Source: Halobaculum gomorrense (GTDB taxonomy: Archaea > Halobacteriota > Halobacteria > Halobacteriales > Haloferacaceae). From it: a stretch of DNA of 64,000 nucleotides. Positions 1 through 64,000 of the stretch are shown piece by piece (positions within the stretch are counted from its first letter, which is position 1; the number at the start of each line of letters is the position of its first letter). The notes under the pieces are model-generated. The model was given only the letters and a program-made list of their open reading frames with translations, was not told the DNA's origin and made no database searches. The position numbers and the translations under genes are program-made. Where the stretch lies: NCBI RefSeq assembly GCF_900129775.1, contig NZ_FQWV01000003.1, positions 124,001 to 188,000 of the forward strand. Reading direction: 5' to 3'.

Positions 1-804
1 TTTTAGCTCGGAGTCTTCGATCCCGGCTTCGACACCGAGTTCCACGCGACCGACGCTGTCATGGAACAGCGTGTCGCCAGTCAGAAGCGCCGCACCCTTG
101 ACATCGAAGGAGACGCTTCCCTCGCTGTGGCCGGGCGTGTGGACGACCTCCATGTCGAGACTGCCGACTGAGACGGTCTCCCCATCCTCGACTGGCGTCG
201 CGTCGAGTGCGAGCGCATCTTTCTGGTGGAGATAGTATGGAACGTTGTGGCGGGCAGCGAGGTCTGCCGCCCCTGAAACGTGGTCCGCGTGAGCGTGTGT
301 GTCGAAGACGCCGACAATCTCGGCGTCGTACTCGTCGAGGATCGCCTCGTATTCGTCGAGATAGTGTGACGGGTCGAAGACGGCTGCTTCACCATCTGAA
401 ACGAGAACGTGCGAGAGGCAGCCCTTCCCCGGGCGTGCGACCTGAATGAGCGTGCCATCGAGATCAGCGGGCACTTGCGCGTGGCGGTGGACACGGCTCC
501 AGCCGTTCATCCCATCGGTGAGCGTCACAGCATCGTAGTCCAGCTCCTGGAGGACTTCTGTCGCGGTTTGAGAGACGACACCAGCGGCACAGACAGTGAC
601 GATTCGCTCGTCACGGGGAAGGTCTGAGAGGGCTTCCTTGGCTTGTTCAGGGTCGTCTGTTAATTGGTCGTAGACATCGACGTTGGTGCTGCCCGGGATA
701 TGCCAGTCCTCGAAATCCGCTTCGTGGCGAATGTCGAGGACGAGCGGCTCGTCATCACCATTTCGCAATTGTTCGCTGAGTTCTTCCGGCGTGATCTCCT
801 GCAT
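1..804 (-). CDS. Rhodanese plus metallo-beta-lactamase fold protein (partial)
   Basis: The reading frame is open for 268 codons from ATG at 804 to the window edge, so the C-terminus is missing. An N-terminal rhodanese domain (about residues 5-108) has its active-site Cys at 72 in VCAAGVVS. A metallo-beta-lactamase domain follows with THAHADH at 169-175, HTPGH at 222-226 and Asp in LLTGD near 244. Rhodanese-MBL fusions are usually persulfide dioxygenases or related sulfur-transfer hydrolases that act on glutathione-like persulfides in the cytoplasm. It is divergent from the HTH regulator at 894 and close to YeeE/YedE, TusA and DsrE genes, which supports a sulfur role. The true thiol substrate in a haloarchaeon is inference. 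A second homologue lies at 3853-5046. Confidence 0.88.
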   Translation of the reverse strand, partial: MQEITPEELSEQLRNGDDEPLVLDIRHEADFEDWHIPGSTNVDVYDQLTDDPEQAKEALSDLPRDERIVTVCAAGVVSQTATEVLQELDYDAVTLTDGMNGWSRVHRHAQVPADLDGTLIQVARPGKGCLSHVLVSDGEAAVFDPSHYLDEYEAILDEYDAEIVGVFDTHAHADHVSGAADLAARHNVPYYLHQKDALALDATPVEDGETVSVGSLDMEVVHTPGHSEGSVSFDVKGAALLTGDTLFHDSVGRVELGVEAGIEDSELK

Positions 805-838
805 CAGTATTCCTGAATAGAAGGTATATTTGCATATA

Positions 839-863
839 GGTGCTGCCGGACATGACCGGCACC
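839..863. promoter_or_regulatory. Inverted repeat in divergent promoter
   Basis: GGTGC-(TG)-CCGG pairs with CCGGCACC across a short centre. It lies between the rhodanese-MBL start (804, minus) and the regulator start (894, plus). A TATA-like stretch for the minus gene (TATATGCAAATATA on that strand, about 822-838) sits beside it. It is a plausible operator; no protein is known to bind it. Confidence 0.35.
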
Positions 864-872
864 GTTAATTTT

Positions 873-891
873 GACCAGTCCAAATTTGGTC
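873..891. promoter_or_regulatory. Palindromic operator candidate before HTH-10 gene
   Basis: GACCA...TGGTC encloses the perfect 10-bp palindrome CCAAATTTGG (880-889), ending three bases before the ATG at 894. A TTAATTTT stretch at 865-872 is well placed as the TATA element of a leaderless transcript. A repressor bound here would block initiation, so autoregulation is a reasonable guess. Confidence 0.4.
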
Positions 892-893
892 GT

Positions 894-1628
894 ATGAGCC
901 TGTACGAGGCCTCGATACGGGTCAAACACGAATGCCCGTACCGACGTATCTCGGAGCGATACCCCGATCTGACGATACGCGAGTGGCCGTTGAGCGACTG
1001 CCAAGTGCTCGAAATCACGACGGAGACGACGCCGACCGACGAGCTACTCGACGAGATCAACGAGATCGGCACCGTACTGTACGAATCGGCGGACGACAAC
1101 GGGTATCACGTAGTCACTCAGTCCTGTCTGTGCTCGCTCGAAGACTCCGTCATCGACCGCTTCGAGGAGCACAACTGCCTATACCAGTCACCGACGATCT
1201 ACCGCCAGGGCTGGGAGCACTACACGGTCGTCGCGTTCGACGGCGAGGACGTGCGCGAACTGCTCGAATCGCTTCGTTCCGACAGAGAGATCGAACTCCT
1301 CTCGAAGACGTCTATCTCGGAGACACAGATTCCGCATAGTATGTTGGCGCCGGCGAATCAGTTGTTCGAAGACATCACTGACCGGCAGCTAGCCGCACTC
1401 CAGTTTGCCCTCGAACGTGGCTACTACGAACAACCCCGAAAGACCTCCCTTCGTGACCTCGCCGAACAAACTGCCGTCGCTCGCTCGACGTACGAAGAAC
1501 ACCTCCGGAAGGCAGAAAACAAACTGCTCACGAATGCAGGCCAGTTCCTGCGGCTGGTCACCGCAACCTCAACGGCCGATCCACTGGGCGTCGAGAGCGG
1601 TCGAGGAACCGAACAGGCCGCGGACTAA
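894..1628 (+). CDS. Bat-like HTH-10 transcriptional regulator
   Basis: A 244-residue haloarchaeal regulator. The C-terminal part (about 175-230) has the pattern of the HTH-10 (bacterio-opsin activator type) helix-turn-helix: ITDRQLAALQFALERGYY, then TSLRDLAEQTAVARSTYEEH. The N-terminal part is the Cys-containing sensor-like region of this family (HECPYRR, TQSCLCSL). The ATG at 894 is chosen over 840 because the family starts at this MSLYEASI-type sequence and the promoter and palindrome sit directly upstream. It is divergent from the rhodanese-MBL gene and convergent with the PiT permease, so it is the best candidate local regulator of the sulfur genes. Its ligand is unknown; Cys-based redox or metal sensing is only a possibility. 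Confidence 0.85.
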   Translation: MSLYEASIRVKHECPYRRISERYPDLTIREWPLSDCQVLEITTETTPTDELLDEINEIGTVLYESADDNGYHVVTQSCLCSLEDSVIDRFEEHNCLYQSPTIYRQGWEHYTVVAFDGEDVRELLESLRSDREIELLSKTSISETQIPHSMLAPANQLFEDITDRQLAALQFALERGYYEQPRKTSLRDLAEQTAVARSTYEEHLRKAENKLLTNAGQFLRLVTATSTADPLGVESGRGTEQAAD

Positions 1629-1643
1629 CACCGTCAGCAGCGG

Positions 1644-2819
1644 CTACAGCAGCACCGTGCCAGCGACATACGCGAGCGCGAACGAGAGAACGAACGACCC
1701 AACCCACGCTCCCACGGTCATACCGATTTTTCGGGCATCCACCGCCGCCCGCCCGCCGACGGCGGCGCCGCTCCCGATGATAGCGCTGACGACGATCTCG
1801 TTGAACGAGACGGGAACGCCGAGCAGGACGGCCAGCTGTGCAATCAGGAACGAGGGGACGAGCGCCGAGATGGAGCGCCGCGGCCCCAACGACGAGTAGT
1901 CCTGCGCCAGCGATTTGATCATCCGGGGCGCCCCCGTCCACGAGCCGACGAGCATCCCCAAACCACCGCCAACAAGTACGGCGAACGTCGAAACCATCCC
2001 GATCTCGTCAAGCAGCGGGAGCAACGGACCAACGGCGAGCCCGACCTGGCTCCCGCCCGCGGAGAACGCCACGAGCGATCCGAGCGCCAATAATACCCGA
2101 CGCAGACCGCCGCGTTCGTCACGGCTGATATCCCACCAGACGACAGCTGCGATAGCCAGCGCCGTGAGGACGGTAATTCCGAACGCCGATGCGAGCCCGT
2201 CGACCGCCAGCACTCGCTGTCCGAGCCCGCGGACAGTTCCCGCCGCGCTCCCTTCACCGAGAAAGCTGAACTGGACGTTCACGAGGACGGCCCCGACGAG
2301 GCCGGCAAGGACAGGGATACTGTACCGTTCAGGGACGCCGGAACGCGGGAGGAGGCTCGCGATGGTGAACGCGATCCCGCCACCGACGAACGGCGTCAAC
2401 ACCCAGACGGCGGCGATCTGCTGGTACTTCGACCAGACCGGTGTCCCGCCGAGTGCGAGGCCGACCCCGATGACGGCGCCGGTCACGGTGAACGCCGTCG
2501 CGATCGGATAGCCGGTCGTGATGCCGACCGCCATCAGCCCCGCACCCAACACGAGCACGAGGATGACCCCGGCGACGGGCAGGCTGATGCCGCCGACGAG
2601 GCCGCTCCCGACGGCTTCCGAGACGTTGCCACCCTGGATAACGGCACCGGCGAAGCCGAAAATCCCGACGAGCAGCGCGGCGCGCATCGTCGCGATGGCG
2701 TTCGCCCCGACAGCAGGGGCGTACGGCGTGGCGCCGCTCGACCCGGCACCGATGACCCACGCCATGAACAGGCTGGCGAGTGCTGCCCCGGTGAAGAGGG
2801 CGATGAGAGCGGGGTCCAT
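1644..2819 (-). CDS. PiT-family inorganic anion permease
   Basis: A 391-residue integral membrane protein with about ten hydrophobic segments and the paired inverted repeats of the PHO4/PiT family. GANAIATMRAALLVG near the N-terminus and an N-E-rich turn with SFNEIVVSAIIGSG in the C-terminal half match the duplicated GANDxAN-type signatures in degenerate form. PiT proteins carry phosphate, but the CysP branch carries sulfate or thiosulfate. This gene is last in a minus-strand set of MBL-rhodanese, YeeE/YedE and YeeE/YedE genes with 8-9 nt gaps, so import of an inorganic sulfur anion is the more likely job. Phosphate remains possible. It ends with TAG, so amber is an ordinary stop here. Confidence 0.82.
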   Translation of the reverse strand: MDPALIALFTGAALASLFMAWVIGAGSSGATPYAPAVGANAIATMRAALLVGIFGFAGAVIQGGNVSEAVGSGLVGGISLPVAGVILVLVLGAGLMAVGITTGYPIATAFTVTGAVIGVGLALGGTPVWSKYQQIAAVWVLTPFVGGGIAFTIASLLPRSGVPERYSIPVLAGLVGAVLVNVQFSFLGEGSAAGTVRGLGQRVLAVDGLASAFGITVLTALAIAAVVWWDISRDERGGLRRVLLALGSLVAFSAGGSQVGLAVGPLLPLLDEIGMVSTFAVLVGGGLGMLVGSWTGAPRMIKSLAQDYSSLGPRRSISALVPSFLIAQLAVLLGVPVSFNEIVVSAIIGSGAAVGGRAAVDARKIGMTVGAWVGSFVLSFALAYVAGTVLL

Positions 2820-2828
2820 AGAAGTGGG

Positions 2829-3287
2829 TTAGTCTGCGCCCGTCGCGGCGGCGTCACGTGCCTGACGCTGGCTCCGCCAGTAGCCCTGTGCGTACGCGCC
2901 GACGAACATCCCGGCGAGCGCCCAGAGGATGGTGATGTTACCGGTACCGAGGCTGGCGTAGGCCGCACCGGGACAGATGCCGGAGAGCCCCCAGCCGACG
3001 CCGAAGATGGCGCCACCGACGAGGACGTTTCTGTCGAACGGCTTCAACCGCCGTTCGTACCGGTCGCCAGTCAGCGGCGCGGTGTCTCGAATCCGTGGCA
3101 TCACCGCGAAGGCAATGCCGGAGACGATGGCCGCACCGAACATGACGAACAGCAGGCCGAAGTCCTCGAACTGGAGGAAGTTCAACACGACTTCCGGCCG
3201 CGCCATCTGGCTGAAGCCGAGTCCGAATCCGAAGATCAGGCCGCCGACGAGGATCAGCGGCTTGAACAGCGGATGTCGATCCGCCAT
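2829..3287 (-). CDS. YeeE/YedE family sulfur transport protein (half 2)
   Basis: A 152-residue membrane protein with four hydrophobic helices. GLSGICPGAAYASLG (about 107-121) is the conserved Cys-containing pore motif of YeeE/YedE proteins, which take up thiosulfate in bacteria. The start at 3287 is used because it overlaps the upstream stop as TAATG. Upstream in-frame ATGs would give a non-conserved extension through the neighbouring gene. Together with the 185-residue protein just upstream it makes a split two-gene YeeE/YedE pair, probably a heteromeric channel. Delivery of sulfur to rhodanese and TusA partners is inferred from context. Confidence 0.85.
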   Translation of the reverse strand: MADRHPLFKPLILVGGLIFGFGLGFSQMARPEVVLNFLQFEDFGLLFVMFGAAIVSGIAFAVMPRIRDTAPLTGDRYERRLKPFDRNVLVGGAIFGVGWGLSGICPGAAYASLGTGNITILWALAGMFVGAYAQGYWRSQRQARDAAATGAD

Positions 3288-3844
3288 TACGGACTCACCC
3301 CCAGCGCTGCCACGAGTTGTGCGGTCCCGATGGCGACCAGCAGGAACGTCGCCACCCCGACGATGGACGTCTTCGACGCCGACCCGACGCCGCAGACGCC
3401 GTGTCCGGACGTACAGCCCTTCCCGACTCGGGTACCGATCCCGACGAGGATGCCGCCGAGGAACAGCCGCCACGGCTGGACGTCGGTCAGCCACAGCGTG
3501 ATACCGGCGAGTTCGTAGGTCCGACCGGTGGAGCCAGCTCGATAAAGCGACGTCGTGATGACGCCAGACTGGACCGTCACCGCGAACACCGCGGCACCGA
3601 GGATGATGCCGAGGGTGAACACGACGCGCCAGTCACGGGAGCCCACGTACCGCTGGAAGCGCGACTGGTCCGAGACGTACGACAGCGTCGACTCGAGGAA
3701 CGTGCTCGCGCCGGCCGGGATACCCGTGCCCACGTAGATCACGACCGCACCGAGGCCGACCAGCAGGCCGCCGATAGCGTAGCGACTGATCCCGTTGGGG
3801 AACAGCTCGGCGGCCAGCTGGAGGACGAGTGGATCAGTCACCAT
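3287..3844 (-). CDS. YeeE/YedE family sulfur transport protein (half 1)
   Basis: A 185-residue protein with about five membrane segments. GKGCTSGHGVCG (about 141-152) is the hallmark Cys motif of the YeeE/YedE N-terminal half. YeeE pores pass thiosulfate along paired Cys residues. The gene starts 8 nt after the stop of the MBL-rhodanese gene and its TAA overlaps the ATG of the second YeeE half by one base, so the four minus-strand genes from 5046 to 1644 form one operon. The split into two short proteins matches the arrangement common in archaea. Confidence 0.88.
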   Translation of the reverse strand: MVTDPLVLQLAAELFPNGISRYAIGGLLVGLGAVVIYVGTGIPAGASTFLESTLSYVSDQSRFQRYVGSRDWRVVFTLGIILGAAVFAVTVQSGVITTSLYRAGSTGRTYELAGITLWLTDVQPWRLFLGGILVGIGTRVGKGCTSGHGVCGVGSASKTSIVGVATFLLVAIGTAQLVAALGVSP

Positions 3845-3852
3845 TGGCGGTA

Positions 3853-5046
3853 TTAGTCACCCGCGAGGGATTCCTGGCTCGCAGCACAGTTGTTCGGCCC
3901 GAGTTCGAGCGTGAACGCCTCGTCGTCGTCGACGGCGTTCTGCCCGAGGTTCGTCGCGATGATGTCCTCGTAATTGGCCGGGCGGGGCGGCATGTCCGAG
4001 AGGACGAGCTCGACGAAGTCGTCCTCGTCCATCGTCAAGGCGTCCATCTCCTCGACGAGGTCACCGATGGGCGCGGTGTAGGTTCCGTCTGCGGCGGGTT
4101 CGGCGGCGTCGCTGAAGTGGGCGCCACCGATGAGCGTCTCGTCGGAAAGCGTCAGGACGCGCTCCTGTAGCGACTCGTAGAGCATCCGGGCCGCGTCGGG
4201 CGCGCCATCGTCGCCCTCTTCGAGGTCGGGGCGGGCGACGCTCTCGATGAACAGCCCGTCGCCGGTCGCAAGCAGGCTGTCGTCGACGAGGTAGGAGGTC
4301 ATTCCGGTCGTGTGGCCGGGCGTGTGGACGGCCTCGATGGTGGCGTCACCGACGTCGAATGTGTCGCCGTCGGCAGCGGTCGTCAGTTCGTCCGCGTACG
4401 TGATACCACGGTCGACCGCAGCCTCGGGGATGACTCCCTCGACGTCTTCATCGTCGAGGTTGCGCACGCCCGAGATGTGGTCGGCGTGGACGTGGGTGTC
4501 CAGCGCGTATTTCAGGTCGACACCGAGGTCGTCGGCGTCCTCGAGATAGCGGTCGGTGAACGTCCGCAGCGGGTCGATGATCGCAGCCTCACCGTCATCG
4601 TACAGCATGTAGCCGAGACAGCCCGAAGAGGGCCGCTGGTACTGTAGCAGCGTGCCGGCGCCGTCGTAGCGCTCGACTTCGACGGCCTCGTAGATGCTCG
4701 CCCAGCCGTTCATTCCATCTTCGAGGTGGTTGACGTCGTAGCCGCGTTCCGCGAGCGTACCCGCGACGTACTCGCTGGCCCCGCCCTTCGCGCACAGGAC
4801 GGTCACCTCGCGGTCAGCCGGGATTTGCTCGAGGACGTCCTCGTCGATCTCCTCGTCGAGGAACTCGAAGTACGGGACGTTGATCGACGTGACGTTGTCG
4901 CCGTCGATACGCCATTCCTCGTAGTCCGATTGCATACGCGCGTCGAGGAGCGTGACGTCCTCGCCGGCGTCGATACGGTCCTTCAGCGTGTCCGGGTCGA
5001 CGGATTCAACGTCGGCGTCCGGAGTCGGGAAGTCGTCGGCGTCCAT
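3853..5046 (-). CDS. Rhodanese plus metallo-beta-lactamase fold protein
   Basis: A complete 397-residue protein. The rhodanese domain (about 15-118) has active-site Cys85 in VLCAKGGASEYVA. The MBL domain (about 128-360) has THVHADH at 184-190, HTPGH at 241-245 and LLATGDGLF near 259-267, which supply the metal ligands. The C-terminal tail ends GPNNCAASQESLAGD, which is typical of haloarchaeal members. The expected activity is persulfide oxidation or sulfur transfer. It leads the operon with both YeeE halves and the PiT permease. A CACAATAC-type element lies at 5109-5119, and the divergent gene is tusA. It is related to, but clearly diverged from, the protein at 1-804. Confidence 0.9.
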   Translation of the reverse strand: MDADDFPTPDADVESVDPDTLKDRIDAGEDVTLLDARMQSDYEEWRIDGDNVTSINVPYFEFLDEEIDEDVLEQIPADREVTVLCAKGGASEYVAGTLAERGYDVNHLEDGMNGWASIYEAVEVERYDGAGTLLQYQRPSSGCLGYMLYDDGEAAIIDPLRTFTDRYLEDADDLGVDLKYALDTHVHADHISGVRNLDDEDVEGVIPEAAVDRGITYADELTTAADGDTFDVGDATIEAVHTPGHTTGMTSYLVDDSLLATGDGLFIESVARPDLEEGDDGAPDAARMLYESLQERVLTLSDETLIGGAHFSDAAEPAADGTYTAPIGDLVEEMDALTMDEDDFVELVLSDMPPRPANYEDIIATNLGQNAVDDDEAFTLELGPNNCAASQESLAGD

Positions 5047-5108
5047 GTTGTGCAGTCGCTTCTACCGGGTGGACGTACAAAAGCATTCGCATAGTAATTC
5101 CTAATCTG

Positions 5109-5119
5109 AACAATACTGT
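5109..5119. promoter_or_regulatory. CAATAC element upstream of MBL-rhodanese operon
   Basis: AACAATACTGT lies 63-73 nt upstream of the ATG at 5046. It shares the CAATAC core with sites at 5253, 7993, 10229, 10736 and 14365, all in this low-GC island. It is a candidate regulator site. Confidence 0.4.
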
Positions 5120-5252
5120 GGCGGTGGCTCCACGCTCTGAGAGTAGCTATTTCGCACTTATACCGTCCTTCGAACCCTTATGGCCGAGAAAGTGTGGAGA
5201 ATAGTAGTTTGTAGCCTTCACAAGAATCGACAATCTTTTACTTGAGCGGGGG

Positions 5253-5260
5253 GTATTGTG
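5253..5260. promoter_or_regulatory. GTATTGTG element upstream of tusA
   Basis: GTATTGTG (reverse complement CACAATAC) lies 38 nt before the tusA ATG at 5298, at or just above the expected TATA position for a leaderless transcript. It is the same word as at 7993 and 10736. Confidence 0.45.
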
Positions 5261-5297
5261 CGTTAGCTCCAATACAGACTACCGGAGCAGATACCCA

Positions 5298-5543
5298 ATG
5301 AGTGCTGAATTCGACATCACGGAGACGCTCGACGTCAAGGGTGCATCGTGTCCCATGCCAGTTGTGAAGACGAAGTCCGCCATCGACGACCTCGCCGAAG
5401 GTGAGATCCTCGAAGTGCTGGCGACCGATCCGGGAAGTATGAGTGACATCGACGGGTGGGCGTCCGGCACCGACGGCGTCGAACTCGTCGACCAGGAGGA
5501 AGGCGACGACGTGTACACACACTACATCCGCAAGACGGAGTAA
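5298..5543 (+). CDS. tusA: TusA-type sulfur carrier protein
   Basis: An 81-residue SirA/TusA-fold protein with the signature GASCPMPVVKTK; Cys18 is the sulfur-carrying residue. TusA proteins accept a persulfide from a rhodanese or desulfurase and pass it to DsrE-type partners for tRNA thiolation, cofactor synthesis or sulfur oxidation. The ATG at 5298 places the start just ahead of the first strand; the earlier ATG at 5256 would sit at the regulatory word. It is two nt upstream of the dsrE-like gene, so the two are almost certainly co-transcribed and work as a relay. Confidence 0.92.
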   Translation: MSAEFDITETLDVKGASCPMPVVKTKSAIDDLAEGEILEVLATDPGSMSDIDGWASGTDGVELVDQEEGDDVYTHYIRKTE

Positions 5544-5545
5544 CG

Positions 5546-6118
5546 ATGAGCACGGACACACCTGACGCGACGGTCGACGACACGCCGTCCCGTGCGGAGC
5601 TGGCCGCACGCGTGGACGAACTGGAGGACGCTCTCGCCGAGGCGACCGACCAGGACGACACCAAGAAGATGAGCATCATCTCGACGAAAGGGACGCTGGA
5701 CATGGCGTACCCGCCGCTCATCCTCGCTAGCACTGCGGCCGCGTTCGACTACGAGGTGACCGTCTTCCACACGTTCTGGGGGCTGGACATCCTCCACGAG
5801 GAACGCTCGAAGAGCCTGAAACTCAGCTCCGTCGGCAACCCCAACATGCCTGTCCCGAACGCCGTCGCAGCACTCCCGGGAATGGACCGCGTGACCACGA
5901 AGATGATGGAAAAGAAGATTGCGGACAACGACACGGCCACGATCGAGGAACTCATCGAGACGAGCCTCGATATGGGCGTGGAGTTCCAGGCCTGCCAGAT
6001 GACCATCGACCTGATGGATTACGACGAGGCCGACTTCTACGACGGAGTTACCACCGGCGTCGGCGCGGCGACCGCGCTCCAGGACATGGCGGACGCCGAC
6101 ATCCAACTCCTCGTCTAA
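5546..6118 (+). CDS. DsrE/DsrF-like sulfur carrier (DsrE2 type)
   Basis: A 190-residue protein with a charged N-terminal coiled segment (about 15-38), then a DsrE fold beginning KMSIISTKGTLDMAYPPL. Cys150 in VEFQACQMT is the only well-placed cysteine and corresponds to the conserved sulfur-binding Cys of DsrE2 proteins (ACxM motif). DsrE2 works with TusA and rhodanese in moving sulfane sulfur. The gene begins 2 nt after tusA. A broken HalOD1 reading frame follows 6 nt downstream. Confidence 0.88.
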   Translation: MSTDTPDATVDDTPSRAELAARVDELEDALAEATDQDDTKKMSIISTKGTLDMAYPPLILASTAAAFDYEVTVFHTFWGLDILHEERSKSLKLSSVGNPNMPVPNAVAALPGMDRVTTKMMEKKIADNDTATIEELIETSLDMGVEFQACQMTIDLMDYDEADFYDGVTTGVGAATALQDMADADIQLLV

Positions 6119-6124
6119 CCGTCG

Positions 6125-6346
6125 ATGAACAAGCTCGAAAGCCCGATTCCTCAGATCGTCGCCGCCGTCGCAGAGGTAGAGGGCATCGAACCAGTCGCAC
6201 TCGACCCGCCGCTAGCCAAGGTCGTCGATCCGGATGTAGTAGAACGGTTGGTCGAGTAGTCGACGGCGTCCGACCTCGAAGTTCAATTCGCGTATCGTTG
6301 TCACGACGTCGTCGTCGACGACAGCGGTCGCGTACAGGTCGAGTGA
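6125..6346 (+). pseudogene. HalOD1 output-domain protein with in-frame amber stop
   Basis: From ATG 6125 the frame reads 44 codons (MNKLESPIPQIVAAVAEVEG then EPVALDPPL and VVDPDVVERLVE), meets TAG at 6257-6259, and continues in the same frame for 28 codons (DLEVQFAYRCHDVVVDDSG) to TGA at 6344-6346. The two halves together have the length (about 73 residues) and pattern of the stand-alone haloarchaeal HalOD1 domain, a presumed signal-output or protein-interaction module. It lies 6 nt after dsrE and was probably co-transcribed. One base change explains the stop. The 44-residue product would lack the second half of the domain, so loss of function is likely. Confidence 0.75.
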
Positions 6347-6470
6347 AACAGACAGCATTTCTCTTCGATAGCGGTATCCACCGATGGCCACTCCAGCAGC
6401 GGCGTTCGATTTCCATGAGTAGACGCTGCGGAGCGGTGAGAACGGGGCACGGCGGAGAACGGCGGTCGAG

Positions 6471-7589
6471 TCAGGTCCACTCCGATTCGAGGGCGTCCAG
6501 CAGCTGCTCGACTTCGGCGTGAGTGTTGACCGCGTGGACCGACGCACGGACGGCGGCCGGCGTCGGCAAGGCACGAATGATAATCCCCTCCGATGCGAGG
6601 CGGTCGACCGTCGCTTCGGGGTCGTTTACGTCGATGGTCACAAGTCCAGACTCGGGGTCTACAGGACTGAGAAGCCGATCGTCGGGGACGCCTGTGGTAA
6701 GCTGGTCGGCCAATTCCCGGATCCGGCCAGCGATACGCTCCACGCCGACCTCGTCAATCGCATCAATGGCCTCAGTCAGGGCGACGTGTGGCGCCGGGTT
6801 GGCCGAGCCGACCTCGAATCGGCGGGCGCCAGCTGCGAACTCGTAGGGATCTTCAGTCGGCGTTTTGACGCTTCGGTAGCCGACTGTGGCGGGCGTGAGG
6901 GAGTCAGCGACGTTGCGGTCGACGTAGAGGAAACCACCACCCCACAGCCCCAGCAGCCACTTGTGACCGGCCGCCGCGACGGCGTCTGCACCCCACTCGC
7001 CGACGTCCATCGGGAGCTGTCCCGGCACTTGCACGGCGTCGACGAGCGCGAACGCGCCTGCGTCGTGGGCGATGTCGACGAGGTCGGCGACGGGCAGCTG
7101 GGTACCGTGTGTCCAGGTGACCGCGCTGAAACAGGCCAGTCGCGCGTCGGCGACGGCCTCGGCGAAGGCGTCGCGATCGACGCGGCCGTCCTCGGTCTCG
7201 ACGACGCGAACCTCGACGCCCGTCTGTTCCAGGCGTTGCCACGGGAGCATCCCGGCGGGGTGCTCGAGGTCGGTTCGCACGACAGTATCGCCGGGCTCCC
7301 AGTCGATGGCGGTCGCAACGGTGTTGATGCCAGCGGTCGTGCTCTCCGTGAGCGCGATCTCGTCGTCGTCCGCACCGACGAACCTGGCGACGCGCTCCCG
7401 CACGCGGTCGTATGTGTCGAACGCCACCTCGTAGGGGTCGTTTCGCGTGTTCGTCTCGTACTCGTGTGACCGGATGAACTCATCAGCAGCCTCGACGACG
7501 TACTGTGGGCTCGGGCCGTGAGCACCAAAATTCAGGTAGACGTCGTCGTGTAGTGCGGGCGTGTCAGCGCGGAGTTCAATGGGAGTCAT
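6471..7589 (-). CDS. Class V aminotransferase / cysteine-desulfurase-like enzyme
   Basis: A 372-residue PLP enzyme of fold type I. Asp184 in LVDAVQVPG and Lys210 in AAAGHKWLLG match the PLP-pyridine-binding Asp and Schiff-base Lys. TESTTAGINTVA near 81-92 is the phosphate-binding loop. The family includes cysteine desulfurases, selenocysteine lyases and isopenicillin-N epimerase-like proteins. I see no mobile-loop catalytic Cys in the C-terminal half, so classical NifS/IscS desulfurase activity is unproven. Position between the TusA-DsrE set and thioredoxin suggests that it supplies sulfur or processes a sulfur amino acid. It is 17 nt downstream of the thioredoxin gene stop on the same strand. 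Confidence 0.85.
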   Translation of the reverse strand: MTPIELRADTPALHDDVYLNFGAHGPSPQYVVEAADEFIRSHEYETNTRNDPYEVAFDTYDRVRERVARFVGADDDEIALTESTTAGINTVATAIDWEPGDTVVRTDLEHPAGMLPWQRLEQTGVEVRVVETEDGRVDRDAFAEAVADARLACFSAVTWTHGTQLPVADLVDIAHDAGAFALVDAVQVPGQLPMDVGEWGADAVAAAGHKWLLGLWGGGFLYVDRNVADSLTPATVGYRSVKTPTEDPYEFAAGARRFEVGSANPAPHVALTEAIDAIDEVGVERIAGRIRELADQLTTGVPDDRLLSPVDPESGLVTIDVNDPEATVDRLASEGIIIRALPTPAAVRASVHAVNTHAEVEQLLDALESEWT

Positions 7590-7606
7590 CGATTGTGTAT
7601 CGTACG

Positions 7607-7948
7607 TTAGTCGCTGTACGTCGCGATCAGTTCGCGGAGTGACTGCTCGGTTTGGCCACCCCGGAGCTGTTTCACCGGCTGGCCGTCCGCGAACAGAACG
7701 AACGTGGGAGCGCTCTGGGCACCGAACTCGATCGCTGTTTCGAGGTGAGATTCGATATCAATCATTGCGACCGCTGTATCCGTGTCTGCTGTGATCGTTT
7801 CGAGCATCGGCTTCATTCGCTGGCATGTGCCACACCACTCCGTGAAGAATTCCACAAGGGTGACGCCGGTGTCTTCGACCACCGATTCGATATCATCGTC
7901 ATCGCCAAGCGAGATCACACTACCCGTCTCTGCGATTTTGATTGCCAT
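7607..7948 (-). CDS. Thioredoxin
   Basis: A 113-residue thioredoxin with WCGTC (Cys39, Cys42) and the cis-Pro region SAPTFVLF. The dithiol active site reduces disulfides or persulfides. WCGTC differs from the WCGPC of standard thioredoxin and implies a shifted redox potential. It is the first gene of a two-gene unit with the class V aminotransferase. A CACAATACTAATATGGG element lies at 7993-8009, 45 nt upstream of the ATG. Reduction of a rhodanese, DsrE or TusA persulfide is a reasonable role in this setting. Confidence 0.93.
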   Translation of the reverse strand: MAIKIAETGSVISLGDDDDIESVVEDTGVTLVEFFTEWCGTCQRMKPMLETITADTDTAVAMIDIESHLETAIEFGAQSAPTFVLFADGQPVKQLRGGQTEQSLRELIATYSD

Positions 7949-7992
7949 TAGAGACGCTACGTGCCGAGCGGTTAATAGTCTTGGGATTACTC

Positions 7993-8009
7993 CACAATAC
8001 TAATATGGG
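7993..8009. promoter_or_regulatory. CACAATAC element upstream of thioredoxin
   Basis: CACAATACTAATATGGG lies 45-61 nt upstream of the thioredoxin ATG (7948). The CACAATACTA part is shared with the site at 10736. CTAATAT may contribute to the core promoter. Confidence 0.45.
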
Positions 8010-8137
8010 CCTGTGAGAAGACCGACCGGCGCGACAAATATCGTCATCAACGCCCAACATATCTACCTGAATCTTCTTTACTGAACAGGCTGCCACTGGA
8101 GACTATCTGACGGCAGGCCAATCACAGCGGAGATTCG

Positions 8138-9388
8138 CTACTGCTCGATCTGGGAACGCCACGCGGCTGGAAGTTGAGTGTAGACGACTGCATTGTCAAC
8201 GAGCACGTCCGCTGGGACGTACTCGTCGGGTGCATAGACGGTGTCAGTTCCGAGCGCGAATTCGACGGTCGGGATGCTCGTATTCCGGAGTTTCTTCGCG
8301 TCACCGCCGCCGGTAGCACTCCGGCGGTAGACACGCGTATCCGTGACAGCCGCTGCCGTCGACGCGACAGCCTCGACGAGCGGGCTGTCGGGCGCCTCGG
8401 CAGTGCCGACACTCCAAGAGACATCCATACTCGTGACCCCCTCGCAGTCGGCTATACACTCCCGAATCCCCGCGAGTACGTCGGGAGTGTGGACCCCAGC
8501 TGCCAGCCGCACGTCGACCTCAGCACGGGCAGACTGCGGGACGCTATTGATCGCGTCACCACCTTCCAAGATGCCGAGATTGATCGAGGGGTACCAGAAC
8601 AGTTCGCGAGCGACGTCCTCGCCCATCGATGGGGCGTAATACTCGACCGATTCCTCGATGATCGGAACTACGTCGGCGGCGATCTCGAGTCGCTCAGAGC
8701 TGAACCGTTCACGCATGGTCTCGACCGCATCGTACAGTCGGTCGATCGCATTCACGCCGAGTGGTGGGCGTGAGCCGTGGGCGCTCACACCGTTCGCTTC
8801 GAGTGTCAACCAGATGCTCCCACGATCGGCGACCGTCACTGAGTACCTCTCCGCCTCGCAGGTCGGTTCACCGATCACGCACGCGTCCGCGTCGAGCTGG
8901 CCGTCCGCCAGCAGCGCTGGCAGCCCGGCGTCACCGCCCACTTCCTCGTCGCTGACGAACGCGAACAGGAGATCGACGGGCGGATCTGCGTCGGTAGCGG
9001 CAAAGGCCTGGATCGCGAACAGTATCGACGCCACGGCACCCTTCATGTCGGTCGCGCCACGGCCGTAGACGCCGTCATCGATGTGTTCGCCGAGAGGATC
9101 ATGCGTCCACTCGTCAGCATCGAACGGCACCGTGTCGAGATGGCCGTTGTACAACAGCGTCTGGTCCGCCTGGCCTGGAACCCGTACGAGAAGGTTCGGT
9201 TTCGCCGGATCGGCCACGGCACGCTCGACGTCGACTGAAAGTGGTTCGAGGAATCGCTCGATTTCGGTGACGATCTCGCGGGTGTCGCCCGGCGGATTTG
9301 CCGTGTCGATTGCGAGCAGGTCGAGGCCGAACGAGATCAGATCTTCACGGTGTGCCCGGACATACTCGGCGGGAGTTCTGTTGCTCAT
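8138..9388 (-). CDS. M20-family metallopeptidase / deacylase
   Basis: A 416-residue ArgE/DapE/ACY1/CPG2-type amidohydrolase. The dizinc motifs are present: HLDTVP (His83), GATDMKGA (Asp114), SDEEVGG (Glu148-149) and IGEPT. A dimerisation domain lies at about 185-300 (SAHGSRPPLGVNAID). Such enzymes cleave N-acyl amino acids or dipeptides. It is distinct from the dapE of the lysine operon at 48641. Its ATG overlaps the stop of a CoA-disulfide-reductase remnant (TGA within TCAT on the plus strand), so it was probably once the second gene of that transcript. The substrate cannot be told from sequence. Confidence 0.85.
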   Translation of the reverse strand: MSNRTPAEYVRAHREDLISFGLDLLAIDTANPPGDTREIVTEIERFLEPLSVDVERAVADPAKPNLLVRVPGQADQTLLYNGHLDTVPFDADEWTHDPLGEHIDDGVYGRGATDMKGAVASILFAIQAFAATDADPPVDLLFAFVSDEEVGGDAGLPALLADGQLDADACVIGEPTCEAERYSVTVADRGSIWLTLEANGVSAHGSRPPLGVNAIDRLYDAVETMRERFSSERLEIAADVVPIIEESVEYYAPSMGEDVARELFWYPSINLGILEGGDAINSVPQSARAEVDVRLAAGVHTPDVLAGIRECIADCEGVTSMDVSWSVGTAEAPDSPLVEAVASTAAAVTDTRVYRRSATGGGDAKKLRNTSIPTVEFALGTDTVYAPDEYVPADVLVDNAVVYTQLPAAWRSQIEQ

Positions 9389-9495
9389 TCGCTAGCCAAC
9401 TCCCCCTCGAGGACGTTCGTCGCTGTGAGAATCGGGTCCCAGACGGGGCTGAACGGCGGCGCGTATGCCAGATCAGCGTCCCGGAGTTCAGTCAT
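9385..9495 (-). pseudogene. C-terminal remnant of CoA-disulfide reductase / NADH oxidase family
   Basis: Thirty-six codons read MTELRDADLAYAPPFSPVWD then PILTATNVLEGELASE and stop. DxDLAYAPPFSPVWDP is the highly conserved tail of the FAD-dependent CoA-disulfide reductase/Nox family, whose full length is about 450 residues. Nothing upstream on the minus strand continues the FAD or NAD domains, so this is a truncated relic. Its TGA overlaps the ATG of the M20 gene. These enzymes occur next to TusA, DsrE and rhodanese genes in sulfur clusters, so the island probably once carried the whole gene. Confidence 0.7.
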
Positions 9496-9882
9496 GAGAG
9501 GTGGACAGCGACAGCCGCACGTGGCGGTCGTTCGACTGGCGCCCATGCGCATCAGCAGGCCCGATCATCATCGATTCACGCGTGCGCTTCGACCACAGAG
9601 CGAAGTTTGGCTTCGTCCTGCATTCCGACGAGTCGTTCCGCTAGCTGGCCGTCATCGAACAAAACAAGCGTCGGAACGCCCCGGACACCGTACTCGGCGG
9701 CGAGTTGCTGATTCGTGTCGATATCGATTTTCGCCACGGTCGCACTAGTCTCGGCCGCAATCGTTTCGACGACGGGAGCGAGCATCTGGCACGGGCCACA
9801 CCAGTCGGCATAGAAGTTGGCTAGCACGAGGTCGTACTCGGCGACAGTGTCGGATAGCTCAGCGTCGCCGTTAATATAAATA

Positions 9883-9890
9883 GATTCAGG
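9883..9890. repeat. Target-site duplication, copy 1 (GATTCAGG)
   Basis: GATTCAGG directly flanks the left end of the 190-bp element. An identical copy flanks its right end at 10081-10088. Eight base pairs is typical of IS6 and IS1595-type insertions. Confidence 0.85.
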
Positions 9891-10080
9891 GGCTTTGGTG
9901 AATCGCCGGACTGCATTGGGTTCAGCTGTTGAACGTGTAGTGTGATGGCCCCAGATGAGTGCCGATTGGAATCGGTATGAGCGTAACTACCGTTGAGATC
10001 AACCTGAAGAGGAATTTCACCGTAATCTCACCCATCTCAAAACACCCAATCCGGGCGCCTTCTAGCGATTCACCAGAGCC
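9891..10080. mobile_element. 190-bp MITE with 16-bp terminal inverted repeats
   Basis: The left end GGCTTTGGTGAATCGC (9891-9906) and right end GCGATTCACCAGAGCC (10065-10080) are inverted repeats matching at 15 of 16 positions. Identical 8-bp direct repeats GATTCAGG flank both ends. The 158-bp interior has no convincing gene. The element sits inside a thioredoxin coding region, and its removal restores the frame. The ends start GGCTYTGGTG, which with the 8-bp duplication suggests mobilisation by an IS6-like or ISH4/IS1595-like transposase; that family assignment is inference. Confidence 0.85.
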
Positions 10081-10088
10081 GATTCAGG
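10081..10088. repeat. Target-site duplication, copy 2 (GATTCAGG)
   Basis: The right-hand copy of the 8-bp duplication that flanks the MITE; identical to 9883-9890. Confidence 0.85.
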
Positions 10089-10228
10089 CGGACTCGTTGA
10101 GGCTACCTCCTCGGCACCGCCCGTTTCACCTCGATTGCGAAGCTCCGCCAATTTCTGTCGTCGGATCTCCTCGATATCATCAGCCATTAGGCATCTGTTC
10201 GACCCGGACCGACTTATGTATTTTGTGT

Positions 10229-10242
10229 GTATTGTACAATAC
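10229..10242. promoter_or_regulatory. Perfect palindrome GTATTGTACAATAC
   Basis: A 14-bp perfect palindrome 42 nt upstream of the interrupted thioredoxin ATG (10187). It contains both arms of the CAATAC word found singly upstream of the MBL operon, tusA, the other thioredoxin and the broken HTH gene. It is the best template for the operator of a dimeric regulator. Confidence 0.55.
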
Positions 10243-10272
10243 TAACTCGACAAAGAGCTGAACAACGGGTGT

Positions 10273-10686
10273 CAGAGACTGGACTGCAGCGGCTGGTTCT
10301 CTCGGTCGTTCGAGTCCCGACTACATCGATCTTCGAACTCCTGGATGAGTTGTCCGATGTCCGCATACCAGTCGTTGAGCAATCGCTGCATGTCATGAGC
10401 GACTTCCTCCGGTGTCCGCGGACAATACACGTAGTAGTAGCCACTGATGTGGGTGTTTATTTGCTCCTGTACGACAACGTCGGCCTCGTGAAGCCGGGAA
10501 AGTGAGCGATACGCCGTCGTTCGCTCACTCCAGTTGATCTGCGACGTCGTCGACTGTCAGTCCTCCCTCGGCCTGATGTAGCAGCTGAAAGGCCATCTGA
10601 TCCCGCTCGTTGAGTCAGTGAATACGTCTCAGGAGATCGAGATACTCCAAGTCGCGCTCAAGGTCATCACGCACTGAGGTGGCCAT
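10273..10686 (-). pseudogene. Winged-helix (TrmB/MarR-like) regulator with stop and frameshift
   Basis: From ATG 10686 the frame reads MATSVRDDLERDLEYLDLLR then RIH, meets TGA at 10615-10617, and continues LNERDQMAFQLLHQAEGGLT and VDDVADQLE. The frame is then lost near 10524-10528. The next frame continues ERTTAYRSLSRLHEADVVVQ, then GYYYVYCPRTPEEVAHDMQR and LLNDWYADIGQLIQEFEDRC to TGA at 10273-10275. Joined, this is a complete haloarchaeal winged-helix regulator with a C-terminal helix of the DMQxxLNDWY type. Two independent lesions make it a true pseudogene. It is divergent from DUF302 and preceded by CACAATAC at 10736, so it may have been the local autoregulated repressor. Confidence 0.8.
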
Positions 10687-10735
10687 TGTGTTCGGGAATG
10701 GCGTGGCACAGGGGATTAAAGCTGTTTCTGTATAC

Positions 10736-10743
10736 CACAATAC
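10736..10743. promoter_or_regulatory. CACAATAC element between broken regulator and DUF302
   Basis: ATACCACAATACTA with core CACAATAC lies 50 nt upstream of the broken regulator start (10686) and 106 nt upstream of the DUF302 start (10849). GTATACCACAATAC partly matches the full palindrome at 10229. Confidence 0.4.
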
Positions 10744-10848
10744 TATTTTAGCCGAGAATGTGAAGTAGGCTTCTAATTTCCTGTTGCAGCGTTTTCTTGG
10801 GAGTCTAACCAAAGATATTTTGTCCTATCGACCCAAGATTATACACGA

Positions 10849-11289
10849 ATGACGCTCCCAATCGACCCGAGCCAGATCGACCCTGCTGATATCGGCGAGG
10901 AACAGGCGACCCTCGAGATGAGCCACGAAGATGCCATCGAACACGTCCGCGACGTGTTCACGGACGCCGGCTTCGGCGTTCCCGTGGAGTTCTCGCCCTC
11001 AGAGATGCTCAACGAGAAGGTCGACGCGGGCCGGGACCCCTACTACGTGCTCGGCGCGTGTAATCCCGAGGTCGCAGACCGTGCGCTCGACGCAACCGAC
11101 AACAAACTCGGGGCGCTCATGGCCTGCAACGTCGTCATTTGGGAAGAAGAGCCCAACAAGCAGGTCGTCTATCACGTTTCTATCATGCGGATCGCTCGCC
11201 TCGTCGGGATGGCGCCTGACAACGAGGAGATGGCGGACATCGTCGCCGACACCGGCGAACTCGTCGACGAGGCGTTCGCCAACCTCTAA
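10849..11289 (+). CDS. DUF302 domain protein
   Basis: A 146-residue soluble protein of the DUF302 family. The central part shows FSPSEMLNEKV and then YYVLGACNPEVADRAL, a pattern characteristic of DUF302 in which a Cys (near 70) follows the LGAC turn; ACNVVIWEE follows. The biochemical role of the family is unknown. In archaea it often sits beside sulfur-trafficking genes, methyltransferases and TrmB-type regulators, as here. An AT-rich stretch (AGATTATACACGA, about 10834-10846) precedes the ATG as a core promoter. The downstream methyltransferase overlaps its stop but is frameshifted. Confidence 0.85.
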   Translation: MTLPIDPSQIDPADIGEEQATLEMSHEDAIEHVRDVFTDAGFGVPVEFSPSEMLNEKVDAGRDPYYVLGACNPEVADRALDATDNKLGALMACNVVIWEEEPNKQVVYHVSIMRIARLVGMAPDNEEMADIVADTGELVDEAFANL

Positions 11290-11847
11290 CGGGATACATC
11301 CGTTCGACGCCGACCGCGCAGACAAACCCGAAGATGCACAGCAACGGTACCGCTTTCTCTCCGCGGAGGAGTTGCTCTGGGCGCTGTCACCAGATGGCGA
11401 CGAAACAGTAGCCGATTTTGATAGTGGGACCGGATTCTATACCGACGATGTCGCGCCGGCTGTCGACCACGTGTACGCCGTCGACATCCAGGACGCGATG
11501 CACGACTACTATCGCAAGAAAGGCGCCCCCACAACGTCGACCTCGTGACGAGCGGCGTCGATGACTTGCCATTCGCAGCCGACAGTCTCGACGCAGTATT
11601 CTCGACGATGTTTTACCACGAGTTCGCTGGGGAGGAGGCATTAGACGAGATCACTCGGATGCTGGCGGACGCCGGTCGGTTGATCATCGCCGACTGGGCG
11701 GCAACGGGGAGTGGAGACCACGGGCCTCCGCTTGCTGAACGATTCAGTGGTACGGAAACGGCGAACGACCTCCGTGACGCTGGATTTCACATCGAGCACA
11801 CTGCCGTCCGGCCGGGGACGTTCCTCCTGATTGGCGAGCTCAGATAG
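11288..11847 (+). pseudogene. Class I SAM methyltransferase with frameshift, start lost
   Basis: The first part reads GIHPFDADRADKPEDAQQRY, then SAEELLWALSPDGDETVADF and SGTGFYTDDVAPAV, the glycine-rich SAM loop in slightly altered form. The frame breaks at a CCCCC run (11526-11530); adding one C gives GAPHNVDLVTSGVDDLPF and continues to LLIGELR and TAG at 11845-11847. No ATG begins the first frame; the codon before GIHPF is AAC, overlapping the DUF302 stop. The gene is therefore doubly damaged unless the C-run is a sequence error. It probably acted with DUF302. Confidence 0.75.
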
Positions 11848-11866
11848 GAGATTACGCCCGTGTTCG

Positions 11867-12517
11867 TTACGCCCGTTTTCGAAGGATTCCTCGTACGAAC
11901 GGCCGGATCGGTGGTACGCCGAGATGCAGACGTTCGACCTCGACGATATCGAATGCAGGCTCAGCTGCGAATCGCGACGCGGTTTGCCGCGTCAGATGAC
12001 AGCCCCCGGCTAGCCGTTTCCAAAGTGGTGCGAGCACCGTCTGCAGGCGCCCACGCCAGCCATCATCGGCGACGTGTTCGAAGAATCGGAACTCGCCGCC
12101 CGGCTTGAGTACCCGTGACACCTCACGCAACGCAGTCTCGACGTCGGGGATCGTACAGAATACCATCGATGCAATAACGACGTCAAACGTGTTATCGGGA
12201 TATGGAAGCGACTCGGCTGGTGAGTCGTCGATGGAGACATTTAAGCAGTGAGTTCGTACCTGCTCCTCGGCCTGTCGCCGCATATGTGGGTCCGGTTCGA
12301 TAGCGTGAAACGTCGTCACTTCGCTCTCGACAGCCGCAACGTATGGAAACATCGCGCCGGTACCAGATCCGAGGTCAAGGACAGCACCCTCGAGATCGGC
12401 TACGAGATACTCACGGTGAGGGCGCAACAGAGTTCGTTCGATAAGCGCCGTCGCAGGATCATAGACCGCCGCAAAGAACGGATGCGGCGGTTCCTGGCTA
12501 CTCGCGTCTGTGGTCAT
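11867..12517 (-). CDS. Class I SAM-dependent methyltransferase
   Basis: A 216-residue methyltransferase with motif I VLDLGSGTGAMFPYVA (about 46-61), acidic motif II region FHAIEPDPHM, motif VVIASMVFCTIPDVE and post-motif LKPGGEFRFFEHV. The overall pattern matches UbiE/phosphatidylethanolamine-methyltransferase-like small-molecule methyltransferases. The DUF302-associated methyltransferase is convergent with it. A substrate cannot be assigned; a thiol, sulfide or arsenite role is possible given the neighbours, but the Cys pattern of ArsM is absent. The reading frame is intact. Confidence 0.85.
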   Translation of the reverse strand: MTTDASSQEPPHPFFAAVYDPATALIERTLLRPHREYLVADLEGAVLDLGSGTGAMFPYVAAVESEVTTFHAIEPDPHMRRQAEEQVRTHCLNVSIDDSPAESLPYPDNTFDVVIASMVFCTIPDVETALREVSRVLKPGGEFRFFEHVADDGWRGRLQTVLAPLWKRLAGGCHLTRQTASRFAAEPAFDIVEVERLHLGVPPIRPFVRGILRKRA

Positions 12518-12540
12518 AACCGTACGAACTGGGCACCAGT

Positions 12541-12927
12541 AGAAAACACCCGCATCTTGAAGGCCCCGTGGTTGCTCTCGGCCGAATTCGATCTCCAGGC
12601 GTACAGCGTCGAGGACATCTTCGCAGAAAAGCTCCGGGCGATCTACCAGTGCGGGGCCGCCCGTGACTACTACGACCGCTATCCGCTGCTCGACACCGAT
12701 TCGGTCACGACCACCGTTGCCGAGTGGGGCCTGCCTTCGACGCGACGTGCAAACACGATGGGCTCACCGTTGATCTGAACGGCGGGCCCCCGGACGAGCA
12801 ACAGGAAACGGTCCGGCACCAGTGGGAAACCACGCTGCCGGACCTGACCGGTGATCCGCCGGCGTTCGGGGTGGGCTGGGAACAGCTGAACACAGCAATC
12901 TCCCAACAAGGTTCGTCGTGCGGCTAA
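12541..12927 (+). pseudogene. AbiEii-like nucleotidyltransferase toxin remnant
   Basis: The first frame reads SAEFDLQAYSVEDIFAEKLR then AIYQCGAARDYYDRYPLL, the conserved C-terminal half of AbiEii/AbiGii toxins (EExxAEKLRAL...RDxYDLY). The frame shifts near 12715-12726 and continues AFDATCKHDGLTVDLNGG and RHQWETTLPDLTGDPPAFG to the stop at 12927. The catalytic nucleotidyltransferase N-terminus is absent and no antitoxin gene is visible. This is a dead tail of a type IV toxin-antitoxin or abortive-infection gene, marking past mobile DNA here. Confidence 0.7.
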
Positions 12928-12983
12928 TATCGGTGTCGATAACCGACGGGTACCACACACATATTCGAGAGATGTAACCCTGT

Positions 12984-13028
12984 ATAGAAGGCACGTATCA
13001 ATTCCATCCTCCGAGGTTGTGGACGGAA
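12984..13028 (+). repeat. 45-bp direct repeat, copy 1
   Basis: It starts ATAGAAGGCACG and ends GAGGTTGTGGACGGAA. It matches copy 2 at 13206-13250 in 43 of 45 positions. Start-to-start spacing is 222 bp. Confidence 0.85.
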
Positions 13029-13205
13029 TCAGAGTTTCGGAGTTTGGGATCTGATGCGTGTCTTATTTTCACGATGTTTACGAACGGATAGGCTTTCGTC
13101 TGGCGAGTAAGAGACGGTCGTGGAGTATGTCGATCAAAAAGTTTTCTGAGTGATAGAAGTATAGAAGCGCAAGACAGCTCCTGTTTCATGGGCTCTTCGA
13201 AAGAA

Positions 13206-13250
13206 TAGAAGGCACGCATCAAATCCATCCTCCGAGGTTGTGGACGGAAC
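13206..13250 (+). repeat. 45-bp direct repeat, copy 2
   Basis: The second copy of the repeat at 12984-13028; it differs at two positions (T to C and T to A). Just upstream, TAGAAGTATAGAAG echoes its first bases. Confidence 0.85.
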
Positions 13251-13374
13251 TGAGACAACAGCGGGGGTAGCTGAAGTGAGACACGAAGCCCACTCCTCAG
13301 CGAGCGCAGACCGAACGGTAAGCCCGAGCAGGGAGGGACACAGCGTTCAAAAAAGCTTCGCTCGCGTGCGAGAC

Positions 13375-14205
13375 TCAGGCGTTCTCGGTTTTGGGGTCGT
13401 TCACAGACAGCAATCCCGTCGCCATCAGTCGTCGGGTGATCGCGACGATCCCGTTGTCGAATCCGCCGCCAAAGACACCTTGTTCGTGCTCACGACCGTC
13501 CACCCTCGTCTCGGTGAACGAACTCACCAAGATTGTCTCACGGTCGGTCAGTAACAGCCGACTGATCTCGGTGTCGTCGCCCGGAAGCGGTGACCGGTTC
13601 AACCACTCCAATCCCGACACGAACACCTCGGTGTTCGGGAGGGCATCCTGAACCGCGGTCTGAAGCTCCTCGTCGACCGTCCCGATGATGACGTTCACAG
13701 ATCGTTCCTGGGCCGACTGCAACAGTTCGATCAACTGGTCGGTGAAAATACCCTCGTGCCCGATCACGAGGATCACCTCTTCGGTCGATCCTTCGATCAA
13801 CTGGCGTGTCCTGCTCGTAATACCTTGATCTCCGGAGATGGACCACACCTCGTGGGTGGTTTCTGTTTGTTCCCCCTCATTAGCCGGTTCGAGCCCGCTC
13901 AGGCTGTTCCGAAGGGACTCCGTCCGTTCGACGTACTCCGACCGGAGCGTGTTGACGGCCTCGTCGATGGAGACCGCTCGAAATACCTGTGGGTTCGAAT
14001 GCTGCGTCTCCACCAGTCCTTTCGATTCTAATACGCGGATCGCGTCGTAGACGCGCGTTCGGGGCACCTCGGACGTCTCGCTGATGTCTTTGGCCGTCCC
14101 GTGCTGGCGCCGTGCAAGCGCGACGAACGACTTGGCCTCGTACTCTTTGAGCCCAAGCTCTTGCAGCAGTTCGATCGCTTGGCTTTGTTTTGAAATATCG
14201 TTCAT
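13375..14205 (-). CDS. TrmB-family transcriptional regulator
   Basis: A 276-residue regulator. The N-terminal winged helix (about 10-75) reads LLQELGLKEYEAKSFVAL, then TAKDISETSEVPRTRVYDAI, the TrmB signature. The rest (about 110-270) is the phospholipase-D-like TrmB regulatory domain (EEVILVIGHEGIFTDQLIEL). TrmB proteins bind sugars or other small effectors. The ATG at 14205 is chosen because the winged helix begins right after it; the extension to 14355 is not family-like. It lies head to head with a paralogous, stop-containing TrmB gene at 14441. A CACAATACTT word lies in the gap. The target genes are not evident. Confidence 0.88.
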   Translation of the reverse strand: MNDISKQSQAIELLQELGLKEYEAKSFVALARRQHGTAKDISETSEVPRTRVYDAIRVLESKGLVETQHSNPQVFRAVSIDEAVNTLRSEYVERTESLRNSLSGLEPANEGEQTETTHEVWSISGDQGITSRTRQLIEGSTEEVILVIGHEGIFTDQLIELLQSAQERSVNVIIGTVDEELQTAVQDALPNTEVFVSGLEWLNRSPLPGDDTEISRLLLTDRETILVSSFTETRVDGREHEQGVFGGGFDNGIVAITRRLMATGLLSVNDPKTENA

Positions 14206-14364
14206 GGTCCCAACCTCGACTGCTACCGTTCCGCTCGTCCTCTTGGTGTTTAGTACGTCGCACCGAACGATACCAGTGTCACTCGAATCATCACAGAAGT
14301 ATACGTATTCAGGGGTCCTCGGGGCCCTCAAAATCGGTGCTATTCGGACGTTCACTCACTTAAT

Positions 14365-14374
14365 CACAATACTT
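14365..14374. promoter_or_regulatory. CACAATACTT element between two TrmB-type genes
   Basis: It shares the CACAATAC core with the sulfur-gene sites. It lies 160 nt from the TrmB start at 14205 and 67 nt from the start of the broken paralogue at 14441. Confidence 0.3.
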
Positions 14375-14440
14375 CTTTGTGCGGGTAGCACGGAGAGTGG
14401 CGTGTAGTCGCAGAACTGGTCCCAACGGCTCTGTCGCTAC

Positions 14441-15301
14441 ATGTCAAATACCACTACACACGGTGGTTTTCACGAGACCGGTGACGAGTCAATTTCCGAC
14501 GACCCATCCGACCACGCACGATCGACGGCCGTCAAACAGCTCAAAGCGCTCGGCCTCAGTACCTACGCTGCCCGGACGTTCGTCGCATTCGTCAGTCTCG
14601 GCGAGGGAACCACCCAGGACGTGAGTGAAGTCGCCGATGTTCCCTAGACGCGCGTCTACGACGCGGCTGGCGAACTCCACGACCGCGGTCTCGTCGACGT
14701 GAAACAGTCGAGTCCCAAGCGATATTGGGCCATTTCGACGGAGACGGCCGGCCGTTACTTCGAACAGGAATACGACCACCGAGTGACGGTCCTAACAGAC
14801 GCTCTCGATCGGCTTACAACAACGAATCGCGACAGTGAACAGCAGGGCGTCTGGACGGTAACCGGCCGGGACCCCGTGACCGACCGCGTGGTAGATTTCG
14901 TCTCGTCCGCCGACGACGAAGTCGTGTACGTCACTGCCGAGGAGCTCCTGACCGACGAGGTCGTTGACTGTCTCTCGACCGTCAGCGACCGTCGGGTCTC
15001 GATTCAACTCGCGGAGATGTCTCAGTCCGCCGAAGCCCGACTCGAACGGGAGATTCCTGACGCGCAACTGTTCGAATGGCTGTGGGACTGGTCGGATACG
15101 CCTGCCGGTCGCCTCCTCATGGTGGACCAGGAGAAGACGCTCGTGAGCGTCCTCGTCGACGCTAACGGAGCCTATCCACTCGAGCCGCGCGACGAAACCG
15201 CCATCTGGGGTGCGGTTCAGACGAATAGCCTTGTCGTCGTGCTGAAAGGGCTGTACACCTGGCAGCTCGACACCAACCGCGACTCGCACGGTGGGCGGTA
15301 A
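14441..15301 (+). pseudogene. TrmB-family regulator with in-frame amber stop
   Basis: The frame reads from ATG 14441 through KQLKALGLSTYAARTFVAFV and TTQDVSEVADVP, reaches TAG at 14645-14647, and continues TRVYDAAGELHDRGLVDVKQ to the stop at 15299-15301. The intact neighbour reads SEVPRTRVYDAI at this point, so the stop replaces the conserved residue before TRVYD in the recognition-helix region. One base change (for example CAG or CGG to TAG) explains it. The remainder (about 286 residues in all) is otherwise well conserved, so inactivation is recent or the stop is read through. It is a paralogue of the protein at 13375-14205. Confidence 0.8.
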
Positions 15302-15385
15302 CGGCGGTATGGAGATCCACGGTGATGGAGGCTTCAGAGAGGAAGATGGCGGATCGGTTCTGCAGCCTCTCGGACGGATCTGCGA

Positions 15386-15739
15386 TCAGCAGGAGGTGGA
15401 CGGTGTCTCTTCTCCGTGGCCGTCGATGGCATCAAGCAGGGAGAGAACGTCCTGGAACTCTCGGCCTCGATGCACGGTACCCCGGTCGCTGTCGTACTCG
15501 ATCACGTTCGCTTCCTGTAGCTTCGGCAGGTGAACGTGGCGAAGCTCGATGCCTCGATGGTCCACGGAGCCGTCGCCGTCCGGTCGCGGTGAGTCAGCCC
15601 CTCGCAGATCCCGCGTGAGTCGGTCGACAGTCGTTCCGTCGGCTGTGTCAGCCATTCGGCGGAGGACCTGTCGTCGCTGCTGTTTGGTCAGCAGTTCCAG
15701 CGCTATTTCGGTCGGTATCCGGTGTTGTGAGTTGCCCAT
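15386..15739 (-). CDS. Haloarchaeal winged-helix protein (DUF7344-like)
   Basis: A 117-residue protein. LELLTKQQRRQVLRRMAD begins an ArsR-like winged helix, and ELRHVHLPKLQEANVIEYD is the typical recognition segment of the DUF7344 group of small haloarchaeal HTH proteins. ATG 15739 is preferred over 15754 since MGNSQHRIPTEIALELL opens like relatives. It likely binds DNA as a local regulator. It stands alone at the right edge of the low-GC island. Confidence 0.7.
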   Translation of the reverse strand: MGNSQHRIPTEIALELLTKQQRRQVLRRMADTADGTTVDRLTRDLRGADSPRPDGDGSVDHRGIELRHVHLPKLQEANVIEYDSDRGTVHRGREFQDVLSLLDAIDGHGEETPSTSC

Positions 15740-15941
15740 GAGTAGTCTCACCATGCCCGGTCAGGACATCGGCTCGCACGATCCGTGACTAGAGGCTTCA
15801 CAGACTAGCCAAAAGCCGTGTCGGTAACTCGGATCCTCAAACTTGGCACCTCGATCGTGCCGGTCTCGCCGTCCGGTCGGACGGACACTCCCGCGCCGTC
15901 GAGTCGAACCGTTGAACTCGGCGCCGTTCGTCGACGACGGT

Positions 15942-16274
15942 ATGACGCTACTCGACTCGCTCCCGGCCCGACCGCTGCGGTCCGCGGAGCTTCAGGCGCT
16001 CCGGGACGCCGACAGCGTCGCCGAGGCCGCGCCGCTGGGCGTCGACAGCGCGGGGCGGAGCCCCGCGAACAGCCGGACAGAATCCGGCGACGACGACATC
16101 CGCGCGCTCGCCGTCCAGGCGGGCGAGACCATCCACGGCCTCGGCTACGACCCGGAGACCGGTTGGACCGTCGTCGACAGCCGCGAGGCGGGCGACCCGG
16201 AGGACCTCTCGGCGATACGCGACTCGCTGAAGCGCTGGGAGGCGAAGCGAGCGGCGGTCGACGCCGAGGAGTGA
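15942..16274 (+). CDS. Haloarchaeal hypothetical protein
   Basis: A 110-residue acidic soluble protein of unknown function. The most protein-like part is the C-terminal half, IRALAVQAGETIHGLGYDPE, then TGWTVVDSREAGDP and SLKRWEAKRAAVDAEE. The start at 15942 follows a GC-rich leader; the longer start at 15843 gives an Arg-rich, unlikely extension. A perfect 8-bp stem, 3-nt loop hairpin (16049-16067) lies inside the coding region and encodes the low-complexity stretch SAGRSPANS, which may be an insertion. It is upstream of, but not clearly linked to, the HxlR gene. Confidence 0.6.
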   Translation: MTLLDSLPARPLRSAELQALRDADSVAEAAPLGVDSAGRSPANSRTESGDDDIRALAVQAGETIHGLGYDPETGWTVVDSREAGDPEDLSAIRDSLKRWEAKRAAVDAEE

Positions 16275-16339
16275 GGCGGCGGCCGACGGCGTGCGCCTGG
16301 ACCGCTCGCATCGTGACACGTGGTTGTCTGCTGTAACCC

Positions 16340-16355
16340 GGTTCGGATCCGAACC
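16340..16355. promoter_or_regulatory. 16-bp perfect palindrome, HxlR operator candidate
   Basis: GGTTCGGATCCGAACC is a perfect palindrome directly above CTCTTTATCC (TATA-like, 16356-16365) and 30 nt before the HxlR ATG at 16386. A dimeric regulator bound here would compete with TFB/TBP, so autoregulation is likely. Confidence 0.55.
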
Positions 16356-16385
16356 TCTTTATCCGCCGCTTGTGTACCGTGACCA

Positions 16386-16742
16386 ATGGCAGTCGAAGAG
16401 TCGCAGGCGGTCGAGTCCGTGGAGTCGCTCGACGCGGGGCCGTGTCCCGTCGTCGACGCGCTCGAACAGGTCGGATCGAAGTGGCGACTCGTGGTGTTGC
16501 ACGACCTGCTCGACGGCGAGAAGCGGTTCAACGAGCTGAAACGCTCAACGGACGCGAGCGCGCGGACACTCTCTCGCGTGCTCGACGACCTGCGCGAGAT
16601 GGATTTCGTCGAGAAGCGCATGGAGCCGGACGCGCCGGTGGCGACGTACTACTCGCTGACGGACAAGGGCGAGTCGCTGTCTGTCGTCTTCGAGGAAGTG
16701 GAGTCGTGGGCGGGCGAGTGGCTCGACGCCTGCGCCGAGTAG
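16386..16742 (+). CDS. HxlR-family winged-helix regulator
   Basis: A 118-residue regulator with the HxlR signature CPVVDALEQVGSKWRLVVLH, then GEKRFNELKRS and ARTLSRVLDDLREMDFVEKR in the recognition helix and wing. HxlR proteins are small dimeric repressors or activators that often sense aldehydes or redox changes. The family Cys near the N-terminus (GPCPV, Cys20) is kept. No obvious target lies beside it; the next gene is a DNA methyltransferase on the same strand 100 nt away. It ends with TAG. Confidence 0.92.
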   Translation: MAVEESQAVESVESLDAGPCPVVDALEQVGSKWRLVVLHDLLDGEKRFNELKRSTDASARTLSRVLDDLREMDFVEKRMEPDAPVATYYSLTDKGESLSVVFEEVESWAGEWLDACAE

Positions 16743-16842
16743 CGCGTTTTCGGGCCCGCGGATCGCCGTCTCCCCAGCGTCGTCGCCGATCGAATCGCCG
16801 GGGTTTATCTGACCGGGCCGTCCCCGGGTATCCGATGACGCG

Positions 16843-18021
16843 ATGAGCGGCGACGACGAGCCCTCCGCCGGCGCCGACCGAGGCGTCGACACGACCGGTG
16901 TGGGACCGACGTTCACCACCGAACACGCCGTCGGCGTCGGCGACGCGCGCGCGCTCGCGTTGCCCGACGAGTCGGTCGACCTCGTCGTCACGTCGCCGCC
17001 GTACCCGATGGTCGAGCAGTGGGACGACCTGTTCGCGGCGCTGGACCCCGCGGTCGACGACGCGCTGGCCGCGGCCGAATCGACGGACGAGCGCGGGTCC
17101 GAGAGCGCCGGCAGTGCGACCGGCGACGGTCGCGCCGCGGCCGCCGACCGGGCCTTCGACGCGATGCACGAGGCGCTCGCACCGGCGTGGCGGGAGGTCG
17201 CCCGAGTCCTCGCGCCCGGCGGCGTGGCGTGTATCAACGTCGGCGACGCGACGCGCTCTGCCGGCGGCCGCTTCCGGCTGTGGGACAACGCGACCCGCGT
17301 CGCCGGCGGACTCGCCGGCGCCGGCCTCGACCGGCTTCCCGGGATCTTGTGGCGCAAGCCGACGAACGCCCCGACGAAGTTCATGGGCAGCGGGACGCTC
17401 CCGCCGAACGCCTACGTCACGCTCGAACACGAGCACGTGCTCGTCTTCCGGAAGGGGGACGGCCGGTCGTTCGACGCCGGCGACCCCGCGCGCTACGCGT
17501 CGGCGTACTTCTGGGAGGAGCGCAACCGCTGGTTCTCGGACACTTGGGACGACCTCAGAGGGGTCGACCAGTCGCTCGGAGCCGACGCGACGGCCGCCGC
17601 CCGCGACCGCTCGGGGGCGTTCCCGTTCGAGCTTCCTTACCGGCTGATCTGCATGTACTCGACGTACGGCGACCGCGTGCTCGACCCCTTCTGGGGCACG
17701 GGCACCACGACGCTCGCGGCGATGGCAGCCGGCCGCGACTCCGTCGGCGTCGAGCGCGACCCCGGGCTGGTCGCGTCGTTCGAGGCGGACGCCCGGCGTG
17801 CGCCGGACCTCTCTCGCGAGCGCGGGCGCCGCCGGCTGCGCGAGCACCGCGCGTTCGTCGCCGAGCGCGACGACGCGCCTGCCTACGACGCCACGCACTA
17901 CGACTTCCCGGTCGTGACGAAGGCAGAGCGAGACATCCGCGTCTACGAGGCGGCCGGCGTCGAGTCGACGACCGGGGGCTACCGCGTCCGGCACGAGCCG
18001 ATCGACGCGGTCGACCCCTGA
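16843..18021 (+). CDS. DNA (cytosine-N4 or adenine-N6) methyltransferase, beta class
   Basis: A 392-residue site-specific DNA methyltransferase. Catalytic TSPPYP lies at 50-55, and the SAM-binding DPFWGTGTTTLAA at 281-293 lies C-terminal to it, so the order is that of beta-class enzymes. A variable region between (about 60-260) holds the target-recognition part. ARVLAPGGVACINVGD matches motif V-VI. No restriction endonuclease is next to it, so it looks like an orphan. The conserved haloarchaeal CTAG methylase (Zim-like) has this architecture and is my best guess, but specificity cannot be read from sequence. Confidence 0.85.
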   Translation: MSGDDEPSAGADRGVDTTGVGPTFTTEHAVGVGDARALALPDESVDLVVTSPPYPMVEQWDDLFAALDPAVDDALAAAESTDERGSESAGSATGDGRAAAADRAFDAMHEALAPAWREVARVLAPGGVACINVGDATRSAGGRFRLWDNATRVAGGLAGAGLDRLPGILWRKPTNAPTKFMGSGTLPPNAYVTLEHEHVLVFRKGDGRSFDAGDPARYASAYFWEERNRWFSDTWDDLRGVDQSLGADATAAARDRSGAFPFELPYRLICMYSTYGDRVLDPFWGTGTTTLAAMAAGRDSVGVERDPGLVASFEADARRAPDLSRERGRRRLREHRAFVAERDDAPAYDATHYDFPVVTKAERDIRVYEAAGVESTTGGYRVRHEPIDAVDP

Positions 18022-18067
18022 CGGCTGGCGAGCGGTCGATCCCCGGGCCGTCGCGAGCGGTGGCGGG

Positions 18068-18724
18068 TCAGACCGCTGCGAGCGTGATCGTTCCGAGGCG
18101 GACCAGCCCGATCGTGACGATCAGCCGACCGACGCTGCCGACGAACGTCGCGAACGCGAACCGCAAGTAGTCGCGTTCAAGCACGGCGAACGCGTAGATG
18201 GAGAGGGTGTCGGGGAAGAAGGGGACGCACAGCGCGAGCGCGAGCCCGGCGTAGCCGTACCGGCGGGCGAGCTGGACAGTCGCGCTCTCGGACCACTCTA
18301 CCACGTCGAATCGGGAGTCGCGCAGCCACCGGATCACCGGCCCCGACTCCTTGGCCTCCTGGCCGATATGGAACGCGAACACCGATCCCATGGCCTTCCC
18401 GAGGCCGGAGACGACCATGATGAGCGAGATCTTCGCCCACCCGGGGATCCCGAGATCCAGCGGCGCCAGGAGGACGACCTCGCTCACCCCCGGCAGCGCG
18501 AACGCGATGAGAAACGAGTACACGAAGATGATTCCCAACCCGGTCCACCCAGTCGCGGTCTCCACGAGCCGGGTGAGCCACCCGAACTCCGGCCACCACG
18601 TCGGATCGGTCGTCAGCGGGACCGCGGCGTCGACGACTGGCGCGAGCGCAGTCGCGGCGGCGACAGCGTCGCCCGCCGTCGTCGCGGAAGACTGGAGCGC
18701 GATCGAGGCGGGAACGACGGGCAC
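18068..18724 (-). CDS. DedA/VTT-domain membrane protein
   Basis: A 218-residue membrane protein with about five hydrophobic segments. The core (about 60-210) has the VTT/SNARE-associated pattern: FALPGVSEVVLLAPLDLG, then GLGKAMGSVFAFHIGQEAK and CVPFFPDTLSIYAFAVL. DedA-like proteins are proposed lipid scramblases or proton-coupled transporters. The N-terminus has a hydrophobic stretch before the domain. It is a single gene convergent with the DNA methyltransferase. Confidence 0.8.
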   Translation of the reverse strand: MPVVPASIALQSSATTAGDAVAAATALAPVVDAAVPLTTDPTWWPEFGWLTRLVETATGWTGLGIIFVYSFLIAFALPGVSEVVLLAPLDLGIPGWAKISLIMVVSGLGKAMGSVFAFHIGQEAKESGPVIRWLRDSRFDVVEWSESATVQLARRYGYAGLALALCVPFFPDTLSIYAFAVLERDYLRFAFATFVGSVGRLIVTIGLVRLGTITLAAV

Positions 18725-18858
18725 GTTCGAACAGCGGTGGCACCGAAGAATAAGTTCGGTGGTTCCCGGCGAGCTTCGTGTTCACTCACCGCCCGGTCAC
18801 TCCGGGGACCGGCGGCGAGGAGCCGAACGCCCACGGGCGCGCGATCGCTACGGGAGCC

Positions 18859-19992
18859 CTACAATAGATCGTCCACGTCGTCGAGGAACGACGACAGCGA
18901 CGCTCGGGTGACGTGCGGCATCACGACGACGCGGGCCTCGCCGGCGCCGGTCCGCGAGAGGCGCCAGCCGCGCTCGCGGAGGGCCTCGAACGTCGCCGAC
19001 GGCAGGTCGAACGCGACCAGCGGGAGCTCTGGGTCGACGACGCGGAGTCCGCGGTCGCGAAGCTCGTCGGCAACCCATTCGGCCAGCCCGCTCGCTCGCT
19101 CGTACTCCGCGCGGTAGCCGTCGGGCCACAGCGCGTCCGCCGCCGCGGCCGCGCTGGCGACGCCGGCACCCGAACGGGTGCCGGTGAGGCTCGCCTGCGA
19201 GGCAGTCTCGAGGTACGGCGTGTCGACCGCGAGCGCATCCAGCGCCGCGGGATCGCGCGCGAGGAGCCCGCCCGCAGGCACCGCCGCGCGGCCGACCTTG
19301 TGGGGGTCGATCGTCACCGTGTCGACGCCGTCCACCTCGAAGCCCCACTCGTGGCCCGAGAACGGGAGGTGGAAGCCGCCCCAGGCGGCGTCGACGTGGA
19401 GCGGGACGCCGGCGTCGACCGCGAGGTCGGCGAGCGCGGGGACCGGGTCGACGCGACCGTACTCGGTCGAGCCCGCGACGGCGACGACCAGCGCCGCGTC
19501 GTCGTCGAGGGCGGCCGCGACGGCGTCCACGTCGGCGCGGCCGTCGCCGTCGGTCGTGACCGTCCGGAGGTCGACGCCGAGCACCGACGCGGCCTTGTGG
19601 AAGCTGAAGTGGGCCGACTCGGGCGCGACGACGACCGGATCGTCCGTGTCGGCGCGCTCGCGGGCCGAGCGCACCGCCTGGATGTTCGACTCGGTGCCGC
19701 CGCTGGTGACGTAGCCGTGGGCGGCGGGGCCGTCGTCGCCGCGGTCCGCCCCGTCCGCGTGGCCGCCGGCCCCCTCGCCCCCGACCGCGTCCGCGAGCCC
19801 GGTGATCTCGGCGAGGGCGGCGACGGTGTCCTCCTCCAACGCGGCGATCGTCTCGTAGGTCGCCGGATCGCCGGGGTTCGCGGCGAGGAAGCGCTCGGCC
19901 GCCCGTCGCGCCGCGGGGTGCGGCTCAGTGCACATCGAGGAGAGCACGCGGTCGAACGACTGCGGACGGCGCTCGGCGACGGACGGCTGCAT
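18859..19992 (-). CDS. mfnA: MfnA-type PLP-dependent decarboxylase
   Basis: A 377-residue group II amino-acid decarboxylase. [18 protein letters not shown] (PLP-phosphate loop), [26 protein letters not shown] (Asp to the PLP ring) and [16 protein letters not shown] (Schiff-base Lys) are all present. In methanogens MfnA decarboxylates tyrosine for methanofuran. In haloarchaea, which lack methanofuran, the homologue is thought to decarboxylate aspartate to beta-alanine for coenzyme A. A Gly/Asp-rich insert (about 70-92) is present. It is next to ppsA on the same strand, with a 73-nt gap. Confidence 0.88.
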
Positions 19993-20065
19993 CGTCCCGA
20001 GAACGGGGCGAACGGGAATTAGGGGTTGCGCTTTCGGGCGGGCGGTGCGCGCTCGCGGGTGCCGA

Positions 20066-22402
20066 TCAGCGCACGTCGTCGAGGATCAGCTTCTGCTCGG
20101 TGCGCTTGACTTCGTGTTGCACGTCGCGGACGGCGTCGATGTTCGCGGAGATGCTCGTGACGCCCTCTTCGACGAGGAAGTCGACCATCTCCGGCTTCGA
20201 GCCGGCCTGTCCGCAGATGCTCGTGTCCACGTCGAGTTCGCGGCACGTCTCGATCACGTCGCCGATGAGCGAGAGGACCGTCGGGTGGAGCTCGTCGAAG
20301 CGGTCGGCGACGTTGCTGTTGTTGCGGTCGACCGCGAGGGTGTACTGCGTGAGGTCGTTCGTCCCGAAGGAGGCGAAGTCGATGCCGCAGTCGGCCAGCT
20401 CCTCGATGGCGAGCGCGCTCGCAGGCGTCTCGATCATCACGCCCCAGCGTCGCTTCGCGGGGTCGATGCCGACCGCCTCCATGTGGCGCTTCGCGGCCTC
20501 GACATCGGCGGCGTCGTTGACCAGCGGGAGCATCAACTCGACGTTGTCGTACCCCATCTCGTAGAGGCGCTTGAACGCAGTCAGCTCCTGTCGGAACACG
20601 TCGGTCTTATCGAGCGACCGGCGGATACCCCGCCACCCCATCATCGGGTTGTGCTCGTTCGGCTCGCTCTCGCCGCCCTCCAGCTCGCGGAACTCGTCGG
20701 TCGGCGCGTCAAGCGTCCGCGCGCGAACGGGACGCGGGTAGAACTCCTCGGCGACCTCGCGGATGCCGTCGACCAGCTCCTCGACGTACGCGTCGGCGCC
20801 GTTGTCGGCGATGTACGTCTCGGGCGTGACGCCGAGCGACAGCACCATGTGCTCGATCCGCAGCAGGCCGACGCCGTCGGCGCCGGTCGCGGCTGCGCGC
20901 TCGGCCGCCTCTGGGATGGAGACGTTCACCTTCACCTCCGTCGCGGTCATCGGCTTGACCGGCGTCTCGGGGCGGACCGCCTCGACGGGCTCGTACTCCT
21001 CCTCCTCCTTGGTCGCGCGTCCCTGTCGGATCGTCCCCTTGTCGCCGTCGATGGTGACGACCTGGCCGTCCGAGAGCGCGCTCGTGGCCGAGCCGGTACC
21101 GACGACCGCCGGCACGCCGAGTTCGCGCGAGACGATGGCGGCGTGGCTGGTCATGCCGCCCTCGTCCGTGACGATGCCGACGGCACGCTTCATCGCGGGC
21201 ACCATGTCCGGCATGGTCATCTCGGTGACGATGATGTCGCCCTCGGCGACCTGGTCGAGGTGGTCGAGCTTTGTGACGATCCGGACCTCACCGGAGACGA
21301 TTCCCGGCGAGGCACCGAGCCCGCGGAACAGTACCTCGTCGTCATCGTCGGTCTTGCCCGCGTTCGCGCGCGAACTCGACCCGGTGTCGATGCCCCCGTT
21401 CGTCGCGGCTTCGCGCTCCTGTCCCGAGGGGCCGGACCCGGTCGAGCCCGAGGCGTCCGAGATCGTCGTGATCGGACGCGACTGGAGCATGTACACGTCG
21501 CCGTCGTAGACGGCCCACTCCACGTCCTGCGGGGCACCGTAATGATCCTCGACCTGTCGGCCGAGATCGACGAGTCGCTCGATCTCCTCGTCGGTGAGCA
21601 CTCGGGCCTCGCGCTTGTCCTCGGACACGTCGCGCGTGACGGTCTCGCCCGTCTCGGGGTCCTTCTCCATCAGGATCTTCTTGTCGGCGACGGTGACCTC
21701 GTCGACGGTCGCCGTCTCGCGGTCGACGACGTAGTTGTCGGGGGAGACCGAGCCGGAGACGACGGCCTCGCCCAGGCCCCACGCGGCCTCGATGATGATC
21801 TCGGGCTCACCGGTCGAGGGGTGAGAGGTGAACATCACGCCGGACTTCTCGGCGTCGACCATCCGCTGGACGACGACCGCGATGTCGACCTCGCTGTGCG
21901 GGAACCCCTTCTGCTGGCGGTAGTAGATCGCGCGCTGGGAGAACAGCGACGCCCAGCACTCCTTGACCCGCTTCAGCAGCGCGTCCTCTCGGACGTTGAG
22001 GAACGTCTCCTGTTGTCCCGCGAAGGAGGCGTCCGGGAGGTCTTCCGCCGTTGCCGACGAGCGGACGGCGACGAACGCCTCGCCATCGTCGCCCATCGAG
22101 CGGTAGGCGTCGAGGATCTCCTCGCGGACGGTCTCGGGCAGTTCCGTCCCGAGAATGAGATCTCTGGCGGTCTGCTCGGCCGCGCGCAGCGCCGCGGAGT
22201 CCTCGGGGTCGATCTCCATCGCGGCGAACAACTCCTCGTCGATGCCCGCCTCCTCGATGAACGTCCGGTAGGTGCCCGCGGTCACCACGAACCCCGGCGG
22301 GACCGGCAGGCCGGCGCCGGTCAGCTCCCCCAACGAGGCTCCTTTCCCGCCGACGGTGTCCAGGTCGTCGGCGGTGACGTCGTCCAGCCAAAGTACAGCC
22401 AT
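20066..22402 (-). CDS. ppsA: Phosphoenolpyruvate synthase
   Basis: A 778-residue PEP synthase (pyruvate + ATP to PEP + AMP + Pi), a gluconeogenic enzyme. An ATP-grasp-like nucleotide domain covers about 5-310 ([30 protein letters not shown]). A swivelling domain has the phospho-His in [14 protein letters not shown] (His420). The PEP/pyruvate barrel follows, with [16 protein letters not shown] and [11 protein letters not shown] near the end. The linker at about 315-355 is unusually Ser/Gly/Asp-rich. ATG 22402 is chosen since [20 protein letters not shown] is the usual N-terminus. An inverted repeat and a TrmB-like site lie 57-88 nt upstream. Confidence 0.96.
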
Positions 22403-22458
22403 TTCGTGTCTGGACGGACCGAGGACGGAACCATGAAGGTATCGACCGACGCAACGCC

Positions 22459-22489
22459 GAGGAACTCTGTACTCGGTTCTGAGTTCCTC
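22459..22489. promoter_or_regulatory. Inverted repeat with TrmB-like site upstream of ppsA
   Basis: GAGGAACTC (22459-22467) and GAGTTCCTC (22481-22489) are a perfect 9-bp inverted repeat. Within it TACT-CGGTTCT-GAGTT (22470-22485) matches the published haloarchaeal TrmB motif TACT-N7-8-GAGTA at all but the last base. TrmB is known to activate ppsA in Halobacterium under gluconeogenic conditions. Confidence 0.6.
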
Positions 22490-22614
22490 TCGACGCGTTT
22501 CGCGGCGTCTCGTGAGGGCCGTGATCATGGGCCAAGCGCCGCGGTCGACGCTCGCGGAACCGCGTTCTTCCGGCGGACCGCGAGCTTTTCGACGCTGCCG
22601 TCCCCACCGCCGGT

Positions 22615-23154
22615 ATGAGCGAGCGAACCGACCGCGAGGTCGCCGGGGAACCGGCCGTGGATCCGACCGACGACCCTCCCGAAGAGCCGTACCTCGCGGC
22701 GGCGGCGGCCGATCGGTGGGACGTCCTTCGGTACGAAGACGACCCCGAGCCGGTCCACCGCGTCGTCCCTGCCGGCGCCGGGTCCGCCGTGGTCACCACG
22801 TACACGCGCCGGGCACGCTCGCGTCGCCGGATCGCGCTCGCGCTCATCCCGGTCGCTGCGGTCGGGCTGCCCGCCGCGGGCTGGCTCCTCGCGGGCACGC
22901 TCGGCCTCGCTGCCGGCGCGGTCATCGGGGCCGTCACGGCCGCGGTCGTCGTGCGCCGCCACGTCGGCGAGGGCGAAGCGGGGCCGACGGACGTGCCCGA
23001 GGTCGTCGCCGCCAGCGTCGACGCGGCGACCGCACGCGAGTACGGCCTGGAGAACGAGGCGATGATCGCCGACGCCGAGGCGCACCTCGACGCGAACCCC
23101 GGTGCGGCCCCCGACCGTCCTCCGGAGGAAGCGCTCGAAGCGGCGCGATACTGA
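22615..23154 (+). CDS. Hypothetical haloarchaeal membrane protein
   Basis: A 179-residue acidic protein with a soluble N-terminal part (about 1-80), a hydrophobic hairpin of two helices at about 82-120 (IALALIPVAAVGLPAAGWLL and LAAGAVIGAVTAAVVV) and an acidic C-terminal tail. I do not recognise a family. It is divergent from ppsA and convergent with the PhzF gene. Codon use is like the core chromosome, so it is likely a real gene. Confidence 0.65.
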   Translation: MSERTDREVAGEPAVDPTDDPPEEPYLAAAAADRWDVLRYEDDPEPVHRVVPAGAGSAVVTTYTRRARSRRRIALALIPVAAVGLPAAGWLLAGTLGLAAGAVIGAVTAAVVVRRHVGEGEAGPTDVPEVVAASVDAATAREYGLENEAMIADAEAHLDANPGAAPDRPPEEALEAARY

Positions 23155-23249
23155 TCGAAGCTCCGACTCTGTACCGGGGTTCGCGGTACTATCGAGTTTA
23201 GACAGTGAGACAATTATCGCAGTACTGCAATCGGTTTCGGAGTAACTCG

Positions 23250-24245
23250 TCAGATCTCGATGATATCGTTGTCCTCGCGTTCGGGAACGCGGATCCGCCC
23301 CTCGAACGCGGTGACCGCGTCGCCGCAGACGACCGGTGCGCCGCCGTCACCACCGCCAGCACCGGCGCGCACCCGAACCACTCCGGGGCGGTCGACGTAG
23401 TGGCCCTGCTCGAACACCATCTCGGCCGGCGTCCCCGCGTCGCTGTCCCCGGGATCCGACCCCGGAACGTCGGTCGTGTCGCCGCCGCTGAACGCGGCGA
23501 AGTGGTCGAGGTAGGCGCCGCAGGCGCCGCTTGCGGTCCCCGTCACCGGGTCCTCGTCGATGCCGCTCCCCGGGACGAAACACCGGCCGTGGGCGGTGGA
23601 GTCGGCACCGAGCGCGTCGAAGGTGAACGCGTACACGCCGGCGGCGTCGTGCTCGTCGGCCAGCGCCGCGACGGCGCCGTAGTCCGGCGTCATGTCGCCC
23701 AGGTGTTCGAGGAAGTTCACCGGGACGACGAGGAACGGCAGCCCCGAGGTGGCGTACGCGACGGGGAGTTCGGCGCCCACGTCACGGAACGCCTCGCCGT
23801 CGACGCCGAGCACGTCGCCGAGGCGGTCGTAGTCGGCCTCGACCTCGTACACCGTCGGGGGGTTCTGCGTCATCCACACGCGCCCCTCGTCGGTCACCTC
23901 GACCTCGATGACGCCGACGTTCGTCTCCAGCGAGTGGGTGCCGGCGTCGATCGCTCCCCGCTCGTACAGGCGGGCGTGAGCGGCGACGGTCGCGTGCCCG
24001 CACAGGTCGACCTCCGTCGTCGGCGTGAAGTAGCGGACCCGGCGGTCGGCCTCGCCGGACGGTCGCAGGAAGGCCGTCTCGCTAGCTCCCAACTCGTTGG
24101 CGATCGCCTGCATCTGCGCGTCGTCGAGGCCCTCGGCGTCGGGGACGACCCCCGCGGCGTTGCCGTCCGTCGGTTCCGTGGTGAACGCGTCGACGAGCGC
24201 GGCGTCGCGTCGCGCGTCGCCGGACGCGTCGGTGGCGTCGGTCAT
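23250..24245 (-). CDS. PhzF-family isomerase
   Basis: A 331-residue protein of the PhzF/diaminopimelate-epimerase fold. ALVDAFTTEPTDGNAAGVV opens the first half; ELGASETAFL carries the catalytic Glu; DLCGHATVAAHA and ...DEDPVTGTASGACGAYL are the two symmetric anion-binding motifs. Family members are isomerases or epimerases acting without cofactor; most are unassigned. A Gly/Asp-rich insert (about 255-275) interrupts the second half. ATG 24245 matches the family start. Confidence 0.88.
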   Translation of the reverse strand: MTDATDASGDARRDAALVDAFTTEPTDGNAAGVVPDAEGLDDAQMQAIANELGASETAFLRPSGEADRRVRYFTPTTEVDLCGHATVAAHARLYERGAIDAGTHSLETNVGVIEVEVTDEGRVWMTQNPPTVYEVEADYDRLGDVLGVDGEAFRDVGAELPVAYATSGLPFLVVPVNFLEHLGDMTPDYGAVAALADEHDAAGVYAFTFDALGADSTAHGRCFVPGSGIDEDPVTGTASGACGAYLDHFAAFSGGDTTDVPGSDPGDSDAGTPAEMVFEQGHYVDRPGVVRVRAGAGGGDGGAPVVCGDAVTAFEGRIRVPEREDNDIIEI

Positions 24246-24387
24246 GCGCACGTCTCCGACCGGGCGCGACAAAACACCCCGTGGTTCCGCGGTCGCCGGG
24301 GTGTCGCGGGCGACCGTGCGGCGCCGGTCCGTCCTCCTGGGTGGTTCCGGTCGGGCTCCGATCCGGACCGCAGTCGTCGGGGTTCGG

Positions 24388-24903
24388 TCACTCCGTGCGG
24401 TCGACCGCGCCGCCCGACTCCTGGTGGACGGCGTCGCCCTCCTCTGGCAGCACCGGCCCCGCGGCGATCACGTCGCTGCCGAGTCGGTCGTACACCTCCG
24501 TGGAGGGAAGACACGAGTCCGCGCCGTACAGCTCGGCGCCGCGCTCGGCGGACGTAGCGTGGACGACCGCGCCGAGACCGACGTGGGCGATGCCGCCCGC
24601 GCACATCGGGCACGGTTCCGTGCTGGTGTACATGATGAGGTCCGCGCGCTGGGCCGGCGAGAACTCCCGCGCGGCGCGGTGAGCCAGCGTCAACTCGGGA
24701 TGTCGGCGCACGTCGTCCTCGGTGACGACCGCGTTGCGCTCGGTCATCACGACCTCGTCGGCATCGGCGCGGACGAGCACCGAGCCGTACGGGTCGTCGC
24801 CGCGTTCGGCGGCGCTGCGGGCGAGGTCAATCGCCTCGCGGACGTGTTCCTCGTGGATCAGGTCGGTGAAGCGAGCCGGCAGATCACCGGGGGGCAGTGC
24901 CAT
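24388..24903 (-). CDS. Cytidine/guanine deaminase family protein
   Basis: A 171-residue Zn-dependent deaminase. The zinc site is HPE (HxE motif, in RRHPELTLAHRA) followed 27 residues later by TEPCPMCAGG (PCxxC). The pattern resembles guanine deaminase GuaD and nucleoside deaminases more than TadA, since the loop after PCPMC (IAHVGLGAVVHATS) is GuaD-like. It is expected to hydrolyse an exocyclic amine of a free base or nucleoside. The start at 24903 gives a normal length; the upstream extension is Arg-rich and unlikely. It is 142 nt upstream of PhzF on the same strand. Confidence 0.85.
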   Translation of the reverse strand: MALPPGDLPARFTDLIHEEHVREAIDLARSAAERGDDPYGSVLVRADADEVVMTERNAVVTEDDVRRHPELTLAHRAAREFSPAQRADLIMYTSTEPCPMCAGGIAHVGLGAVVHATSAERGAELYGADSCLPSTEVYDRLGSDVIAAGPVLPEEGDAVHQESGGAVDRTE

Positions 24904-25182
24904 ACTGGTGGGTATCCACCCGGAGACGTGTAGCTGTCGGCAGTGCCACGAGCGGGATCCGGCACCGTCGGCATCGAGGCCGTTAGTATCGGCGATACCG
25001 ACGGCATCGGCACTGTCGGAGACCGTCCGACGCCCTCGCGATCGACGCCCGGCTCCGATTCGGAGGACCGGCCGGCGAATTCGTCGGGGAGGCCGGTCGC
25101 GGATGCGGCCGAACCGTGGCCCGCCGCGGGGGCGCGAGCCGCGCCCCGACAGGACTAACTCGCCCGTCCAACACCGTCCGGT

Positions 25183-25680
25183 ATGACCGAGATTCACGAG
25201 GGACAGCGGGTGGCCGTGTTGGCCGACTCACAGAACCTCTATCACTCCGCACAGAGCGTCTACTCGCGCAACGTCGACTACTCGAAGATGCTGGAGAAGG
25301 CCGTGATGGGCCGCCAGCTCACGCGGGCGATCGCGTACGTCATCCGCGCGGATTCGCCCGACGAGGAGTCGTTCTTCGAGGCGCTGCGCGACATCGGCTT
25401 CGAGACGAAGATCAAAGAGATCAAGACGTTCGGCGACGGGTCGAAGAAGGCCGACTGGGACGTGGGGATCAGCCTCGACGCCGTCACGCTCGCCGACCAC
25501 GTCGACACCCTCATCCTCTGCACCGGCGACGCCGACTTCTCCCGGCTCTGTTCGCACCTCCGCCACGAGGGCGTCCGCGTCGAGGTCGTCGCCTTCGAGG
25601 AGTCCGCGGCGGCGGACCTGAAGGCGGCCGCCGACTCGTTCATCGACATGAGCAAGCGCGAGGACACTTTCTTGTTATGA
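25183..25680 (+). CDS. NYN-domain (LabA/DUF88) PIN-like nuclease
   Basis: A 165-residue protein of the NYN family, a PIN-like metal-dependent RNase fold. The acidic site residues are seen in VLADSQNLYHSA, KKADWDVGISLDAV and LCTGDADFSRL. Short NYN proteins process or degrade RNA. The stop overlaps the ATG of the next gene (ATGA), which encodes a PUA-type putative RNA-binding protein, so the two may form an RNA-processing pair. The RNA target is unknown. Confidence 0.9.
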   Translation: MTEIHEGQRVAVLADSQNLYHSAQSVYSRNVDYSKMLEKAVMGRQLTRAIAYVIRADSPDEESFFEALRDIGFETKIKEIKTFGDGSKKADWDVGISLDAVTLADHVDTLILCTGDADFSRLCSHLRHEGVRVEVVAFEESAAADLKAAADSFIDMSKREDTFLL

Positions 25681-26150
25681 GCGGCGACGCGACCCTCGAC
25701 GACCTGCGGACGGTCGCCGACTACCAGTTCGGCGCCGGCGCCGGCGGGGCCCTGTTTCCCCCCGACGAGGACGTGACCGTGCGGCGCTCCACCAGCGGCC
25801 GCCCCCGACAGGTCACCTGCGACGCCGGGCGGGTCGTCTCCTACCGGACCGACGGCCGGTTCACCCTCGGCGTCGAGGGCGGCCGTCGGCTCCGCTCCGC
25901 GCTGGCGCACCCCGAGTACAGCGTCGTCGTCGGCGACGAGTCGGCGCCGTTCGTGCGCGACGGGAAGAACGTGTTCGCGAAGTTCGTGAGCGAGGTCGGC
26001 GACGCCGTCCGCCCGCGCGACGAGGTGACTGTCGTCCACGAGGACGGCACCGTGTTGGGCGTCGGCCGCGCGGAGCTGGCGGCCGCGGAGATGCGCGACT
26101 TCTCGACGGGGATGGCGGTAAAAGTGCGGTCGGGCGCCGTCCCGGAGTGA
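25677..26150 (+). CDS. PUA-domain protein
   Basis: A 157-residue protein. The C-terminal 75 residues (VVGDESAPFVRDGKNVFAKF, then AVRPRDEVTVVHEDG and LGVGRAELAAAEM) match the PUA RNA-binding domain found in archaeosine transglycosylases and related proteins. The N-terminal half (FGAGAGGALFPPDEDVTVRR) resembles the preceding domain of small archaeal PUA proteins. It is translationally coupled to the NYN nuclease by ATGA overlap. A role in tRNA or rRNA modification or nuclease targeting is inferred. Confidence 0.8.
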   Translation: MSGDATLDDLRTVADYQFGAGAGGALFPPDEDVTVRRSTSGRPRQVTCDAGRVVSYRTDGRFTLGVEGGRRLRSALAHPEYSVVVGDESAPFVRDGKNVFAKFVSEVGDAVRPRDEVTVVHEDGTVLGVGRAELAAAEMRDFSTGMAVKVRSGAVPE

Positions 26151-26323
26151 CCGGCGCCCGGAGACGGGTTCCCGCGTTCCCCGCTCGGGGACACAGTGGC
26201 GACCCAGGCACGCGAGCCTCCCGCGTCCGCGGGTCGGGACAGGCTCGAAATAAATGTGTCGGCGGGATCGCCCGACTTCGGACCGATCCGGAGCCGGCGA
26301 GCGCGGCACGACACCGGCCGCCG

Positions 26324-27175
26324 TCACGCGAGCAGCAGCGCCGCCCAGCCGGCGAGCGCGCCGCCGTTCACGAGCGGTAACCCGGCGTGGACGCCGCGGA
26401 CGCGGTGGACGAACACCTGGAGCGCCGCGAGGCCGACGAGCGACCCGACGAGCGGCGCGCCCGCGGCAAGCGGGGCCGACGAGGCGACGCCCACGCTCGC
26501 CGTCAGCATCGCGGGGAACAGCGCGTCGCCGGCGCCGAGTAGCGTCGCCGCCGGCCGACCGCCGCCGGTGACCGTCGCCGCGGCGTCGGCGTCGCCGTCG
26601 CCGTCGTCGGTGGGAACGACGAACATCGACGGAACCCGGAGCGCCGCGCTCGCGTCGGCCACGTCCAGCATGTGGCCCGAGCCGTAGACGGCGTAGGCGT
26701 CGTAGCCGGCCGCGACGACGAGCGCGGCGGCGGCGTACGCCGGGTCGAGGCTCGCGCCGAACAGCGCGGCGCCGCCGGCGACGCCGACGACCGCGACCGC
26801 GTTGCAGACCGCGGGGCGAGGGACGCGCCACGCGAGCAGCGTGCCGGCGAGGGCGGCGACCGCGCCGGCGACGGGGCCGAGGAACGCTGACAGCGCGAAC
26901 CACTGGGCGGCACAAAGCGACGCGAGCATGACCCCGCGAACGAGCCGGCGGTCGGCGCCGTATCGGACCACCGCCAGCGAGAGGACGGTTCCGACGACGA
27001 GACCGAGGACCAACGGGACGAGCGCGTCGCCGCCGCTCCCGTAGCTCACGCCCGACCCGGCGAGCCGCGGGGCGGCCGCGAGCGCGAGCACGTGGACCGC
27101 GAGAAACAGCGCGCTGATCCCGACGGCGCCGCGGACGCGAGGGTCCCGGCGGACGCGCGTCAGTTTCCCGACCAT
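26324..27175 (-). CDS. Presenilin/SPP-type intramembrane aspartyl protease (copy 2)
   Basis: A 283-residue polytopic membrane protein (about nine helices). The two catalytic aspartates are in AGYDAYAVYGSGHM and GAGDALFPAM (YD and GxGD motifs), and GLPLVNGGALAG near the end is the PAL-like motif. Family A22 proteases cut substrates within the membrane. A GTG at 27203-27205 would add ten residues and overlap the upstream gene; ATG 27175 is used. It follows a second presenilin gene by 26 nt. The sequence is much more GC-rich and diverged than the upstream copy, but the active site is intact. Confidence 0.85.
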   Translation of the reverse strand: MVGKLTRVRRDPRVRGAVGISALFLAVHVLALAAAPRLAGSGVSYGSGGDALVPLVLGLVVGTVLSLAVVRYGADRRLVRGVMLASLCAAQWFALSAFLGPVAGAVAALAGTLLAWRVPRPAVCNAVAVVGVAGGAALFGASLDPAYAAAALVVAAGYDAYAVYGSGHMLDVADASAALRVPSMFVVPTDDGDGDADAAATVTGGGRPAATLLGAGDALFPAMLTASVGVASSAPLAAGAPLVGSLVGLAALQVFVHRVRGVHAGLPLVNGGALAGWAALLLA

Positions 27176-27201
27176 GGGGCGACCGGTCACGGGACGATCT
27201 G

Positions 27202-28125
27202 TCACAGGTACCGCGCCACCCCGAGCGCCCGTACGAGCGGGACGCCGGCGAGAACCGAGCCGAGCAGGTAGCCGCCGATGGCGCCGCCGTTCAACAGCGG
27301 GAGGCCGGCGTGGGGGCGCCCCTTCAGCACCATCCGCAGGAGGACGCCGAGGCCGACGAATGTCCCGACGATGGCGAGCAGCGTCGGCAGCCCCATCGCG
27401 GGGACGATCGGGAGTCCGAACGCCGGCGCGGGCGACCAGAACGCCGCGGAGGCCGCCATCACCGCCGGCATCACCGCGTCGCCGAGGCCGATGAAGAAGA
27501 CGTCGCGCTCGTCTTCGTCGGTCACCTCGGTGGCGCCCTCGGTCGACCCCTCCTCGAGCAGCGAGTACGACCACTCCAGCGGGATGACGAGCACGACGGG
27601 GATGTTGAGGTCAAGCACGCCCTCCGCGAGGTCGAGCATGTGCTCGGTGCCGTACACGGAGACGGCGTCGTACACCGCGAGCACCGTCAGGAGCACGATC
27701 GCCGGGAGGAGGCCGAACGAGATGCCGAACAGCCCCGCGGCGCCGGCCCCCATCAGCGCCCCGGCGGCATCGATGACGTACCACTCGGGGTACGCGAGCA
27801 GCGCGACGGTCACGAGTCCGGCGGCGGCGACGGCCGCGAGCCCGGGGAGGAACACCGAAAAGACGTACCACGAGAGCATGCCGGAGGAGCCGACGATGAC
27901 AAGCCGGACCGCCCAGTCGAAGTCGTACTTGAACGCCGCGAGCATCAGCGCCGTGACCACGAGGATGGCGCCGAGGTACAGCGCCGAGTTGGCGGGGTTC
28001 TGTGGGTCCTCGACGGTCTGGTAGCCGGCCGCTTCGAACGTGGGCGCCAGCGAGACGGCGCCGACGTGGACCACGAGGAACAACAGCCCCGCGAGGAGGA
28101 CGCCGCGGACTGCGCGAGCCTTCAT
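27202..28125 (-). CDS. Presenilin/SPP-type intramembrane aspartyl protease (copy 1)
   Basis: A 307-residue membrane protein with about nine helices. The catalytic Asp residues are in AVYDAVSVYGTEHM and GLGDAVMPAV. GLPLLNGGAIGGYLLG corresponds to the PAL motif. A charged loop (about 195-215, EEGSTEGATEVTDEDERD) separates the catalytic helices, as in archaeal presenilin homologues. ATG 28125 starts at MKARAVRGVLLAGLLFLVVH, the first helix. It is followed by a second presenilin-type gene on the same strand, so the two may form a hetero-oligomer or have split substrates. Confidence 0.9.
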   Translation of the reverse strand: MKARAVRGVLLAGLLFLVVHVGAVSLAPTFEAAGYQTVEDPQNPANSALYLGAILVVTALMLAAFKYDFDWAVRLVIVGSSGMLSWYVFSVFLPGLAAVAAAGLVTVALLAYPEWYVIDAAGALMGAGAAGLFGISFGLLPAIVLLTVLAVYDAVSVYGTEHMLDLAEGVLDLNIPVVLVIPLEWSYSLLEEGSTEGATEVTDEDERDVFFIGLGDAVMPAVMAASAAFWSPAPAFGLPIVPAMGLPTLLAIVGTFVGLGVLLRMVLKGRPHAGLPLLNGGAIGGYLLGSVLAGVPLVRALGVARYL

Positions 28126-28291
28126 TGCCTGCCGGTTGGGATGGCCCGCGTTTGGTGGTTGTGGTTGCGGTCGCGGTCTCGCTCGGGATCGCGGTCGCGG
28201 TTCTACGGCCGCTCGCCGACGGCCGACCGTCCGTGTCGACTGCCGACCGTCCGTGCTATCGTTTATGAGTCCATTCGCCTGACTACCCCAT

Positions 28292-29035
28292 ATGACCGAA
28301 CGGCTCGACTCCATTGACCGCCGGATCCTCTATCGCCTCGTACAGGACGCGCGCGGCACCTCCGCGCCCGACATCGCCGACGAGGTGAACGTGACATCTG
28401 GGACAGTTCGCAATCGTATCGATCGACTAGAACGCGAGGGAATTATTAGGGGCTACCACGCCACCATCAACTTTGAGCGGGCCGGCGGGCGGCTGACGAA
28501 CCTGTTCACCTGCACGAGCCCCGTTCCCGAACGCGACCGGCACGCGAAGCAGGCGGCAGAAATCCTGGGCGTCGTCCACGTGCGCCAGCTCCTCAGCGGC
28601 CGGGGGAACCTCCACGTCACCGCGGTCGCGGAGGACATGGACGGACTCACGCGGATCGCCCGCGACCGCTCCGCGCTCGGGATCGAGATCGACGACGAGA
28701 ACCTCGTGGAGTCCGACACCCACCGGCCGTACGGGGCCTTCGGTCCCGACGACGCCAGGGAGGGGCAGTCGATCGCCGACTTCATGTCGCTGTCGGCGGG
28801 CGCGGAGGTGATCGAGATCGCCGTCGGCGCCGACGCGCGCGTCGCCGGACTGACGCTGGCGGAGGCGAACGACGTCGGGATTCTCCACGAGGGCGTACTT
28901 ATTGTCTCCGTCGAGCGAGAAGAGGACGTTCTCACCCCGAAGGGCGACACGCGACTCCGGCCTGACGACCTCGTTACGCTGTTCTGTCGCACGGGCGTCT
29001 CGGACGACCTCATCCGCGTCTTCGGGAGCGGCTGA
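28292..29035 (+). CDS. Lrp/AsnC-type regulator with RCK_C (TrkA-C) domain
   Basis: A 247-residue regulator. The N-terminal Lrp-like winged helix reads LDSIDRRILYRLVQDARGTS, then TSGTVRNRIDRLEREGIIRG. The middle is a degenerate ligand-binding region. The C-terminus (about 165-245) is a TrkA-C/RCK_C domain (AGAEVIEIAVGADARVAGLT, then LRPDDLVTLFCRTG). Such proteins regulate or respond to K+ uptake systems and are usually beside trk genes. Here the next gene is a truncated trkH, which fits. The gene is intact. Confidence 0.88.
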   Translation: MTERLDSIDRRILYRLVQDARGTSAPDIADEVNVTSGTVRNRIDRLEREGIIRGYHATINFERAGGRLTNLFTCTSPVPERDRHAKQAAEILGVVHVRQLLSGRGNLHVTAVAEDMDGLTRIARDRSALGIEIDDENLVESDTHRPYGAFGPDDAREGQSIADFMSLSAGAEVIEIAVGADARVAGLTLAEANDVGILHEGVLIVSVEREEDVLTPKGDTRLRPDDLVTLFCRTGVSDDLIRVFGSG

Positions 29036-29149
29036 CCGGCGTCACGCCCCGCCGTCTGCCGTCCCGCCCTCGCTCCGCTCGCCCTCGTCGCGATTCTCTG
29101 TCGTCCCTCTCTCCCGTCTCTCTCCTCGTCGCTCCCGTCGCCGGAGGCG

Positions 29150-29424
29150 GCACCGTGCGCCACCGAATCGGGGTCGACGCTGCCGAGGTAGTGCCAGTGA
29201 AGCGCCGACGCTGCCGCGAACGGATTGTCTCCGTCCCCGGACTGTGCGGGGAACGGGTCCCGGCTGACCGCATACAACGCCGTCTCCACCACTTCTCGTT
29301 GCCCGTTCACCACGGCGTAGCTGTCGACGATCACCTCGACCCGGGGGCCGTTCCAGACCGCCGTCGAGGCGACGAACGTGGCGCTCGGACGGTGGCCGGC
29401 GACTGCACAGCTCACCGTGACGTT
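29150..29424 (-). pseudogene. Fragment of an unidentified haloarchaeal gene
   Basis: On the minus strand an open frame reads NVTVSCAVAGHRPSATFVAS, then VEVIVDSYAVVNGQREVVET and DNPFAAASALHWHYLGSVDP. The composition and hydrophobic pattern look like real protein, unlike the shadow frames nearby. No start lies upstream before the trkH-like sequence begins, and the C-terminal end runs into low-complexity DNA. It is probably a 90-residue piece left when DNA between this gene and trkH was deleted. I do not recognise the family. Confidence 0.4.
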
Positions 29425-29442
29425 CGGGATGGTCGTCGGGGG

Positions 29443-29892
29443 GCCGCCGGATCGACGGTCGGCGGGATCAAACTCGCCAGGCTCGCGACCCTGATAAAGG
29501 GGATCGGCCACCAGATCGCCGGCGTGTTCTACCCGGACAGCGCCGTCCGCCGCTTCCGGATCAACGGCCGGGCGCTCGACGAGCGCGAGGCCGACCGCGA
29601 GTTCGGCGAGGCGGCGATCGTCACCGTCCTGTGGGTCGCCTTCCTCGTCGCCGGCGTGTTCGTCCTGCTGCTCACGCTTCCTGACGGGGCGTACACCCTC
29701 GAGAACGTCCTCTTCGAGGTCGCGAGCGCGCAGGGCAACGTCGGCCTCTCGGCAGGGATCACCGGGCCCGACTCCCTGCCGACCCCGGTGAAGGTGATGT
29801 TTCTGTTCAACATGTGGATCGGCCGACTGGAGATCATCCCGATCCTCGTGACGCTCAGGGCGGTGTTCAACCGCGGGGGACTGTACCGATGA
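29443..29892 (+). pseudogene. C-terminal fragment of TrkH K+ transporter
   Basis: GSTVGGIKLARLATLIKGIG is the conserved pore/selectivity and following helix of TrkH. The rest continues through DREFGEAAIVTVLWVAFLVA, FEVASAQGNVGLSAGITGP and MWIGRLEIIPILVTL to a normal C-terminus at 29892. Only about 149 of some 500 residues remain; the first three pore repeats are missing. Upstream of a GGGGGG run (29438-29443) the sequence becomes that of another gene on the opposite strand. The fragment cannot make a K+ channel. Its stop overlaps a small membrane-protein gene. Confidence 0.8.
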
Positions 29893-30089
29893 GGCCCGAC
29901 GACCTCCCGGTCGTCCGGACTGTCCTCCGAACCGGTGCCGACGACCGTGGCTACGACGCGCTCCTGCTCGCCGGGCCGGTCGTCCTCGCGCTCGTCGCCG
30001 TGCTCGGACGCGGTCCGTCGACGACGGCGCTCGCGGCGGGGTACATCGCGGCGTTCGCGGGCCGCACGGCGGTCAACGCGCTCTGGTGA
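29889..30089 (+). CDS. Small membrane protein coupled to trkH
   Basis: A 66-residue protein with a short soluble N-terminus (MRPDDLPVVRTVLRTGADD) and two predicted helices (LLLAGPVVLALVAVL and TTALAAGYIAAFAGRTAVNA). Its ATG overlaps the trkH stop as ATGA, so it was translated with TrkH and may be an accessory subunit. With trkH truncated, its expression and use are doubtful. I do not know a named family. Confidence 0.6.
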   Translation: MRPDDLPVVRTVLRTGADDRGYDALLLAGPVVLALVAVLGRGPSTTALAAGYIAAFAGRTAVNALW

Positions 30090-30273
30090 CCGCTGCGACC
30101 GACCCACCTGTTCGCGATAGCGTGGGTTCTGTATCGCTCGCTGCGGTTTATGCGTGCTCGAAGTAAACCGGCCCGGATGTGGCTCTATCGCCGGATATCA
30201 GCACGTACTGACGTTGTGTCCCCGTCCCGGATGTCTGACGCGGGTTTATGACGCTGGGAGCGTGTCCCCGTGT

Positions 30274-30606
30274 ATGGGAAATCGGGTCGAGGATCTCGAG
30301 GCGCAGGTCGCTGAGTTACAGGCTGCAGTCGACGGACTGACCGAGGAGCTGGTGGAGGCGAAAGAGCGCATCTCGCAGTTGGAGCGCGCGACCGAGGTCG
30401 AAGAAGAGTCGACCACGAGTCGGAACCCGAACGCGGAGTTCGTCCCTAACGAGTCGGCGACCGACGGCGTTGCCGGCGGCGACGACGACCGCGTGGCGGC
30501 CGACGAGGAGGGCTCCGCGCAGAAGGCGGCGCGCGGCGCCGACGGGGAGGCCGCCGAGGAGTCCGACTCCTCCGACGACGACTCCGACGACATCATCGTC
30601 GCGTAA
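30274..30606 (+). CDS. Small coiled-coil protein upstream of smc
   Basis: A 110-residue very acidic protein. Residues 4-42 form a heptad-type coiled coil (VEDLEAQVAELQAAVDGLTE, then EELVEAKERISQLERA). The remainder is a disordered Asp/Ser/Glu-rich tail ending DDIIVA. It lies 83 nt before smc on the same strand and is conserved there in other haloarchaea as far as I recall (DUF7518-like), so it may take part in SMC complex function. A TTTATGAC stretch about 28 nt upstream suits a leaderless promoter. The longer start at 30154 is not protein-like. Confidence 0.75.
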   Translation: MGNRVEDLEAQVAELQAAVDGLTEELVEAKERISQLERATEVEEESTTSRNPNAEFVPNESATDGVAGGDDDRVAADEEGSAQKAARGADGEAAEESDSSDDDSDDIIVA

Positions 30607-30689
30607 CGACCACGGTCGCGTAATCAACCCCGCCGACGCTGCCGAACCGCAGCGGCGCGGCGGACACCACACCACCGTTCCACTCACGC

Positions 30690-33600
30690 ATGCACATCAC
30701 GGAACTCGTACTGGACAACTTCAAGAGCTTCGGGCGCCGGACGCGGATCCCCTTCTACGAGGACTTCACGGTCATCACCGGTCCGAACGGGTCGGGGAAG
30801 TCGAACATCATCGACGGGGTGTTGTTCGCGCTGGGGCTCGCGCGCACGCGAGGCATTCGCGCGGAGAAGCTCACCGACCTCATCTACAACCCCGGCTTCG
30901 AGGGCGGCGAGGGACCGACCGGCGAGCGCGAGGCCAGCGTCGAGGTCGTCCTCGACAACGCCGACGGGACGCTCGACCGCTCGCAGGTCGTCAGCGCCGC
31001 CGGCAGCGACGACATCGGCGACACCGAGGAGATCACCATCAAGCGCCGGGTGAAAGAGACCGACGACAACTACTACTCGTACTACTACCTCAACGGCCGG
31101 TCGGTCAACCTCTCGGACATCCAGGACCTGCTCGCGCAAGCCGGCGTCACCCCGGAGGGGTACAACGTCGTCATGCAGGGCGACGTGACGGACATCATCA
31201 ACATGACGCCCCACGAGCGGCGGGGCATCATCGACGAGATCGCCGGCGTCGCTGAGTTCGACGCCAAGAAGGAGGACGCCTTCAGCGAACTGGAGACCGT
31301 CGAGGAGCGCATCGACGAGGCCGATCTCCGGATCGAGGAGAAAGAAGAGCGGCTCGACCAGCTGGCCGACGAACGCGAGACCGCCCTCCAGTACCAGGAC
31401 CTCCGCGACGAGAAGGAGGAGTACGAGGGGTATCTGAAGGCCGCCGAGTTAGAGGACAAGCGCGCCGACCTCGAGGGAACCCGCGAGTCGATGGCGACGC
31501 GAGAGGACGAACTCGAAGACCTCCGCGCGGAACTCGACGAGCGACAGGCGCGGGTCGACGACCTGGAGGGCGACCTCGAGGAGATCAACCGCGAGATCGA
31601 GCGCAAGGGCGAGGACGAGCAGATCGCGATCAAAGCCGAGATCGAGGAGATCAAAGGCGACGTCTCCCGCCTCGAAGGGAAGATCGAGAACCAGCGCGAG
31701 CGCGTCGAGGAGGCCGAGACCGAGCGACGCGACGCGTTCGTCGCAATCGACAAGAAGACCGAGGAGATCGACGAGCTCGAGGCCGACATCCGCGAGACGA
31801 AAGTCGAGAAGGCGAACCTGAAGTCGACGCTCACGTCGAAACAGACCGAGCTGGCGGAGGTGCAAGCCGAGATCGACAGCGTCGACACCGAGTTCGACGA
31901 GCTGAAGGCCGAACTCGCGGACAGCAAAGAGACCCTGGAGGAGCTCCGCGCCGAGAAGAACGAGCTCCAGCGCGAGAAGGACCGGCTCCTCGACGACGCG
32001 CGCCGACGGTCGAACGAGATCGGCGACGTGGAAGACGAGATTCAGGAGACGCGCGAGGCGATCCCTCAGTTGAACGAGCGAGTATCGAACCTCCACTCGG
32101 AACTCGACAAGGCGGAGAAAAACAAAGCCAGCATCGACGGGGTCATCGAGGACTTGCGCGGCGAGAAGGCCGAGTTCCAAGACGAACTCGACGAGGTCGA
32201 GGAGGACATCCGGGCGAAACAACAGGAGTACTCGAAACTGGAAGCGCGGGCGGGCGACTCCGGCGACACCTCGTGGCCGCGGGCGGTGACGACCGTGAGG
32301 AACGCCGACTTCTCGGGCGTCCACGGCCCCGTGGGCGAACTCGCGTCGGTGCCTGGCGAGTACGCGAAGGCGTGTGAGACCGCTGCGGGCGGCCGCCTCG
32401 CGAACGTCGTCGTCGACGACGACGGCGTCGGCTCCGACTGCATCGATTACCTGAAACAGCGCAACGCCGGTCGCGCGACGTTCCTCCCGATCACGGAGAT
32501 GGACGACCGCGGCCTCCCGTCCCTGCCGAACGACCCGGGCGTCGTCGACTTCGCGCGCAGCCTCGTCGACTACGACCCGGAGTACGAGGGGATCTTCTCG
32601 TACGTCCTCGGGTCGACGCTCGTCGTCGAGGACATGGAGACGGCTCGCCACCTGATGGGGAACTATCGGATGGTCACCCTCGACGGCGACCTCGTCGAGA
32701 AGTCCGGTGCGATGACCGGCGGCTCCGGCGGCGGCTCGCGCTACTCCTTCTCGAAGTCCGGGAAGGGGAAACTGGAGCGCGTCGCCGAGGAGATCCACGA
32801 CCTGGAGGACGAGCGTCAGCGGATCAAAGCCGAGATCGCCGACATCGACGACGACCTCGAGGACGCCCGCTCGCGTGCCTCCGACGCCGCAGAGAAGGTC
32901 CGCGACATCGAGTCCGACATCGAGCGCGCCGAGGAGAAGCTCGGATCGAAAGAGGAGCGGATCGACGAGCTGGAGGACCGACTCGACGAGCTGCGCGAGG
33001 AGCGCGAGTCCGTCGACGAGGAGATGACCGAACTCGACGAGGAGATCGACGCGGCGGACGACGAGATCGGGACCGTCGAGGCCGACATCGAGGAGCTGGA
33101 GACCGAACTGGCCGACTCGAAGATCCCGGAGCTGTCGGCGAAGGCCGACGAGATCCGCGCGGATATCGACGATCTCGAGGCGCGGATGGACGACCTCGAC
33201 GGCGAGTTGAACCAGCTCCAACTGGAGAAGCAGTACGCCGAGGACGCCGTCGACGACCTCCACGACACCGTCGAGGAGGCGCAGTCGAAGAAGGCCGACG
33301 CCGAGGAGGCGATCGACGAGTTCGAGGAGCGGATCGCCGAGAAGGAATCGACCTTGGAGGCGAAGCGCGAGGCGATCGCAGAGCTGGAAGACGAACTCGC
33401 GGACCTCAAGGAGGAGCGCGAGGCCGTCAAGGAGTCGTTCCGCGAGGCGAAGTCCGCCCGCGACGAACAGGAGAGCGAGGTCGAGCGCGTCGTCTCGAAG
33501 CTGGAGTCACTTCGCGAGACCGCCGAGCGGCTGGAGTGGGAGATCGACTCGCTGGAAGAGCAGGTCGGCAGCTACGACCCCGAGGAGATCCCCGACCGCG

Positions 33601-34277
33601 ACACCGTCGAGTCGGAGATCGCCAGGCTGTCCGCGGAGATGGAGGAACTCGAGCCAGTCAACATGCTCGCGATCGACGAGTACGAGGACGTGCAGGCCGA
33701 TCTCGACGACCTGCAGGAGCGCCGCGACGTGCTCGTCGAAGAGCGCGAGGCGATCGAGGAGCGCATCGACCGCTTCGAGTCCCAAAAGAAGGCGACGTTC
33801 ATGGACGCCTTCGAGGCGATCGACGAGCAGTTCACCGAGATCTTCCAGCGCCTCTCGGCTGGGACCGGCGAGTTGGTCTTGGAGGACCCCGACGACCCCT
33901 TCGAGGGAGGGCTGACGATGAAGGCGCAGCCGGCGGACAAGCCGGTCCAGCGTCTCGACGCGATGTCCGGCGGGGAGAAGTCGCTGACGGCGCTTGCGTT
34001 CATCTTCGCAATCCAGCGGCACAACCCCGCGCCGTTCTACGCGCTCGACGAGGTCGACGCGTTCCTCGACGCGGTCAACGCCGAGCGCGTCGGCGAGATG
34101 GTCCACGACCTCGCGGGCGAGGCGCAGTTCGTCGTCGTCAGCCACCGGTCGGCGCTGCTGGAGCGCTCCGAGCGCGCCATCGGCGTGACGATGCAGTCGG
34201 ACAACGTCTCCGCCGTCACCGGCATCCAGTTGGGTGACGACGGGGAGCCGGTGCCGGAGGTGAAAGCCGATGATTGA
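30690..34277 (+). CDS. smc: Chromosome segregation ATPase SMC
   Basis: A 1195-residue canonical SMC. Walker A GPNGSGKSN lies at 31-39. Coiled coil 1 covers about 170-520, and the hinge about 535-660 (GPVGELASVPGEYAKACETA, VLGSTLVVEDMETARHLMG). Coiled coil 2 covers about 690-1040. The signature MSGGEKSLTALAFIF lies near 1092-1106, followed by Walker B PFYALDEVDAFLDAVNA. The dimer entraps and organises chromosomal DNA with ScpA. The scpA gene starts 8 nt before its stop, so the two are translationally coupled. Length and motifs are normal. Confidence 0.97.
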   Translation: MHITELVLDNFKSFGRRTRIPFYEDFTVITGPNGSGKSNIIDGVLFALGLARTRGIRAEKLTDLIYNPGFEGGEGPTGEREASVEVVLDNADGTLDRSQVVSAAGSDDIGDTEEITIKRRVKETDDNYYSYYYLNGRSVNLSDIQDLLAQAGVTPEGYNVVMQGDVTDIINMTPHERRGIIDEIAGVAEFDAKKEDAFSELETVEERIDEADLRIEEKEERLDQLADERETALQYQDLRDEKEEYEGYLKAAELEDKRADLEGTRESMATREDELEDLRAELDERQARVDDLEGDLEEINREIERKGEDEQIAIKAEIEEIKGDVSRLEGKIENQRERVEEAETERRDAFVAIDKKTEEIDELEADIRETKVEKANLKSTLTSKQTELAEVQAEIDSVDTEFDELKAELADSKETLEELRAEKNELQREKDRLLDDARRRSNEIGDVEDEIQETREAIPQLNERVSNLHSELDKAEKNKASIDGVIEDLRGEKAEFQDELDEVEEDIRAKQQEYSKLEARAGDSGDTSWPRAVTTVRNADFSGVHGPVGELASVPGEYAKACETAAGGRLANVVVDDDGVGSDCIDYLKQRNAGRATFLPITEMDDRGLPSLPNDPGVVDFARSLVDYDPEYEGIFSYVLGSTLVVEDMETARHLMGNYRMVTLDGDLVEKSGAMTGGSGGGSRYSFSKSGKGKLERVAEEIHDLEDERQRIKAEIADIDDDLEDARSRASDAAEKVRDIESDIERAEEKLGSKEERIDELEDRLDELREERESVDEEMTELDEEIDAADDEIGTVEADIEELETELADSKIPELSAKADEIRADIDDLEARMDDLDGELNQLQLEKQYAEDAVDDLHDTVEEAQSKKADAEEAIDEFEERIAEKESTLEAKREAIAELEDELADLKEEREAVKESFREAKSARDEQESEVERVVSKLESLRETAERLEWEIDSLEEQVGSYDPEEIPDRDTVESEIARLSAEMEELEPVNMLAIDEYEDVQADLDDLQERRDVLVEEREAIEERIDRFESQKKATFMDAFEAIDEQFTEIFQRLSAGTGELVLEDPDDPFEGGLTMKAQPADKPVQRLDAMSGGEKSLTALAFIFAIQRHNPAPFYALDEVDAFLDAVNAERVGEMVHDLAGEAQFVVVSHRSALLERSERAIGVTMQSDNVSAVTGIQLGDDGEPVPEVKADD

Positions 34278-35130
34278 GGCGCCCGGCGACGTCTCGGTGG
34301 AGCGGCCCGACGACGTCGACGACGACGAGGTCGAGCCGGTCGAACTCCTCGTCAACCTCGCGGAGGAGGGCGAGATCGACCCGTGGGACATCGACGTGGT
34401 CGAGGTGACGGACGCGTTCCTCGACCGCCTCGACGAGGCGGACCTCCGCACCGGTGGCCGGGCGCTGTTTTACGCGAGCGTGCTCCTCCGGATGAAGTCC
34501 GACGACATGCTCGCCGATGACGATCCCGACGAGGAGGAGGACTTGGAGCCGTGGGAGGCCGCCTTCGAGGGCGGCGACGCGATGGGCGGCGACGGCGCGC
34601 CCGTCGACGACGGCTTCGACCCGGTGACCGCGTTGGAAGACGAGATGGACCGACGGCTCGACCGCAAGAGCACGCGCGGGTCGCCGGAGACGCTGGACGA
34701 ACTCGTCCGCGAACTCCGGGAGGCGGAACGCGGCACGTGGTGGAAAGAGTCGCGCAAGTACGACACCAGCGAGTCGCCGCGGGGGTTCTCCCGCGGGACG
34801 CAGACGCTGGAGTACCACGGCGCCGACGACCTCCGCCGCGACGGCGAACCCGGCGAGGAGGACGTGACCGGCACGACTCACGAGGAGGACATCGAGACCG
34901 TGATCGACGACGTTCGCGCGCGGCTCAATCCGCAGTACGACCGCGGCCGCGCGGAGGTGCTGTTCCGCGAGATCGCCGACGCCGGCAGCACCGCGGTGAT
35001 GACGTATCTCGCGCTGTTGTTCCTCGCACACCGCGGCGAGATCACGCTGGAACAGGACGACCTGTTCGGCGACCTGTGGGTGCGCGATGCGGGCGTCGCG
35101 ACCGCCGGCGACGGGGCGATCGCGGATTGA
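34270..35130 (+). CDS. scpA: Segregation and condensation protein ScpA
   Basis: A 286-residue kleisin. The N-terminal SMC-binding part reads EVEPVELLVNLAEEGEIDPW then DIDVVEVTDAFLDRL, the hallmark of ScpA. The C-terminal winged-helix part reads AEVLFREIADAGSTAVMTYL then LLFLAHRGEITLEQDDLFGD. The middle is acidic and flexible. It closes the SMC ring. The ATG lies inside the end of smc (8-nt overlap). No scpB is visible; haloarchaea commonly keep it elsewhere or lack it. Confidence 0.94.
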   Translation: MIEAPGDVSVERPDDVDDDEVEPVELLVNLAEEGEIDPWDIDVVEVTDAFLDRLDEADLRTGGRALFYASVLLRMKSDDMLADDDPDEEEDLEPWEAAFEGGDAMGGDGAPVDDGFDPVTALEDEMDRRLDRKSTRGSPETLDELVRELREAERGTWWKESRKYDTSESPRGFSRGTQTLEYHGADDLRRDGEPGEEDVTGTTHEEDIETVIDDVRARLNPQYDRGRAEVLFREIADAGSTAVMTYLALLFLAHRGEITLEQDDLFGDLWVRDAGVATAGDGAIAD

Positions 35131-35202
35131 ACCACGACCGCTTTTCGCCTCGGGTTTCCTCGGCGGGCTGCGGGAACCGCTCGGCGAAAACCCGTCGATG
35201 CT

Positions 35203-35310
35203 GTCAGACTCGTAGAGTCTGACTGCTAATCAGAATCGCAGTGCGATTCTGCTGATGCTGCAGGAACGCTTCGCGTTCCTGCTGCTAATCAGACGCCAAA
35301 GGCGTCTGAT
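35203..35310. repeat. Array of four consecutive short hairpins
   Basis: Four perfect stem-loops with three-base loops follow one another about every 29 bp: GTCAGACTC-GTA-GAGTCTGAC (35203-35223), CAGAATCGC-AGT-GCGATTCTG (35231-35251), CAGGAACGC-TTC-GCGTTCCTG (35261-35281) and ATCAGACGCC-AAA-GGCGTCTGAT (35288-35310). The stems differ in sequence but share the architecture. The spacers alternate between TGCTAAT-like and CTGATGCTG-like words. The array sits 73 nt after scpA. Such structure could act as transcription terminators, RNA processing sites, a structured RNA or a repeat-element array. Confidence 0.8.
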
Positions 35311-35637
35311 GATGCCAAAAAGCCGCCGTCGCGGGGTTTCACCCCGCTCCGGCGGTGAACCGCTCGCTTCGCTCGCGGATGCTGGACTCAGGTCGTTCAC
35401 CGACCGCGAGCGAGCGCAGCGAGCGAGCGAGCGGGCCAAGGAACCCTCGAAGCGCGGCTTCGCCGCGCTGAGGGGGTGACGCAGTGCTTTTGATCCACAT
35501 TTTGCAAGCGAGGAGCCGGAGGCTCCGAGCGCAGCAAAAGGTGGGTGGGCAGCATGTACCTAACGGCCGGGTTAGCCGTCGGTCGATAAACCAAACCGTG
35601 GCGTGCAGGTGGAGATGTGCTCTCCGAATCGCCGCCC
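35311..35637. other. GC-rich hairpin-dense intergenic region
   Basis: No convincing gene is seen between the hairpin array and mtnP. There are more self-complementary pieces: CCGCTCGCTTCGCTCGCGG (35360-35378), runs of GAGCGAGC around 35405-35435, AGCGCGGCTTCGCCGCGCT (35451-35469), and a nested hairpin TTTTGC...GGAGCC-GGA-GGCTCC...GCAAAA (35500-35539). The last resembles mobile hairpin units seen elsewhere in this window. An in-frame stretch can be translated here but is only the repeat DNA read as codons. Confidence 0.65.
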
Positions 35638-36516
35638 TCAGTCGTCGAGGTAGTCGTCCACGAACAGCCCGACGCGCTCGCGCGTCTCCTCCGGCACAGC
35701 CTCGCTGGGCGTGTTGATCGTGCCCTCAAGCGAGCCGTGGGCCTCGCAGTCCATGTCGTCGGGGAACGTGCGGACGGCCTCCTCGACGGTCTCCTTGATC
35801 GCCTCCTCGTTGGCGGCGGCGTTCTCCAGCACCTCCTCAAGGGTGACCTCGGCGTCCTGTTTCCACACGTCGTAGTCGGTGACGCCGGTGACGGTCGCGT
35901 AGGCCATCTCGGCTTCGCGGGCGAGTTTGGCCTCGGGGACCGCGGTCATGCCGACGAGGTCCCAGCCCTGGCTCTTGTAGAACTCCGACTCCGCCTTCGT
36001 CGAGTACTGGGGCCCCTCGATGCAGACGTACGTGCCGCCTTCGACGACGTCCGAGTCGGAGTCGAGCGAGTCGAGCGCGCGGTCGGCCGCCTCGGCGAGG
36101 TGCTCGGCCAGTTTCGGCGAGTACGGCCGCGTGATCGGCTGGTGGACGACGATCCCATCGCCGAAGAAGGAGAGATCGCGGTTCTTCGTGCGGTCGTAGA
36201 TCTGGTCGGGGATCACGAGCGTCTGGGGCGGCAGTTCCTCCTTCAGCGACCCGACCGCGTTGCTGGCGATGACGTACTCGACGCCGGCCTGCTTCAGCGC
36301 GTGGATGTTCGCCTTGTACGGCAGGTCCGTGGGCGAGCGCTGGTGGTCGGGGCCGTGGCGCGGGAGGAACACGACCTCGCGGCCGGTGTCGCCGAACTCG
36401 CCGATCTCCAGATCAGAGGATGGCTCGCCGAAGGGGGTGGTGACGGACTCGGTGCGGGTGTTCTGGAGTGGGAGCGCTTCGTAGATGCCGCTGCCGCCGA
36501 TGAAGCCGATGGTCAT
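35638..36516 (-). CDS. mtnP: S-methyl-5'-thioadenosine phosphorylase
   Basis: A 292-residue PNP/MTAP-family phosphorylase. TIGFIGGSGIYEA begins the fold; FLPRHGPDHQRSPTDLPYKA holds the phosphate-binding His/Arg; ASNAVGSLKEELPP, VCIEGPQYSTKAE and GMTAVPEAKLAREAEM follow. It cleaves methylthioadenosine (or a purine nucleoside) to adenine and methylthioribose-1-phosphate. ATG 36516 gives the conserved start. An amidohydrolase of the MTA/SAH deaminase group lies 0.8 kb away, so both concern methylthioadenosine salvage. Confidence 0.9.
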   Translation of the reverse strand: MTIGFIGGSGIYEALPLQNTRTESVTTPFGEPSSDLEIGEFGDTGREVVFLPRHGPDHQRSPTDLPYKANIHALKQAGVEYVIASNAVGSLKEELPPQTLVIPDQIYDRTKNRDLSFFGDGIVVHQPITRPYSPKLAEHLAEAADRALDSLDSDSDVVEGGTYVCIEGPQYSTKAESEFYKSQGWDLVGMTAVPEAKLAREAEMAYATVTGVTDYDVWKQDAEVTLEEVLENAAANEEAIKETVEEAVRTFPDDMDCEAHGSLEGTINTPSEAVPEETRERVGLFVDDYLDD

Positions 36517-36646
36517 TGGTACCCGGTCGTTCGCTCGGCCGCGATAAATGGCCACGGATCGTCTGTCGTCCCCCCGGATCCTGTGGTCGACGTGGTCGTC
36601 GAGACGGATCCCCAACACTTATTCACAGACCGTCCGGCGTGGAAGT

Positions 36647-37237
36647 ATGACAGTCGTCGGCACGCTCGTAGCCGCCGTCGGCGTCGTCGGGATGACGGCC
36701 GCCGCGGCGGTGCTCACCGGTCTCGCGGCGACGCTCGTCATCCCGGACATCAGGATCTGGCCTCCTGGCGACGACGACCGCCTCCGGAACGCCTACCTCG
36801 CGTGTTCGCGCACGTTCTTCGTGTGCTTGCTCGTCGCCGGCGCGCTGGGGTTCGGCGGCGCCGAGGTCCCAGCCGCGGCGCGGGTCGCCGGCGGCGTCCT
36901 CGCCGTCGTCGCGTTCTGGACGCTGGCACGGGCCGACCTCGGCGAGGCGAACACCCGGAGACGGGCCGACGGCCTCGTCACCGAGGGAACGTATGGGTAC
37001 AGCCGGAACCCGCAGGTAGTCGGGTTCGTCGGGCTGTTCGTCGGCTACGCGCTGGCGACCGCCGCCCCGGTCGCGGGCGTGTTGGCCGCGCTCGGGGTCG
37101 CCTGGATGGTGGCGAGCGTGTTCGTCGAGGAACCATGGCTGCGCGAGCAGTACGGCGCGGCGTACGAGACGTACCGCCGCTCAGTCCCGCGGTTCGTCGG
37201 CGTCCGCACGCTCCGGCGCGTCCTCGCGCGCGACTGA
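36647..37237 (+). CDS. Isoprenylcysteine/phospholipid methyltransferase-like membrane protein
   Basis: A 196-residue membrane protein with about five helices. The C-terminal part has the ICMT/PEMT signature: RRADGLVTEGTYGYSRNPQV, then VGFVGLFVGY and EEPWLREQYGAAYETYRRSV. Such enzymes use SAM at the membrane face to methylate lipids or prenylated groups. The substrate is unknown. ATG 36647 precedes the first helix (VGTLVAAVGVVGMTAAAAVL). Confidence 0.83.
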   Translation: MTVVGTLVAAVGVVGMTAAAAVLTGLAATLVIPDIRIWPPGDDDRLRNAYLACSRTFFVCLLVAGALGFGGAEVPAAARVAGGVLAVVAFWTLARADLGEANTRRRADGLVTEGTYGYSRNPQVVGFVGLFVGYALATAAPVAGVLAALGVAWMVASVFVEEPWLREQYGAAYETYRRSVPRFVGVRTLRRVLARD

Positions 37238-37294
37238 CCGCCGCCGGGATATCCACACGTCTTTGTACGCGCCTCCTGGACAACGGTCGGGAAA

Positions 37295-38602
37295 ATGCTA
37301 CTCGCCGGAACCGTCGTCGCCGACCCCGACACCGTCATCGATGACGGTGCGGTGGTCGTCGAGGACGACACGATTACCGCCGTCGGCGACGAGTCGACGC
37401 TCGTCGACCGCTACACCGACCACGAGCGCCGCGAGTTCGGGATCGTCGCGCCCGGCACCGTCGGCGGGCACATCCACTCGGTGCAGTCGCTCGGCCGCGG
37501 CATCGCAGACGACGTGGCGCTGCTCGACTGGCTGGAGGAGTACGTGCTCCCGATGGAGGCCGGCCTCGGCCCCGACGGGACGCGCCTCGCGGCCGAACTC
37601 GGCTATCTGGAGTGTATCGAATCGGGCGTCACGACCGTCATCGACCACCTCTCGGTCCACCACGCCGAGGAGGCGCTTTCGGCGGCCGTCGACTCCGGCA
37701 TCCGGGCTCGCGCCGGTAAGGTCCTCATGGACACGAACGCGCCAGACGGCCTGCGCCAGAAGGCCGAACACGGCCTCGCGGAGACCGAGGCGCTCATCTG
37801 GAGGTTCCACGGCGCGGACGGCGGCCGGATCCGCTACGCTATCACGCCGCGCTTTGCCGTCACCTGCACCGAGGAGTGTCTGCGCGGCTGTCGCGACCTC
37901 GCCGACGAGTACGACGGCGTGCGCATCCACACCCACGCCTCCGAGAACACCGACGAGATAGCCGTCGTGGAGGAGCGCACCGGCGAGCGAAACATCGCCT
38001 TCCTCGACGAGGTCGGCCTGACCGGCGAGGACGTCGTGCTCGCCCACTGCGTCCACACCGACGAGGACGAACGCGAACTGATCGCGGAGACGGGAACGCA
38101 CGTGACTCACTGCCCGTCCTCGAACATGAAACTCGCCTCCGGAATCGCGCCCGTCGAGGACTACCTCGACCGCGGTGTCAACGTCGCCCTCGGCAACGAC
38201 GGGCCGCCGTGTAACAACACCCTCGATCCCTTCACCGAACTCAAGCAGGCCAGCCTGCTCGCGAAGGTCGACGCGCTCGACCCGACGGCGGTCGACGCTT
38301 CGACGGCCCTTCGCATGGCGACCCTGAACGGCGCGCGGGCGGCGGGCTTTGAGCACGTCGGCGCGCTCCGGGAGGGGTGGAAGGCCGACGTGCTCGGCAT
38401 CGACACGGATCACACGCGCGCGACGCCGCTGCACGACCCGATCGGCCATCTGGTGTTCGCCGCCCACGGCGACGACGTGGCGTTCACGATGGTCGATGGC
38501 GACGTGCTGTACGACGAGGGCGCGGGCGGCCACCGAACGCTCGACGCCGAGCGGGTCCGCCGCGAGGCGAACGCGTTCGACGTTCCCGGCGTCGACGCGT
38601 GA
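37295..38602 (+). CDS. Amidohydrolase, MTA/SAH deaminase-like
   Basis: A 435-residue TIM-barrel amidohydrolase. Metal ligands appear as GGHIHSVQS (HxH after strand 1), RIHTHASEN, LAHCVHTDEDE and LGNDGPPCNN. A small beta-sandwich surrounds the barrel (N-terminal GTVVADPDTVIDDGAVVVED and C-terminal DVLGIDTDH). The layout fits 5-methylthioadenosine/S-adenosylhomocysteine deaminase (MtaD) or a related aminohydrolase. Closeness to mtnP supports methylthioadenosine metabolism. A cytosine or guanine deaminase role cannot be excluded. Confidence 0.8.
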   Translation: MLLAGTVVADPDTVIDDGAVVVEDDTITAVGDESTLVDRYTDHERREFGIVAPGTVGGHIHSVQSLGRGIADDVALLDWLEEYVLPMEAGLGPDGTRLAAELGYLECIESGVTTVIDHLSVHHAEEALSAAVDSGIRARAGKVLMDTNAPDGLRQKAEHGLAETEALIWRFHGADGGRIRYAITPRFAVTCTEECLRGCRDLADEYDGVRIHTHASENTDEIAVVEERTGERNIAFLDEVGLTGEDVVLAHCVHTDEDERELIAETGTHVTHCPSSNMKLASGIAPVEDYLDRGVNVALGNDGPPCNNTLDPFTELKQASLLAKVDALDPTAVDASTALRMATLNGARAAGFEHVGALREGWKADVLGIDTDHTRATPLHDPIGHLVFAAHGDDVAFTMVDGDVLYDEGAGGHRTLDAERVRREANAFDVPGVDA

Positions 38603-38708
38603 ACGCCCCGATCCCGGGCGGATCGGACGATGGCGCTGGTCGCCCCGTCGCGTGCCGTGGTACCACGTGTGAGAAGCGTTCAAGCCCCACCTTCGCTTCA
38701 TAGGTGGC

Positions 38709-40148
38709 ATGAGCGAATCCTCCTCGCCAGCGCACGCGTCGGATCTCGTCGAGGGGGATCTCCTCCGGCCGATGCTGCGCGTCGCGTGGCCGCTGGTGCT
38801 GATCCAGTTGCTACAGGTGATGTACAACGTCGCCGACACGTTCTGGCTCGGGCGGCTCTCGTCGGACGCGGTCGGCGCGCTCTCGCTGGCGTTTCCGATC
38901 GTGTTCTTGTTCATCAGCATCGGAGGCGGATTCACCGCCGCGGGCGCCATCCTCGTCGCCCAACACACCGGGGCGAGCGCCGCGAGTTCGGGGAGCTCTC
39001 GCGAGGCGGGCAAGGTCGCCGGAACGGCCCTCGGGTTCGTGATGCTCGTGGCGATGGTGCTGGGCGCGCTCGGCTACCTCGCCATCGAGCCCGCGCTGGC
39101 GCTCATCCCCGCCGACGAGCAGACCGCGACGGATATCGTCCCGCTTGCGGCGGCGTACATGCGGGTGTTCTTTCTCGCGACGCCGTTTCTGTTCGGCTTC
39201 TTCACGTTCGTCTCGCTGATGCGGGGGTACGGCGACACGCGCGCGCCGCTGCGGGTGATGGTCGTCTCCGTCGCGGTCAACGTCGCCCTCGACCCGTTCC
39301 TGATCTTCGGGTGGGGGCCGTTCCCCGCGCTCGGGATCGAGGGCGCAGCGTGGGCGACGCTCGTCTCGCGGGCGATCGCGACCGTCGTCGGCTGGTACGT
39401 CCTGTTCGGGACGCCCGCCGGGCCGACGATCCGCCCCCGCGACCTCGTTCCGAGGCCCCGGATCGTCAAGCGGGTCCTCCGACTGGGCGTTCCCTCGGCA
39501 CTCGAACAGTCGGGCGTCTCGCTGGCGTTCGTCGTGCTGACTGCGCTTGTGGCGACGTTCCCGCCGGCGGTCGTGGCGGCCTACGGGCTCGGGAACCGGC
39601 TCATCTCGCTGGTGTTCCTGCCAGCAATGGGGCTTGCGCAGGCCGTGAACACCGTCGTCGGGCAGAACCTCGGTGCCGAGAAGCCCGACCGCGCGTGGCG
39701 CGCCGTCAGGGCGGCCCTCGGCGTCGTCGCCGCGGTCATGCTTCCGGTCGCGGCGCTGGCGGCGGCGTTCCCACAGCCGATCGTCCAGGTGTTCCTCCCG
39801 CCGGGATCGCCCGACGCGGGCGAGACGATCGCGTACGCCTCGACGTACCTGCGGGTCGCATCGGTGATGTTCGTGTTCACGGGGATCTTTGAGGTCTCGC
39901 GCGGGACCTTCCGCGGCGCCGGCCGGACGACGACCGCGCTCGCGCTCTCGCTGGTGGCGGTCTGGCTCGTCCGCGTGCCGGTGACGTACGCGGCGGTGTT
40001 CGTGTTCGACGTCGGGACGCCGGGGATCTGGTGGGCGGTCGTCGCCGGCGACGTCGCCGGCGCCGTCGTCGCGCTCGCATGGCTCTACCACGGGTCGTGG
40101 ACGAGCGCGGTCGTCGATCCGCGGTCCGGCGTGCCCGCGGACGACTGA
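38709..40148 (+). CDS. MATE-family efflux transporter
   Basis: A 479-residue protein with twelve predicted helices in two halves. LRVAWPLVLIQLLQVMYNVA opens the first MatE domain, and LRLGVPSALEQSGVSLAFVV the second. GLAQAVNTVVGQNLGAEKPD and FRGAGRTTTALALSL match conserved loops. It exports cationic drugs or metabolites in exchange for Na+ or H+. It stands alone between mtaD-like and AEC genes. Confidence 0.92.
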   Translation: MSESSSPAHASDLVEGDLLRPMLRVAWPLVLIQLLQVMYNVADTFWLGRLSSDAVGALSLAFPIVFLFISIGGGFTAAGAILVAQHTGASAASSGSSREAGKVAGTALGFVMLVAMVLGALGYLAIEPALALIPADEQTATDIVPLAAAYMRVFFLATPFLFGFFTFVSLMRGYGDTRAPLRVMVVSVAVNVALDPFLIFGWGPFPALGIEGAAWATLVSRAIATVVGWYVLFGTPAGPTIRPRDLVPRPRIVKRVLRLGVPSALEQSGVSLAFVVLTALVATFPPAVVAAYGLGNRLISLVFLPAMGLAQAVNTVVGQNLGAEKPDRAWRAVRAALGVVAAVMLPVAALAAAFPQPIVQVFLPPGSPDAGETIAYASTYLRVASVMFVFTGIFEVSRGTFRGAGRTTTALALSLVAVWLVRVPVTYAAVFVFDVGTPGIWWAVVAGDVAGAVVALAWLYHGSWTSAVVDPRSGVPADD

Positions 40149-40180
40149 CGCGTCCGCGCCGCCGATGTACGCCCGACGAG

Positions 40181-41137
40181 TCACACGAGGAGCCCGCTCT
40201 CCAACAGCGCGATCAGCCCCGTCAACATCGGGATCGACGCCAGCGTCGTCACGAGGATCACGGTACTGATATACTCCGACACCGAGACGCCGCCGACATC
40301 GAGGTCGTCGGCGAACGCGCCGACGAGGATGAGCGGAGTCACGGCCGCGGGCGTCGCCGATTCAAGGACGAACACGCGCGCGACGGTGTCGTCCTGAAAG
40401 CCGACGGCGACTGCGATGGCGACCGCGACTGCGGGCGCGACGACCATCTTCAGGATCGACGGGGTGGCCGCCTGCGAGAGCGCAGCGCCGTAGTCCGTTC
40501 GCGAAAGCTGGATCCCGAGGATGAGTAGCATCACCGGGATCGACGAGTCGCCGACCAGTTGGAGCGTCTGCATCGCGGTCCCGGCGGCGGGTGGCACGAC
40601 GCCGAGCGCCCGCGCGCCCAGCGCGACGGGGACGGCCCACACGAGCGGGATCGTGAACACCCGTCGGAGCCCCTGGAGCCCGCCCCCGCCGCCGGCCCGG
40701 GAGGCGACGTACACGCCGACGGTGTAGATGAGCACCGACTGGATGGCGAGGTACAGCACCGCCGCCGCCCGGCCGCCCGCCGGGAACGCGAAGTCAGACA
40801 GGGGGATGCCGTAGTTGCCGGAGTTGGGGAACGTCGCCGCGAGCACGAGCGCCGACAGCCGTGGCTCGGGCTCGCCAAGGAGCCGTCCGACCCCCTCCGC
40901 GATGACGATCATCCCGAGGATATACGCCGTGACGGCGACCGTCATGCGCGCGATAGTGCCCCCGGAGAAGGCAGCGGTCGCGAGGCTGTGGAGCACGAGC
41001 GCGGGGGCGAGCACGTACACGACGACTGTATTCAGCGGGTCGGCGTCGATGTCGCTCGCGCGCCCGAGCGCGAAGCCGACGGCCGCGACCGCGATGATCG
41101 GGAGGACCGCCCCCGCGAAGATGTCGAGAAGCGCCAC
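40181..41137 (-). CDS. AEC-family transporter (auxin-efflux-carrier type)
   Basis: A 318-residue protein with about ten helices in an inverted-repeat fold. LATTFPNSGNYG-like sequence (LAATFPNSGNYGIPLSDF) and LVGDSSIPVMLLILGIQLSR are conserved AEC/membrane-transport motifs. Members export organic acids or malate. It is convergent with MATE and 12 nt after the phosphoribosyltransferase gene, so it may be co-transcribed with it. Confidence 0.88.
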   Translation of the reverse strand: MALLDIFAGAVLPIIAVAAVGFALGRASDIDADPLNTVVVYVLAPALVLHSLATAAFSGGTIARMTVAVTAYILGMIVIAEGVGRLLGEPEPRLSALVLAATFPNSGNYGIPLSDFAFPAGGRAAAVLYLAIQSVLIYTVGVYVASRAGGGGGLQGLRRVFTIPLVWAVPVALGARALGVVPPAAGTAMQTLQLVGDSSIPVMLLILGIQLSRTDYGAALSQAATPSILKMVVAPAVAVAIAVAVGFQDDTVARVFVLESATPAAVTPLILVGAFADDLDVGGVSVSEYISTVILVTTLASIPMLTGLIALLESGLLV

Positions 41138-41149
41138 GCGGTCGTCGGG

Positions 41150-41869
41150 TTACTCATCGTCGGCGCCGCCGACGCCGTTGTCGAGCAGGCGGTAGCCGTC
41201 CGCGGTCTCACGGAGCACGTCCCTGCGCACCATCTCCTCGAGGACTTCCTCGACGCGGTCGGGCTGGGCGATCTCCATCTCGATGCGGTCGATGCCGTGG
41301 AACTCCGAGAGGTAGTGGCGCACGTCTTCGACGGTGAACGCCTCGGCGTCTGCCTGCTCCATCGCCCCCGAGGTGAGGTCGATCATGTCCTCGATGAAGT
41401 TCCATGGGTACACTATCCACGTCCACTCCTCGAGCTGTTCGCCGACGAAGTCGGGCTCGAACTCCGAGGTCTGCAGCAGTTGCAGTGTCGCGGTGCGCAC
41501 CTCGCCGCAGTCGCGGTCGGCGACGTACTCGTGGGCGCGCTTGATCGAGCCGCCGGTGTCAGCAATGTCGTCGATGATGAGTACGTCCTTCCCCTGAACG
41601 CTCCCCTCCGGCATCGGGTAGCGGACGGTCGGCTCGCCGGACTTCTCGGCGGTTCCGACGTAGTGCTCCATCTTGAGGCTCGTGAGGTCGTTGAGCCCGA
41701 GGAAGTCGCAGATGCACCGCCCCGCGAACCAGCCCCCACGCGCGAGCGCGACAACCACGTCCGGCTCGAAGTTGGCAGCTTTCACCTGATCGGAGACGTC
41801 CCGACAGAGCCCGTAGATGTACCCCCAATTGGTGACAGTACAGTCGAAGTCGTCCGGGAGGTCGCTCAT
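41150..41869 (-). CDS. Phosphoribosyltransferase
   Basis: A 239-residue PRTase type I protein. VLIIDDIADTGGS (about 108-120) is the PRPP-binding loop; VVALARGGWFAGRCICDFLG is the preceding flexible loop region. The C-terminal 70 residues resemble a small winged helix (DRVEEVLEEMVRRDVLRETA). The archaeal homologues are annotated as purine (xanthine/guanine) salvage enzymes, but the base specificity cannot be read. A regulator function through the C-terminal domain is possible. Confidence 0.85.
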   Translation of the reverse strand: MSDLPDDFDCTVTNWGYIYGLCRDVSDQVKAANFEPDVVVALARGGWFAGRCICDFLGLNDLTSLKMEHYVGTAEKSGEPTVRYPMPEGSVQGKDVLIIDDIADTGGSIKRAHEYVADRDCGEVRTATLQLLQTSEFEPDFVGEQLEEWTWIVYPWNFIEDMIDLTSGAMEQADAEAFTVEDVRHYLSEFHGIDRIEMEIAQPDRVEEVLEEMVRRDVLRETADGYRLLDNGVGGADDE

Positions 41870-42296
41870 TACCGAGTTCTCGTGTCGGTGTTCGTATAAG
41901 GGTTTACAGAGGGGCTCACGGAACCCGGTGAAACACCGACCTGAGTCGTCGCCCGCGACGCACCCGGCCGACCGATAGCCTACCGGGACCGAGGGCGGCC
42001 GCGAAAGACACTCCCATCGGTCGAGGGACGCGCTCGGTCACGGTCGGGTCGCCGCGGCGGCCAACGGCGTGTACGGACCTGATACCCGGAGTTCGAACGA
42101 GTCATGGAGGTCGGCGTCCCTGCACCGGTCCGGGACGTGTGGTGAGGGTCCGAGTCCGAGTTCGCCGGTCCGGCGTTCCGATGCGCCCAGCTCCGCTTCG
42201 AGTACAGTACTCGGAGCCTGCCCCGGAGACCGCGGCGTCGAGATCTCCGCCAACCGGACGGGTTATAATTACATATCCGAGCCGGATCGGTCCCGT
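41870..42296. other. Intergenic region with palindrome and kinase promoter
   Basis: No gene is seen in these 427 bases. They hold the palindrome CGAGTAC-A-GTACTCG (42199-42213) and, just upstream of the histidine-kinase ATG, GGTTATAATTACATAT (42261-42276), a clear TATA region about 27 nt before 42297. The remainder shows no structure I can assign. Confidence 0.55.
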
Positions 42297-43432
42297 ATGA
42301 GCACCCTGGTTCGGTCCGACGAACACTGGCTGCTCCTCATCTCCGGCTTGGGTGTCTGTCTCGGTCTCGTGCTACTCGGCGAAACGATCGCCGTCCTCGT
42401 CTGGACGCAGTCGTTCTCCTCGGAGTTCGCCGTCGGAGCCGTCACGTCGCTGCTGTCTATCGGGCCGCTCGTCTACGCGAGACGCTGGATCGAACGAAGA
42501 GACCTCTCCAGCGATCGATATCGACGGATAGCCGGCTGGTGTTTGGGTGCGAGTGCTGCGTTCTTGCTGCTCAACCTCGTGTTCATGCTCACGATGCCTC
42601 CGGAGTCGCTACAACTCGCGATCGCGTGGGCCCGATGGGCGGTCAGCCTCGGCGGGGGTGTGGGATTGCTCCTCGGAGTCTCTTAGGCGCGGGCCTTCGA
42701 GCGGGCCCGCGTCGCCGAGTGGCTCTCGGCCGAGCGGCAGGCCATAGAGCGGCAGAGCGAGCTCCTCGAGGAGTTCACCGGTATCGTCAGCCACGACCTC
42801 AGAAACCCGCTCAACATCGTGACTGGACACCTCGACCTCGCACAGGAGACGGGCGAGATCGACCACCTCGACAGGGTGGAGTCGGCCCTGGAACGGATGG
42901 AGACGATCATCGAGGAGACCCTGCTACTGGCGCGCGAGGGACAGGCGGTCGGGGAGACGATGCGGACCGACCTCGGCTCGATCGTCGGGCTGTGTTGAGG
43001 AACCGTCGAGACGGGGAACGCGGAGCTCGTCACGGAGCCGCTCCCGACGATCGAGGCTGATGGCAATCGACTCCGTCACGTCTTCGAGAACCTCTTCGCC
43101 AACGCGATCGAACACGCCGGCGAGGACGTGACGATCCGCGTCGGGCTGTTGGCTGACGGAGCGGGTTCTACGTGGAGGACGACGGCCTGGGGGTCCCGCA
43201 GAGCGAGGCGGACGCGGTGTTCGAACTGGGCCACACAACATCGTCCCAGAGCAGCGGGTTCGGGTTGGCAATCGTCGACAGAATCGTCCAGGCACACGGC
43301 TGGGAGATCCGTGCCACCAGCAGCGACACCGGCGGCGCCCGGTTCGAGCTCACGGGTTTCACGGTCGTCGAACCGCCATCGAGTCGAGAGATGGAGCCGT
43401 CCGAGTCACCGGAATCACCGATCGGCTCGTAG
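42297..43432 (+). pseudogene. Membrane sensor histidine kinase with two stops and a frameshift
   Basis: The N-terminal part (42297 on) has four hydrophobic helices, then TAG at 42684-42686. The same frame continues ERARVAEWLSAERQAIERQS and FTGIVSHDLRNPLNIVTGHL (H-box), then TGA at 42996-42998 where a Trp codon is likely. It continues NAELVTEPLPTIEADGNRLR and HVFENLFANAIEHAGEDV (N-box). A frameshift near 43160 then moves it to VEDDGLGVPQSEADAVFELG and SSGFGLAIVDRIVQAHGWEI (G-boxes) to TAG 43430-43432. The whole is a typical haloarchaeal kinase of about 378 codons, now dead. The promoter still looks intact. Confidence 0.85.
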
Positions 43433-43822
43433 GGTCGCCCGAGAGGCGGTCGCAACCGTCGGGGAACACCGACAGCGCACACCGACCGCCCAGGCATTCA
43501 GATCCGCGTCACCCGTCAGCCGTGCGAGCGGCCGAGACGCGGTTCGTCGGTCGCGACGGCAGCGCACGGATGACAAATTCGGCCAACAGGGAAACGCCTT
43601 TACTCGCGTCTGATCTCTATACCGCCAATGAGCGAGACGCCGACCTCGACGCACGCCGTCGTCGAGCCCCGCGTCCGCCCCGCCTTCTCCGCGAAACCGA
43701 AACGTGTGTGAGATCGTCCTCGGCCTGGCGTAGCGGCCGGTCGGGGGTGAGTTTCGGCCCGCACTCGTACACGTACCGACAGCAGACCACCCGACGTGAC
43801 CGCCGAACCACACCACACATCC
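43433..43822. other. Intergenic region before the lysine operon
   Basis: No clear gene lies in these 390 bases. A 27-codon frame from ATG 43628 to TGA 43711 (MSETPTSTHAVVEPRVRP, basic end AKPKRV) has a TTTACT stretch about 30 nt upstream and could be a tiny protein, but I cannot support it further. No tRNA or terminator-like structure was recognised. Confidence 0.35.
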
Positions 43823-44746
43823 ATGACGATTCACCACGACACCTTCGCCGGCGTCTACCCGGCGATGACGACGCCTTTTACCGACGGAACCGACGAGGTC
43901 GACCACGAACAGCTCGCGGCCGACGCCCGCCGGCTCGCGGACGCCGGCGTCGACGGGCTCGTCCCCGTCGGCTCGACCGGCGAGGCCGCGACGCTCACAC
44001 ACGACGAACACGCCGAGGTCGTCGAGACCGTCGTCGACGCCGTCGATGTGCCCGTGATCGCCGGCACCGGCTCGAACTCGACACGGGAGGCGCTCGACCT
44101 CACCGAGCGCGCCGCCGACGCCGGCGCCGACGCCGCCCTGCTCATCTCGCCGTACTACAACAAGCCGGAGCCGGCCGGGCAGTACGAGCACTTCGCGACC
44201 GTCGCGGACGCCGTCGACATCCCGCAGATCGTGTACAACGTCCCGAGCCGGACCGGCCTGAACCTCGACGTGGACACCGTCGTCGACCTCGCGGCCCACG
44301 AGAACGTGCAGGGGTACAAGGCCGCCTCCGGCGACGCGAACCAGATCTCGGAGCTCGTCGAGCGAACGCGCGACGAGCGGTTCGACGTGCTCTCGGGCGA
44401 CGACGGCATGACGCTCCCGCTCATGTCGATGGGCGCGACGGGCACCATCTCGGTCGTCGCCAACGTCGTGCCCGAGCGGACCGCGGAGTTGGTCCACGCG
44501 GCCCTCGACGGCGACTTCGAGCGCGCCCGCGAGATCCACCACGAGCTCGGGCCGCTGATGCGGGCGCTGTTCCGGGAGACGAACCCCATTCCGGTGAAGG
44601 AGGCGATGGCGATCCGCGGGTACGGCCCCCCGGAGATGCGGCCGCCGCTGACTCGCGGCAGCGACGAGACCCTTCGGGTGCTGACGGACCTGCTCGCCGA
44701 ACTGGAGGCCGGCGGCGACGGGGCCGCCCCCGAGACGGAGGCCTGA
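43823..44746 (+). CDS. dapA: 4-hydroxy-tetrahydrodipicolinate synthase
   Basis: A 307-residue TIM-barrel aldolase. It has VPVGSTGEAATLTHDEH, IVYNVPSRTG (catalytic Tyr) and VQGYKAASGD (Schiff-base Lys). It condenses pyruvate with aspartate semialdehyde in the first committed step of lysine synthesis. It heads the dapA-dapB-dapD-lysA-dapF-dapE operon; dapB begins one base after its stop. ATG 43823 is used because MTIHHDTFAGVYPAMTTPF is the normal N-terminus. Confidence 0.95.
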   Translation: MTIHHDTFAGVYPAMTTPFTDGTDEVDHEQLAADARRLADAGVDGLVPVGSTGEAATLTHDEHAEVVETVVDAVDVPVIAGTGSNSTREALDLTERAADAGADAALLISPYYNKPEPAGQYEHFATVADAVDIPQIVYNVPSRTGLNLDVDTVVDLAAHENVQGYKAASGDANQISELVERTRDERFDVLSGDDGMTLPLMSMGATGTISVVANVVPERTAELVHAALDGDFERAREIHHELGPLMRALFRETNPIPVKEAMAIRGYGPPEMRPPLTRGSDETLRVLTDLLAELEAGGDGAAPETEA

Positions 44747-44747
44747 C

Positions 44748-45524
44748 GTGAGCGACCCCGTCAGACTCGCTGTCACCGGCGCCGGCGGCCGAATGGGCCA
44801 CGAGGTGATCGAGGCCGCGCGCGAGCGCGGCGACTGTGAGGTCGCGGTCGCGGTCAACCGATCGCCGGTCGACCCCGTCGCGGGCGTCGCAGTCGCGGAC
44901 GCCGCCGAGTTCCCGGCCCTGCTCGCGGACGCGGAGCCGGCGGTCGACGCGCTCGTCGACTTCACCGGTCCCGGCTCCAGCGTCGAGTATGTGGCCGCCG
45001 CGACCGAGGCGGGGGTCGCCTGCGTCGTCGGCACGACCGGCTTCGACGGCGAGCAGGAGGCGGCCATCGACGCCGCCGCCGAGTCGGTCCCCGTGCTGCG
45101 GGCCTCGAACTTCTCGCGGGGGATCGCCGCGCTCAGGCGTGTGGTCTCGGAGGCGGCGGCCGCGCTCCCCGGCTACGACGTGGAGGTCACCGAGACCCAT
45201 CACAGCGGGAAGGTCGACGCCCCGAGCGGCACGGCGCTCACCCTGCTCGACGACATCGAGGACGCCCGTGCGGACCTGCGCGAGCGAGTCCACGGCCGCG
45301 AGGGCGACGCCCCGCGGACTGAGAGCGAGATCGGCGTCCACGCCCGACGCGCGGGCGACATCGCCGGCGAGCACGAGGTGCTCATGGCCGGCGACGAGAA
45401 CGTGCTCGAACTGACCCACCGTGCCGGCTCCCGGCGCGTGTTCGCCGCCGGCGCGCTCGATGCCGCCGCGTGGCTCGCCGGCCGCGACGCCGGCGCCTAC
45501 GACTTCACAGAGGTACTCGAATGA
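44748..45524 (+). CDS. dapB: 4-hydroxy-tetrahydrodipicolinate reductase
   Basis: A 258-residue enzyme with GTG start. RLAVTGAGGRMGHEVIEAA is the NAD(P)H Rossmann motif; VVGTTGFDGEQEAAI and VTETHHSGKVDAPSGTAL (catalytic His-His and Lys) are the DapB signatures. It is the second lysine enzyme. Its TGA overlaps the dapD ATG (ATGA). Confidence 0.95.
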   Translation: MSDPVRLAVTGAGGRMGHEVIEAARERGDCEVAVAVNRSPVDPVAGVAVADAAEFPALLADAEPAVDALVDFTGPGSSVEYVAAATEAGVACVVGTTGFDGEQEAAIDAAAESVPVLRASNFSRGIAALRRVVSEAAAALPGYDVEVTETHHSGKVDAPSGTALTLLDDIEDARADLRERVHGREGDAPRTESEIGVHARRAGDIAGEHEVLMAGDENVLELTHRAGSRRVFAAGALDAAAWLAGRDAGAYDFTEVLE

Positions 45525-46363
45525 CGACACTGGAATCCGACATCGACGACCTGTGGCAGCGCTACGACGACGGACTCACCGCGGCCGACGCCGACGCCGG
45601 GGTCGGCCGGACCCTCGACGAGTTCCTCGACGCCCTGGAGGCGGGCGAGGTCCGGGCGGCCCGCAAGACCGGCGACGGCGTCGACTCGTGGGAGGCCACC
45701 GAGTGGGTCAAGCGAGGAGTTCTCCTGAACTTCGGCCTGCGCGAGACCGAGCGCCGCGAGTACGGCGGCGTCGGCTACTACGACGTGCTTCCGCTGCGCG
45801 AGACCGACGACCTCGCGGCGAGGGGCGCGCGCAACACGCCCGACGGCACCGTCCTCCGGCGCGGCGCGCACCTCGGAGACGACACGATCATGATGAGCCC
45901 GTCGTTCGTGAACATCGGCGCGTTCGTCGGCGACGGCACCCTCGTCGACTCCTGCAACACTGTCGGCTCCTGTGCGCAGATCGGCGAGGACGTGAAGCTC
46001 GGCGCGAACACGCTGATCGGCGGCGTGCTGGAGCCGGTCGAGGACGCGCCCGTGATACTCGAGGACGGCGTCTCGCTGGGCGCGGGCTGTCGCGTCACCT
46101 CCGGGTTCCGCGTCGGCGAGAACTCGATCGTCGGCGAGAACACGCTGCTCACCCCCCGAATCCCGGTGTACGACCTCGTCGAGGAGGAGGTCGTCTACGG
46201 CCACCTCCCCGAGAACCGCCGGGCGTTCACCCGGTTCGTCGAGTCGAGCGTCAGCGACCACGATCTGTTCGACGGCGGCGCGTACAAGCCCGCGGTCGTC
46301 GCCACCGACGTGGAGACGGAGACGCTGGAGGCGACGCGGCGCGAGGACGCGCTGCGCGAATGA
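45521..46363 (+). CDS. dapD: Tetrahydrodipicolinate N-succinyltransferase
   Basis: A 280-residue left-handed beta-helix acyltransferase. Hexapeptide repeats run through VLRRGAHLGDDTIMMSPSFV, NIGAFVGDGTLVDSCNTVGS and DVKLGANTLIGG. DapD means that this organism uses the succinylase branch of lysine synthesis. The dapC aminotransferase gene is not in this cluster, so a general aminotransferase elsewhere must serve. It overlaps dapB and lysA by ATGA junctions. Confidence 0.95.
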   Translation: MTTLESDIDDLWQRYDDGLTAADADAGVGRTLDEFLDALEAGEVRAARKTGDGVDSWEATEWVKRGVLLNFGLRETERREYGGVGYYDVLPLRETDDLAARGARNTPDGTVLRRGAHLGDDTIMMSPSFVNIGAFVGDGTLVDSCNTVGSCAQIGEDVKLGANTLIGGVLEPVEDAPVILEDGVSLGAGCRVTSGFRVGENSIVGENTLLTPRIPVYDLVEEEVVYGHLPENRRAFTRFVESSVSDHDLFDGGAYKPAVVATDVETETLEATRREDALRE

Positions 46364-47631
46364 GCGCCGAGCAGTCCGGGGAGGCCGAGAACCCCCCGAT
46401 TCGCCGGCTCACCGACTGGGACACCGGGCGTCTGCGCGAGTTGGCGAGTGAACACGGCACGCCGCTGTACGTCACCGACCCCGAGCGCGTCGCCGAGAAC
46501 TGCGCGCGGCTCCGGGCGGCCTTCCCGGACGCGGACGTGAAGTACGCGGTGAAGGCACACACGGGCCGGGCCGTCCTCGAGACGGTCCGCGAGGCCGGCC
46601 TCGACGCCGAGTGCGCCTCCGCCGGTGAGGTGCGCCGCGCGCTCGACGCCGGCTTCTCCGGCGACCGGGTCGACTACACCGCCGTCAATCCCCCCGCCCG
46701 AGACCTCGACGCCGTCGTCGACTGGTGGGGCGACCACCCGGACCTCACGGTCACGGTCGGGGCGCGCGACACGCTCGACCGCCTCGCCGAGCGCGGCTAC
46801 GACGGCCGCGTCTGCGTCCGCGTCAACCCCGGCGTCGGCGCGGGCCACCACGAGAAGGTCCGGACGGGCGCCGCGCCGAAGTTCGGCGTCCCGTACGACC
46901 GGGCCGCGGATGTCGTCGCCGACGCCCGCGAGCAGTTCGACGTGGTCGGTCTCCACGCCCACGCGGGGTCGGGGATCCACGGCGAGGAGGACCTCGCCGC
47001 CCACCGCGACCTCGTCGCGCGGATGGGGGAGTTGGCCCGCGAGATCGGGGATGACGACATCGAGTTCGTCGACGTGGGCGGCGGCTTCGGCGTCCCGTAC
47101 CGCGAGGACGACCCGGCGCTGGACATCCGTGCGGTCGCCGACGCGACCCGCGAGGCGCTGGGCGACGTGGCCGCGACGCTGGCGGTCGAACCGGGGCGCT
47201 ACGTCGTCGCCGACGCGGGCGTCCTGCTCACGGAAGTGAACACGGTGAAGCCGACGCCGGAGGTCACGGTCGCGGGCGTCGACGCCGGCATGACCGACCT
47301 GCTGCGCCCGGCGATGTACGACGCCTACCACGCGATCCGGAACCTCGATCGAGAGCCGGGCGCCGACGCGTCCGCGGACACCGGTCCGGTCACGGTCGCC
47401 GGCCCCATCTGCGAGACGGGCGACACCTTCTGCGACGGCCGCGAGCTGCCGATCCCGGAGCGCGGCGACCTGCTGGCGGTCGGAAACGCCGGCGCCTACG
47501 GCTACGAGATGGCCTCGACGTACAACTCACGACCGCGCCCCGCGGAGGTGCGTCTCGCGAGTGACGTGCTGCGCGCACGCGAGACGCTCGCGGGGGTTAC
47601 CCGGCTGGAGCACGGAGGGAGAGACGAATGA
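46360..47631 (+). CDS. lysA: Diaminopimelate decarboxylase
   Basis: A 423-residue fold-type III PLP enzyme. VKYAVKAHTGRAVLETV carries the PLP Lys; GLHAHAGSGIHG and DVGGGFGVPYRE bind PLP phosphate; VAGPICETGDTFCDG has the active-site Cys of the partner subunit. It converts meso-DAP to lysine. It overlaps both dapD and dapF by 4 nt, so it is in the middle of the operon instead of at its end. Confidence 0.95.
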   Translation: MSAEQSGEAENPPIRRLTDWDTGRLRELASEHGTPLYVTDPERVAENCARLRAAFPDADVKYAVKAHTGRAVLETVREAGLDAECASAGEVRRALDAGFSGDRVDYTAVNPPARDLDAVVDWWGDHPDLTVTVGARDTLDRLAERGYDGRVCVRVNPGVGAGHHEKVRTGAAPKFGVPYDRAADVVADAREQFDVVGLHAHAGSGIHGEEDLAAHRDLVARMGELAREIGDDDIEFVDVGGGFGVPYREDDPALDIRAVADATREALGDVAATLAVEPGRYVVADAGVLLTEVNTVKPTPEVTVAGVDAGMTDLLRPAMYDAYHAIRNLDREPGADASADTGPVTVAGPICETGDTFCDGRELPIPERGDLLAVGNAGAYGYEMASTYNSRPRPAEVRLASDVLRARETLAGVTRLEHGGRDE

Positions 47632-48644
47632 GCGAGTCGACGGACCCGACCGGCTCCGCCGGACCCCGCACGGTCCCGGCGGTCAAGTACCACGGCACGG
47701 GCAACGACTTCCTCGTCGTCGACGCGGCCGACGCCGACAGGCTGGTGCCTGACCGCGGCGCGTTCGCCGTCCGCCACTGCGACCGCGAGACCGGCGTCGA
47801 GGGCGGGGGCCGGACCGGCGCGGACGGCGTGCTGTTCGTGGAGGTCACCGACGACGGCGACGACGCTGGCGGCGACGCGGACGGCGTCGCCGACGCGCCA
47901 GCCGCGGCTGCCGACCGAACCGCCCGCGCGACGATGACGCTCGTCCAGCCGGACGCCTCCATCGCAGAGATGTGCGGCAACGGCGCGCGCTGCGCCGCCG
48001 CGTGGGTGCGCGAGCGAACCGGCGCGGACGTGGTCGACCTGGACACGCCCGCCGGCGTCCGCCGCGCCGAGGTCCGCGGCGGCGACGGCGGTGACGACGA
48101 CGGCGACGGAACCCACGACGAGGTCACCGTCGAGGTCGAGATGGGGGAAGCGTCGTTCGCTCCCGAGGACGTGCCGCTGGCCGCCGACCGAGACGGCCCC
48201 CTCGTCAAGGAGTCGGTAGAGGGGCTCACCGTGACCGCCGTCGACACGGGCGTCCCGCACGCCGTCGCGGTCGTCGACGACGTGGACGCGGTCGACCTGG
48301 AGGCGGTCGCGCCGCCCGTCCGCCACGCGGACGCCTTCCCGGAGGGGACGAACGTCACTCTCGCCGAGCGGACCGGCGACGGTGCCTTCGCCCAGCGGAC
48401 GTTCGAGCGCGGCGTCGAGGGCGAGACGCTCGCGTGCGGCACCGGCGCCGTCGCGGTCGGCGCGGTCGCGCGCCGCCTCGGCGTCACCGACCGGACTGAC
48501 CTCGCCGTCTCGCCGCCGGGCGGCACCCTCCGGATCACCGTTCCCGAGGACGCGCCGGCGACGCTCACCGGCCCGGCCGCTTGGGAGTTCGACGTTGATC
48601 TTGCCGTTCCGACGACGGAGCGGGACCGAGAGGAGCGGGAATGA
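47628..48644 (+). CDS. dapF: Diaminopimelate epimerase
   Basis: A 338-residue epimerase. The two catalytic cysteines lie in EMCGNGARCAA and LACGTGAVAVGA. KYHGTGNDFLVVD opens the fold. Two Asp/Gly-rich inserts (about 62-100 and 152-170) lengthen it beyond the usual 280 residues; they look like haloadaptive loops. It makes meso-DAP for LysA. It overlaps lysA and dapE by ATGA. Confidence 0.95.
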   Translation: MSESTDPTGSAGPRTVPAVKYHGTGNDFLVVDAADADRLVPDRGAFAVRHCDRETGVEGGGRTGADGVLFVEVTDDGDDAGGDADGVADAPAAAADRTARATMTLVQPDASIAEMCGNGARCAAAWVRERTGADVVDLDTPAGVRRAEVRGGDGGDDDGDGTHDEVTVEVEMGEASFAPEDVPLAADRDGPLVKESVEGLTVTAVDTGVPHAVAVVDDVDAVDLEAVAPPVRHADAFPEGTNVTLAERTGDGAFAQRTFERGVEGETLACGTGAVAVGAVARRLGVTDRTDLAVSPPGGTLRITVPEDAPATLTGPAAWEFDVDLAVPTTERDREERE

Positions 48645-49828
48645 GCGACGACTCCGGAACGTCGACAGCGTCGCCGGCGTCACCGACGGCCTTCGATCCG
48701 GTCGCGTTCCTCGCCGACGTGGTGCCCGTCGAATCGCACGAGTCCGTCGACGAGATGCGTGACTACCTCCTCGAGACGCTCGCCGAACACGGCGTCGACG
48801 CCCGTGTCGACGGCGCGGGGAACGTCCGCGCGACCCGGGCGTCGCCGGCGCCCGGCGACGGCCCGCACCTCGTGCTCAACACGCACATCGATACCGTGCC
48901 GCCGCACGTCGACTTCGAGCGCGGAACGGACGAGAGCGGTCGCGAGGTGTTCTGCGGCCGTGGGTCCTGTGACGCGAAGGGACCGCTCGCCGCGCTGCTT
49001 GCGGGATTTCTTTCGGTCGACCCGGCCCGCGGGCGGGTCACGCTCGCGGTCACGCCCGACGAGGAGACGCTGTCGACCGGCGCGGACGCGCTCGTGCGCG
49101 GTCGTGACGCCGACCACCCGGACGGCCCGGTCGAGCCGGTCGAGGGCGATTTCTTCCTTGTGGGCGAGCCGACCGACTGCGACGCCTGCGTCGCCGCCCG
49201 CGGGCGCTTCGAGGGGACGCTGACGCTGTCGGGGGCGGCGGCGCACGCCGCGGAGCCCGATTCGGGCGTCAACGCCGTCGCCGCGCTGGAGGACGCCCTC
49301 GCGGCGATCCGGGCGTTCGACGCCGAGACGCACCCGATGCTCGGAGGACCGACGCTCGTGGCGACGGGCGTCGACGGCGGCGAGGCGACCAATCAGGTGC
49401 CCGCGGAGGCGACCATGATGCTTGACCGCCGCTCGGTGCCGCCGGAGACGGCAGAGGAGTTCCGGTCCACGCTGGAGGCGGCCGTTCGCGAGGCCGTCAC
49501 CGACGAAGTGGGCGTCGAGTTCGCGCTGACCGACCGCCCGACGCCGTTCCTCGAAGCGTTCGACACCGACCCCGACCACGCGCTCGTGACGGCCGTCGCC
49601 GACGCGGCGCGGTCGGTCGGCGGCGACGCGGACGGCGAGGTCCGCCCGTTCGGCGCGGCGACGGAGGCGTCCTACTTCGCGCCCGCGCCGACGGTCGTGT
49701 TCGGGCCGGGGAACCTGGCGGACGACGCCGGCGCGGTCGCCCACAGCGAGCGCGAGTACGTCCGCGTCGACCGCGTCCGCGACGCCGCTGAGGCGGTGCG
49801 CCGGGCGCTCGACTCGCTGATCGGCTAG
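48641..49828 (+). CDS. dapE: Succinyl-diaminopimelate desuccinylase-like M20 peptidase
   Basis: A 395-residue M20 enzyme. The metal motifs are NTHIDTVPPHVDF, GRGSCDAKGPLAALL (bridging Asp), TPDEETLSTG and VGEPTDCDAC. The last place in the dap operon, overlapping dapF by 4 nt, points to succinyl-DAP desuccinylase rather than a peptidase of unknown use. It ends with TAG, a functional amber terminator. Confidence 0.9.
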   Translation: MSDDSGTSTASPASPTAFDPVAFLADVVPVESHESVDEMRDYLLETLAEHGVDARVDGAGNVRATRASPAPGDGPHLVLNTHIDTVPPHVDFERGTDESGREVFCGRGSCDAKGPLAALLAGFLSVDPARGRVTLAVTPDEETLSTGADALVRGRDADHPDGPVEPVEGDFFLVGEPTDCDACVAARGRFEGTLTLSGAAAHAAEPDSGVNAVAALEDALAAIRAFDAETHPMLGGPTLVATGVDGGEATNQVPAEATMMLDRRSVPPETAEEFRSTLEAAVREAVTDEVGVEFALTDRPTPFLEAFDTDPDHALVTAVADAARSVGGDADGEVRPFGAATEASYFAPAPTVVFGPGNLADDAGAVAHSEREYVRVDRVRDAAEAVRRALDSLIG

Positions 49829-49943
49829 GCGGCCCGGGCGTGGGGATCCGCCCGGCTGACCGCCGTCTCTGTCACTCTCCGACCGCTATCTCTGTCACTC
49901 TCCGACCGCCGTCGCTTTGTCCGTCGGGTCGGTAGCCGACGCC

Positions 49944-50678
49944 ATGTGTACGCTGACGCTGGCCTGGCGGGTGTTCGACGAGGCGCCGGTCGCGGTGGCG
50001 GCCAACCGCGACGAGTCGTACGGTCGGCCCTCGGAGCCGCCCGCAGACCGGGGCGGCGGCGTGATCGCCCCCCGGGACGCCCGCGCCGGCGGCACCTGGA
50101 TGGGCGTCACGCGCGCCGGCCTGTTCGTCGGTATCACGAACCGGTGGGTCGATGGACTCGCGGGCGAGCGCTCCCGAGGGCTCCTCGTCGACGACTGTCT
50201 GCGCGCCGAGTCGGCCGAAGCCGCCGCCCGCCACGTCGCGGAGTCCTGCCGCGACCACGAGTACGACGGCTTCAACCTCGTGCTCGCGGACGCCGACGCC
50301 GCGGTCCTGCTGGAGTGGGACGGCTACCTCGCGGTGAGGGAGTTCCGTCCGGGGGTCCACGTCGTCGGCAACACCGGCTACGACGGGCAGTATTTCGAGC
50401 CCGCGGCCCGGCCCGCCGCGGGCCCCGAGGAGGCGCGAAACGCGACGCGGCTCCGCAGAGAACTCGCGCCGGAGCCGGGGGAGGTCGCGGACGACTGGCT
50501 CGGCCGGGCCGGCGCGGCGCTCGGCGATCACGAGTTCGGCGTGTGCGTCCACGGGGACGGGTACGGGACCGTCTCCTCGACGTTGATCCGACTCGGGACC
50601 GACGGCGACATCCGCTACGACCACGCCGACGGGCCGCCCTGCGAGGCGCCGTTCGAGCCGGTGGCGGTCGACGGGTGA
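49944..50678 (+). CDS. NRDE-family (TANGO2-like) protein
   Basis: A 244-residue protein starting MCTLTLAW, with AVAANRDESYGRPSEPP giving the NRDE motif. Cys2 after Met removal would make an N-terminal nucleophile, as in Ntn hydrolases, which this family resembles. GGTWMGVTRAGLFVGITN and FNLVLADADAAVLLEWDG are conserved. Eukaryotic TANGO2 affects haem and lipid handling; the archaeal role is unknown. ATG 49944 is required for the Cys2 end. Confidence 0.85.
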   Translation: MCTLTLAWRVFDEAPVAVAANRDESYGRPSEPPADRGGGVIAPRDARAGGTWMGVTRAGLFVGITNRWVDGLAGERSRGLLVDDCLRAESAEAAARHVAESCRDHEYDGFNLVLADADAAVLLEWDGYLAVREFRPGVHVVGNTGYDGQYFEPAARPAAGPEEARNATRLRRELAPEPGEVADDWLGRAGAALGDHEFGVCVHGDGYGTVSSTLIRLGTDGDIRYDHADGPPCEAPFEPVAVDG

Positions 50679-50780
50679 CTCTGCGCATCCATCCCGACAG
50701 GGGTCACGACGCGCTCGCGACGGGTCGCCGCACGGAATAAAAGGGAAAGGGTAAACGGGGGCGCCGTCGTTGGGGCGTGT

Positions 50781-51134
50781 ATGAGCGCCTCCGACGCCGA
50801 AGCGAGCCTCGCCGAGGACGAGCTCGCCGGCCTCGAACTCGTCCGCGAGACCGGCGGTATCCATCAGTCCGACTTCTGGAAGGAGCTGGATGTCTCATCG
50901 CGCAAGGGGAGTCGAATCGCCGAGAAGCTGGAAGACCTCGGCCTCATCGAGCGCGAAGACGCCGTCTACAACGGTCACAACACGTACTTCCTGGCGCCGA
51001 CCGCGAAGGACCTCGACTTCGCGCTGTTGATGGCCGGCGACATGCTCTCGCCGTTCATCGGCGAGGAGGAGATCGATCCCAACTCCGACGCGTTCACGCA
51101 GTGGCTGATGAACCTCGCGTACGAGGAGTACTGA
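50781..51134 (+). CDS. Winged-helix transcriptional regulator
   Basis: A 117-residue protein. ELVRETGGIHQSDFWKELDV, then SSRKGSRIAEKLEDLGLIER, is a clear winged helix with a recognition helix rich in Arg/Ser/Lys. The C-terminal half (FIGEEEIDPNSDAFTQWLMN) is helical and may dimerise. It resembles small archaeal Lrp/MarR-like HTH proteins conserved in haloarchaea. The target is unknown. A short AT-rich stretch (AATAAAAGGGAAAGGG, about 50736-50751) is its probable promoter. Confidence 0.78.
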   Translation: MSASDAEASLAEDELAGLELVRETGGIHQSDFWKELDVSSRKGSRIAEKLEDLGLIEREDAVYNGHNTYFLAPTAKDLDFALLMAGDMLSPFIGEEEIDPNSDAFTQWLMNLAYEEY

Positions 51135-51275
51135 GCCGAGTCTCCGTCCACCGCTCTCGCCCCGCTCACCGTTTCTCGCGTCCGGACACCCCGTCAGCAG
51201 CAACCGCAGCGACACGTCGCCGTCCCCGCCGGGAGCGACACGCATATCCGCGGCGTGCAGCTACGGTCGCCAGAG

Positions 51276-51839
51276 ATGAACGACCCCGTACACGTGACCG
51301 TCGAGTCCGACGACGAGGCGACACGCGAGAGGATCTTCGATTCGGAGGGAGAAGTCGAGGCCGGCGACGCGACGTTCCGGTTCAGCGTCGGCGGCGCGGG
51401 CGACTCGGACGGCGACAGCGACCGGGGCGAGGACGCCGGGGACGACGACGAGCCTGAAGAGAGGGACGGGGACCCGCTGTTCGTCGCGCCGCTCTCGGAC
51501 GTGCCGACCGACTCCACGATCCGCCGGACGGCGATGCGGCCGGACGGCCGTCGCGGCGTCGGGTTCATTCTCCGGCGCGGCGCCGAATCGGGCGAGGTGT
51601 TCGCGTGGCGCAACTCCTGCCCGCACCGGCCCGAGGTGCCGCTGGATCCCGGCCGCGGCGCCCGGGTCGACGGCGGCGAGATCGTCTGTCACGAGCACGG
51701 CGCGCGCTTCGAGTGCGGCGACGGGCTGTGCACCTGGGGCCCGTGCGTCGGCGAGGAACTCGACCCCGTCGGCGTCGAGGTCCGCGACGGCGACGTGTAC
51801 CTCGACGACGAGCGGTTCGCCTCGGTCCGGCCGCGCTGA
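51276..51839 (+). CDS. Rieske [2Fe-2S] domain protein
   Basis: A 187-residue soluble protein. The C-terminal Rieske domain has CPHRPEVPLD (Cys-x-His) and VCHEHGARFECGDG (Cys-x-x-His), spaced as in small Rieske ferredoxins. No membrane segment is seen. The N-terminal part (about 1-65) is acidic and low-complexity around 40-65. It probably passes electrons to an oxygenase or reductase encoded elsewhere. ATG 51276 is preferred to 51255. Confidence 0.88.
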   Translation: MNDPVHVTVESDDEATRERIFDSEGEVEAGDATFRFSVGGAGDSDGDSDRGEDAGDDDEPEERDGDPLFVAPLSDVPTDSTIRRTAMRPDGRRGVGFILRRGAESGEVFAWRNSCPHRPEVPLDPGRGARVDGGEIVCHEHGARFECGDGLCTWGPCVGEELDPVGVEVRDGDVYLDDERFASVRPR

Positions 51840-51848
51840 GGGTGCGTG

Positions 51849-53243
51849 CTACGCCGCGTCGTCCAGCTCGTCGACGAGGTCGCCGCCGTAGCCGACGTAC
51901 GTCGCTGGCGTCAGCGCGTGCAGTTCCTCGCGCACGGACTTGTCCACGTCGAGGTCGTCGAACAGGTCGCGGAAGTCCGCGAGTGTGACGCGCGTGCCGC
52001 GGGTGAGCTCCTTCACGCGCTCGTAGGCGTCGGTGTCGCCCTCGCGCCGGAGGATCGTCTGGACGGCCTCGCCGATGACTTCGGGAGTCGCCTCCAGTTC
52101 CTCGCGCATCACCCGCTCATTCGGGACGACTTTCCCGAGGCCGGCGGCAGTCTTCGAGTAGCCGATGAGGCAGTGCGCGAAGGCGGCGCCGATATTCCGT
52201 TTGACCGTCGAATCCGAGAGGTCGCGCTGGAGCCGCGAGGTGGTGACGTAGTCCGCGAGGAAGGTGAGGTCCGCGTTCGCCTTCGAGAGGTTGCCCTCAC
52301 TGTTCTCGAAGTCGATGGGGTTCACCTTGTGCGGCATCGTCGACGACCCGGTCTCGCCCGTCGCGGCCTCCTGGCCGAGGTAACGGTCCGAGACGTACAG
52401 CCACACGTCCCGGTCGAAATCGAGGATGACGTTGTTGACGCCGCGGAGCGCGTCGAACAGCGCCGCGAGGTCGTCGCAGGGGTTCACCTGCGTCGTCAAC
52501 GCGGTATGCTCCAGCCCGAGCGAGGTCACGAACTCGCGGGAGAATCCCCCCCAGTCAACGTCGGGGTAGGCGGCGCGGTGGGCGGCGTAGGTGCCCGAGG
52601 CGCCCGCGAGCTTTCCGGAGAGCTCGTCGGCGGCGGCCTCGACGCGCCCGAGCGCCGTTCCGAGGCGGGCGGCGTAGACGGCCAGTTCCTTCCCCCACGT
52701 CGTCGGCGTCGCGGGCTGGCCGTGGGTGCGGGCGAGCATCGGCACGTCGCGGTGCTCGCGGGCCTCCGCGGCGAGCGTGTCGCGGAGGTCCCGCAGGTCC
52801 GGCACGAGCACGTCCTCGACAGCCGGCCTGACGAGCAGGCGCTGGGCGAGGTTGTTCACGTCCTCGCTGGTCAGCCCGAAGTGGATCCACGGGTGGAGGC
52901 GCTCGGGCGTCTCCGTGCGCAGGAAGTACTCGACGGCCTTCACGTCGTGGTTGGTGGCGGAGTATCCCTCGGCGCCCTCTGTCTCCAGCCGCTTGACGAG
53001 GCGGGCGTCCGCGGCCGAGAAGTCGTCGACGACGGCGCGAAGGTCGGCGCGCTCCGCGTCGGAGAGCGTCAGGTCGACCCCGGGCTCGTCGGCGAGCGCG
53101 AGCAGGTACTCGACTTCGACCTCGACGCGTGCGCCGACCAGGCCGGCCTCACTGGCGTACGGGACCAGCGACGCGGTCCGCCCAGCGTACCGCCCGTCGA
53201 GCGGCGAGACGGCTGCGAGGGGATCCTCGCGGGAGATGTCCAT
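51849..53243 (-). CDS. purB: Adenylosuccinate lyase
   Basis: A 464-residue fumarase/aspartase-superfamily lyase. The signature GSSTMPHKVNPIDFENSEGN is complete; ARTHGQPATPTTWGKEL and TSEDVNNLAQRL (catalytic His/Ser region) are present. It acts twice in purine synthesis, on SAICAR and on adenylosuccinate. It is divergent from purNH, with 178 nt between the starts, so both may share control. ATG 53243 is chosen as MDISREDPLAAVSPLDGRY. Confidence 0.96.
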   Translation of the reverse strand: MDISREDPLAAVSPLDGRYAGRTASLVPYASEAGLVGARVEVEVEYLLALADEPGVDLTLSDAERADLRAVVDDFSAADARLVKRLETEGAEGYSATNHDVKAVEYFLRTETPERLHPWIHFGLTSEDVNNLAQRLLVRPAVEDVLVPDLRDLRDTLAAEAREHRDVPMLARTHGQPATPTTWGKELAVYAARLGTALGRVEAAADELSGKLAGASGTYAAHRAAYPDVDWGGFSREFVTSLGLEHTALTTQVNPCDDLAALFDALRGVNNVILDFDRDVWLYVSDRYLGQEAATGETGSSTMPHKVNPIDFENSEGNLSKANADLTFLADYVTTSRLQRDLSDSTVKRNIGAAFAHCLIGYSKTAAGLGKVVPNERVMREELEATPEVIGEAVQTILRREGDTDAYERVKELTRGTRVTLADFRDLFDDLDVDKSVREELHALTPATYVGYGGDLVDELDDAA

Positions 53244-53421
53244 GTCCGGCGGTCCACTCGCGCGCGGCAAAGCGGTTTCGGTTGCTCACCGCGCGAATAA
53301 CCATGGCCGTGCATACGACTGCGCGATGAGTCCGCTATCAGCGCTGTTTCGATCCGGACATGTGCATACACCCGACGCACAGACCGCAACGCTCTTTCCG
53401 CCGGCGGGGGAGCGTCTGACC

Positions 53422-55017
53422 ATGAAGATCGCGGGCATGGCGAGCAATCGCGGGCGCAACCTTCGGAACATCGCGGACCGAGCGCCTGGCGGCGCCGAGG
53501 TGTCGGTCGTCCTGACGAACGACGCGGACGCGCCGGTGCTGGACGCGATGGCCAAGCGCGGCGTGACGACGGAGGTTGTCGAGCGCGCGGACGGCGAGGA
53601 GCGGGCGCACCACGAGGAACGCGTCCTCGACGCGCTCGCCGACCACGAGTTCGACATCGTCTGCCTCGACGGCTATATGCGCGTGCTGACGGACACCTTC
53701 CTCGACGCCGCGCCGACGACGCTGAACGTCCACCCGTCGCTGCTCCCGTCGTTCGCCGGCAACGATGTGCACGAGCGGGTGCTCGACGCGGGCGTGCGCC
53801 AGACCGGTTGTACCGTCCACGTTGCCACCGAGGAGGTCGACGGCGGCCCGATCGTCACGCAGGAGGCGGTGCCCGTCTACGAGGGCGACGACGCCGCCGA
53901 CCTGAAGGAGCGCGTGCTGTACGAGGCGGAGTTCGCGGCGTACCCCCGCGCGGTGAAGTGGTTCGCCGAGGGCCGTGTGACGGTCGACCTCGACGCTCAC
54001 GAGGTCCACGTCGACGGCGACGACGCCGGCGACGGACGCTTCCCGGCCCGACAGACGATCAGCGAGGACCGCGTCCGGGAACTTCGCTACGGCGAGAACC
54101 CCCACCAGGACGCGGCGCTGTACGCCGACACAACCTGCGGGGAGGCGAACGTCGTCGCGGCAGATCAGCTCAACGAGGGCGCCAAGCGGCTCTCGTACAA
54201 CAACTACAACGACGCTGACGGCGCGCTGAATTTGGTGAAAGAGTTCGACGAGCCCGCCGCGGCCGTCATCAAGCACACCAACCCCGCCGGCTGCGCCACG
54301 GCTGAAACGCTCGCTGAGGCGTACGCCGACGCGCTCGCGACGGACGCGAAGTCGGCCTTTGGCGGCATCGTCGCGCTCAACCGCGAGTGCGACGCCGAGA
54401 CCGCAGAGCAGATCGTCGACTCGTTCAAGGAGGTCGTCGTCGCTCCCGGCTACGCTGACGACGCGCTGGACGTGCTCTTCGAGAAAGACAACCTCCGGGT
54501 GCTGGACGTGGGCGACGAGGCGTCCTTCGGCGAGCGCACGGAGACGCTGACCGAGAAGCCCATCGTCGGCGGCAGGTTGGTCCAGGAGCGCGACCTGCAG
54601 GCGCCCGAGCGCGACGACCTGGAGGTCGTCACCGAGCGGGCTCCCACCGACGACGAGGTGGAGACGATGCTGTTCGCGTGGCGCGTGATGAAGCACGTGA
54701 AGTCCAACGGCATCCTGTTCGCCTCCGCCACCGAGACGGTCGGCGTCGGAATGGGACAGGTGAGCCGCGTCGACGCGGTCACACTCGCGGCAATGAAGGC
54801 CGAGAAGGACGCCGAGGGTAAGTCCGCCGAGGGCGCCGTGATGGCCTCGGATGCGTTCTTCCCCTTCCCGGATGCCATCGAGGAGGCCGCCGACGCCGGC
54901 ATCGACGCGGTGATCCAGCCGGGTGGCTCCGTCAACGACGACGACGTGATCGCGGCCGCCGACGAGCACGACATGGCGATGGTGTTCACCGGCGACCGCG
55001 CGTTCCGTCACGAGTAA
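53422..55017 (+). CDS. PurN-PurH fusion: GAR formyltransferase plus AICAR formyltransferase
   Basis: A 531-residue fusion. Residues 1-190 are PurN-like: IAGMASNRGRNLRNI, LNVHPSLLPSFAGNDVHERV and GCTVHVATEEVDGGPIV. Residues about 210-531 are the AICAR transformylase half of PurH: LRYGENPHQDAALYAD, YNNYNDADGALNLVKEFDEP, IKHTNPAGCATAETLAEAYA, KSAFGGIVALNRE and ASDAFFPFPDAIEEAA. The IMP-cyclohydrolase (MGS) domain of bacterial PurH is absent, so cyclisation must use a separate enzyme such as PurO. The fusion joins two formyl-transfer steps and is known in haloarchaea. A transposon follows directly after its stop. Confidence 0.94.
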   Translation: MKIAGMASNRGRNLRNIADRAPGGAEVSVVLTNDADAPVLDAMAKRGVTTEVVERADGEERAHHEERVLDALADHEFDIVCLDGYMRVLTDTFLDAAPTTLNVHPSLLPSFAGNDVHERVLDAGVRQTGCTVHVATEEVDGGPIVTQEAVPVYEGDDAADLKERVLYEAEFAAYPRAVKWFAEGRVTVDLDAHEVHVDGDDAGDGRFPARQTISEDRVRELRYGENPHQDAALYADTTCGEANVVAADQLNEGAKRLSYNNYNDADGALNLVKEFDEPAAAVIKHTNPAGCATAETLAEAYADALATDAKSAFGGIVALNRECDAETAEQIVDSFKEVVVAPGYADDALDVLFEKDNLRVLDVGDEASFGERTETLTEKPIVGGRLVQERDLQAPERDDLEVVTERAPTDDEVETMLFAWRVMKHVKSNGILFASATETVGVGMGQVSRVDAVTLAAMKAEKDAEGKSAEGAVMASDAFFPFPDAIEEAADAGIDAVIQPGGSVNDDDVIAAADEHDMAMVFTGDRAFRHE

Positions 55018-55021
55018 ACTA

Positions 55022-55070
55022 CCCTACCCTACTCCCTCTGCGCTCCGCGCCTCGGTCCTTGAGGGTAGGG
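55022..55070. repeat. Subterminal hairpin at the tnpB 3' (right) end
   Basis: CCCTACCCT (55022-55030) pairs perfectly with AGGGTAGGG (55062-55070), loop 31 nt. In IS200/IS605 elements such hairpins are the TnpA recognition structures. The transcript of this end, with the tnpB 3' region, would form the guide (omega) RNA. It may also end purNH transcription. Confidence 0.75.
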
Positions 55071-55092
55071 CTTTGATGTGGACTCCCGGCAA

Positions 55093-56340
55093 TCAGTCGC
55101 CAGCAATAGGTTGGTGACTCTTGCCGTTCAACGTCCCACCATTCACACGCAGGTTTACTTCTGCGTCTCTGTCCCCCGACTTAGGCGAGGAACGGAGTCT
55201 GTGGATTCGCTTTCGAGCGTACCGTAGCCCGATGTTCTTCGCGCCGTTGTAGTCCGCGTTCACCTCGTATCCGCACTTCTGGCACTCGAAGTGTTCGCCG
55301 CGGCGGTTGTCGGGGTGTGTGAACCCGCAGTCCGTCCGAGAACAGCGTTGGGACGTGTGGTTCGGTTCGACTTGCTCCACAGTGACGCCCTTCTCGGGGG
55401 CCTTGTAGGAGACGTACTCGAACAGGCGTCGGAACGCCCAGACGTGGTGCCACTTCGCGTGTGGAAGCCGCTCGCGGATGTCGGTCAAGTCCTCGAACGC
55501 GATTACGTCGCAGTTGTGTTCGACGGCTTCCGAGATGAGTTCGTTGGCGACGGTGTGGATGTACTGTTTGCGCCATGCTTCTTCGCGCTTCCCGAGGCGA
55601 AGCACGGCGTTGTGCGCGGCCTGCGTGCCGCGCTGTTGCATCTCTCTCCGTCGCTTCTCGAACTCGCGGCACCAGTGGTCGTAGTCGTCTCCCTGCCAGA
55701 ACGTGCCGGTTGAGGAGACGGCGAGGCTGTTGACGCCGAGGTCGATACCGAGGACCGTTTGGTCGGGGTGCCCGGTATCTGCCGGAACCTCTGCGTCGCC
55801 GTCTGTCCGCCGAGTCGAGATGTGGAGGTAGAACTCGTCGTCTACCGGGTCGTACCGAAGCGTACTCTCGCGGAACTCGTAATCCTCGGAGAGAACGTAC
55901 TGCTCGTAGGGCGTCGGGCTGTCTGCCGGGAGAACGAACGACGGTTCAACCCGGCCCTCGACAGTTGCCAGCGACACCTTGTTTCGGTAGAAGGTCGCGC
56001 TTCGCGTGTCGTAGTCCATCGTTTCGGCGGTGAACGTCGGGCAAGAGACGCGCTGTCCCTTCTTCCAGCGTTCGACACACCCTTTGACGGCTTCGACGGC
56101 GCGTTTGATGGCGGCTTGGACGAGTTGTGCCTGTAGGTCCGTCTCCTCTCGAAGTGCCGAGTAGAGCGCGTCACGAACCTGCCGTTTGTTGGTCTTGCAC
56201 TCGGTGAACGACGTGTCCGACCAACAGTAGTCGGCGGTTCGGTTCGCGCAGTACAGGTATTGGTCGGCAGTTCGGTGGAGTGCATCGCGTTGCTCGTCGG
56301 AAACGGCGAGTTTCACGACGGCGGTTCGACGCACATCCAT
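55093..56340 (-). CDS. tnpB: RNA-guided nuclease TnpB
   Basis: A 415-residue TnpB. The RuvC residues are kept: Asp in TVLGIDLGVNSLAV (about 197-210), Glu in VIAFEDLTDIRERL, and Asp in EVNADYNGAKNIGLR. The zinc finger lies between them (CSRTDCGF ... CQKCGYEV). The N-terminal half is the helical/WED region. Length is normal, so the nuclease is probably active. Its guide RNA should come from the 3' end of this gene and the adjacent terminal DNA (about 55018-55250). The target-adjacent motif cannot be derived here. Confidence 0.93.
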   Translation of the reverse strand: MDVRRTAVVKLAVSDEQRDALHRTADQYLYCANRTADYCWSDTSFTECKTNKRQVRDALYSALREETDLQAQLVQAAIKRAVEAVKGCVERWKKGQRVSCPTFTAETMDYDTRSATFYRNKVSLATVEGRVEPSFVLPADSPTPYEQYVLSEDYEFRESTLRYDPVDDEFYLHISTRRTDGDAEVPADTGHPDQTVLGIDLGVNSLAVSSTGTFWQGDDYDHWCREFEKRRREMQQRGTQAAHNAVLRLGKREEAWRKQYIHTVANELISEAVEHNCDVIAFEDLTDIRERLPHAKWHHVWAFRRLFEYVSYKAPEKGVTVEQVEPNHTSQRCSRTDCGFTHPDNRRGEHFECQKCGYEVNADYNGAKNIGLRYARKRIHRLRSSPKSGDRDAEVNLRVNGGTLNGKSHQPIAGD

Positions 56341-56426
56341 ACTTCAGAGAGGATTCGGGGGTACTTATACGCTCGGGAGTCGGTCGGTCGGAGTATGACG
56401 GTTGTGTCGTACCATGTCGGTTTCCT

Positions 56427-56479
56427 CTCCGGCCTACTCGCTCCCTTCGCTACGCTTCGGTCGCTCCTTGAGGCCGGAG
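56427..56479. repeat. Subterminal hairpin at the tnpB 5' (left) end
   Basis: CTCCGGCCT (56427-56435) pairs perfectly with AGGCCGGAG (56471-56479), loop 35 nt. The loop closely resembles that of the hairpin at 55022-55070, although the stems are unrelated in sequence, which indicates compensatory change under structural selection. Confidence 0.75.
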
Positions 56480-56572
56480 GCTCCAGCTTGAATCACGCTG
56501 AACGGTCGGCGTGACCACCTCGAGAAGTCGGTTCGCCCCGGCGCTGGCTCCGGATCGGCGACGCTCCCCGAC

Positions 56573-56737
56573 TCACGCCGGCTTGATCAGGTCGCGGATA
56601 TCGTTCTTTTCCATCTCCACGTCGTGCTGGTGCTCGCCGTGCAGGGTGACCATCTCGACGAGTTCGTCCTCGGACTCCGACTGCACGACGAACGAACAGT
56701 CCATCCCCGCGTCAGCACAGACGATCTGTTTTGTCAT
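56573..56737 (-). CDS. DUF1059 small protein
   Basis: A 54-residue protein MTKQIVCADAGMDCSFVVQS with SEDELVEMVTLHGEHQHDVE following. Cys7, Cys14 and the His-rich HGEHQH suggest metal binding, as in the DUF1059 family. The function is unknown. ATG 56737 is chosen over 56791, which adds a non-conserved leader. It lies between the IS element and folC-folP. Confidence 0.85.
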   Translation of the reverse strand: MTKQIVCADAGMDCSFVVQSESEDELVEMVTLHGEHQHDVEMEKNDIRDLIKPA

Positions 56738-56871
56738 GGTGTGTGCACCGACTGCTCGAACGCACACTCCGGTGTTTGTTATACAGGGCACGATCTCGGT
56801 AGGGTCGCCGTACGCAACGGCGCCCCGCTCGCTCCGTTAGCCATAAGCGCGCGCCGCGAATCCGTGCGCGT

Positions 56872-59367
56872 ATGCGCTACTACGAGGCGGCGAACTTCCT
56901 CTTCGACCTCCGGCGCTTTAAGGTCAAGCCGGGCACCGAGTCGGTGCGTGACCTGTTGGCCCACCTCGGCGACCCACACGAGGGGACCGATTTCGTTCAG
57001 GTCGCGGGGTCGAACGGGAAGGGGAGCGTCGCTCGGATGGTGGAGTCCGTCCTCCGGGAGGACGGCCGCCGCGTCGGGCTCTACACTTCGCCGCACTTCG
57101 AGGATGTCCGCGAGCGCGTGCGCGTGGACGGCCGGTCGATCCCGAAGGCGGAAGTCGCAGCGTTCGTCGAGGCGGCAAAGCCGTGGCTGGTGGAGCGGGC
57201 GGCCGACGGCGAGCCGCTCACCTTCTTCGAGACCGTCACCGCGCTGGCGCTGTGGCGGTTCGACCGCGCGGACGTGGACGTGGCGGTGCTGGAGGTCGGG
57301 ATGGGCGGGGAGTTCGACGCCACGAGCGTCGTCGACCCCGTCGCCGCCGCGGTGACGAACGTCTCGCTGGAGCACACGGCCGTCCTCGGCGACACGGTCG
57401 AGGAGATCGCGCGCACGAAAGCGAAGGTCGCGCCCGCCGGCGGCCCGCTCGTCACGGCGACCGACGGTGACGCGCTCGCGACGGTCCGGGAGGTCGCCGG
57501 CGACCGGGGCGCAGACGTGATCACCGTCTCGGGACCGACCGGCGGTCCCGACCCCGGCGACGCCGACCTGACCGCGACGTACGAGGGTGCGGTGAGCCCG
57601 CAGGAGTCGCGGGTCGCGCTGGTCGGCGGCGGCTGGGCCGTCGAGACCCGGATCCCGCTGCTCGGGGCCTACCAGGCGACGAACGTGGGCGTCGCCGCCG
57701 GGCTCGCGCGGGCGGTCGGCGTCGACGACGGCGCGACGCTCGCGCGCGGCCTCCGGGGCGCACACTGGCCCGGCCGCTTCGAGGTGATGGAGTCGGCGCC
57801 GCTCGTCGTCCTCGACGGCGCGCACAACCCCGCCGCCTGCGAGACGCTCGGGGAGACGCTCTCGGAACTCGACTACGACGACCTGCACCTCGTGTTCGGC
57901 GCGATGCACGACAAGGACCACGGCGAGATGGCCGCGGCCCTCCCGCCGCCGGCGACCGTCCGCACGTGCGCACCGGCGCTAGACCGCGCGGAGGACCCTG
58001 CGGTGCTCACGCGCGTGTTCCAGCGGGAGACCGACGCCGACGTGACCGCGGTCGACTCGGTCGACGACGCCCTCGCCGCCGCGCGCGAGTCGGCAGACGC
58101 CGGCGACTGCGTGCTGCTCACTGGGTCGCTGTTTTGCGTCGCAGAGGCGCGAACGAGGTGGACCCGGCGGGTCGTCCGGAAGGACCTCACCGACGGGGCG
58201 GACGCTCGCGGGACGCTCGCGGAGGCGAACGTCCCGGCCGCGGAGGCGGACCCGGTCGTCCGCGAGAGCGTCCACGAGACGGTGAAGACGCGCGTCTCGG
58301 AGACGCAGGCCGTGACGCTGCGTCGGGAGGCCGCCCGCGCGGGCGTCGCCTGCGGCGTCAGCGGCGTCGATGGGGGAGAACTCTCGGCGGTCGTGCTCTC
58401 GGGGTCGCGCGCCGCATTCGCCGAGCTGACCGACGCGCTCGCCGATCTCGGCGACGGGCTCTCGGGCGTGGCGGACGACCTCTGCGAGGCGGTCGAACCG
58501 GCGGCCGCGGCACCCGGCGACGACGACGACCGCTATCCGTGGGCGGACCGAACCGCCGTGATGGGCATCCTGAACGTAACCCCGGACTCGTTCCACGACG
58601 GCGGAGACTTCTTCGACGAGGGCGACGCGCTCGCGCGGGCGGAGGCGCTCGTCGACGCCGGGGTCGACATCATCGACGTGGGCGGGGAGTCGACCCGGCC
58701 GGGCGCCGAGCCGGTGCCGGTCGAGGAGGAGATCGCCCGCATCGAACCGGTGATCGAGGCGATCGTGGGCGTCGACGCGCTGGTTTCGGTGGACACGCGC
58801 AAGGCCGCCGTCGCGTCGGCGGCACTGGACGCGGGCGCGGACATCCTCAACGACGTGACTGGGCTCGAAGACCCCGAGATGCGCGCGCTCGCCGCCGAGC
58901 GCGACGTTCCGGTGATCGTGATGCACAGCATCGACGCGCCAGTCGACCCCGAGAACGATCCCGACTACGACGGCGTGGTCGAGGACGTGATCGCGGCGCT
59001 GAGTGAGCGCCTGCTGCTCGCGGAGAAGGCGGGCATCCCCCGCGAGAACGTCGTCGTCGACCCGGGGATCGGCTTCGGCAAGTCGCCCCGCGAGAACTTC
59101 GAGATCCTCGGGCGCCTCGGGGAGTTCGACGCGCTCGGGTGCCCGATTCTGTTCGGCCACTCGCACAAGCGGATGTTCGAGCTCACGGGCGAAACCGCCG
59201 GCGACGCGCCGCACGGAACCGTCGCGGCGACGGCGCTGGCGGCGGCCAACGGCGCCGACATCGTCCGCGTCCACGACGCCGCCGAGAACGTCGCGGCGGT
59301 CCGCGTTGCGCGGGCGGCCGCCGACCCGGGGGGGTTCGACGCCGGCGGCTCGGGTGAGGACGCGTGA
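56872..59367 (+). CDS. FolC-FolP fusion: folate synthase plus dihydropteroate synthase
   Basis: An 831-residue fusion. Residues 1-430 are a Mur-ligase-like folylpolyglutamate/dihydrofolate synthase: P-loop GSNGKGSVA at 46-54, GEFDATSVVDPVAAAVTNVS, LDGAHNPAACETLGETL. Residues about 563-825 are dihydropteroate synthase: MGILNVTPDSFHDGGDFFDE, DVGGESTRPGAEPV, VDTRKAAVASAA, GFGKSPRENFEIL and FGHSHKRMF. A segment of about 120 residues between (about 435-555) is unassigned. It makes dihydropteroate and adds glutamate in haloarchaeal folate synthesis. Its stop overlaps the GTG of rnp3. Confidence 0.94.
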   Translation: MRYYEAANFLFDLRRFKVKPGTESVRDLLAHLGDPHEGTDFVQVAGSNGKGSVARMVESVLREDGRRVGLYTSPHFEDVRERVRVDGRSIPKAEVAAFVEAAKPWLVERAADGEPLTFFETVTALALWRFDRADVDVAVLEVGMGGEFDATSVVDPVAAAVTNVSLEHTAVLGDTVEEIARTKAKVAPAGGPLVTATDGDALATVREVAGDRGADVITVSGPTGGPDPGDADLTATYEGAVSPQESRVALVGGGWAVETRIPLLGAYQATNVGVAAGLARAVGVDDGATLARGLRGAHWPGRFEVMESAPLVVLDGAHNPAACETLGETLSELDYDDLHLVFGAMHDKDHGEMAAALPPPATVRTCAPALDRAEDPAVLTRVFQRETDADVTAVDSVDDALAAARESADAGDCVLLTGSLFCVAEARTRWTRRVVRKDLTDGADARGTLAEANVPAAEADPVVRESVHETVKTRVSETQAVTLRREAARAGVACGVSGVDGGELSAVVLSGSRAAFAELTDALADLGDGLSGVADDLCEAVEPAAAAPGDDDDRYPWADRTAVMGILNVTPDSFHDGGDFFDEGDALARAEALVDAGVDIIDVGGESTRPGAEPVPVEEEIARIEPVIEAIVGVDALVSVDTRKAAVASAALDAGADILNDVTGLEDPEMRALAAERDVPVIVMHSIDAPVDPENDPDYDGVVEDVIAALSERLLLAEKAGIPRENVVVDPGIGFGKSPRENFEILGRLGEFDALGCPILFGHSHKRMFELTGETAGDAPHGTVAATALAAANGADIVRVHDAAENVAAVRVARAAADPGGFDAGGSGEDA

Positions 59368-60083
59368 CCGCGACCCACCCGGGACCGTACGAGGCCGCGT
59401 ACGCGCACCCGGACGGCGACGCGACCGCGGCGCGGCTCGCTCAAACGGCCCGGCGGTACGGCTACGACGGGCTCGTGATCCGCACGCGCGAGGCCGACGT
59501 CGACGCCGGGGCGCTCCGCGAGCGCTACGACGTGGACGTGGTCCCGGCCGTCGAGGTCGTCGCTGGGGAGCCGTCCTCGGCCAGCGGCGCGGTCGGCAAC
59601 TTCCGGCCGGACTTCCCGCTGGTGCTCGTGCGCGGCGGCACGGACGCGCTCAACCGCTTCGCCGTCGAGCAGGACCGAATCGACGTGCTCGCCGCGCCGC
59701 TGTCGGGCGAGGGCGGGTTCAACCACGTGCTCGCGAAGGCGGCGGCGACCCATGGGACGCGCGTGGAGTTCGATCTGGGCTCGGCGCTGCGGGAGTCAGG
59801 CGGACAGCGGGTGCGCGCGCTCAAGGGGCTGCGGAAGCTCCGCGAGATCGTCGGCTACTACGACGCGCCGTACGTAGTGAGCGCGCGTCCAACCTCCCAT
59901 CTGGAGCTGCGGTCGCCGCGGGAACTCGTCGCCGTGGGGTCGCAATTGGGGTTCGAGGAGGCGTGGCTGCGCGCGGGGCTGGCAGAGTGGGGGCGGCTCG
60001 CGGCGCGCAACCGTCGGCGGCGCTCCGCGGAGTTCATTTCCCCGGGGGTCCGAGTGGACCGGTGTGAAGAAGACGATCGCTGA
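59364..60083 (+). CDS. rnp3: RNase P protein component 3 (Rpp30)
   Basis: A 239-residue TIM-barrel protein with GTG start overlapping the folC-folP stop (GTGA). YEAAYAHPDGDATAARLAQT, NRFAVEQDRIDVLAAPL, FNHVLAKAAATHGTRVEFDL and YVVSARPTSHLELRSPRELV are Rpp30 features. It binds the specificity or catalytic part of RNase P RNA together with Pop5. The other protein, Rnp2, is encoded two genes later. The reading frame runs 20 nt into the methyltransferase gene. Confidence 0.93.
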   Translation: MTATHPGPYEAAYAHPDGDATAARLAQTARRYGYDGLVIRTREADVDAGALRERYDVDVVPAVEVVAGEPSSASGAVGNFRPDFPLVLVRGGTDALNRFAVEQDRIDVLAAPLSGEGGFNHVLAKAAATHGTRVEFDLGSALRESGGQRVRALKGLRKLREIVGYYDAPYVVSARPTSHLELRSPRELVAVGSQLGFEEAWLRAGLAEWGRLAARNRRRRSAEFISPGVRVDRCEEDDR

Positions 60084-60726
60084 ACACGCGGCGCGGTTCT
60101 CCGAGGCCGCCGCCGACTACGACGACGATCAGAACAGCCGGGAGTACGAGGCGTGCGCCGGACTGGTCATCCGGCGTGCGGCGCCCGCCGGGAGCGATAC
60201 GGTGCTGGACCTCGGCACCGGCACCGGTGCGATCGCGCTGGCGCTGGCCGAGGACGCCGGACGTGTCGTCGGCCGTGACGTGAGCGAGGCGATGCTCGAA
60301 CAGGCCGAGTCGAAGGCAGCCGATCGGGGCGTCGAGAACGTGGAGTTCGGCTACGGCGAGTTCCGCGCGCCCGAGTACGACGGCGACGCGCAGATCGTCA
60401 CCTCGAACTTCGCGCTGCACCACCTCGCGGACGAGGAGAAGCGCGAGGCGATCGAGACGTGGGCGGGCCTCGACGGCGGGACGACGCCCAGCCGGACGGA
60501 CGCGGTGGGACCGCGGCGGATCGTGCTGGGCGACGTGATGTTCTTCGGCGAGCCCGACCCCGAGGAGCCGTTCTACAGCCCCGAGGTCGACGACCCGGCG
60601 ACCGTCGGGACGCTGGTCGACTACGTCACCGACGCCGGCTACGCCGTGACACAGGTGGACCGCGTCCACGACCAGGTGGGCGTGATCACCGCCGAGCGCG
60701 TCGTCTCCGGCGGTCGGGAGTCGTGA
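60064..60726 (+). CDS. Class I SAM methyltransferase within the RNase P cluster
   Basis: A 220-residue methyltransferase with GTG start inside the last codons of rnp3 (20-nt overlap). Motif I is VLDLGTGTGAIALALA; GRDVSEAMLEQAE is motif II; QIVTSNFALHHLADEEKREA is the motif IV region. The fold is UbiE/YcgJ-like. It is tightly placed between two RNase P protein genes, so a tRNA or rRNA-related substrate is conceivable, but the sequence itself is of the small-molecule type. Substrate unknown. Confidence 0.83.
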   Translation: MKKTIAEHAARFSEAAADYDDDQNSREYEACAGLVIRRAAPAGSDTVLDLGTGTGAIALALAEDAGRVVGRDVSEAMLEQAESKAADRGVENVEFGYGEFRAPEYDGDAQIVTSNFALHHLADEEKREAIETWAGLDGGTTPSRTDAVGPRRIVLGDVMFFGEPDPEEPFYSPEVDDPATVGTLVDYVTDAGYAVTQVDRVHDQVGVITAERVVSGGRES

Positions 60727-60754
60727 CCGAACGGACCGAGCCGACCGGACGCCC

Positions 60755-61291
60755 GTGAAACACCTGCCCAAGCACCTCCGCCCGCGGTGGCGCTACCTCG
60801 TCGTCGGGCTGGAGGCGTGGCCAGACGCGGACATCTCGCGCGGACCGTTCCAGCGGGAGGTGTGGTACGCCGCTCAGAACCTCCTCGGCGATCCCGGGAG
60901 CGCCGACGCCGACCTGACGGTTGTGCGCTTCCGGTTCGAGGAGGGGACCGGCGCTGCGGTCGTCCGCGCACGCCACGGAGAGGTCGAGCGCGGGCGGGCG
61001 GCGCTGGCGTGCGTCGACGCGGTGGACGGCCATCCGGTCGGGATGCGAGTTCGCGGCGTCTCGGGGACGATACGGGCCGGTGAGGAAAGCTATTTAGGCG
61101 ACGCGGGCGGATTCGGAGACGAGAGTACGGTCGAACTCGCGAACGACGGCGCGACCGGAACCGGTCGCCGCCGCCGCGACGGGGCGGTCGACGTTTCGAC
61201 ACCGTCGGGGTACGTGGGCGCGACCGATCGAGACACTTCCCGCCCGGGGCGGTCCGACCCGGCCGACGACGCGGCTTCGGACGACAACTGA
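60755..61291 (+). CDS. rnp2: RNase P protein component 2 (Pop5/Rpp14)
   Basis: A 178-residue protein with GTG start. KHLPKHLRPRWRYLVVGLEA and REVWYAAQNLLGDPGSADAD, then TVVRFRFEEGTGAAVVRARH, are Pop5 features. The last 65 residues are a low-complexity tail unusual for the family (normal length about 120-150). It forms a heterodimer with Rpp30 on the RNase P catalytic RNA. It is 6 nt upstream of psmA. Confidence 0.9.
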   Translation: MKHLPKHLRPRWRYLVVGLEAWPDADISRGPFQREVWYAAQNLLGDPGSADADLTVVRFRFEEGTGAAVVRARHGEVERGRAALACVDAVDGHPVGMRVRGVSGTIRAGEESYLGDAGGFGDESTVELANDGATGTGRRRRDGAVDVSTPSGYVGATDRDTSRPGRSDPADDAASDDN

Positions 61292-61297
61292 GACACG

Positions 61298-62080
61298 ATG
61301 CAGGGACAAGCCCAACAGCAGGCGTACGACCGGGGGATCACCATCTTCTCTCCGGACGGCCGCCTCTATCAAGTCGAGTACGCGCGCGAGGCAGTCAAAC
61401 GAGGCACGGCGAGCGTCGGCGTTCGCACGAGCGAGGGGGTCGTGCTCGCTGCGGACAAGCGCTCGCGGTCGGAGCTGATGGAGCCTGCTTCCGTCGAGAA
61501 ACTGCACAAGATCGACGACCACGTCGGCATCGCCAGCGCCGGCCACGTCGCCGACGCCCGCCAGCTCATCGACTTCGCCCGCCGGCAGGCGCAGGTGAAC
61601 CGCCTCCGCTACGGCGAGGAGATGGGCATCGAGACGCTGACCAAGACCGTCACCGACCACATCCAGCAGTACACGCAGATCGGCGGCGCGCGCCCGTTCG
61701 GCGTCGCGCTAATCGTCGGCGGCATCGAGAACGGCGAACCGCGGCTGTTCGAGACGGACCCCTCGGGGACGCCCTACGAGTGGAAGGCGCTGTCGATCGG
61801 CGCGAACCGCGCCGACGTGCGCGAGCGCCTCGAGGAGGGGTACAGCGACGATCTCACGATGGAGGATGGGATCGAACTCGCGCTCGCCGCGCTCGCGGAG
61901 TCCGGCGAGGACGACGGGCTCGAGCCCGACGGCGTCGGACTGGGCACGATCCACGTCGACGACGAGCAGTACGTCGATCACGACGCCGCGTCCATCGAGG
62001 GCTACCTCGACGAGTTCGGCTACCTGGCGCCCGAAGACGACGGAGCGGACGGCGACGCCGAGGGCGCGGCCGACGAGTAA
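61298..62080 (+). CDS. psmA: Proteasome subunit alpha
   Basis: A 260-residue alpha subunit. AYDRGITIFSPDGRLYQVEY is the alpha signature; VLAADKRSRSELMEPASVEK and GVALIVGGIENGEPRLFETD follow. The N-terminal tail MQGQAQQQ forms the gate. An acidic tail (residues 235-260) is typical of haloarchaea. Seven copies make each outer ring of the 20S proteasome. It is last in the rnp3-methyltransferase-rnp2-psmA unit. Confidence 0.96.
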   Translation: MQGQAQQQAYDRGITIFSPDGRLYQVEYAREAVKRGTASVGVRTSEGVVLAADKRSRSELMEPASVEKLHKIDDHVGIASAGHVADARQLIDFARRQAQVNRLRYGEEMGIETLTKTVTDHIQQYTQIGGARPFGVALIVGGIENGEPRLFETDPSGTPYEWKALSIGANRADVRERLEEGYSDDLTMEDGIELALAALAESGEDDGLEPDGVGLGTIHVDDEQYVDHDAASIEGYLDEFGYLAPEDDGADGDAEGAADE

Positions 62081-62175
62081 CGGACCCGGCGGGAGTCGAA
62101 CCTCGGGGGTGCGGGGAGCCCCATTCTCCGCCGCGTTGGCGGGCCGCTTTTCACCCACACCGTCCAGTCGAGAGT

Positions 62176-62634
62176 ATGCACGAGGATCGGTACGACCTGC
62201 GCGAGGGGCTGCCGACCGTCGACGAGTTCCAGCAGCTGCGGGCGGTCGTCGACATGAGTGAACGACCGCGCGAGGGTGTCGAACGGGGGCTGCCGAACAG
62301 CTGCTACGCCGTCCGCGTCGTCGACACCGCGGCCGACCCGGCCGCGGTTCCGGTCGAGACGCCGAGCGCGGACGACGGCGAGGTCGTCGGTATGGCCCGC
62401 GTCGTCGGAGATGGGGGGTCGGTGTACCACGTCTGCGACATGGCGGTGCACCCGGACCACCAGCGCCGCGGGCTGGGGAGCGACCTGCTGGGCGCGGTCG
62501 ACCGCTTCGTCGACGACGACGCGCCGCCGGGAGCGTACGTCAACCTCATGGCGGACGTGGACGGCTTCTACGAGCGCGCCGGCTACGCGGAGACGCGACC
62601 GGCGTCGAAGGGGATGTACCGACGGGTGGAGTGA
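62176..62634 (+). CDS. GNAT-family N-acetyltransferase
   Basis: A 152-residue acetyltransferase. VYHVCDMAVHPDHQRRGLGS (motif A, acetyl-CoA binding Q/RxxGxG/A) and YVNLMADVDGFYERAGYAET are clear. The N-terminal part (LPTVDEFQQLRAVVDMSERP) fits the group of small GNATs similar to archaeal YjgM/AttT-like proteins. Acceptor unknown. ATG 62176 is used; upstream sequence is intergenic. Confidence 0.88.
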   Translation: MHEDRYDLREGLPTVDEFQQLRAVVDMSERPREGVERGLPNSCYAVRVVDTAADPAAVPVETPSADDGEVVGMARVVGDGGSVYHVCDMAVHPDHQRRGLGSDLLGAVDRFVDDDAPPGAYVNLMADVDGFYERAGYAETRPASKGMYRRVE

Positions 62635-62834
62635 TCGGACGGAACGCGTGCCAGCGAACCGGACCCCGGTGCAGAAGGCAGACGCGACGACGGCGCTCGC
62701 GCGTCGCCCTCGCGACCGTCCGTGGCACGGAACGCGGCGGCGCCCGCAGACGTGGTGGCGTGCTGGTGACAGACGTCGGAGCGGACTGGTGTGGCCGGTG
62801 GCGCTCCGTCGGGTCCGCCGCGCTGAGAACTATT

Positions 62835-62850
62835 TACTCATGATAGAATA
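62835..62850. promoter_or_regulatory. TrmB-like site in the gdh promoter
   Basis: TACT-CATGATA-GAATA lies 34 nt upstream of the gdh ATG. It differs from the haloarchaeal TrmB motif TACT-N7-8-GAGTA at one base. It overlaps the AT-rich core promoter (TATTTACTC), a position suited to repression. gfcR product binding is an alternative. Confidence 0.5.
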
Positions 62851-62883
62851 AGCCTTTTGCCGCCGCGCGTGGTACGCCCGGAC

Positions 62884-63945
62884 ATGAAAGCTATCGCTGT
62901 TCGTCGCGGGGAGGGAACTCCCGCTATCGTCGAGAAGCCGCGGCCGGACCCAGCGGCCGGTGAGGCGCTGGTCAGGACGCTCCGCGTCGGCGTCGACGGC
63001 ACCGATCACGAGGTCATCTCGGGAAGCCACGGCGGCTACCCGGAGGGCGAGGATCACATCGTGCTCGGCCACGAGGCGGTAGGCGTCGTCGTCGACCCCA
63101 ACGGGACGGGCCTCTCGGAGGGGGACGTGGTCGTCCCGACGGTTCGCCGCCGACCCAACGGCTCGAACGACTACTTCGCCCGGGGAGAGCCCGACATGGC
63201 CCCTGACGGGTTCTACCACGAGCGCGGCATCGACGGCGCCCACGGGTTCATGGCGGAGTACTTCACCAGCTCGGCGGAGCACCTGGTCCGGTGCCCGCCC
63301 GAGATCGCGGAGCTGGGCTTCCTCGTGGAGCCGGCGTCGATCACCGAGAAGGCGATCGAACACGCCCGCGCGAGCCGGTCGGCGTTCGAGTGGTCACCAG
63401 AGTCGGCGTTCGTCCTCGGGAACGGGAGCCTCGGCCTGCTCACTGTGGCGATGCTTCAGGAGTCGTTCGACCGACTCTACTGCTTGGGGCGGCGCGACCG
63501 GCCAGACCCCACTATCGACATCATCGAGGAGCTGGGGGCGACGTACGTCGACTCCCGCCATACGCCCGTCGACGAGGTACCCGAGGCGTACGAGCCGATG
63601 GACTTCGTGTACGAGGCGACCGGCTACGCGAAGCACGCCTTCGAGACGATCAAGGCGCTGGCGCCCAACGGCGTGGGCGCCCTGCTGGGGGTCCCGAACG
63701 ACTGGACGTTCGAACTCGACGGCGGCGCGCTCCACCGGGAGCTCGTGCTCCACAACAAGGCGCTGGTCGGGTCGGTGAACTCGAACGTCCGCCACTTCGA
63801 GCGGGCTGTCGAGTCCGTCGCCGCGCTCCCGGAGTGGTTCACCGACGATCTGGTGACCGGGGTCTACGGCCTCGACGAGTTCGAGCGCGCGTTCGACGAC
63901 GACGACACCACTATCAAGACGGCCGTGGAATTCGGGTCACGATGA
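62884..63945 (+). CDS. gdh: Glucose 1-dehydrogenase (NAD(P)+)
   Basis: A 353-residue medium-chain dehydrogenase. It matches halophilic GlcDH: GVDGTDHEVISGSHGGYPEG (catalytic zinc Asp38), IVLGHEAVGVV (His/Glu zinc ligands), GFLVEPASITEKAIEHA, and nucleotide loop LGNGSLGLLTVAM. It starts the semiphosphorylative Entner-Doudoroff path by oxidising glucose to gluconolactone. ATG 62884 is chosen, since MKAIAVRRGEGTP is the family start. Its stop overlaps the ATG of gfcR, the known regulator of sugar breakdown in Haloferax. Confidence 0.95.
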   Translation: MKAIAVRRGEGTPAIVEKPRPDPAAGEALVRTLRVGVDGTDHEVISGSHGGYPEGEDHIVLGHEAVGVVVDPNGTGLSEGDVVVPTVRRRPNGSNDYFARGEPDMAPDGFYHERGIDGAHGFMAEYFTSSAEHLVRCPPEIAELGFLVEPASITEKAIEHARASRSAFEWSPESAFVLGNGSLGLLTVAMLQESFDRLYCLGRRDRPDPTIDIIEELGATYVDSRHTPVDEVPEAYEPMDFVYEATGYAKHAFETIKALAPNGVGALLGVPNDWTFELDGGALHRELVLHNKALVGSVNSNVRHFERAVESVAALPEWFTDDLVTGVYGLDEFERAFDDDDTTIKTAVEFGSR

Positions 63946-64000
63946 AAAACGTCGACGACCTCATCGACGACGCAGCGGAGTTGGCCGAGCGGGGCCTCTC
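63942..64000 (+). CDS. gfcR: GfcR, PRTase-like sugar-catabolism regulator (N-terminus only)
   Basis: The 19 complete codons to the window edge read MKNVDDLIDDAAELAERGL, the characteristic start of haloarchaeal GfcR, a helix-turn-helix plus phosphoribosyltransferase-fold activator of glucose, fructose and galactose breakdown genes. The position directly after gdh with an ATGA overlap is the same as in Haloferax. Most of the gene lies outside the window, so the call rests on the N-terminus and synteny. Confidence 0.75.
   Translation, partial: MKNVDDLIDDAAELAERGL

Follow-up and report, generated by a model that had tools for sequence, protein, structure and literature searches.

A hairpin array behind scpA of Halobaculum gomorrense as probable tandem copies of a haloarchaeal REP-like mobile element

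CGTC-tagged REPs, reported from bacteria only, have stems of 8–9 bp starting with AT, loops of 4–5 nt and a CCA tail (Di Nocera et al. 2013, PMC3733652). They occur mostly as head-to-head dimers behind genes, sometimes in ORFs or nested in other palindromes, and come without a dedicated transposase (PMC3733652). Archaeal palindromic elements with coding potential, located in frame in protein genes, have been described as well (Suyama 2005, cited in PMC2229807). REP-type palindromes have so far been described mainly for bacteria. The species with the archaeal in-frame elements is presumably Methanocaldococcus jannaschii. The array presented here probably consists of a haloarchaeal, REP-like, non-autonomous mobile element in two tandem copies, each of them a head-to-head pair of perfect hairpins with a 5-nt linker, TGCTA or one of its variants, in between. 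As far as we searched the open-access literature, the family is undescribed in haloarchaea; the Haloquadratum genome paper speaks of novel repeat elements but gives no detail, so that an earlier, unnamed sighting of the element may exist.

We analysed a stretch of 64,000 nucleotides from Halobaculum gomorrense (contig NZ_FQWV01000003.1, positions 124,001 to 188,000), referred to as the window. A preliminary description had noted four back-to-back hairpins with 3-nt loops at a spacing of about 29 bp and spacers alternating between two related words. Both points were confirmed: the array at 35203–35310 consists of four perfect stems of 9, 9, 10 and 10 bp, all with 3-nt loops, the hairpin centres are separated by 28, 30 and 28 nt, and the spacers read, in order, TGCTAAT, CTGATGCT and TGCTA. 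For the coordinates of all features see Table 1. Folding of the array resulted in -66.2 kcal/mol as RNA (z = -7.6) and in -45.6 kcal/mol as DNA (z = -11.4), values equalled by 0 of 200 shuffled sequences in either case. A Markov model of matching composition gave about 1.2 perfect hairpins (stem of at least 9 bp, loop of 3 nt) per window, and an adjacent pair of such hairpins occurred in none of 60 simulated windows.

Table 1. Features of the scpA–MTAP region in coordinates of the window.
Feature	Position	Strand	Remark
scpA (segregation/condensation protein A), upstream gene	34270..35130	+	ORF; its stop codon bounds the intergenic region on the left
H0, imperfect gene-end palindrome GCTTTTCGCC...GGCGAAAACC	35140..35192	+	same block behind diverse genes of the genus
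Conserved AAAACCCGTCGATG	35187..35200	+	insertion point of hairpin units directly after ATG; empty/filled alleles
Unit 1 hairpin H1 GTCAGACTC-GTA-GAGTCTGAC	35203..35223	+	9 bp
Unit 1 linker TGCTA(AT)	35224..35230	+	
Unit 1 hairpin H2 CAGAATCGC-AGT-GCGATTCTG	35231..35251	+	9 bp; 11 bp with one mismatch
Inter-unit spacer CTGATGCT	35252..35259	+	GATGC, repeated ATG
Unit 2 hairpin H1 GCAGGAACGC-TTC-GCGTTCCTGC	35260..35282	+	10 bp
Unit 2 linker TGCTA	35283..35287	+	
Unit 2 hairpin H2 ATCAGACGCC-AAA-GGCGTCTGAT	35288..35310	+	10 bp
Right junction GATGCCAAAA	35311..35320	+	ATG duplicate, then CCAAAA as in the empty element
Right-hand palindrome of the gene-end element CCGCCGTCGCGGGGT-TTC-ACCCCGCTCCGGCGG	35323..35355	+	same block in L215
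MTAP-like purine nucleoside phosphorylase, convergent neighbour	35638..36618	-	

The array is located in a gap of 507 bp between the 3' ends of scpA and the MTAP-like gene, which are encoded on opposite strands. The MTAP protein is 92–93% identical to proteins of Halobaculum litoreum and H. saliterrae, which places the genome in Halobaculum, and the scpA orthologs of all ten other Halobaculum genomes are 84–89% identical. A TTTT tract in the H0 block (35142–35145) lies 14 nt past the scpA stop codon. The same gap contains further perfect or near-perfect palindromes at 35451–35469 (AGCGCGGC-TTC-GCCGCGCT) and at 35495–35545 (CCACATTTTGC...GCAAAAGGTGG).

The four hairpins represent a two-hairpin module of about 55–60 bp, H1-TGCTA-H2, that occurs twice in tandem and lies inside a larger Halobaculum gene-end element. 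BLAST searches with the array region resulted in matches in 9 of 11 Halobaculum genomes. In this genus the linker also occurs as TACTA and TGCTG, and GATGC stands between units. Certain stem words recur at unrelated loci, namely GTCGGATTC(C), GCAGGAACGC and GTCAGAACGC in H1 and ATCAGAATCGC, A[TC]CAGACGCC and ACGGGAAATC in H2, and H1 and H2 words occur in many combinations. The stems are drawn from a small alphabet with the common base C[AG]GA; most are 9–11 bp long and they usually start with GT, GC, AC, AT or CGA. The stems of the array had been called unrelated, which we cannot uphold, since all of their bases are of the C[AG]G[AG]A type and the same stem words are met again elsewhere. The notion of a structure conserved without sequence is correct for the fixed design and the changing stems, but it disregards the shared stem base, the recurring words and the conserved TGCTA linker. 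The sharing of CAG and CTG at the stem ends is real and is explained by the same base. A CRISPR, with its identical repeats and unique spacers, had rightly been dismissed, as the stems differ and the spacers are conserved.

For a census of the family we employed a covariance model comprising the two hairpins plus flanks, together with patterns and 200-kb samples; the model favours well-paired copies, so stem perfection is somewhat overstated. It matched all 11 Halobaculum genomes (2–29 hits each, empty sites included) and 93 of 146 haloarchaeal genomes of the order. Similar arrays, for which a search across haloarchaeal genomes had been proposed, are thus found in most haloarchaeal genera (43/57). 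No non-haloarchaeal genome of a phylum-wide sample gave a match with the covariance model, and all 17 positives belong to the order of the window. The 200-kb samples from three other genera contained four arrays each and the Markov controls none; one of these twelve arrays (G115, position 21872) differs from the family in its stems. The same stem words were found across genera. A second class with GTT tags, CGAGA/CGAAA stems and the linker TCATCA coexists with the first one, which in genomes of the Halorubrum-like genus g11 is nested in the linker of the second. All plasmid matches were haloarchaeal and, where the records are annotated, lie in unannotated DNA or inside one IS605 gene. A phage search gave no match. 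Among 2.9 million viral contigs the exact palindromes CAGAACGC and CAGAAATC were observed 5 and 21 times, but never paired, and we read these occurrences as chance. An Rfam search of the array yielded only a chance-level hit to mir-6132 (18.9 bits versus a gathering threshold of 112).

The gene-end element of Halobaculum comprises, in this order, the stop codon, a TTTT tract 8–16 nt further on, H0, AAAACCCGT(TC/CG)ATG and one of the words CCAAAA, ATCAAAA or ACAAAA; it is closed by a GC-rich right-hand palindrome. The word AAAACCCGTNNATG has 69 exact matches in the 11 genomes of the genus versus 0 for the reversed control. The genes upstream of the element are diverse, and several species often have it behind the same gene. 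Most copies are empty, with a site word AAAACCCGTTCATGCCAAAA, others hold one unit and a few hold two, the unit lodging at one fixed ATG of the palindromic element. At 35361–35430 of the window, and in the right-hand palindromes of many Halobaculum elements, GCGAGCGAGC flanks a GCCAGCC...GGCTGGC stem on both sides. This word is self-complementary only with tandem sheared G-A pairs (CGAG), and the GAGCGAGCG repeats of haloarchaea may form paired motifs to which Watson-Crick scans are blind.

The array copy at the scpA–MTAP site is specific to H. gomorrense. Structural conservation in sister strains, named in the preliminary description as a check, was not found at this locus, the array being missing behind scpA in all ten other Halobaculum genomes examined. 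Three of these (G005, G007 and G008), in which MTAP is still convergent to scpA, have neither array nor H0; in the sister species G007 the 507-bp gap is almost gone and the genes nearly abut. In the remaining genomes scpA has other neighbours. The unit order in the window is (GTCAGACTC, ATCAGAATCGC)(GCAGGAACGC, ATCAGACGCC), whereas the second type stands first in G004, G005 and G007. The two units thus did not arise by simple tandem duplication.

The unit is dispersed. At orthologous sites some genomes have it and others lack it, and a short target duplication of 3 bp goes with it, as read from a few clean pairs; it also occurs in frame inside genes. The array had been set apart from ordinary repeats, but it is a dispersed repeat with presence/absence alleles. 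In Halobaculum, L005 (G002) has the same H0 and the same gene as L216 (G006) and is 59 bp longer; L220 and L140 differ by 57 bp in the same surroundings, and L221 and L234 form a third empty/filled pair. In all three pairs the unit stands between two copies of ATG. TnpB genes from three families (L175, L176, L186) contain at the same site an extra in-frame CGTC-H1-TGCCA-H2-GAC (net 60 nt, GAC duplicated), which is missing in six homologs (L361–L364, L366, L367), the closest of which reads ...GGC-GACGACGGC. Filled and empty alleles were also observed in a carboxylase-like gene (L183 versus L308, net 60 nt) and in an aldehyde ferredoxin oxidoreductase (AOR)-like gene (L313 versus L315/L316, net 60–63 nt), both in frame; the identities of the genes with internal copies are a reading of the sequences without a family search.

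In-frame hairpin pairs are recurrent in tnpB/IS605 OrfB genes (L175, L176, L186, L189, L280 and, on plasmid CP007061.1, L391). They lie at two or more sites of the protein, and an insert of 19–20 residues in the N-terminal region is common to three families. The window itself has a tnpB-like gene at 55816–56337 that is 47% identical to a haloarchaeal TnpB query.

The intergenic inserts measure 57 or 59 bp and those in genes are multiples of three, which would fit insertion with survival of the in-frame cases, although the numbers are small. The alleles suggest that the unit is mobile. In Halobaculum, however, an apparent gain could in fact be a loss through recombination between the ATG repeats. 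At one gene end (L140, L211 and L220) the right-hand palindrome is common to sister species and the H0 blocks differ, a pattern of mosaic exchange between dispersed gene-end elements. Given such differing H0 blocks at one locus, some presence/absence may be due to ectopic gene conversion instead of insertion.

An alignment of 82 distinct rows has 98.5% of its cells paired and shows two-sided changes in 20 of 21 pairs (397 cells, versus about 19 with one-sided changes). Counting each element once, 21 of 1227 cells are G-U (1.7%) and 11 are A-C. Numerous G-U pairs are usually tolerated where selection acts on an RNA. Changes in both arms, few one-sided changes and the low G-U fraction therefore point to maintenance at the DNA level. 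Strong covariation could also result from selection on RNA pairing, the hairpins then acting as a 3' UTR terminator, an exonuclease block or a regulatory RNA. The position of the elements, 8–16 nt past stop codons and with a T-tract, is in line with such a role, and in Haloferax volcanii termination can be aided by hairpins (PMC7237163). We nevertheless consider a selected RNA unlikely, as G-U is barely more frequent than A-C, the loops are triloops instead of tetraloops, and units are absent at orthologous gene ends of sister species and present inside ORFs. Moreover, none of the hairpins is followed by a T-run and 34900–35800 contains 0 terminator-like sites, which agrees with the earlier statement that the array is no ordinary intrinsic terminator.

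The loops point in the same direction as the stems. In the arrays 200 of 212 hairpins have 3-nt loops and 201 of 212 loops are closed by C-G, compared to 213 of 435 in the comparison set. Triloops of the GNA type or its complement TNC make up 140 of 200 in arrays and 71 of 211 in single hairpins; a d(GNA) triloop closed by C-G is a stable DNA hairpin motif (PMC5815330). An excess of 3-nt loops was observed in three of four 200-kb samples. Among the orthologous copies of cluster 6 the loops are flipped (gaa/ttc) and a stem word is swapped as a whole. The C-GNA-G/C-TNC-G triloops, together with the low number of one-sided changes, suggest that each arm is re-copied from its partner. Template switching at quasi-palindromes might make and perfect hairpins in place without any mobility, in which case the array would be a mutational by-product only. 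The perfect stems, the flipped loops of cluster 6 and the loop excess are all compatible with this process. It cannot, however, yield insertions of 57–60 bp that at unrelated sites share stem words and the conserved TGCTA linker, or the same stem words across genera, and the clean empty sites disfavour it further, so we assign it a very low probability.

Just as improbable, in our judgement, is an origin from IS200/IS605 remnants (MITE/PATE-like), in which a deleted IS would have left behind its left end (LE) and right end (RE) as the two hairpins, with TnpA (Y1) moving them. An adjacent hairpin pair does resemble joined LE and RE, and several in-gene copies reside in IS605-type tnpB. A check for a dedicated transposase (Y1, within the genus) found a single Y1 gene with a hairpin pair 150–180 nt upstream (L358, G000 contig C10, about 700–800; stems CACGAGAGC and ACGAGACGC); it is the only Y1 gene of the window's genome. 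The ends of Halobaculum Y1 elements (L349–L357), however, have 8-bp stems, 4-nt loops and other sequences, and genomes without Y1 (G002, G004 and G010) carry 12–14 hits. No linked transposase was found: Y1 transposases are present in 6 of the 11 Halobaculum genomes and do not track the number of arrays. Y1 transposase was accordingly rejected as the driver.

Based on the alleles and the hairpin features we propose the following scheme for the REP-like element. It would move, and stay perfect, as folded single-stranded DNA. Its arms would be re-copied via hairpin-templated correction or template switching, whereby whole stem words would be replaced at once and loops turned into their reverse complement. 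At scpA–MTAP two units of different stem composition would have come to occupy one site. The array, lying beyond the T-tract that would end scpA transcription, is probably near-neutral filler for the host. A wider and more tentative reading, which we regard as possible but on balance doubtful, is that of a haloarchaea-wide mobile DNA recognised by its folded shape and short tags and not by stem sequence. Its stems would be renewed as copies templated by the hairpin, an undescribed enzyme would move it, and it would be able to enter protein genes in frame. If the reading as a REP-like element is correct, most haloarchaeal genomes harbour copies of a mobile palindrome by which gene ends and proteins are altered. 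The empty/filled alleles make the movement of transposase-less CGTC REPs, a long-open question, directly testable. Covariation without G-U pairs is also a warning that compensatory changes need not imply a functional RNA.

Integron attC sites keep their structure while their sequence varies, a likeness to the present element, which differs from them by two separate perfect hairpins instead of one bulged palindrome and by the absence of any integrase or cassettes seen. Rickettsia palindromic elements (RPE) are likewise tolerated in frame in protein genes, but are single large palindromes of 105–146 bp instead of two small hairpins. With the ends of IS200/IS605 and their PATE/MITE derivatives the element has in common the paired hairpins, a possible ssDNA form and the co-occurrence with tnpB, whereas stems and loops are different and a correlation with TnpA is lacking. 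REPINs and BIMEs are similar in being dimeric palindromes at gene ends that form mosaic arrays with alternating linkers. Unlike these GTAG REPs with their RAYT, the element has no GTAG tag, no RAYT was found and its stem sequence is not conserved; GTAG is absent from the frequent outer flanks, and 5 of the 11 element-carrying Halobaculum genomes have no Y1 gene.

The closest resemblance is to the CGTC-tagged REPs, with which the element shares short head-to-head palindromes, a location downstream of genes and sometimes in ORFs, occasional nesting in other palindromes and, possibly, an unpaired CGTC/TGTC-type tag. Outside Halobaculum, the outer flanks have GTT or GTC on both sides in 66 of 150 cases (three- and four-hairpin arrays counted more than once), and tag words among the 150 outer flanks are CGTC (17), TGTC (13), CGTT (19) and GGTT (14). 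Within Halobaculum the flanks are mostly TGCT, CGTT, GGTT, CATT and CATC, i.e. the tag is eroded. In line with the head-to-head layout, the reverse complement of the right flank gives the tag words of the left flank, as in CGTC...GACG of L175, L176, L185, L186 and L193. Differences are stems of 9–11 bp, 3-nt loops, the linker TGCTA/TGCCA and the many stem words. Neither AT at stem positions 1–2 combined with an 8–9 bp stem nor the 4–5 nt loops of CGTC REPs were found, array loops being almost all of 3 nt. Owing to this mismatch in loop length and stem start we do not file the element in the CGTC-tagged REP superfamily; by analogy, it appears to work like a CGTC-tagged REP dimer.
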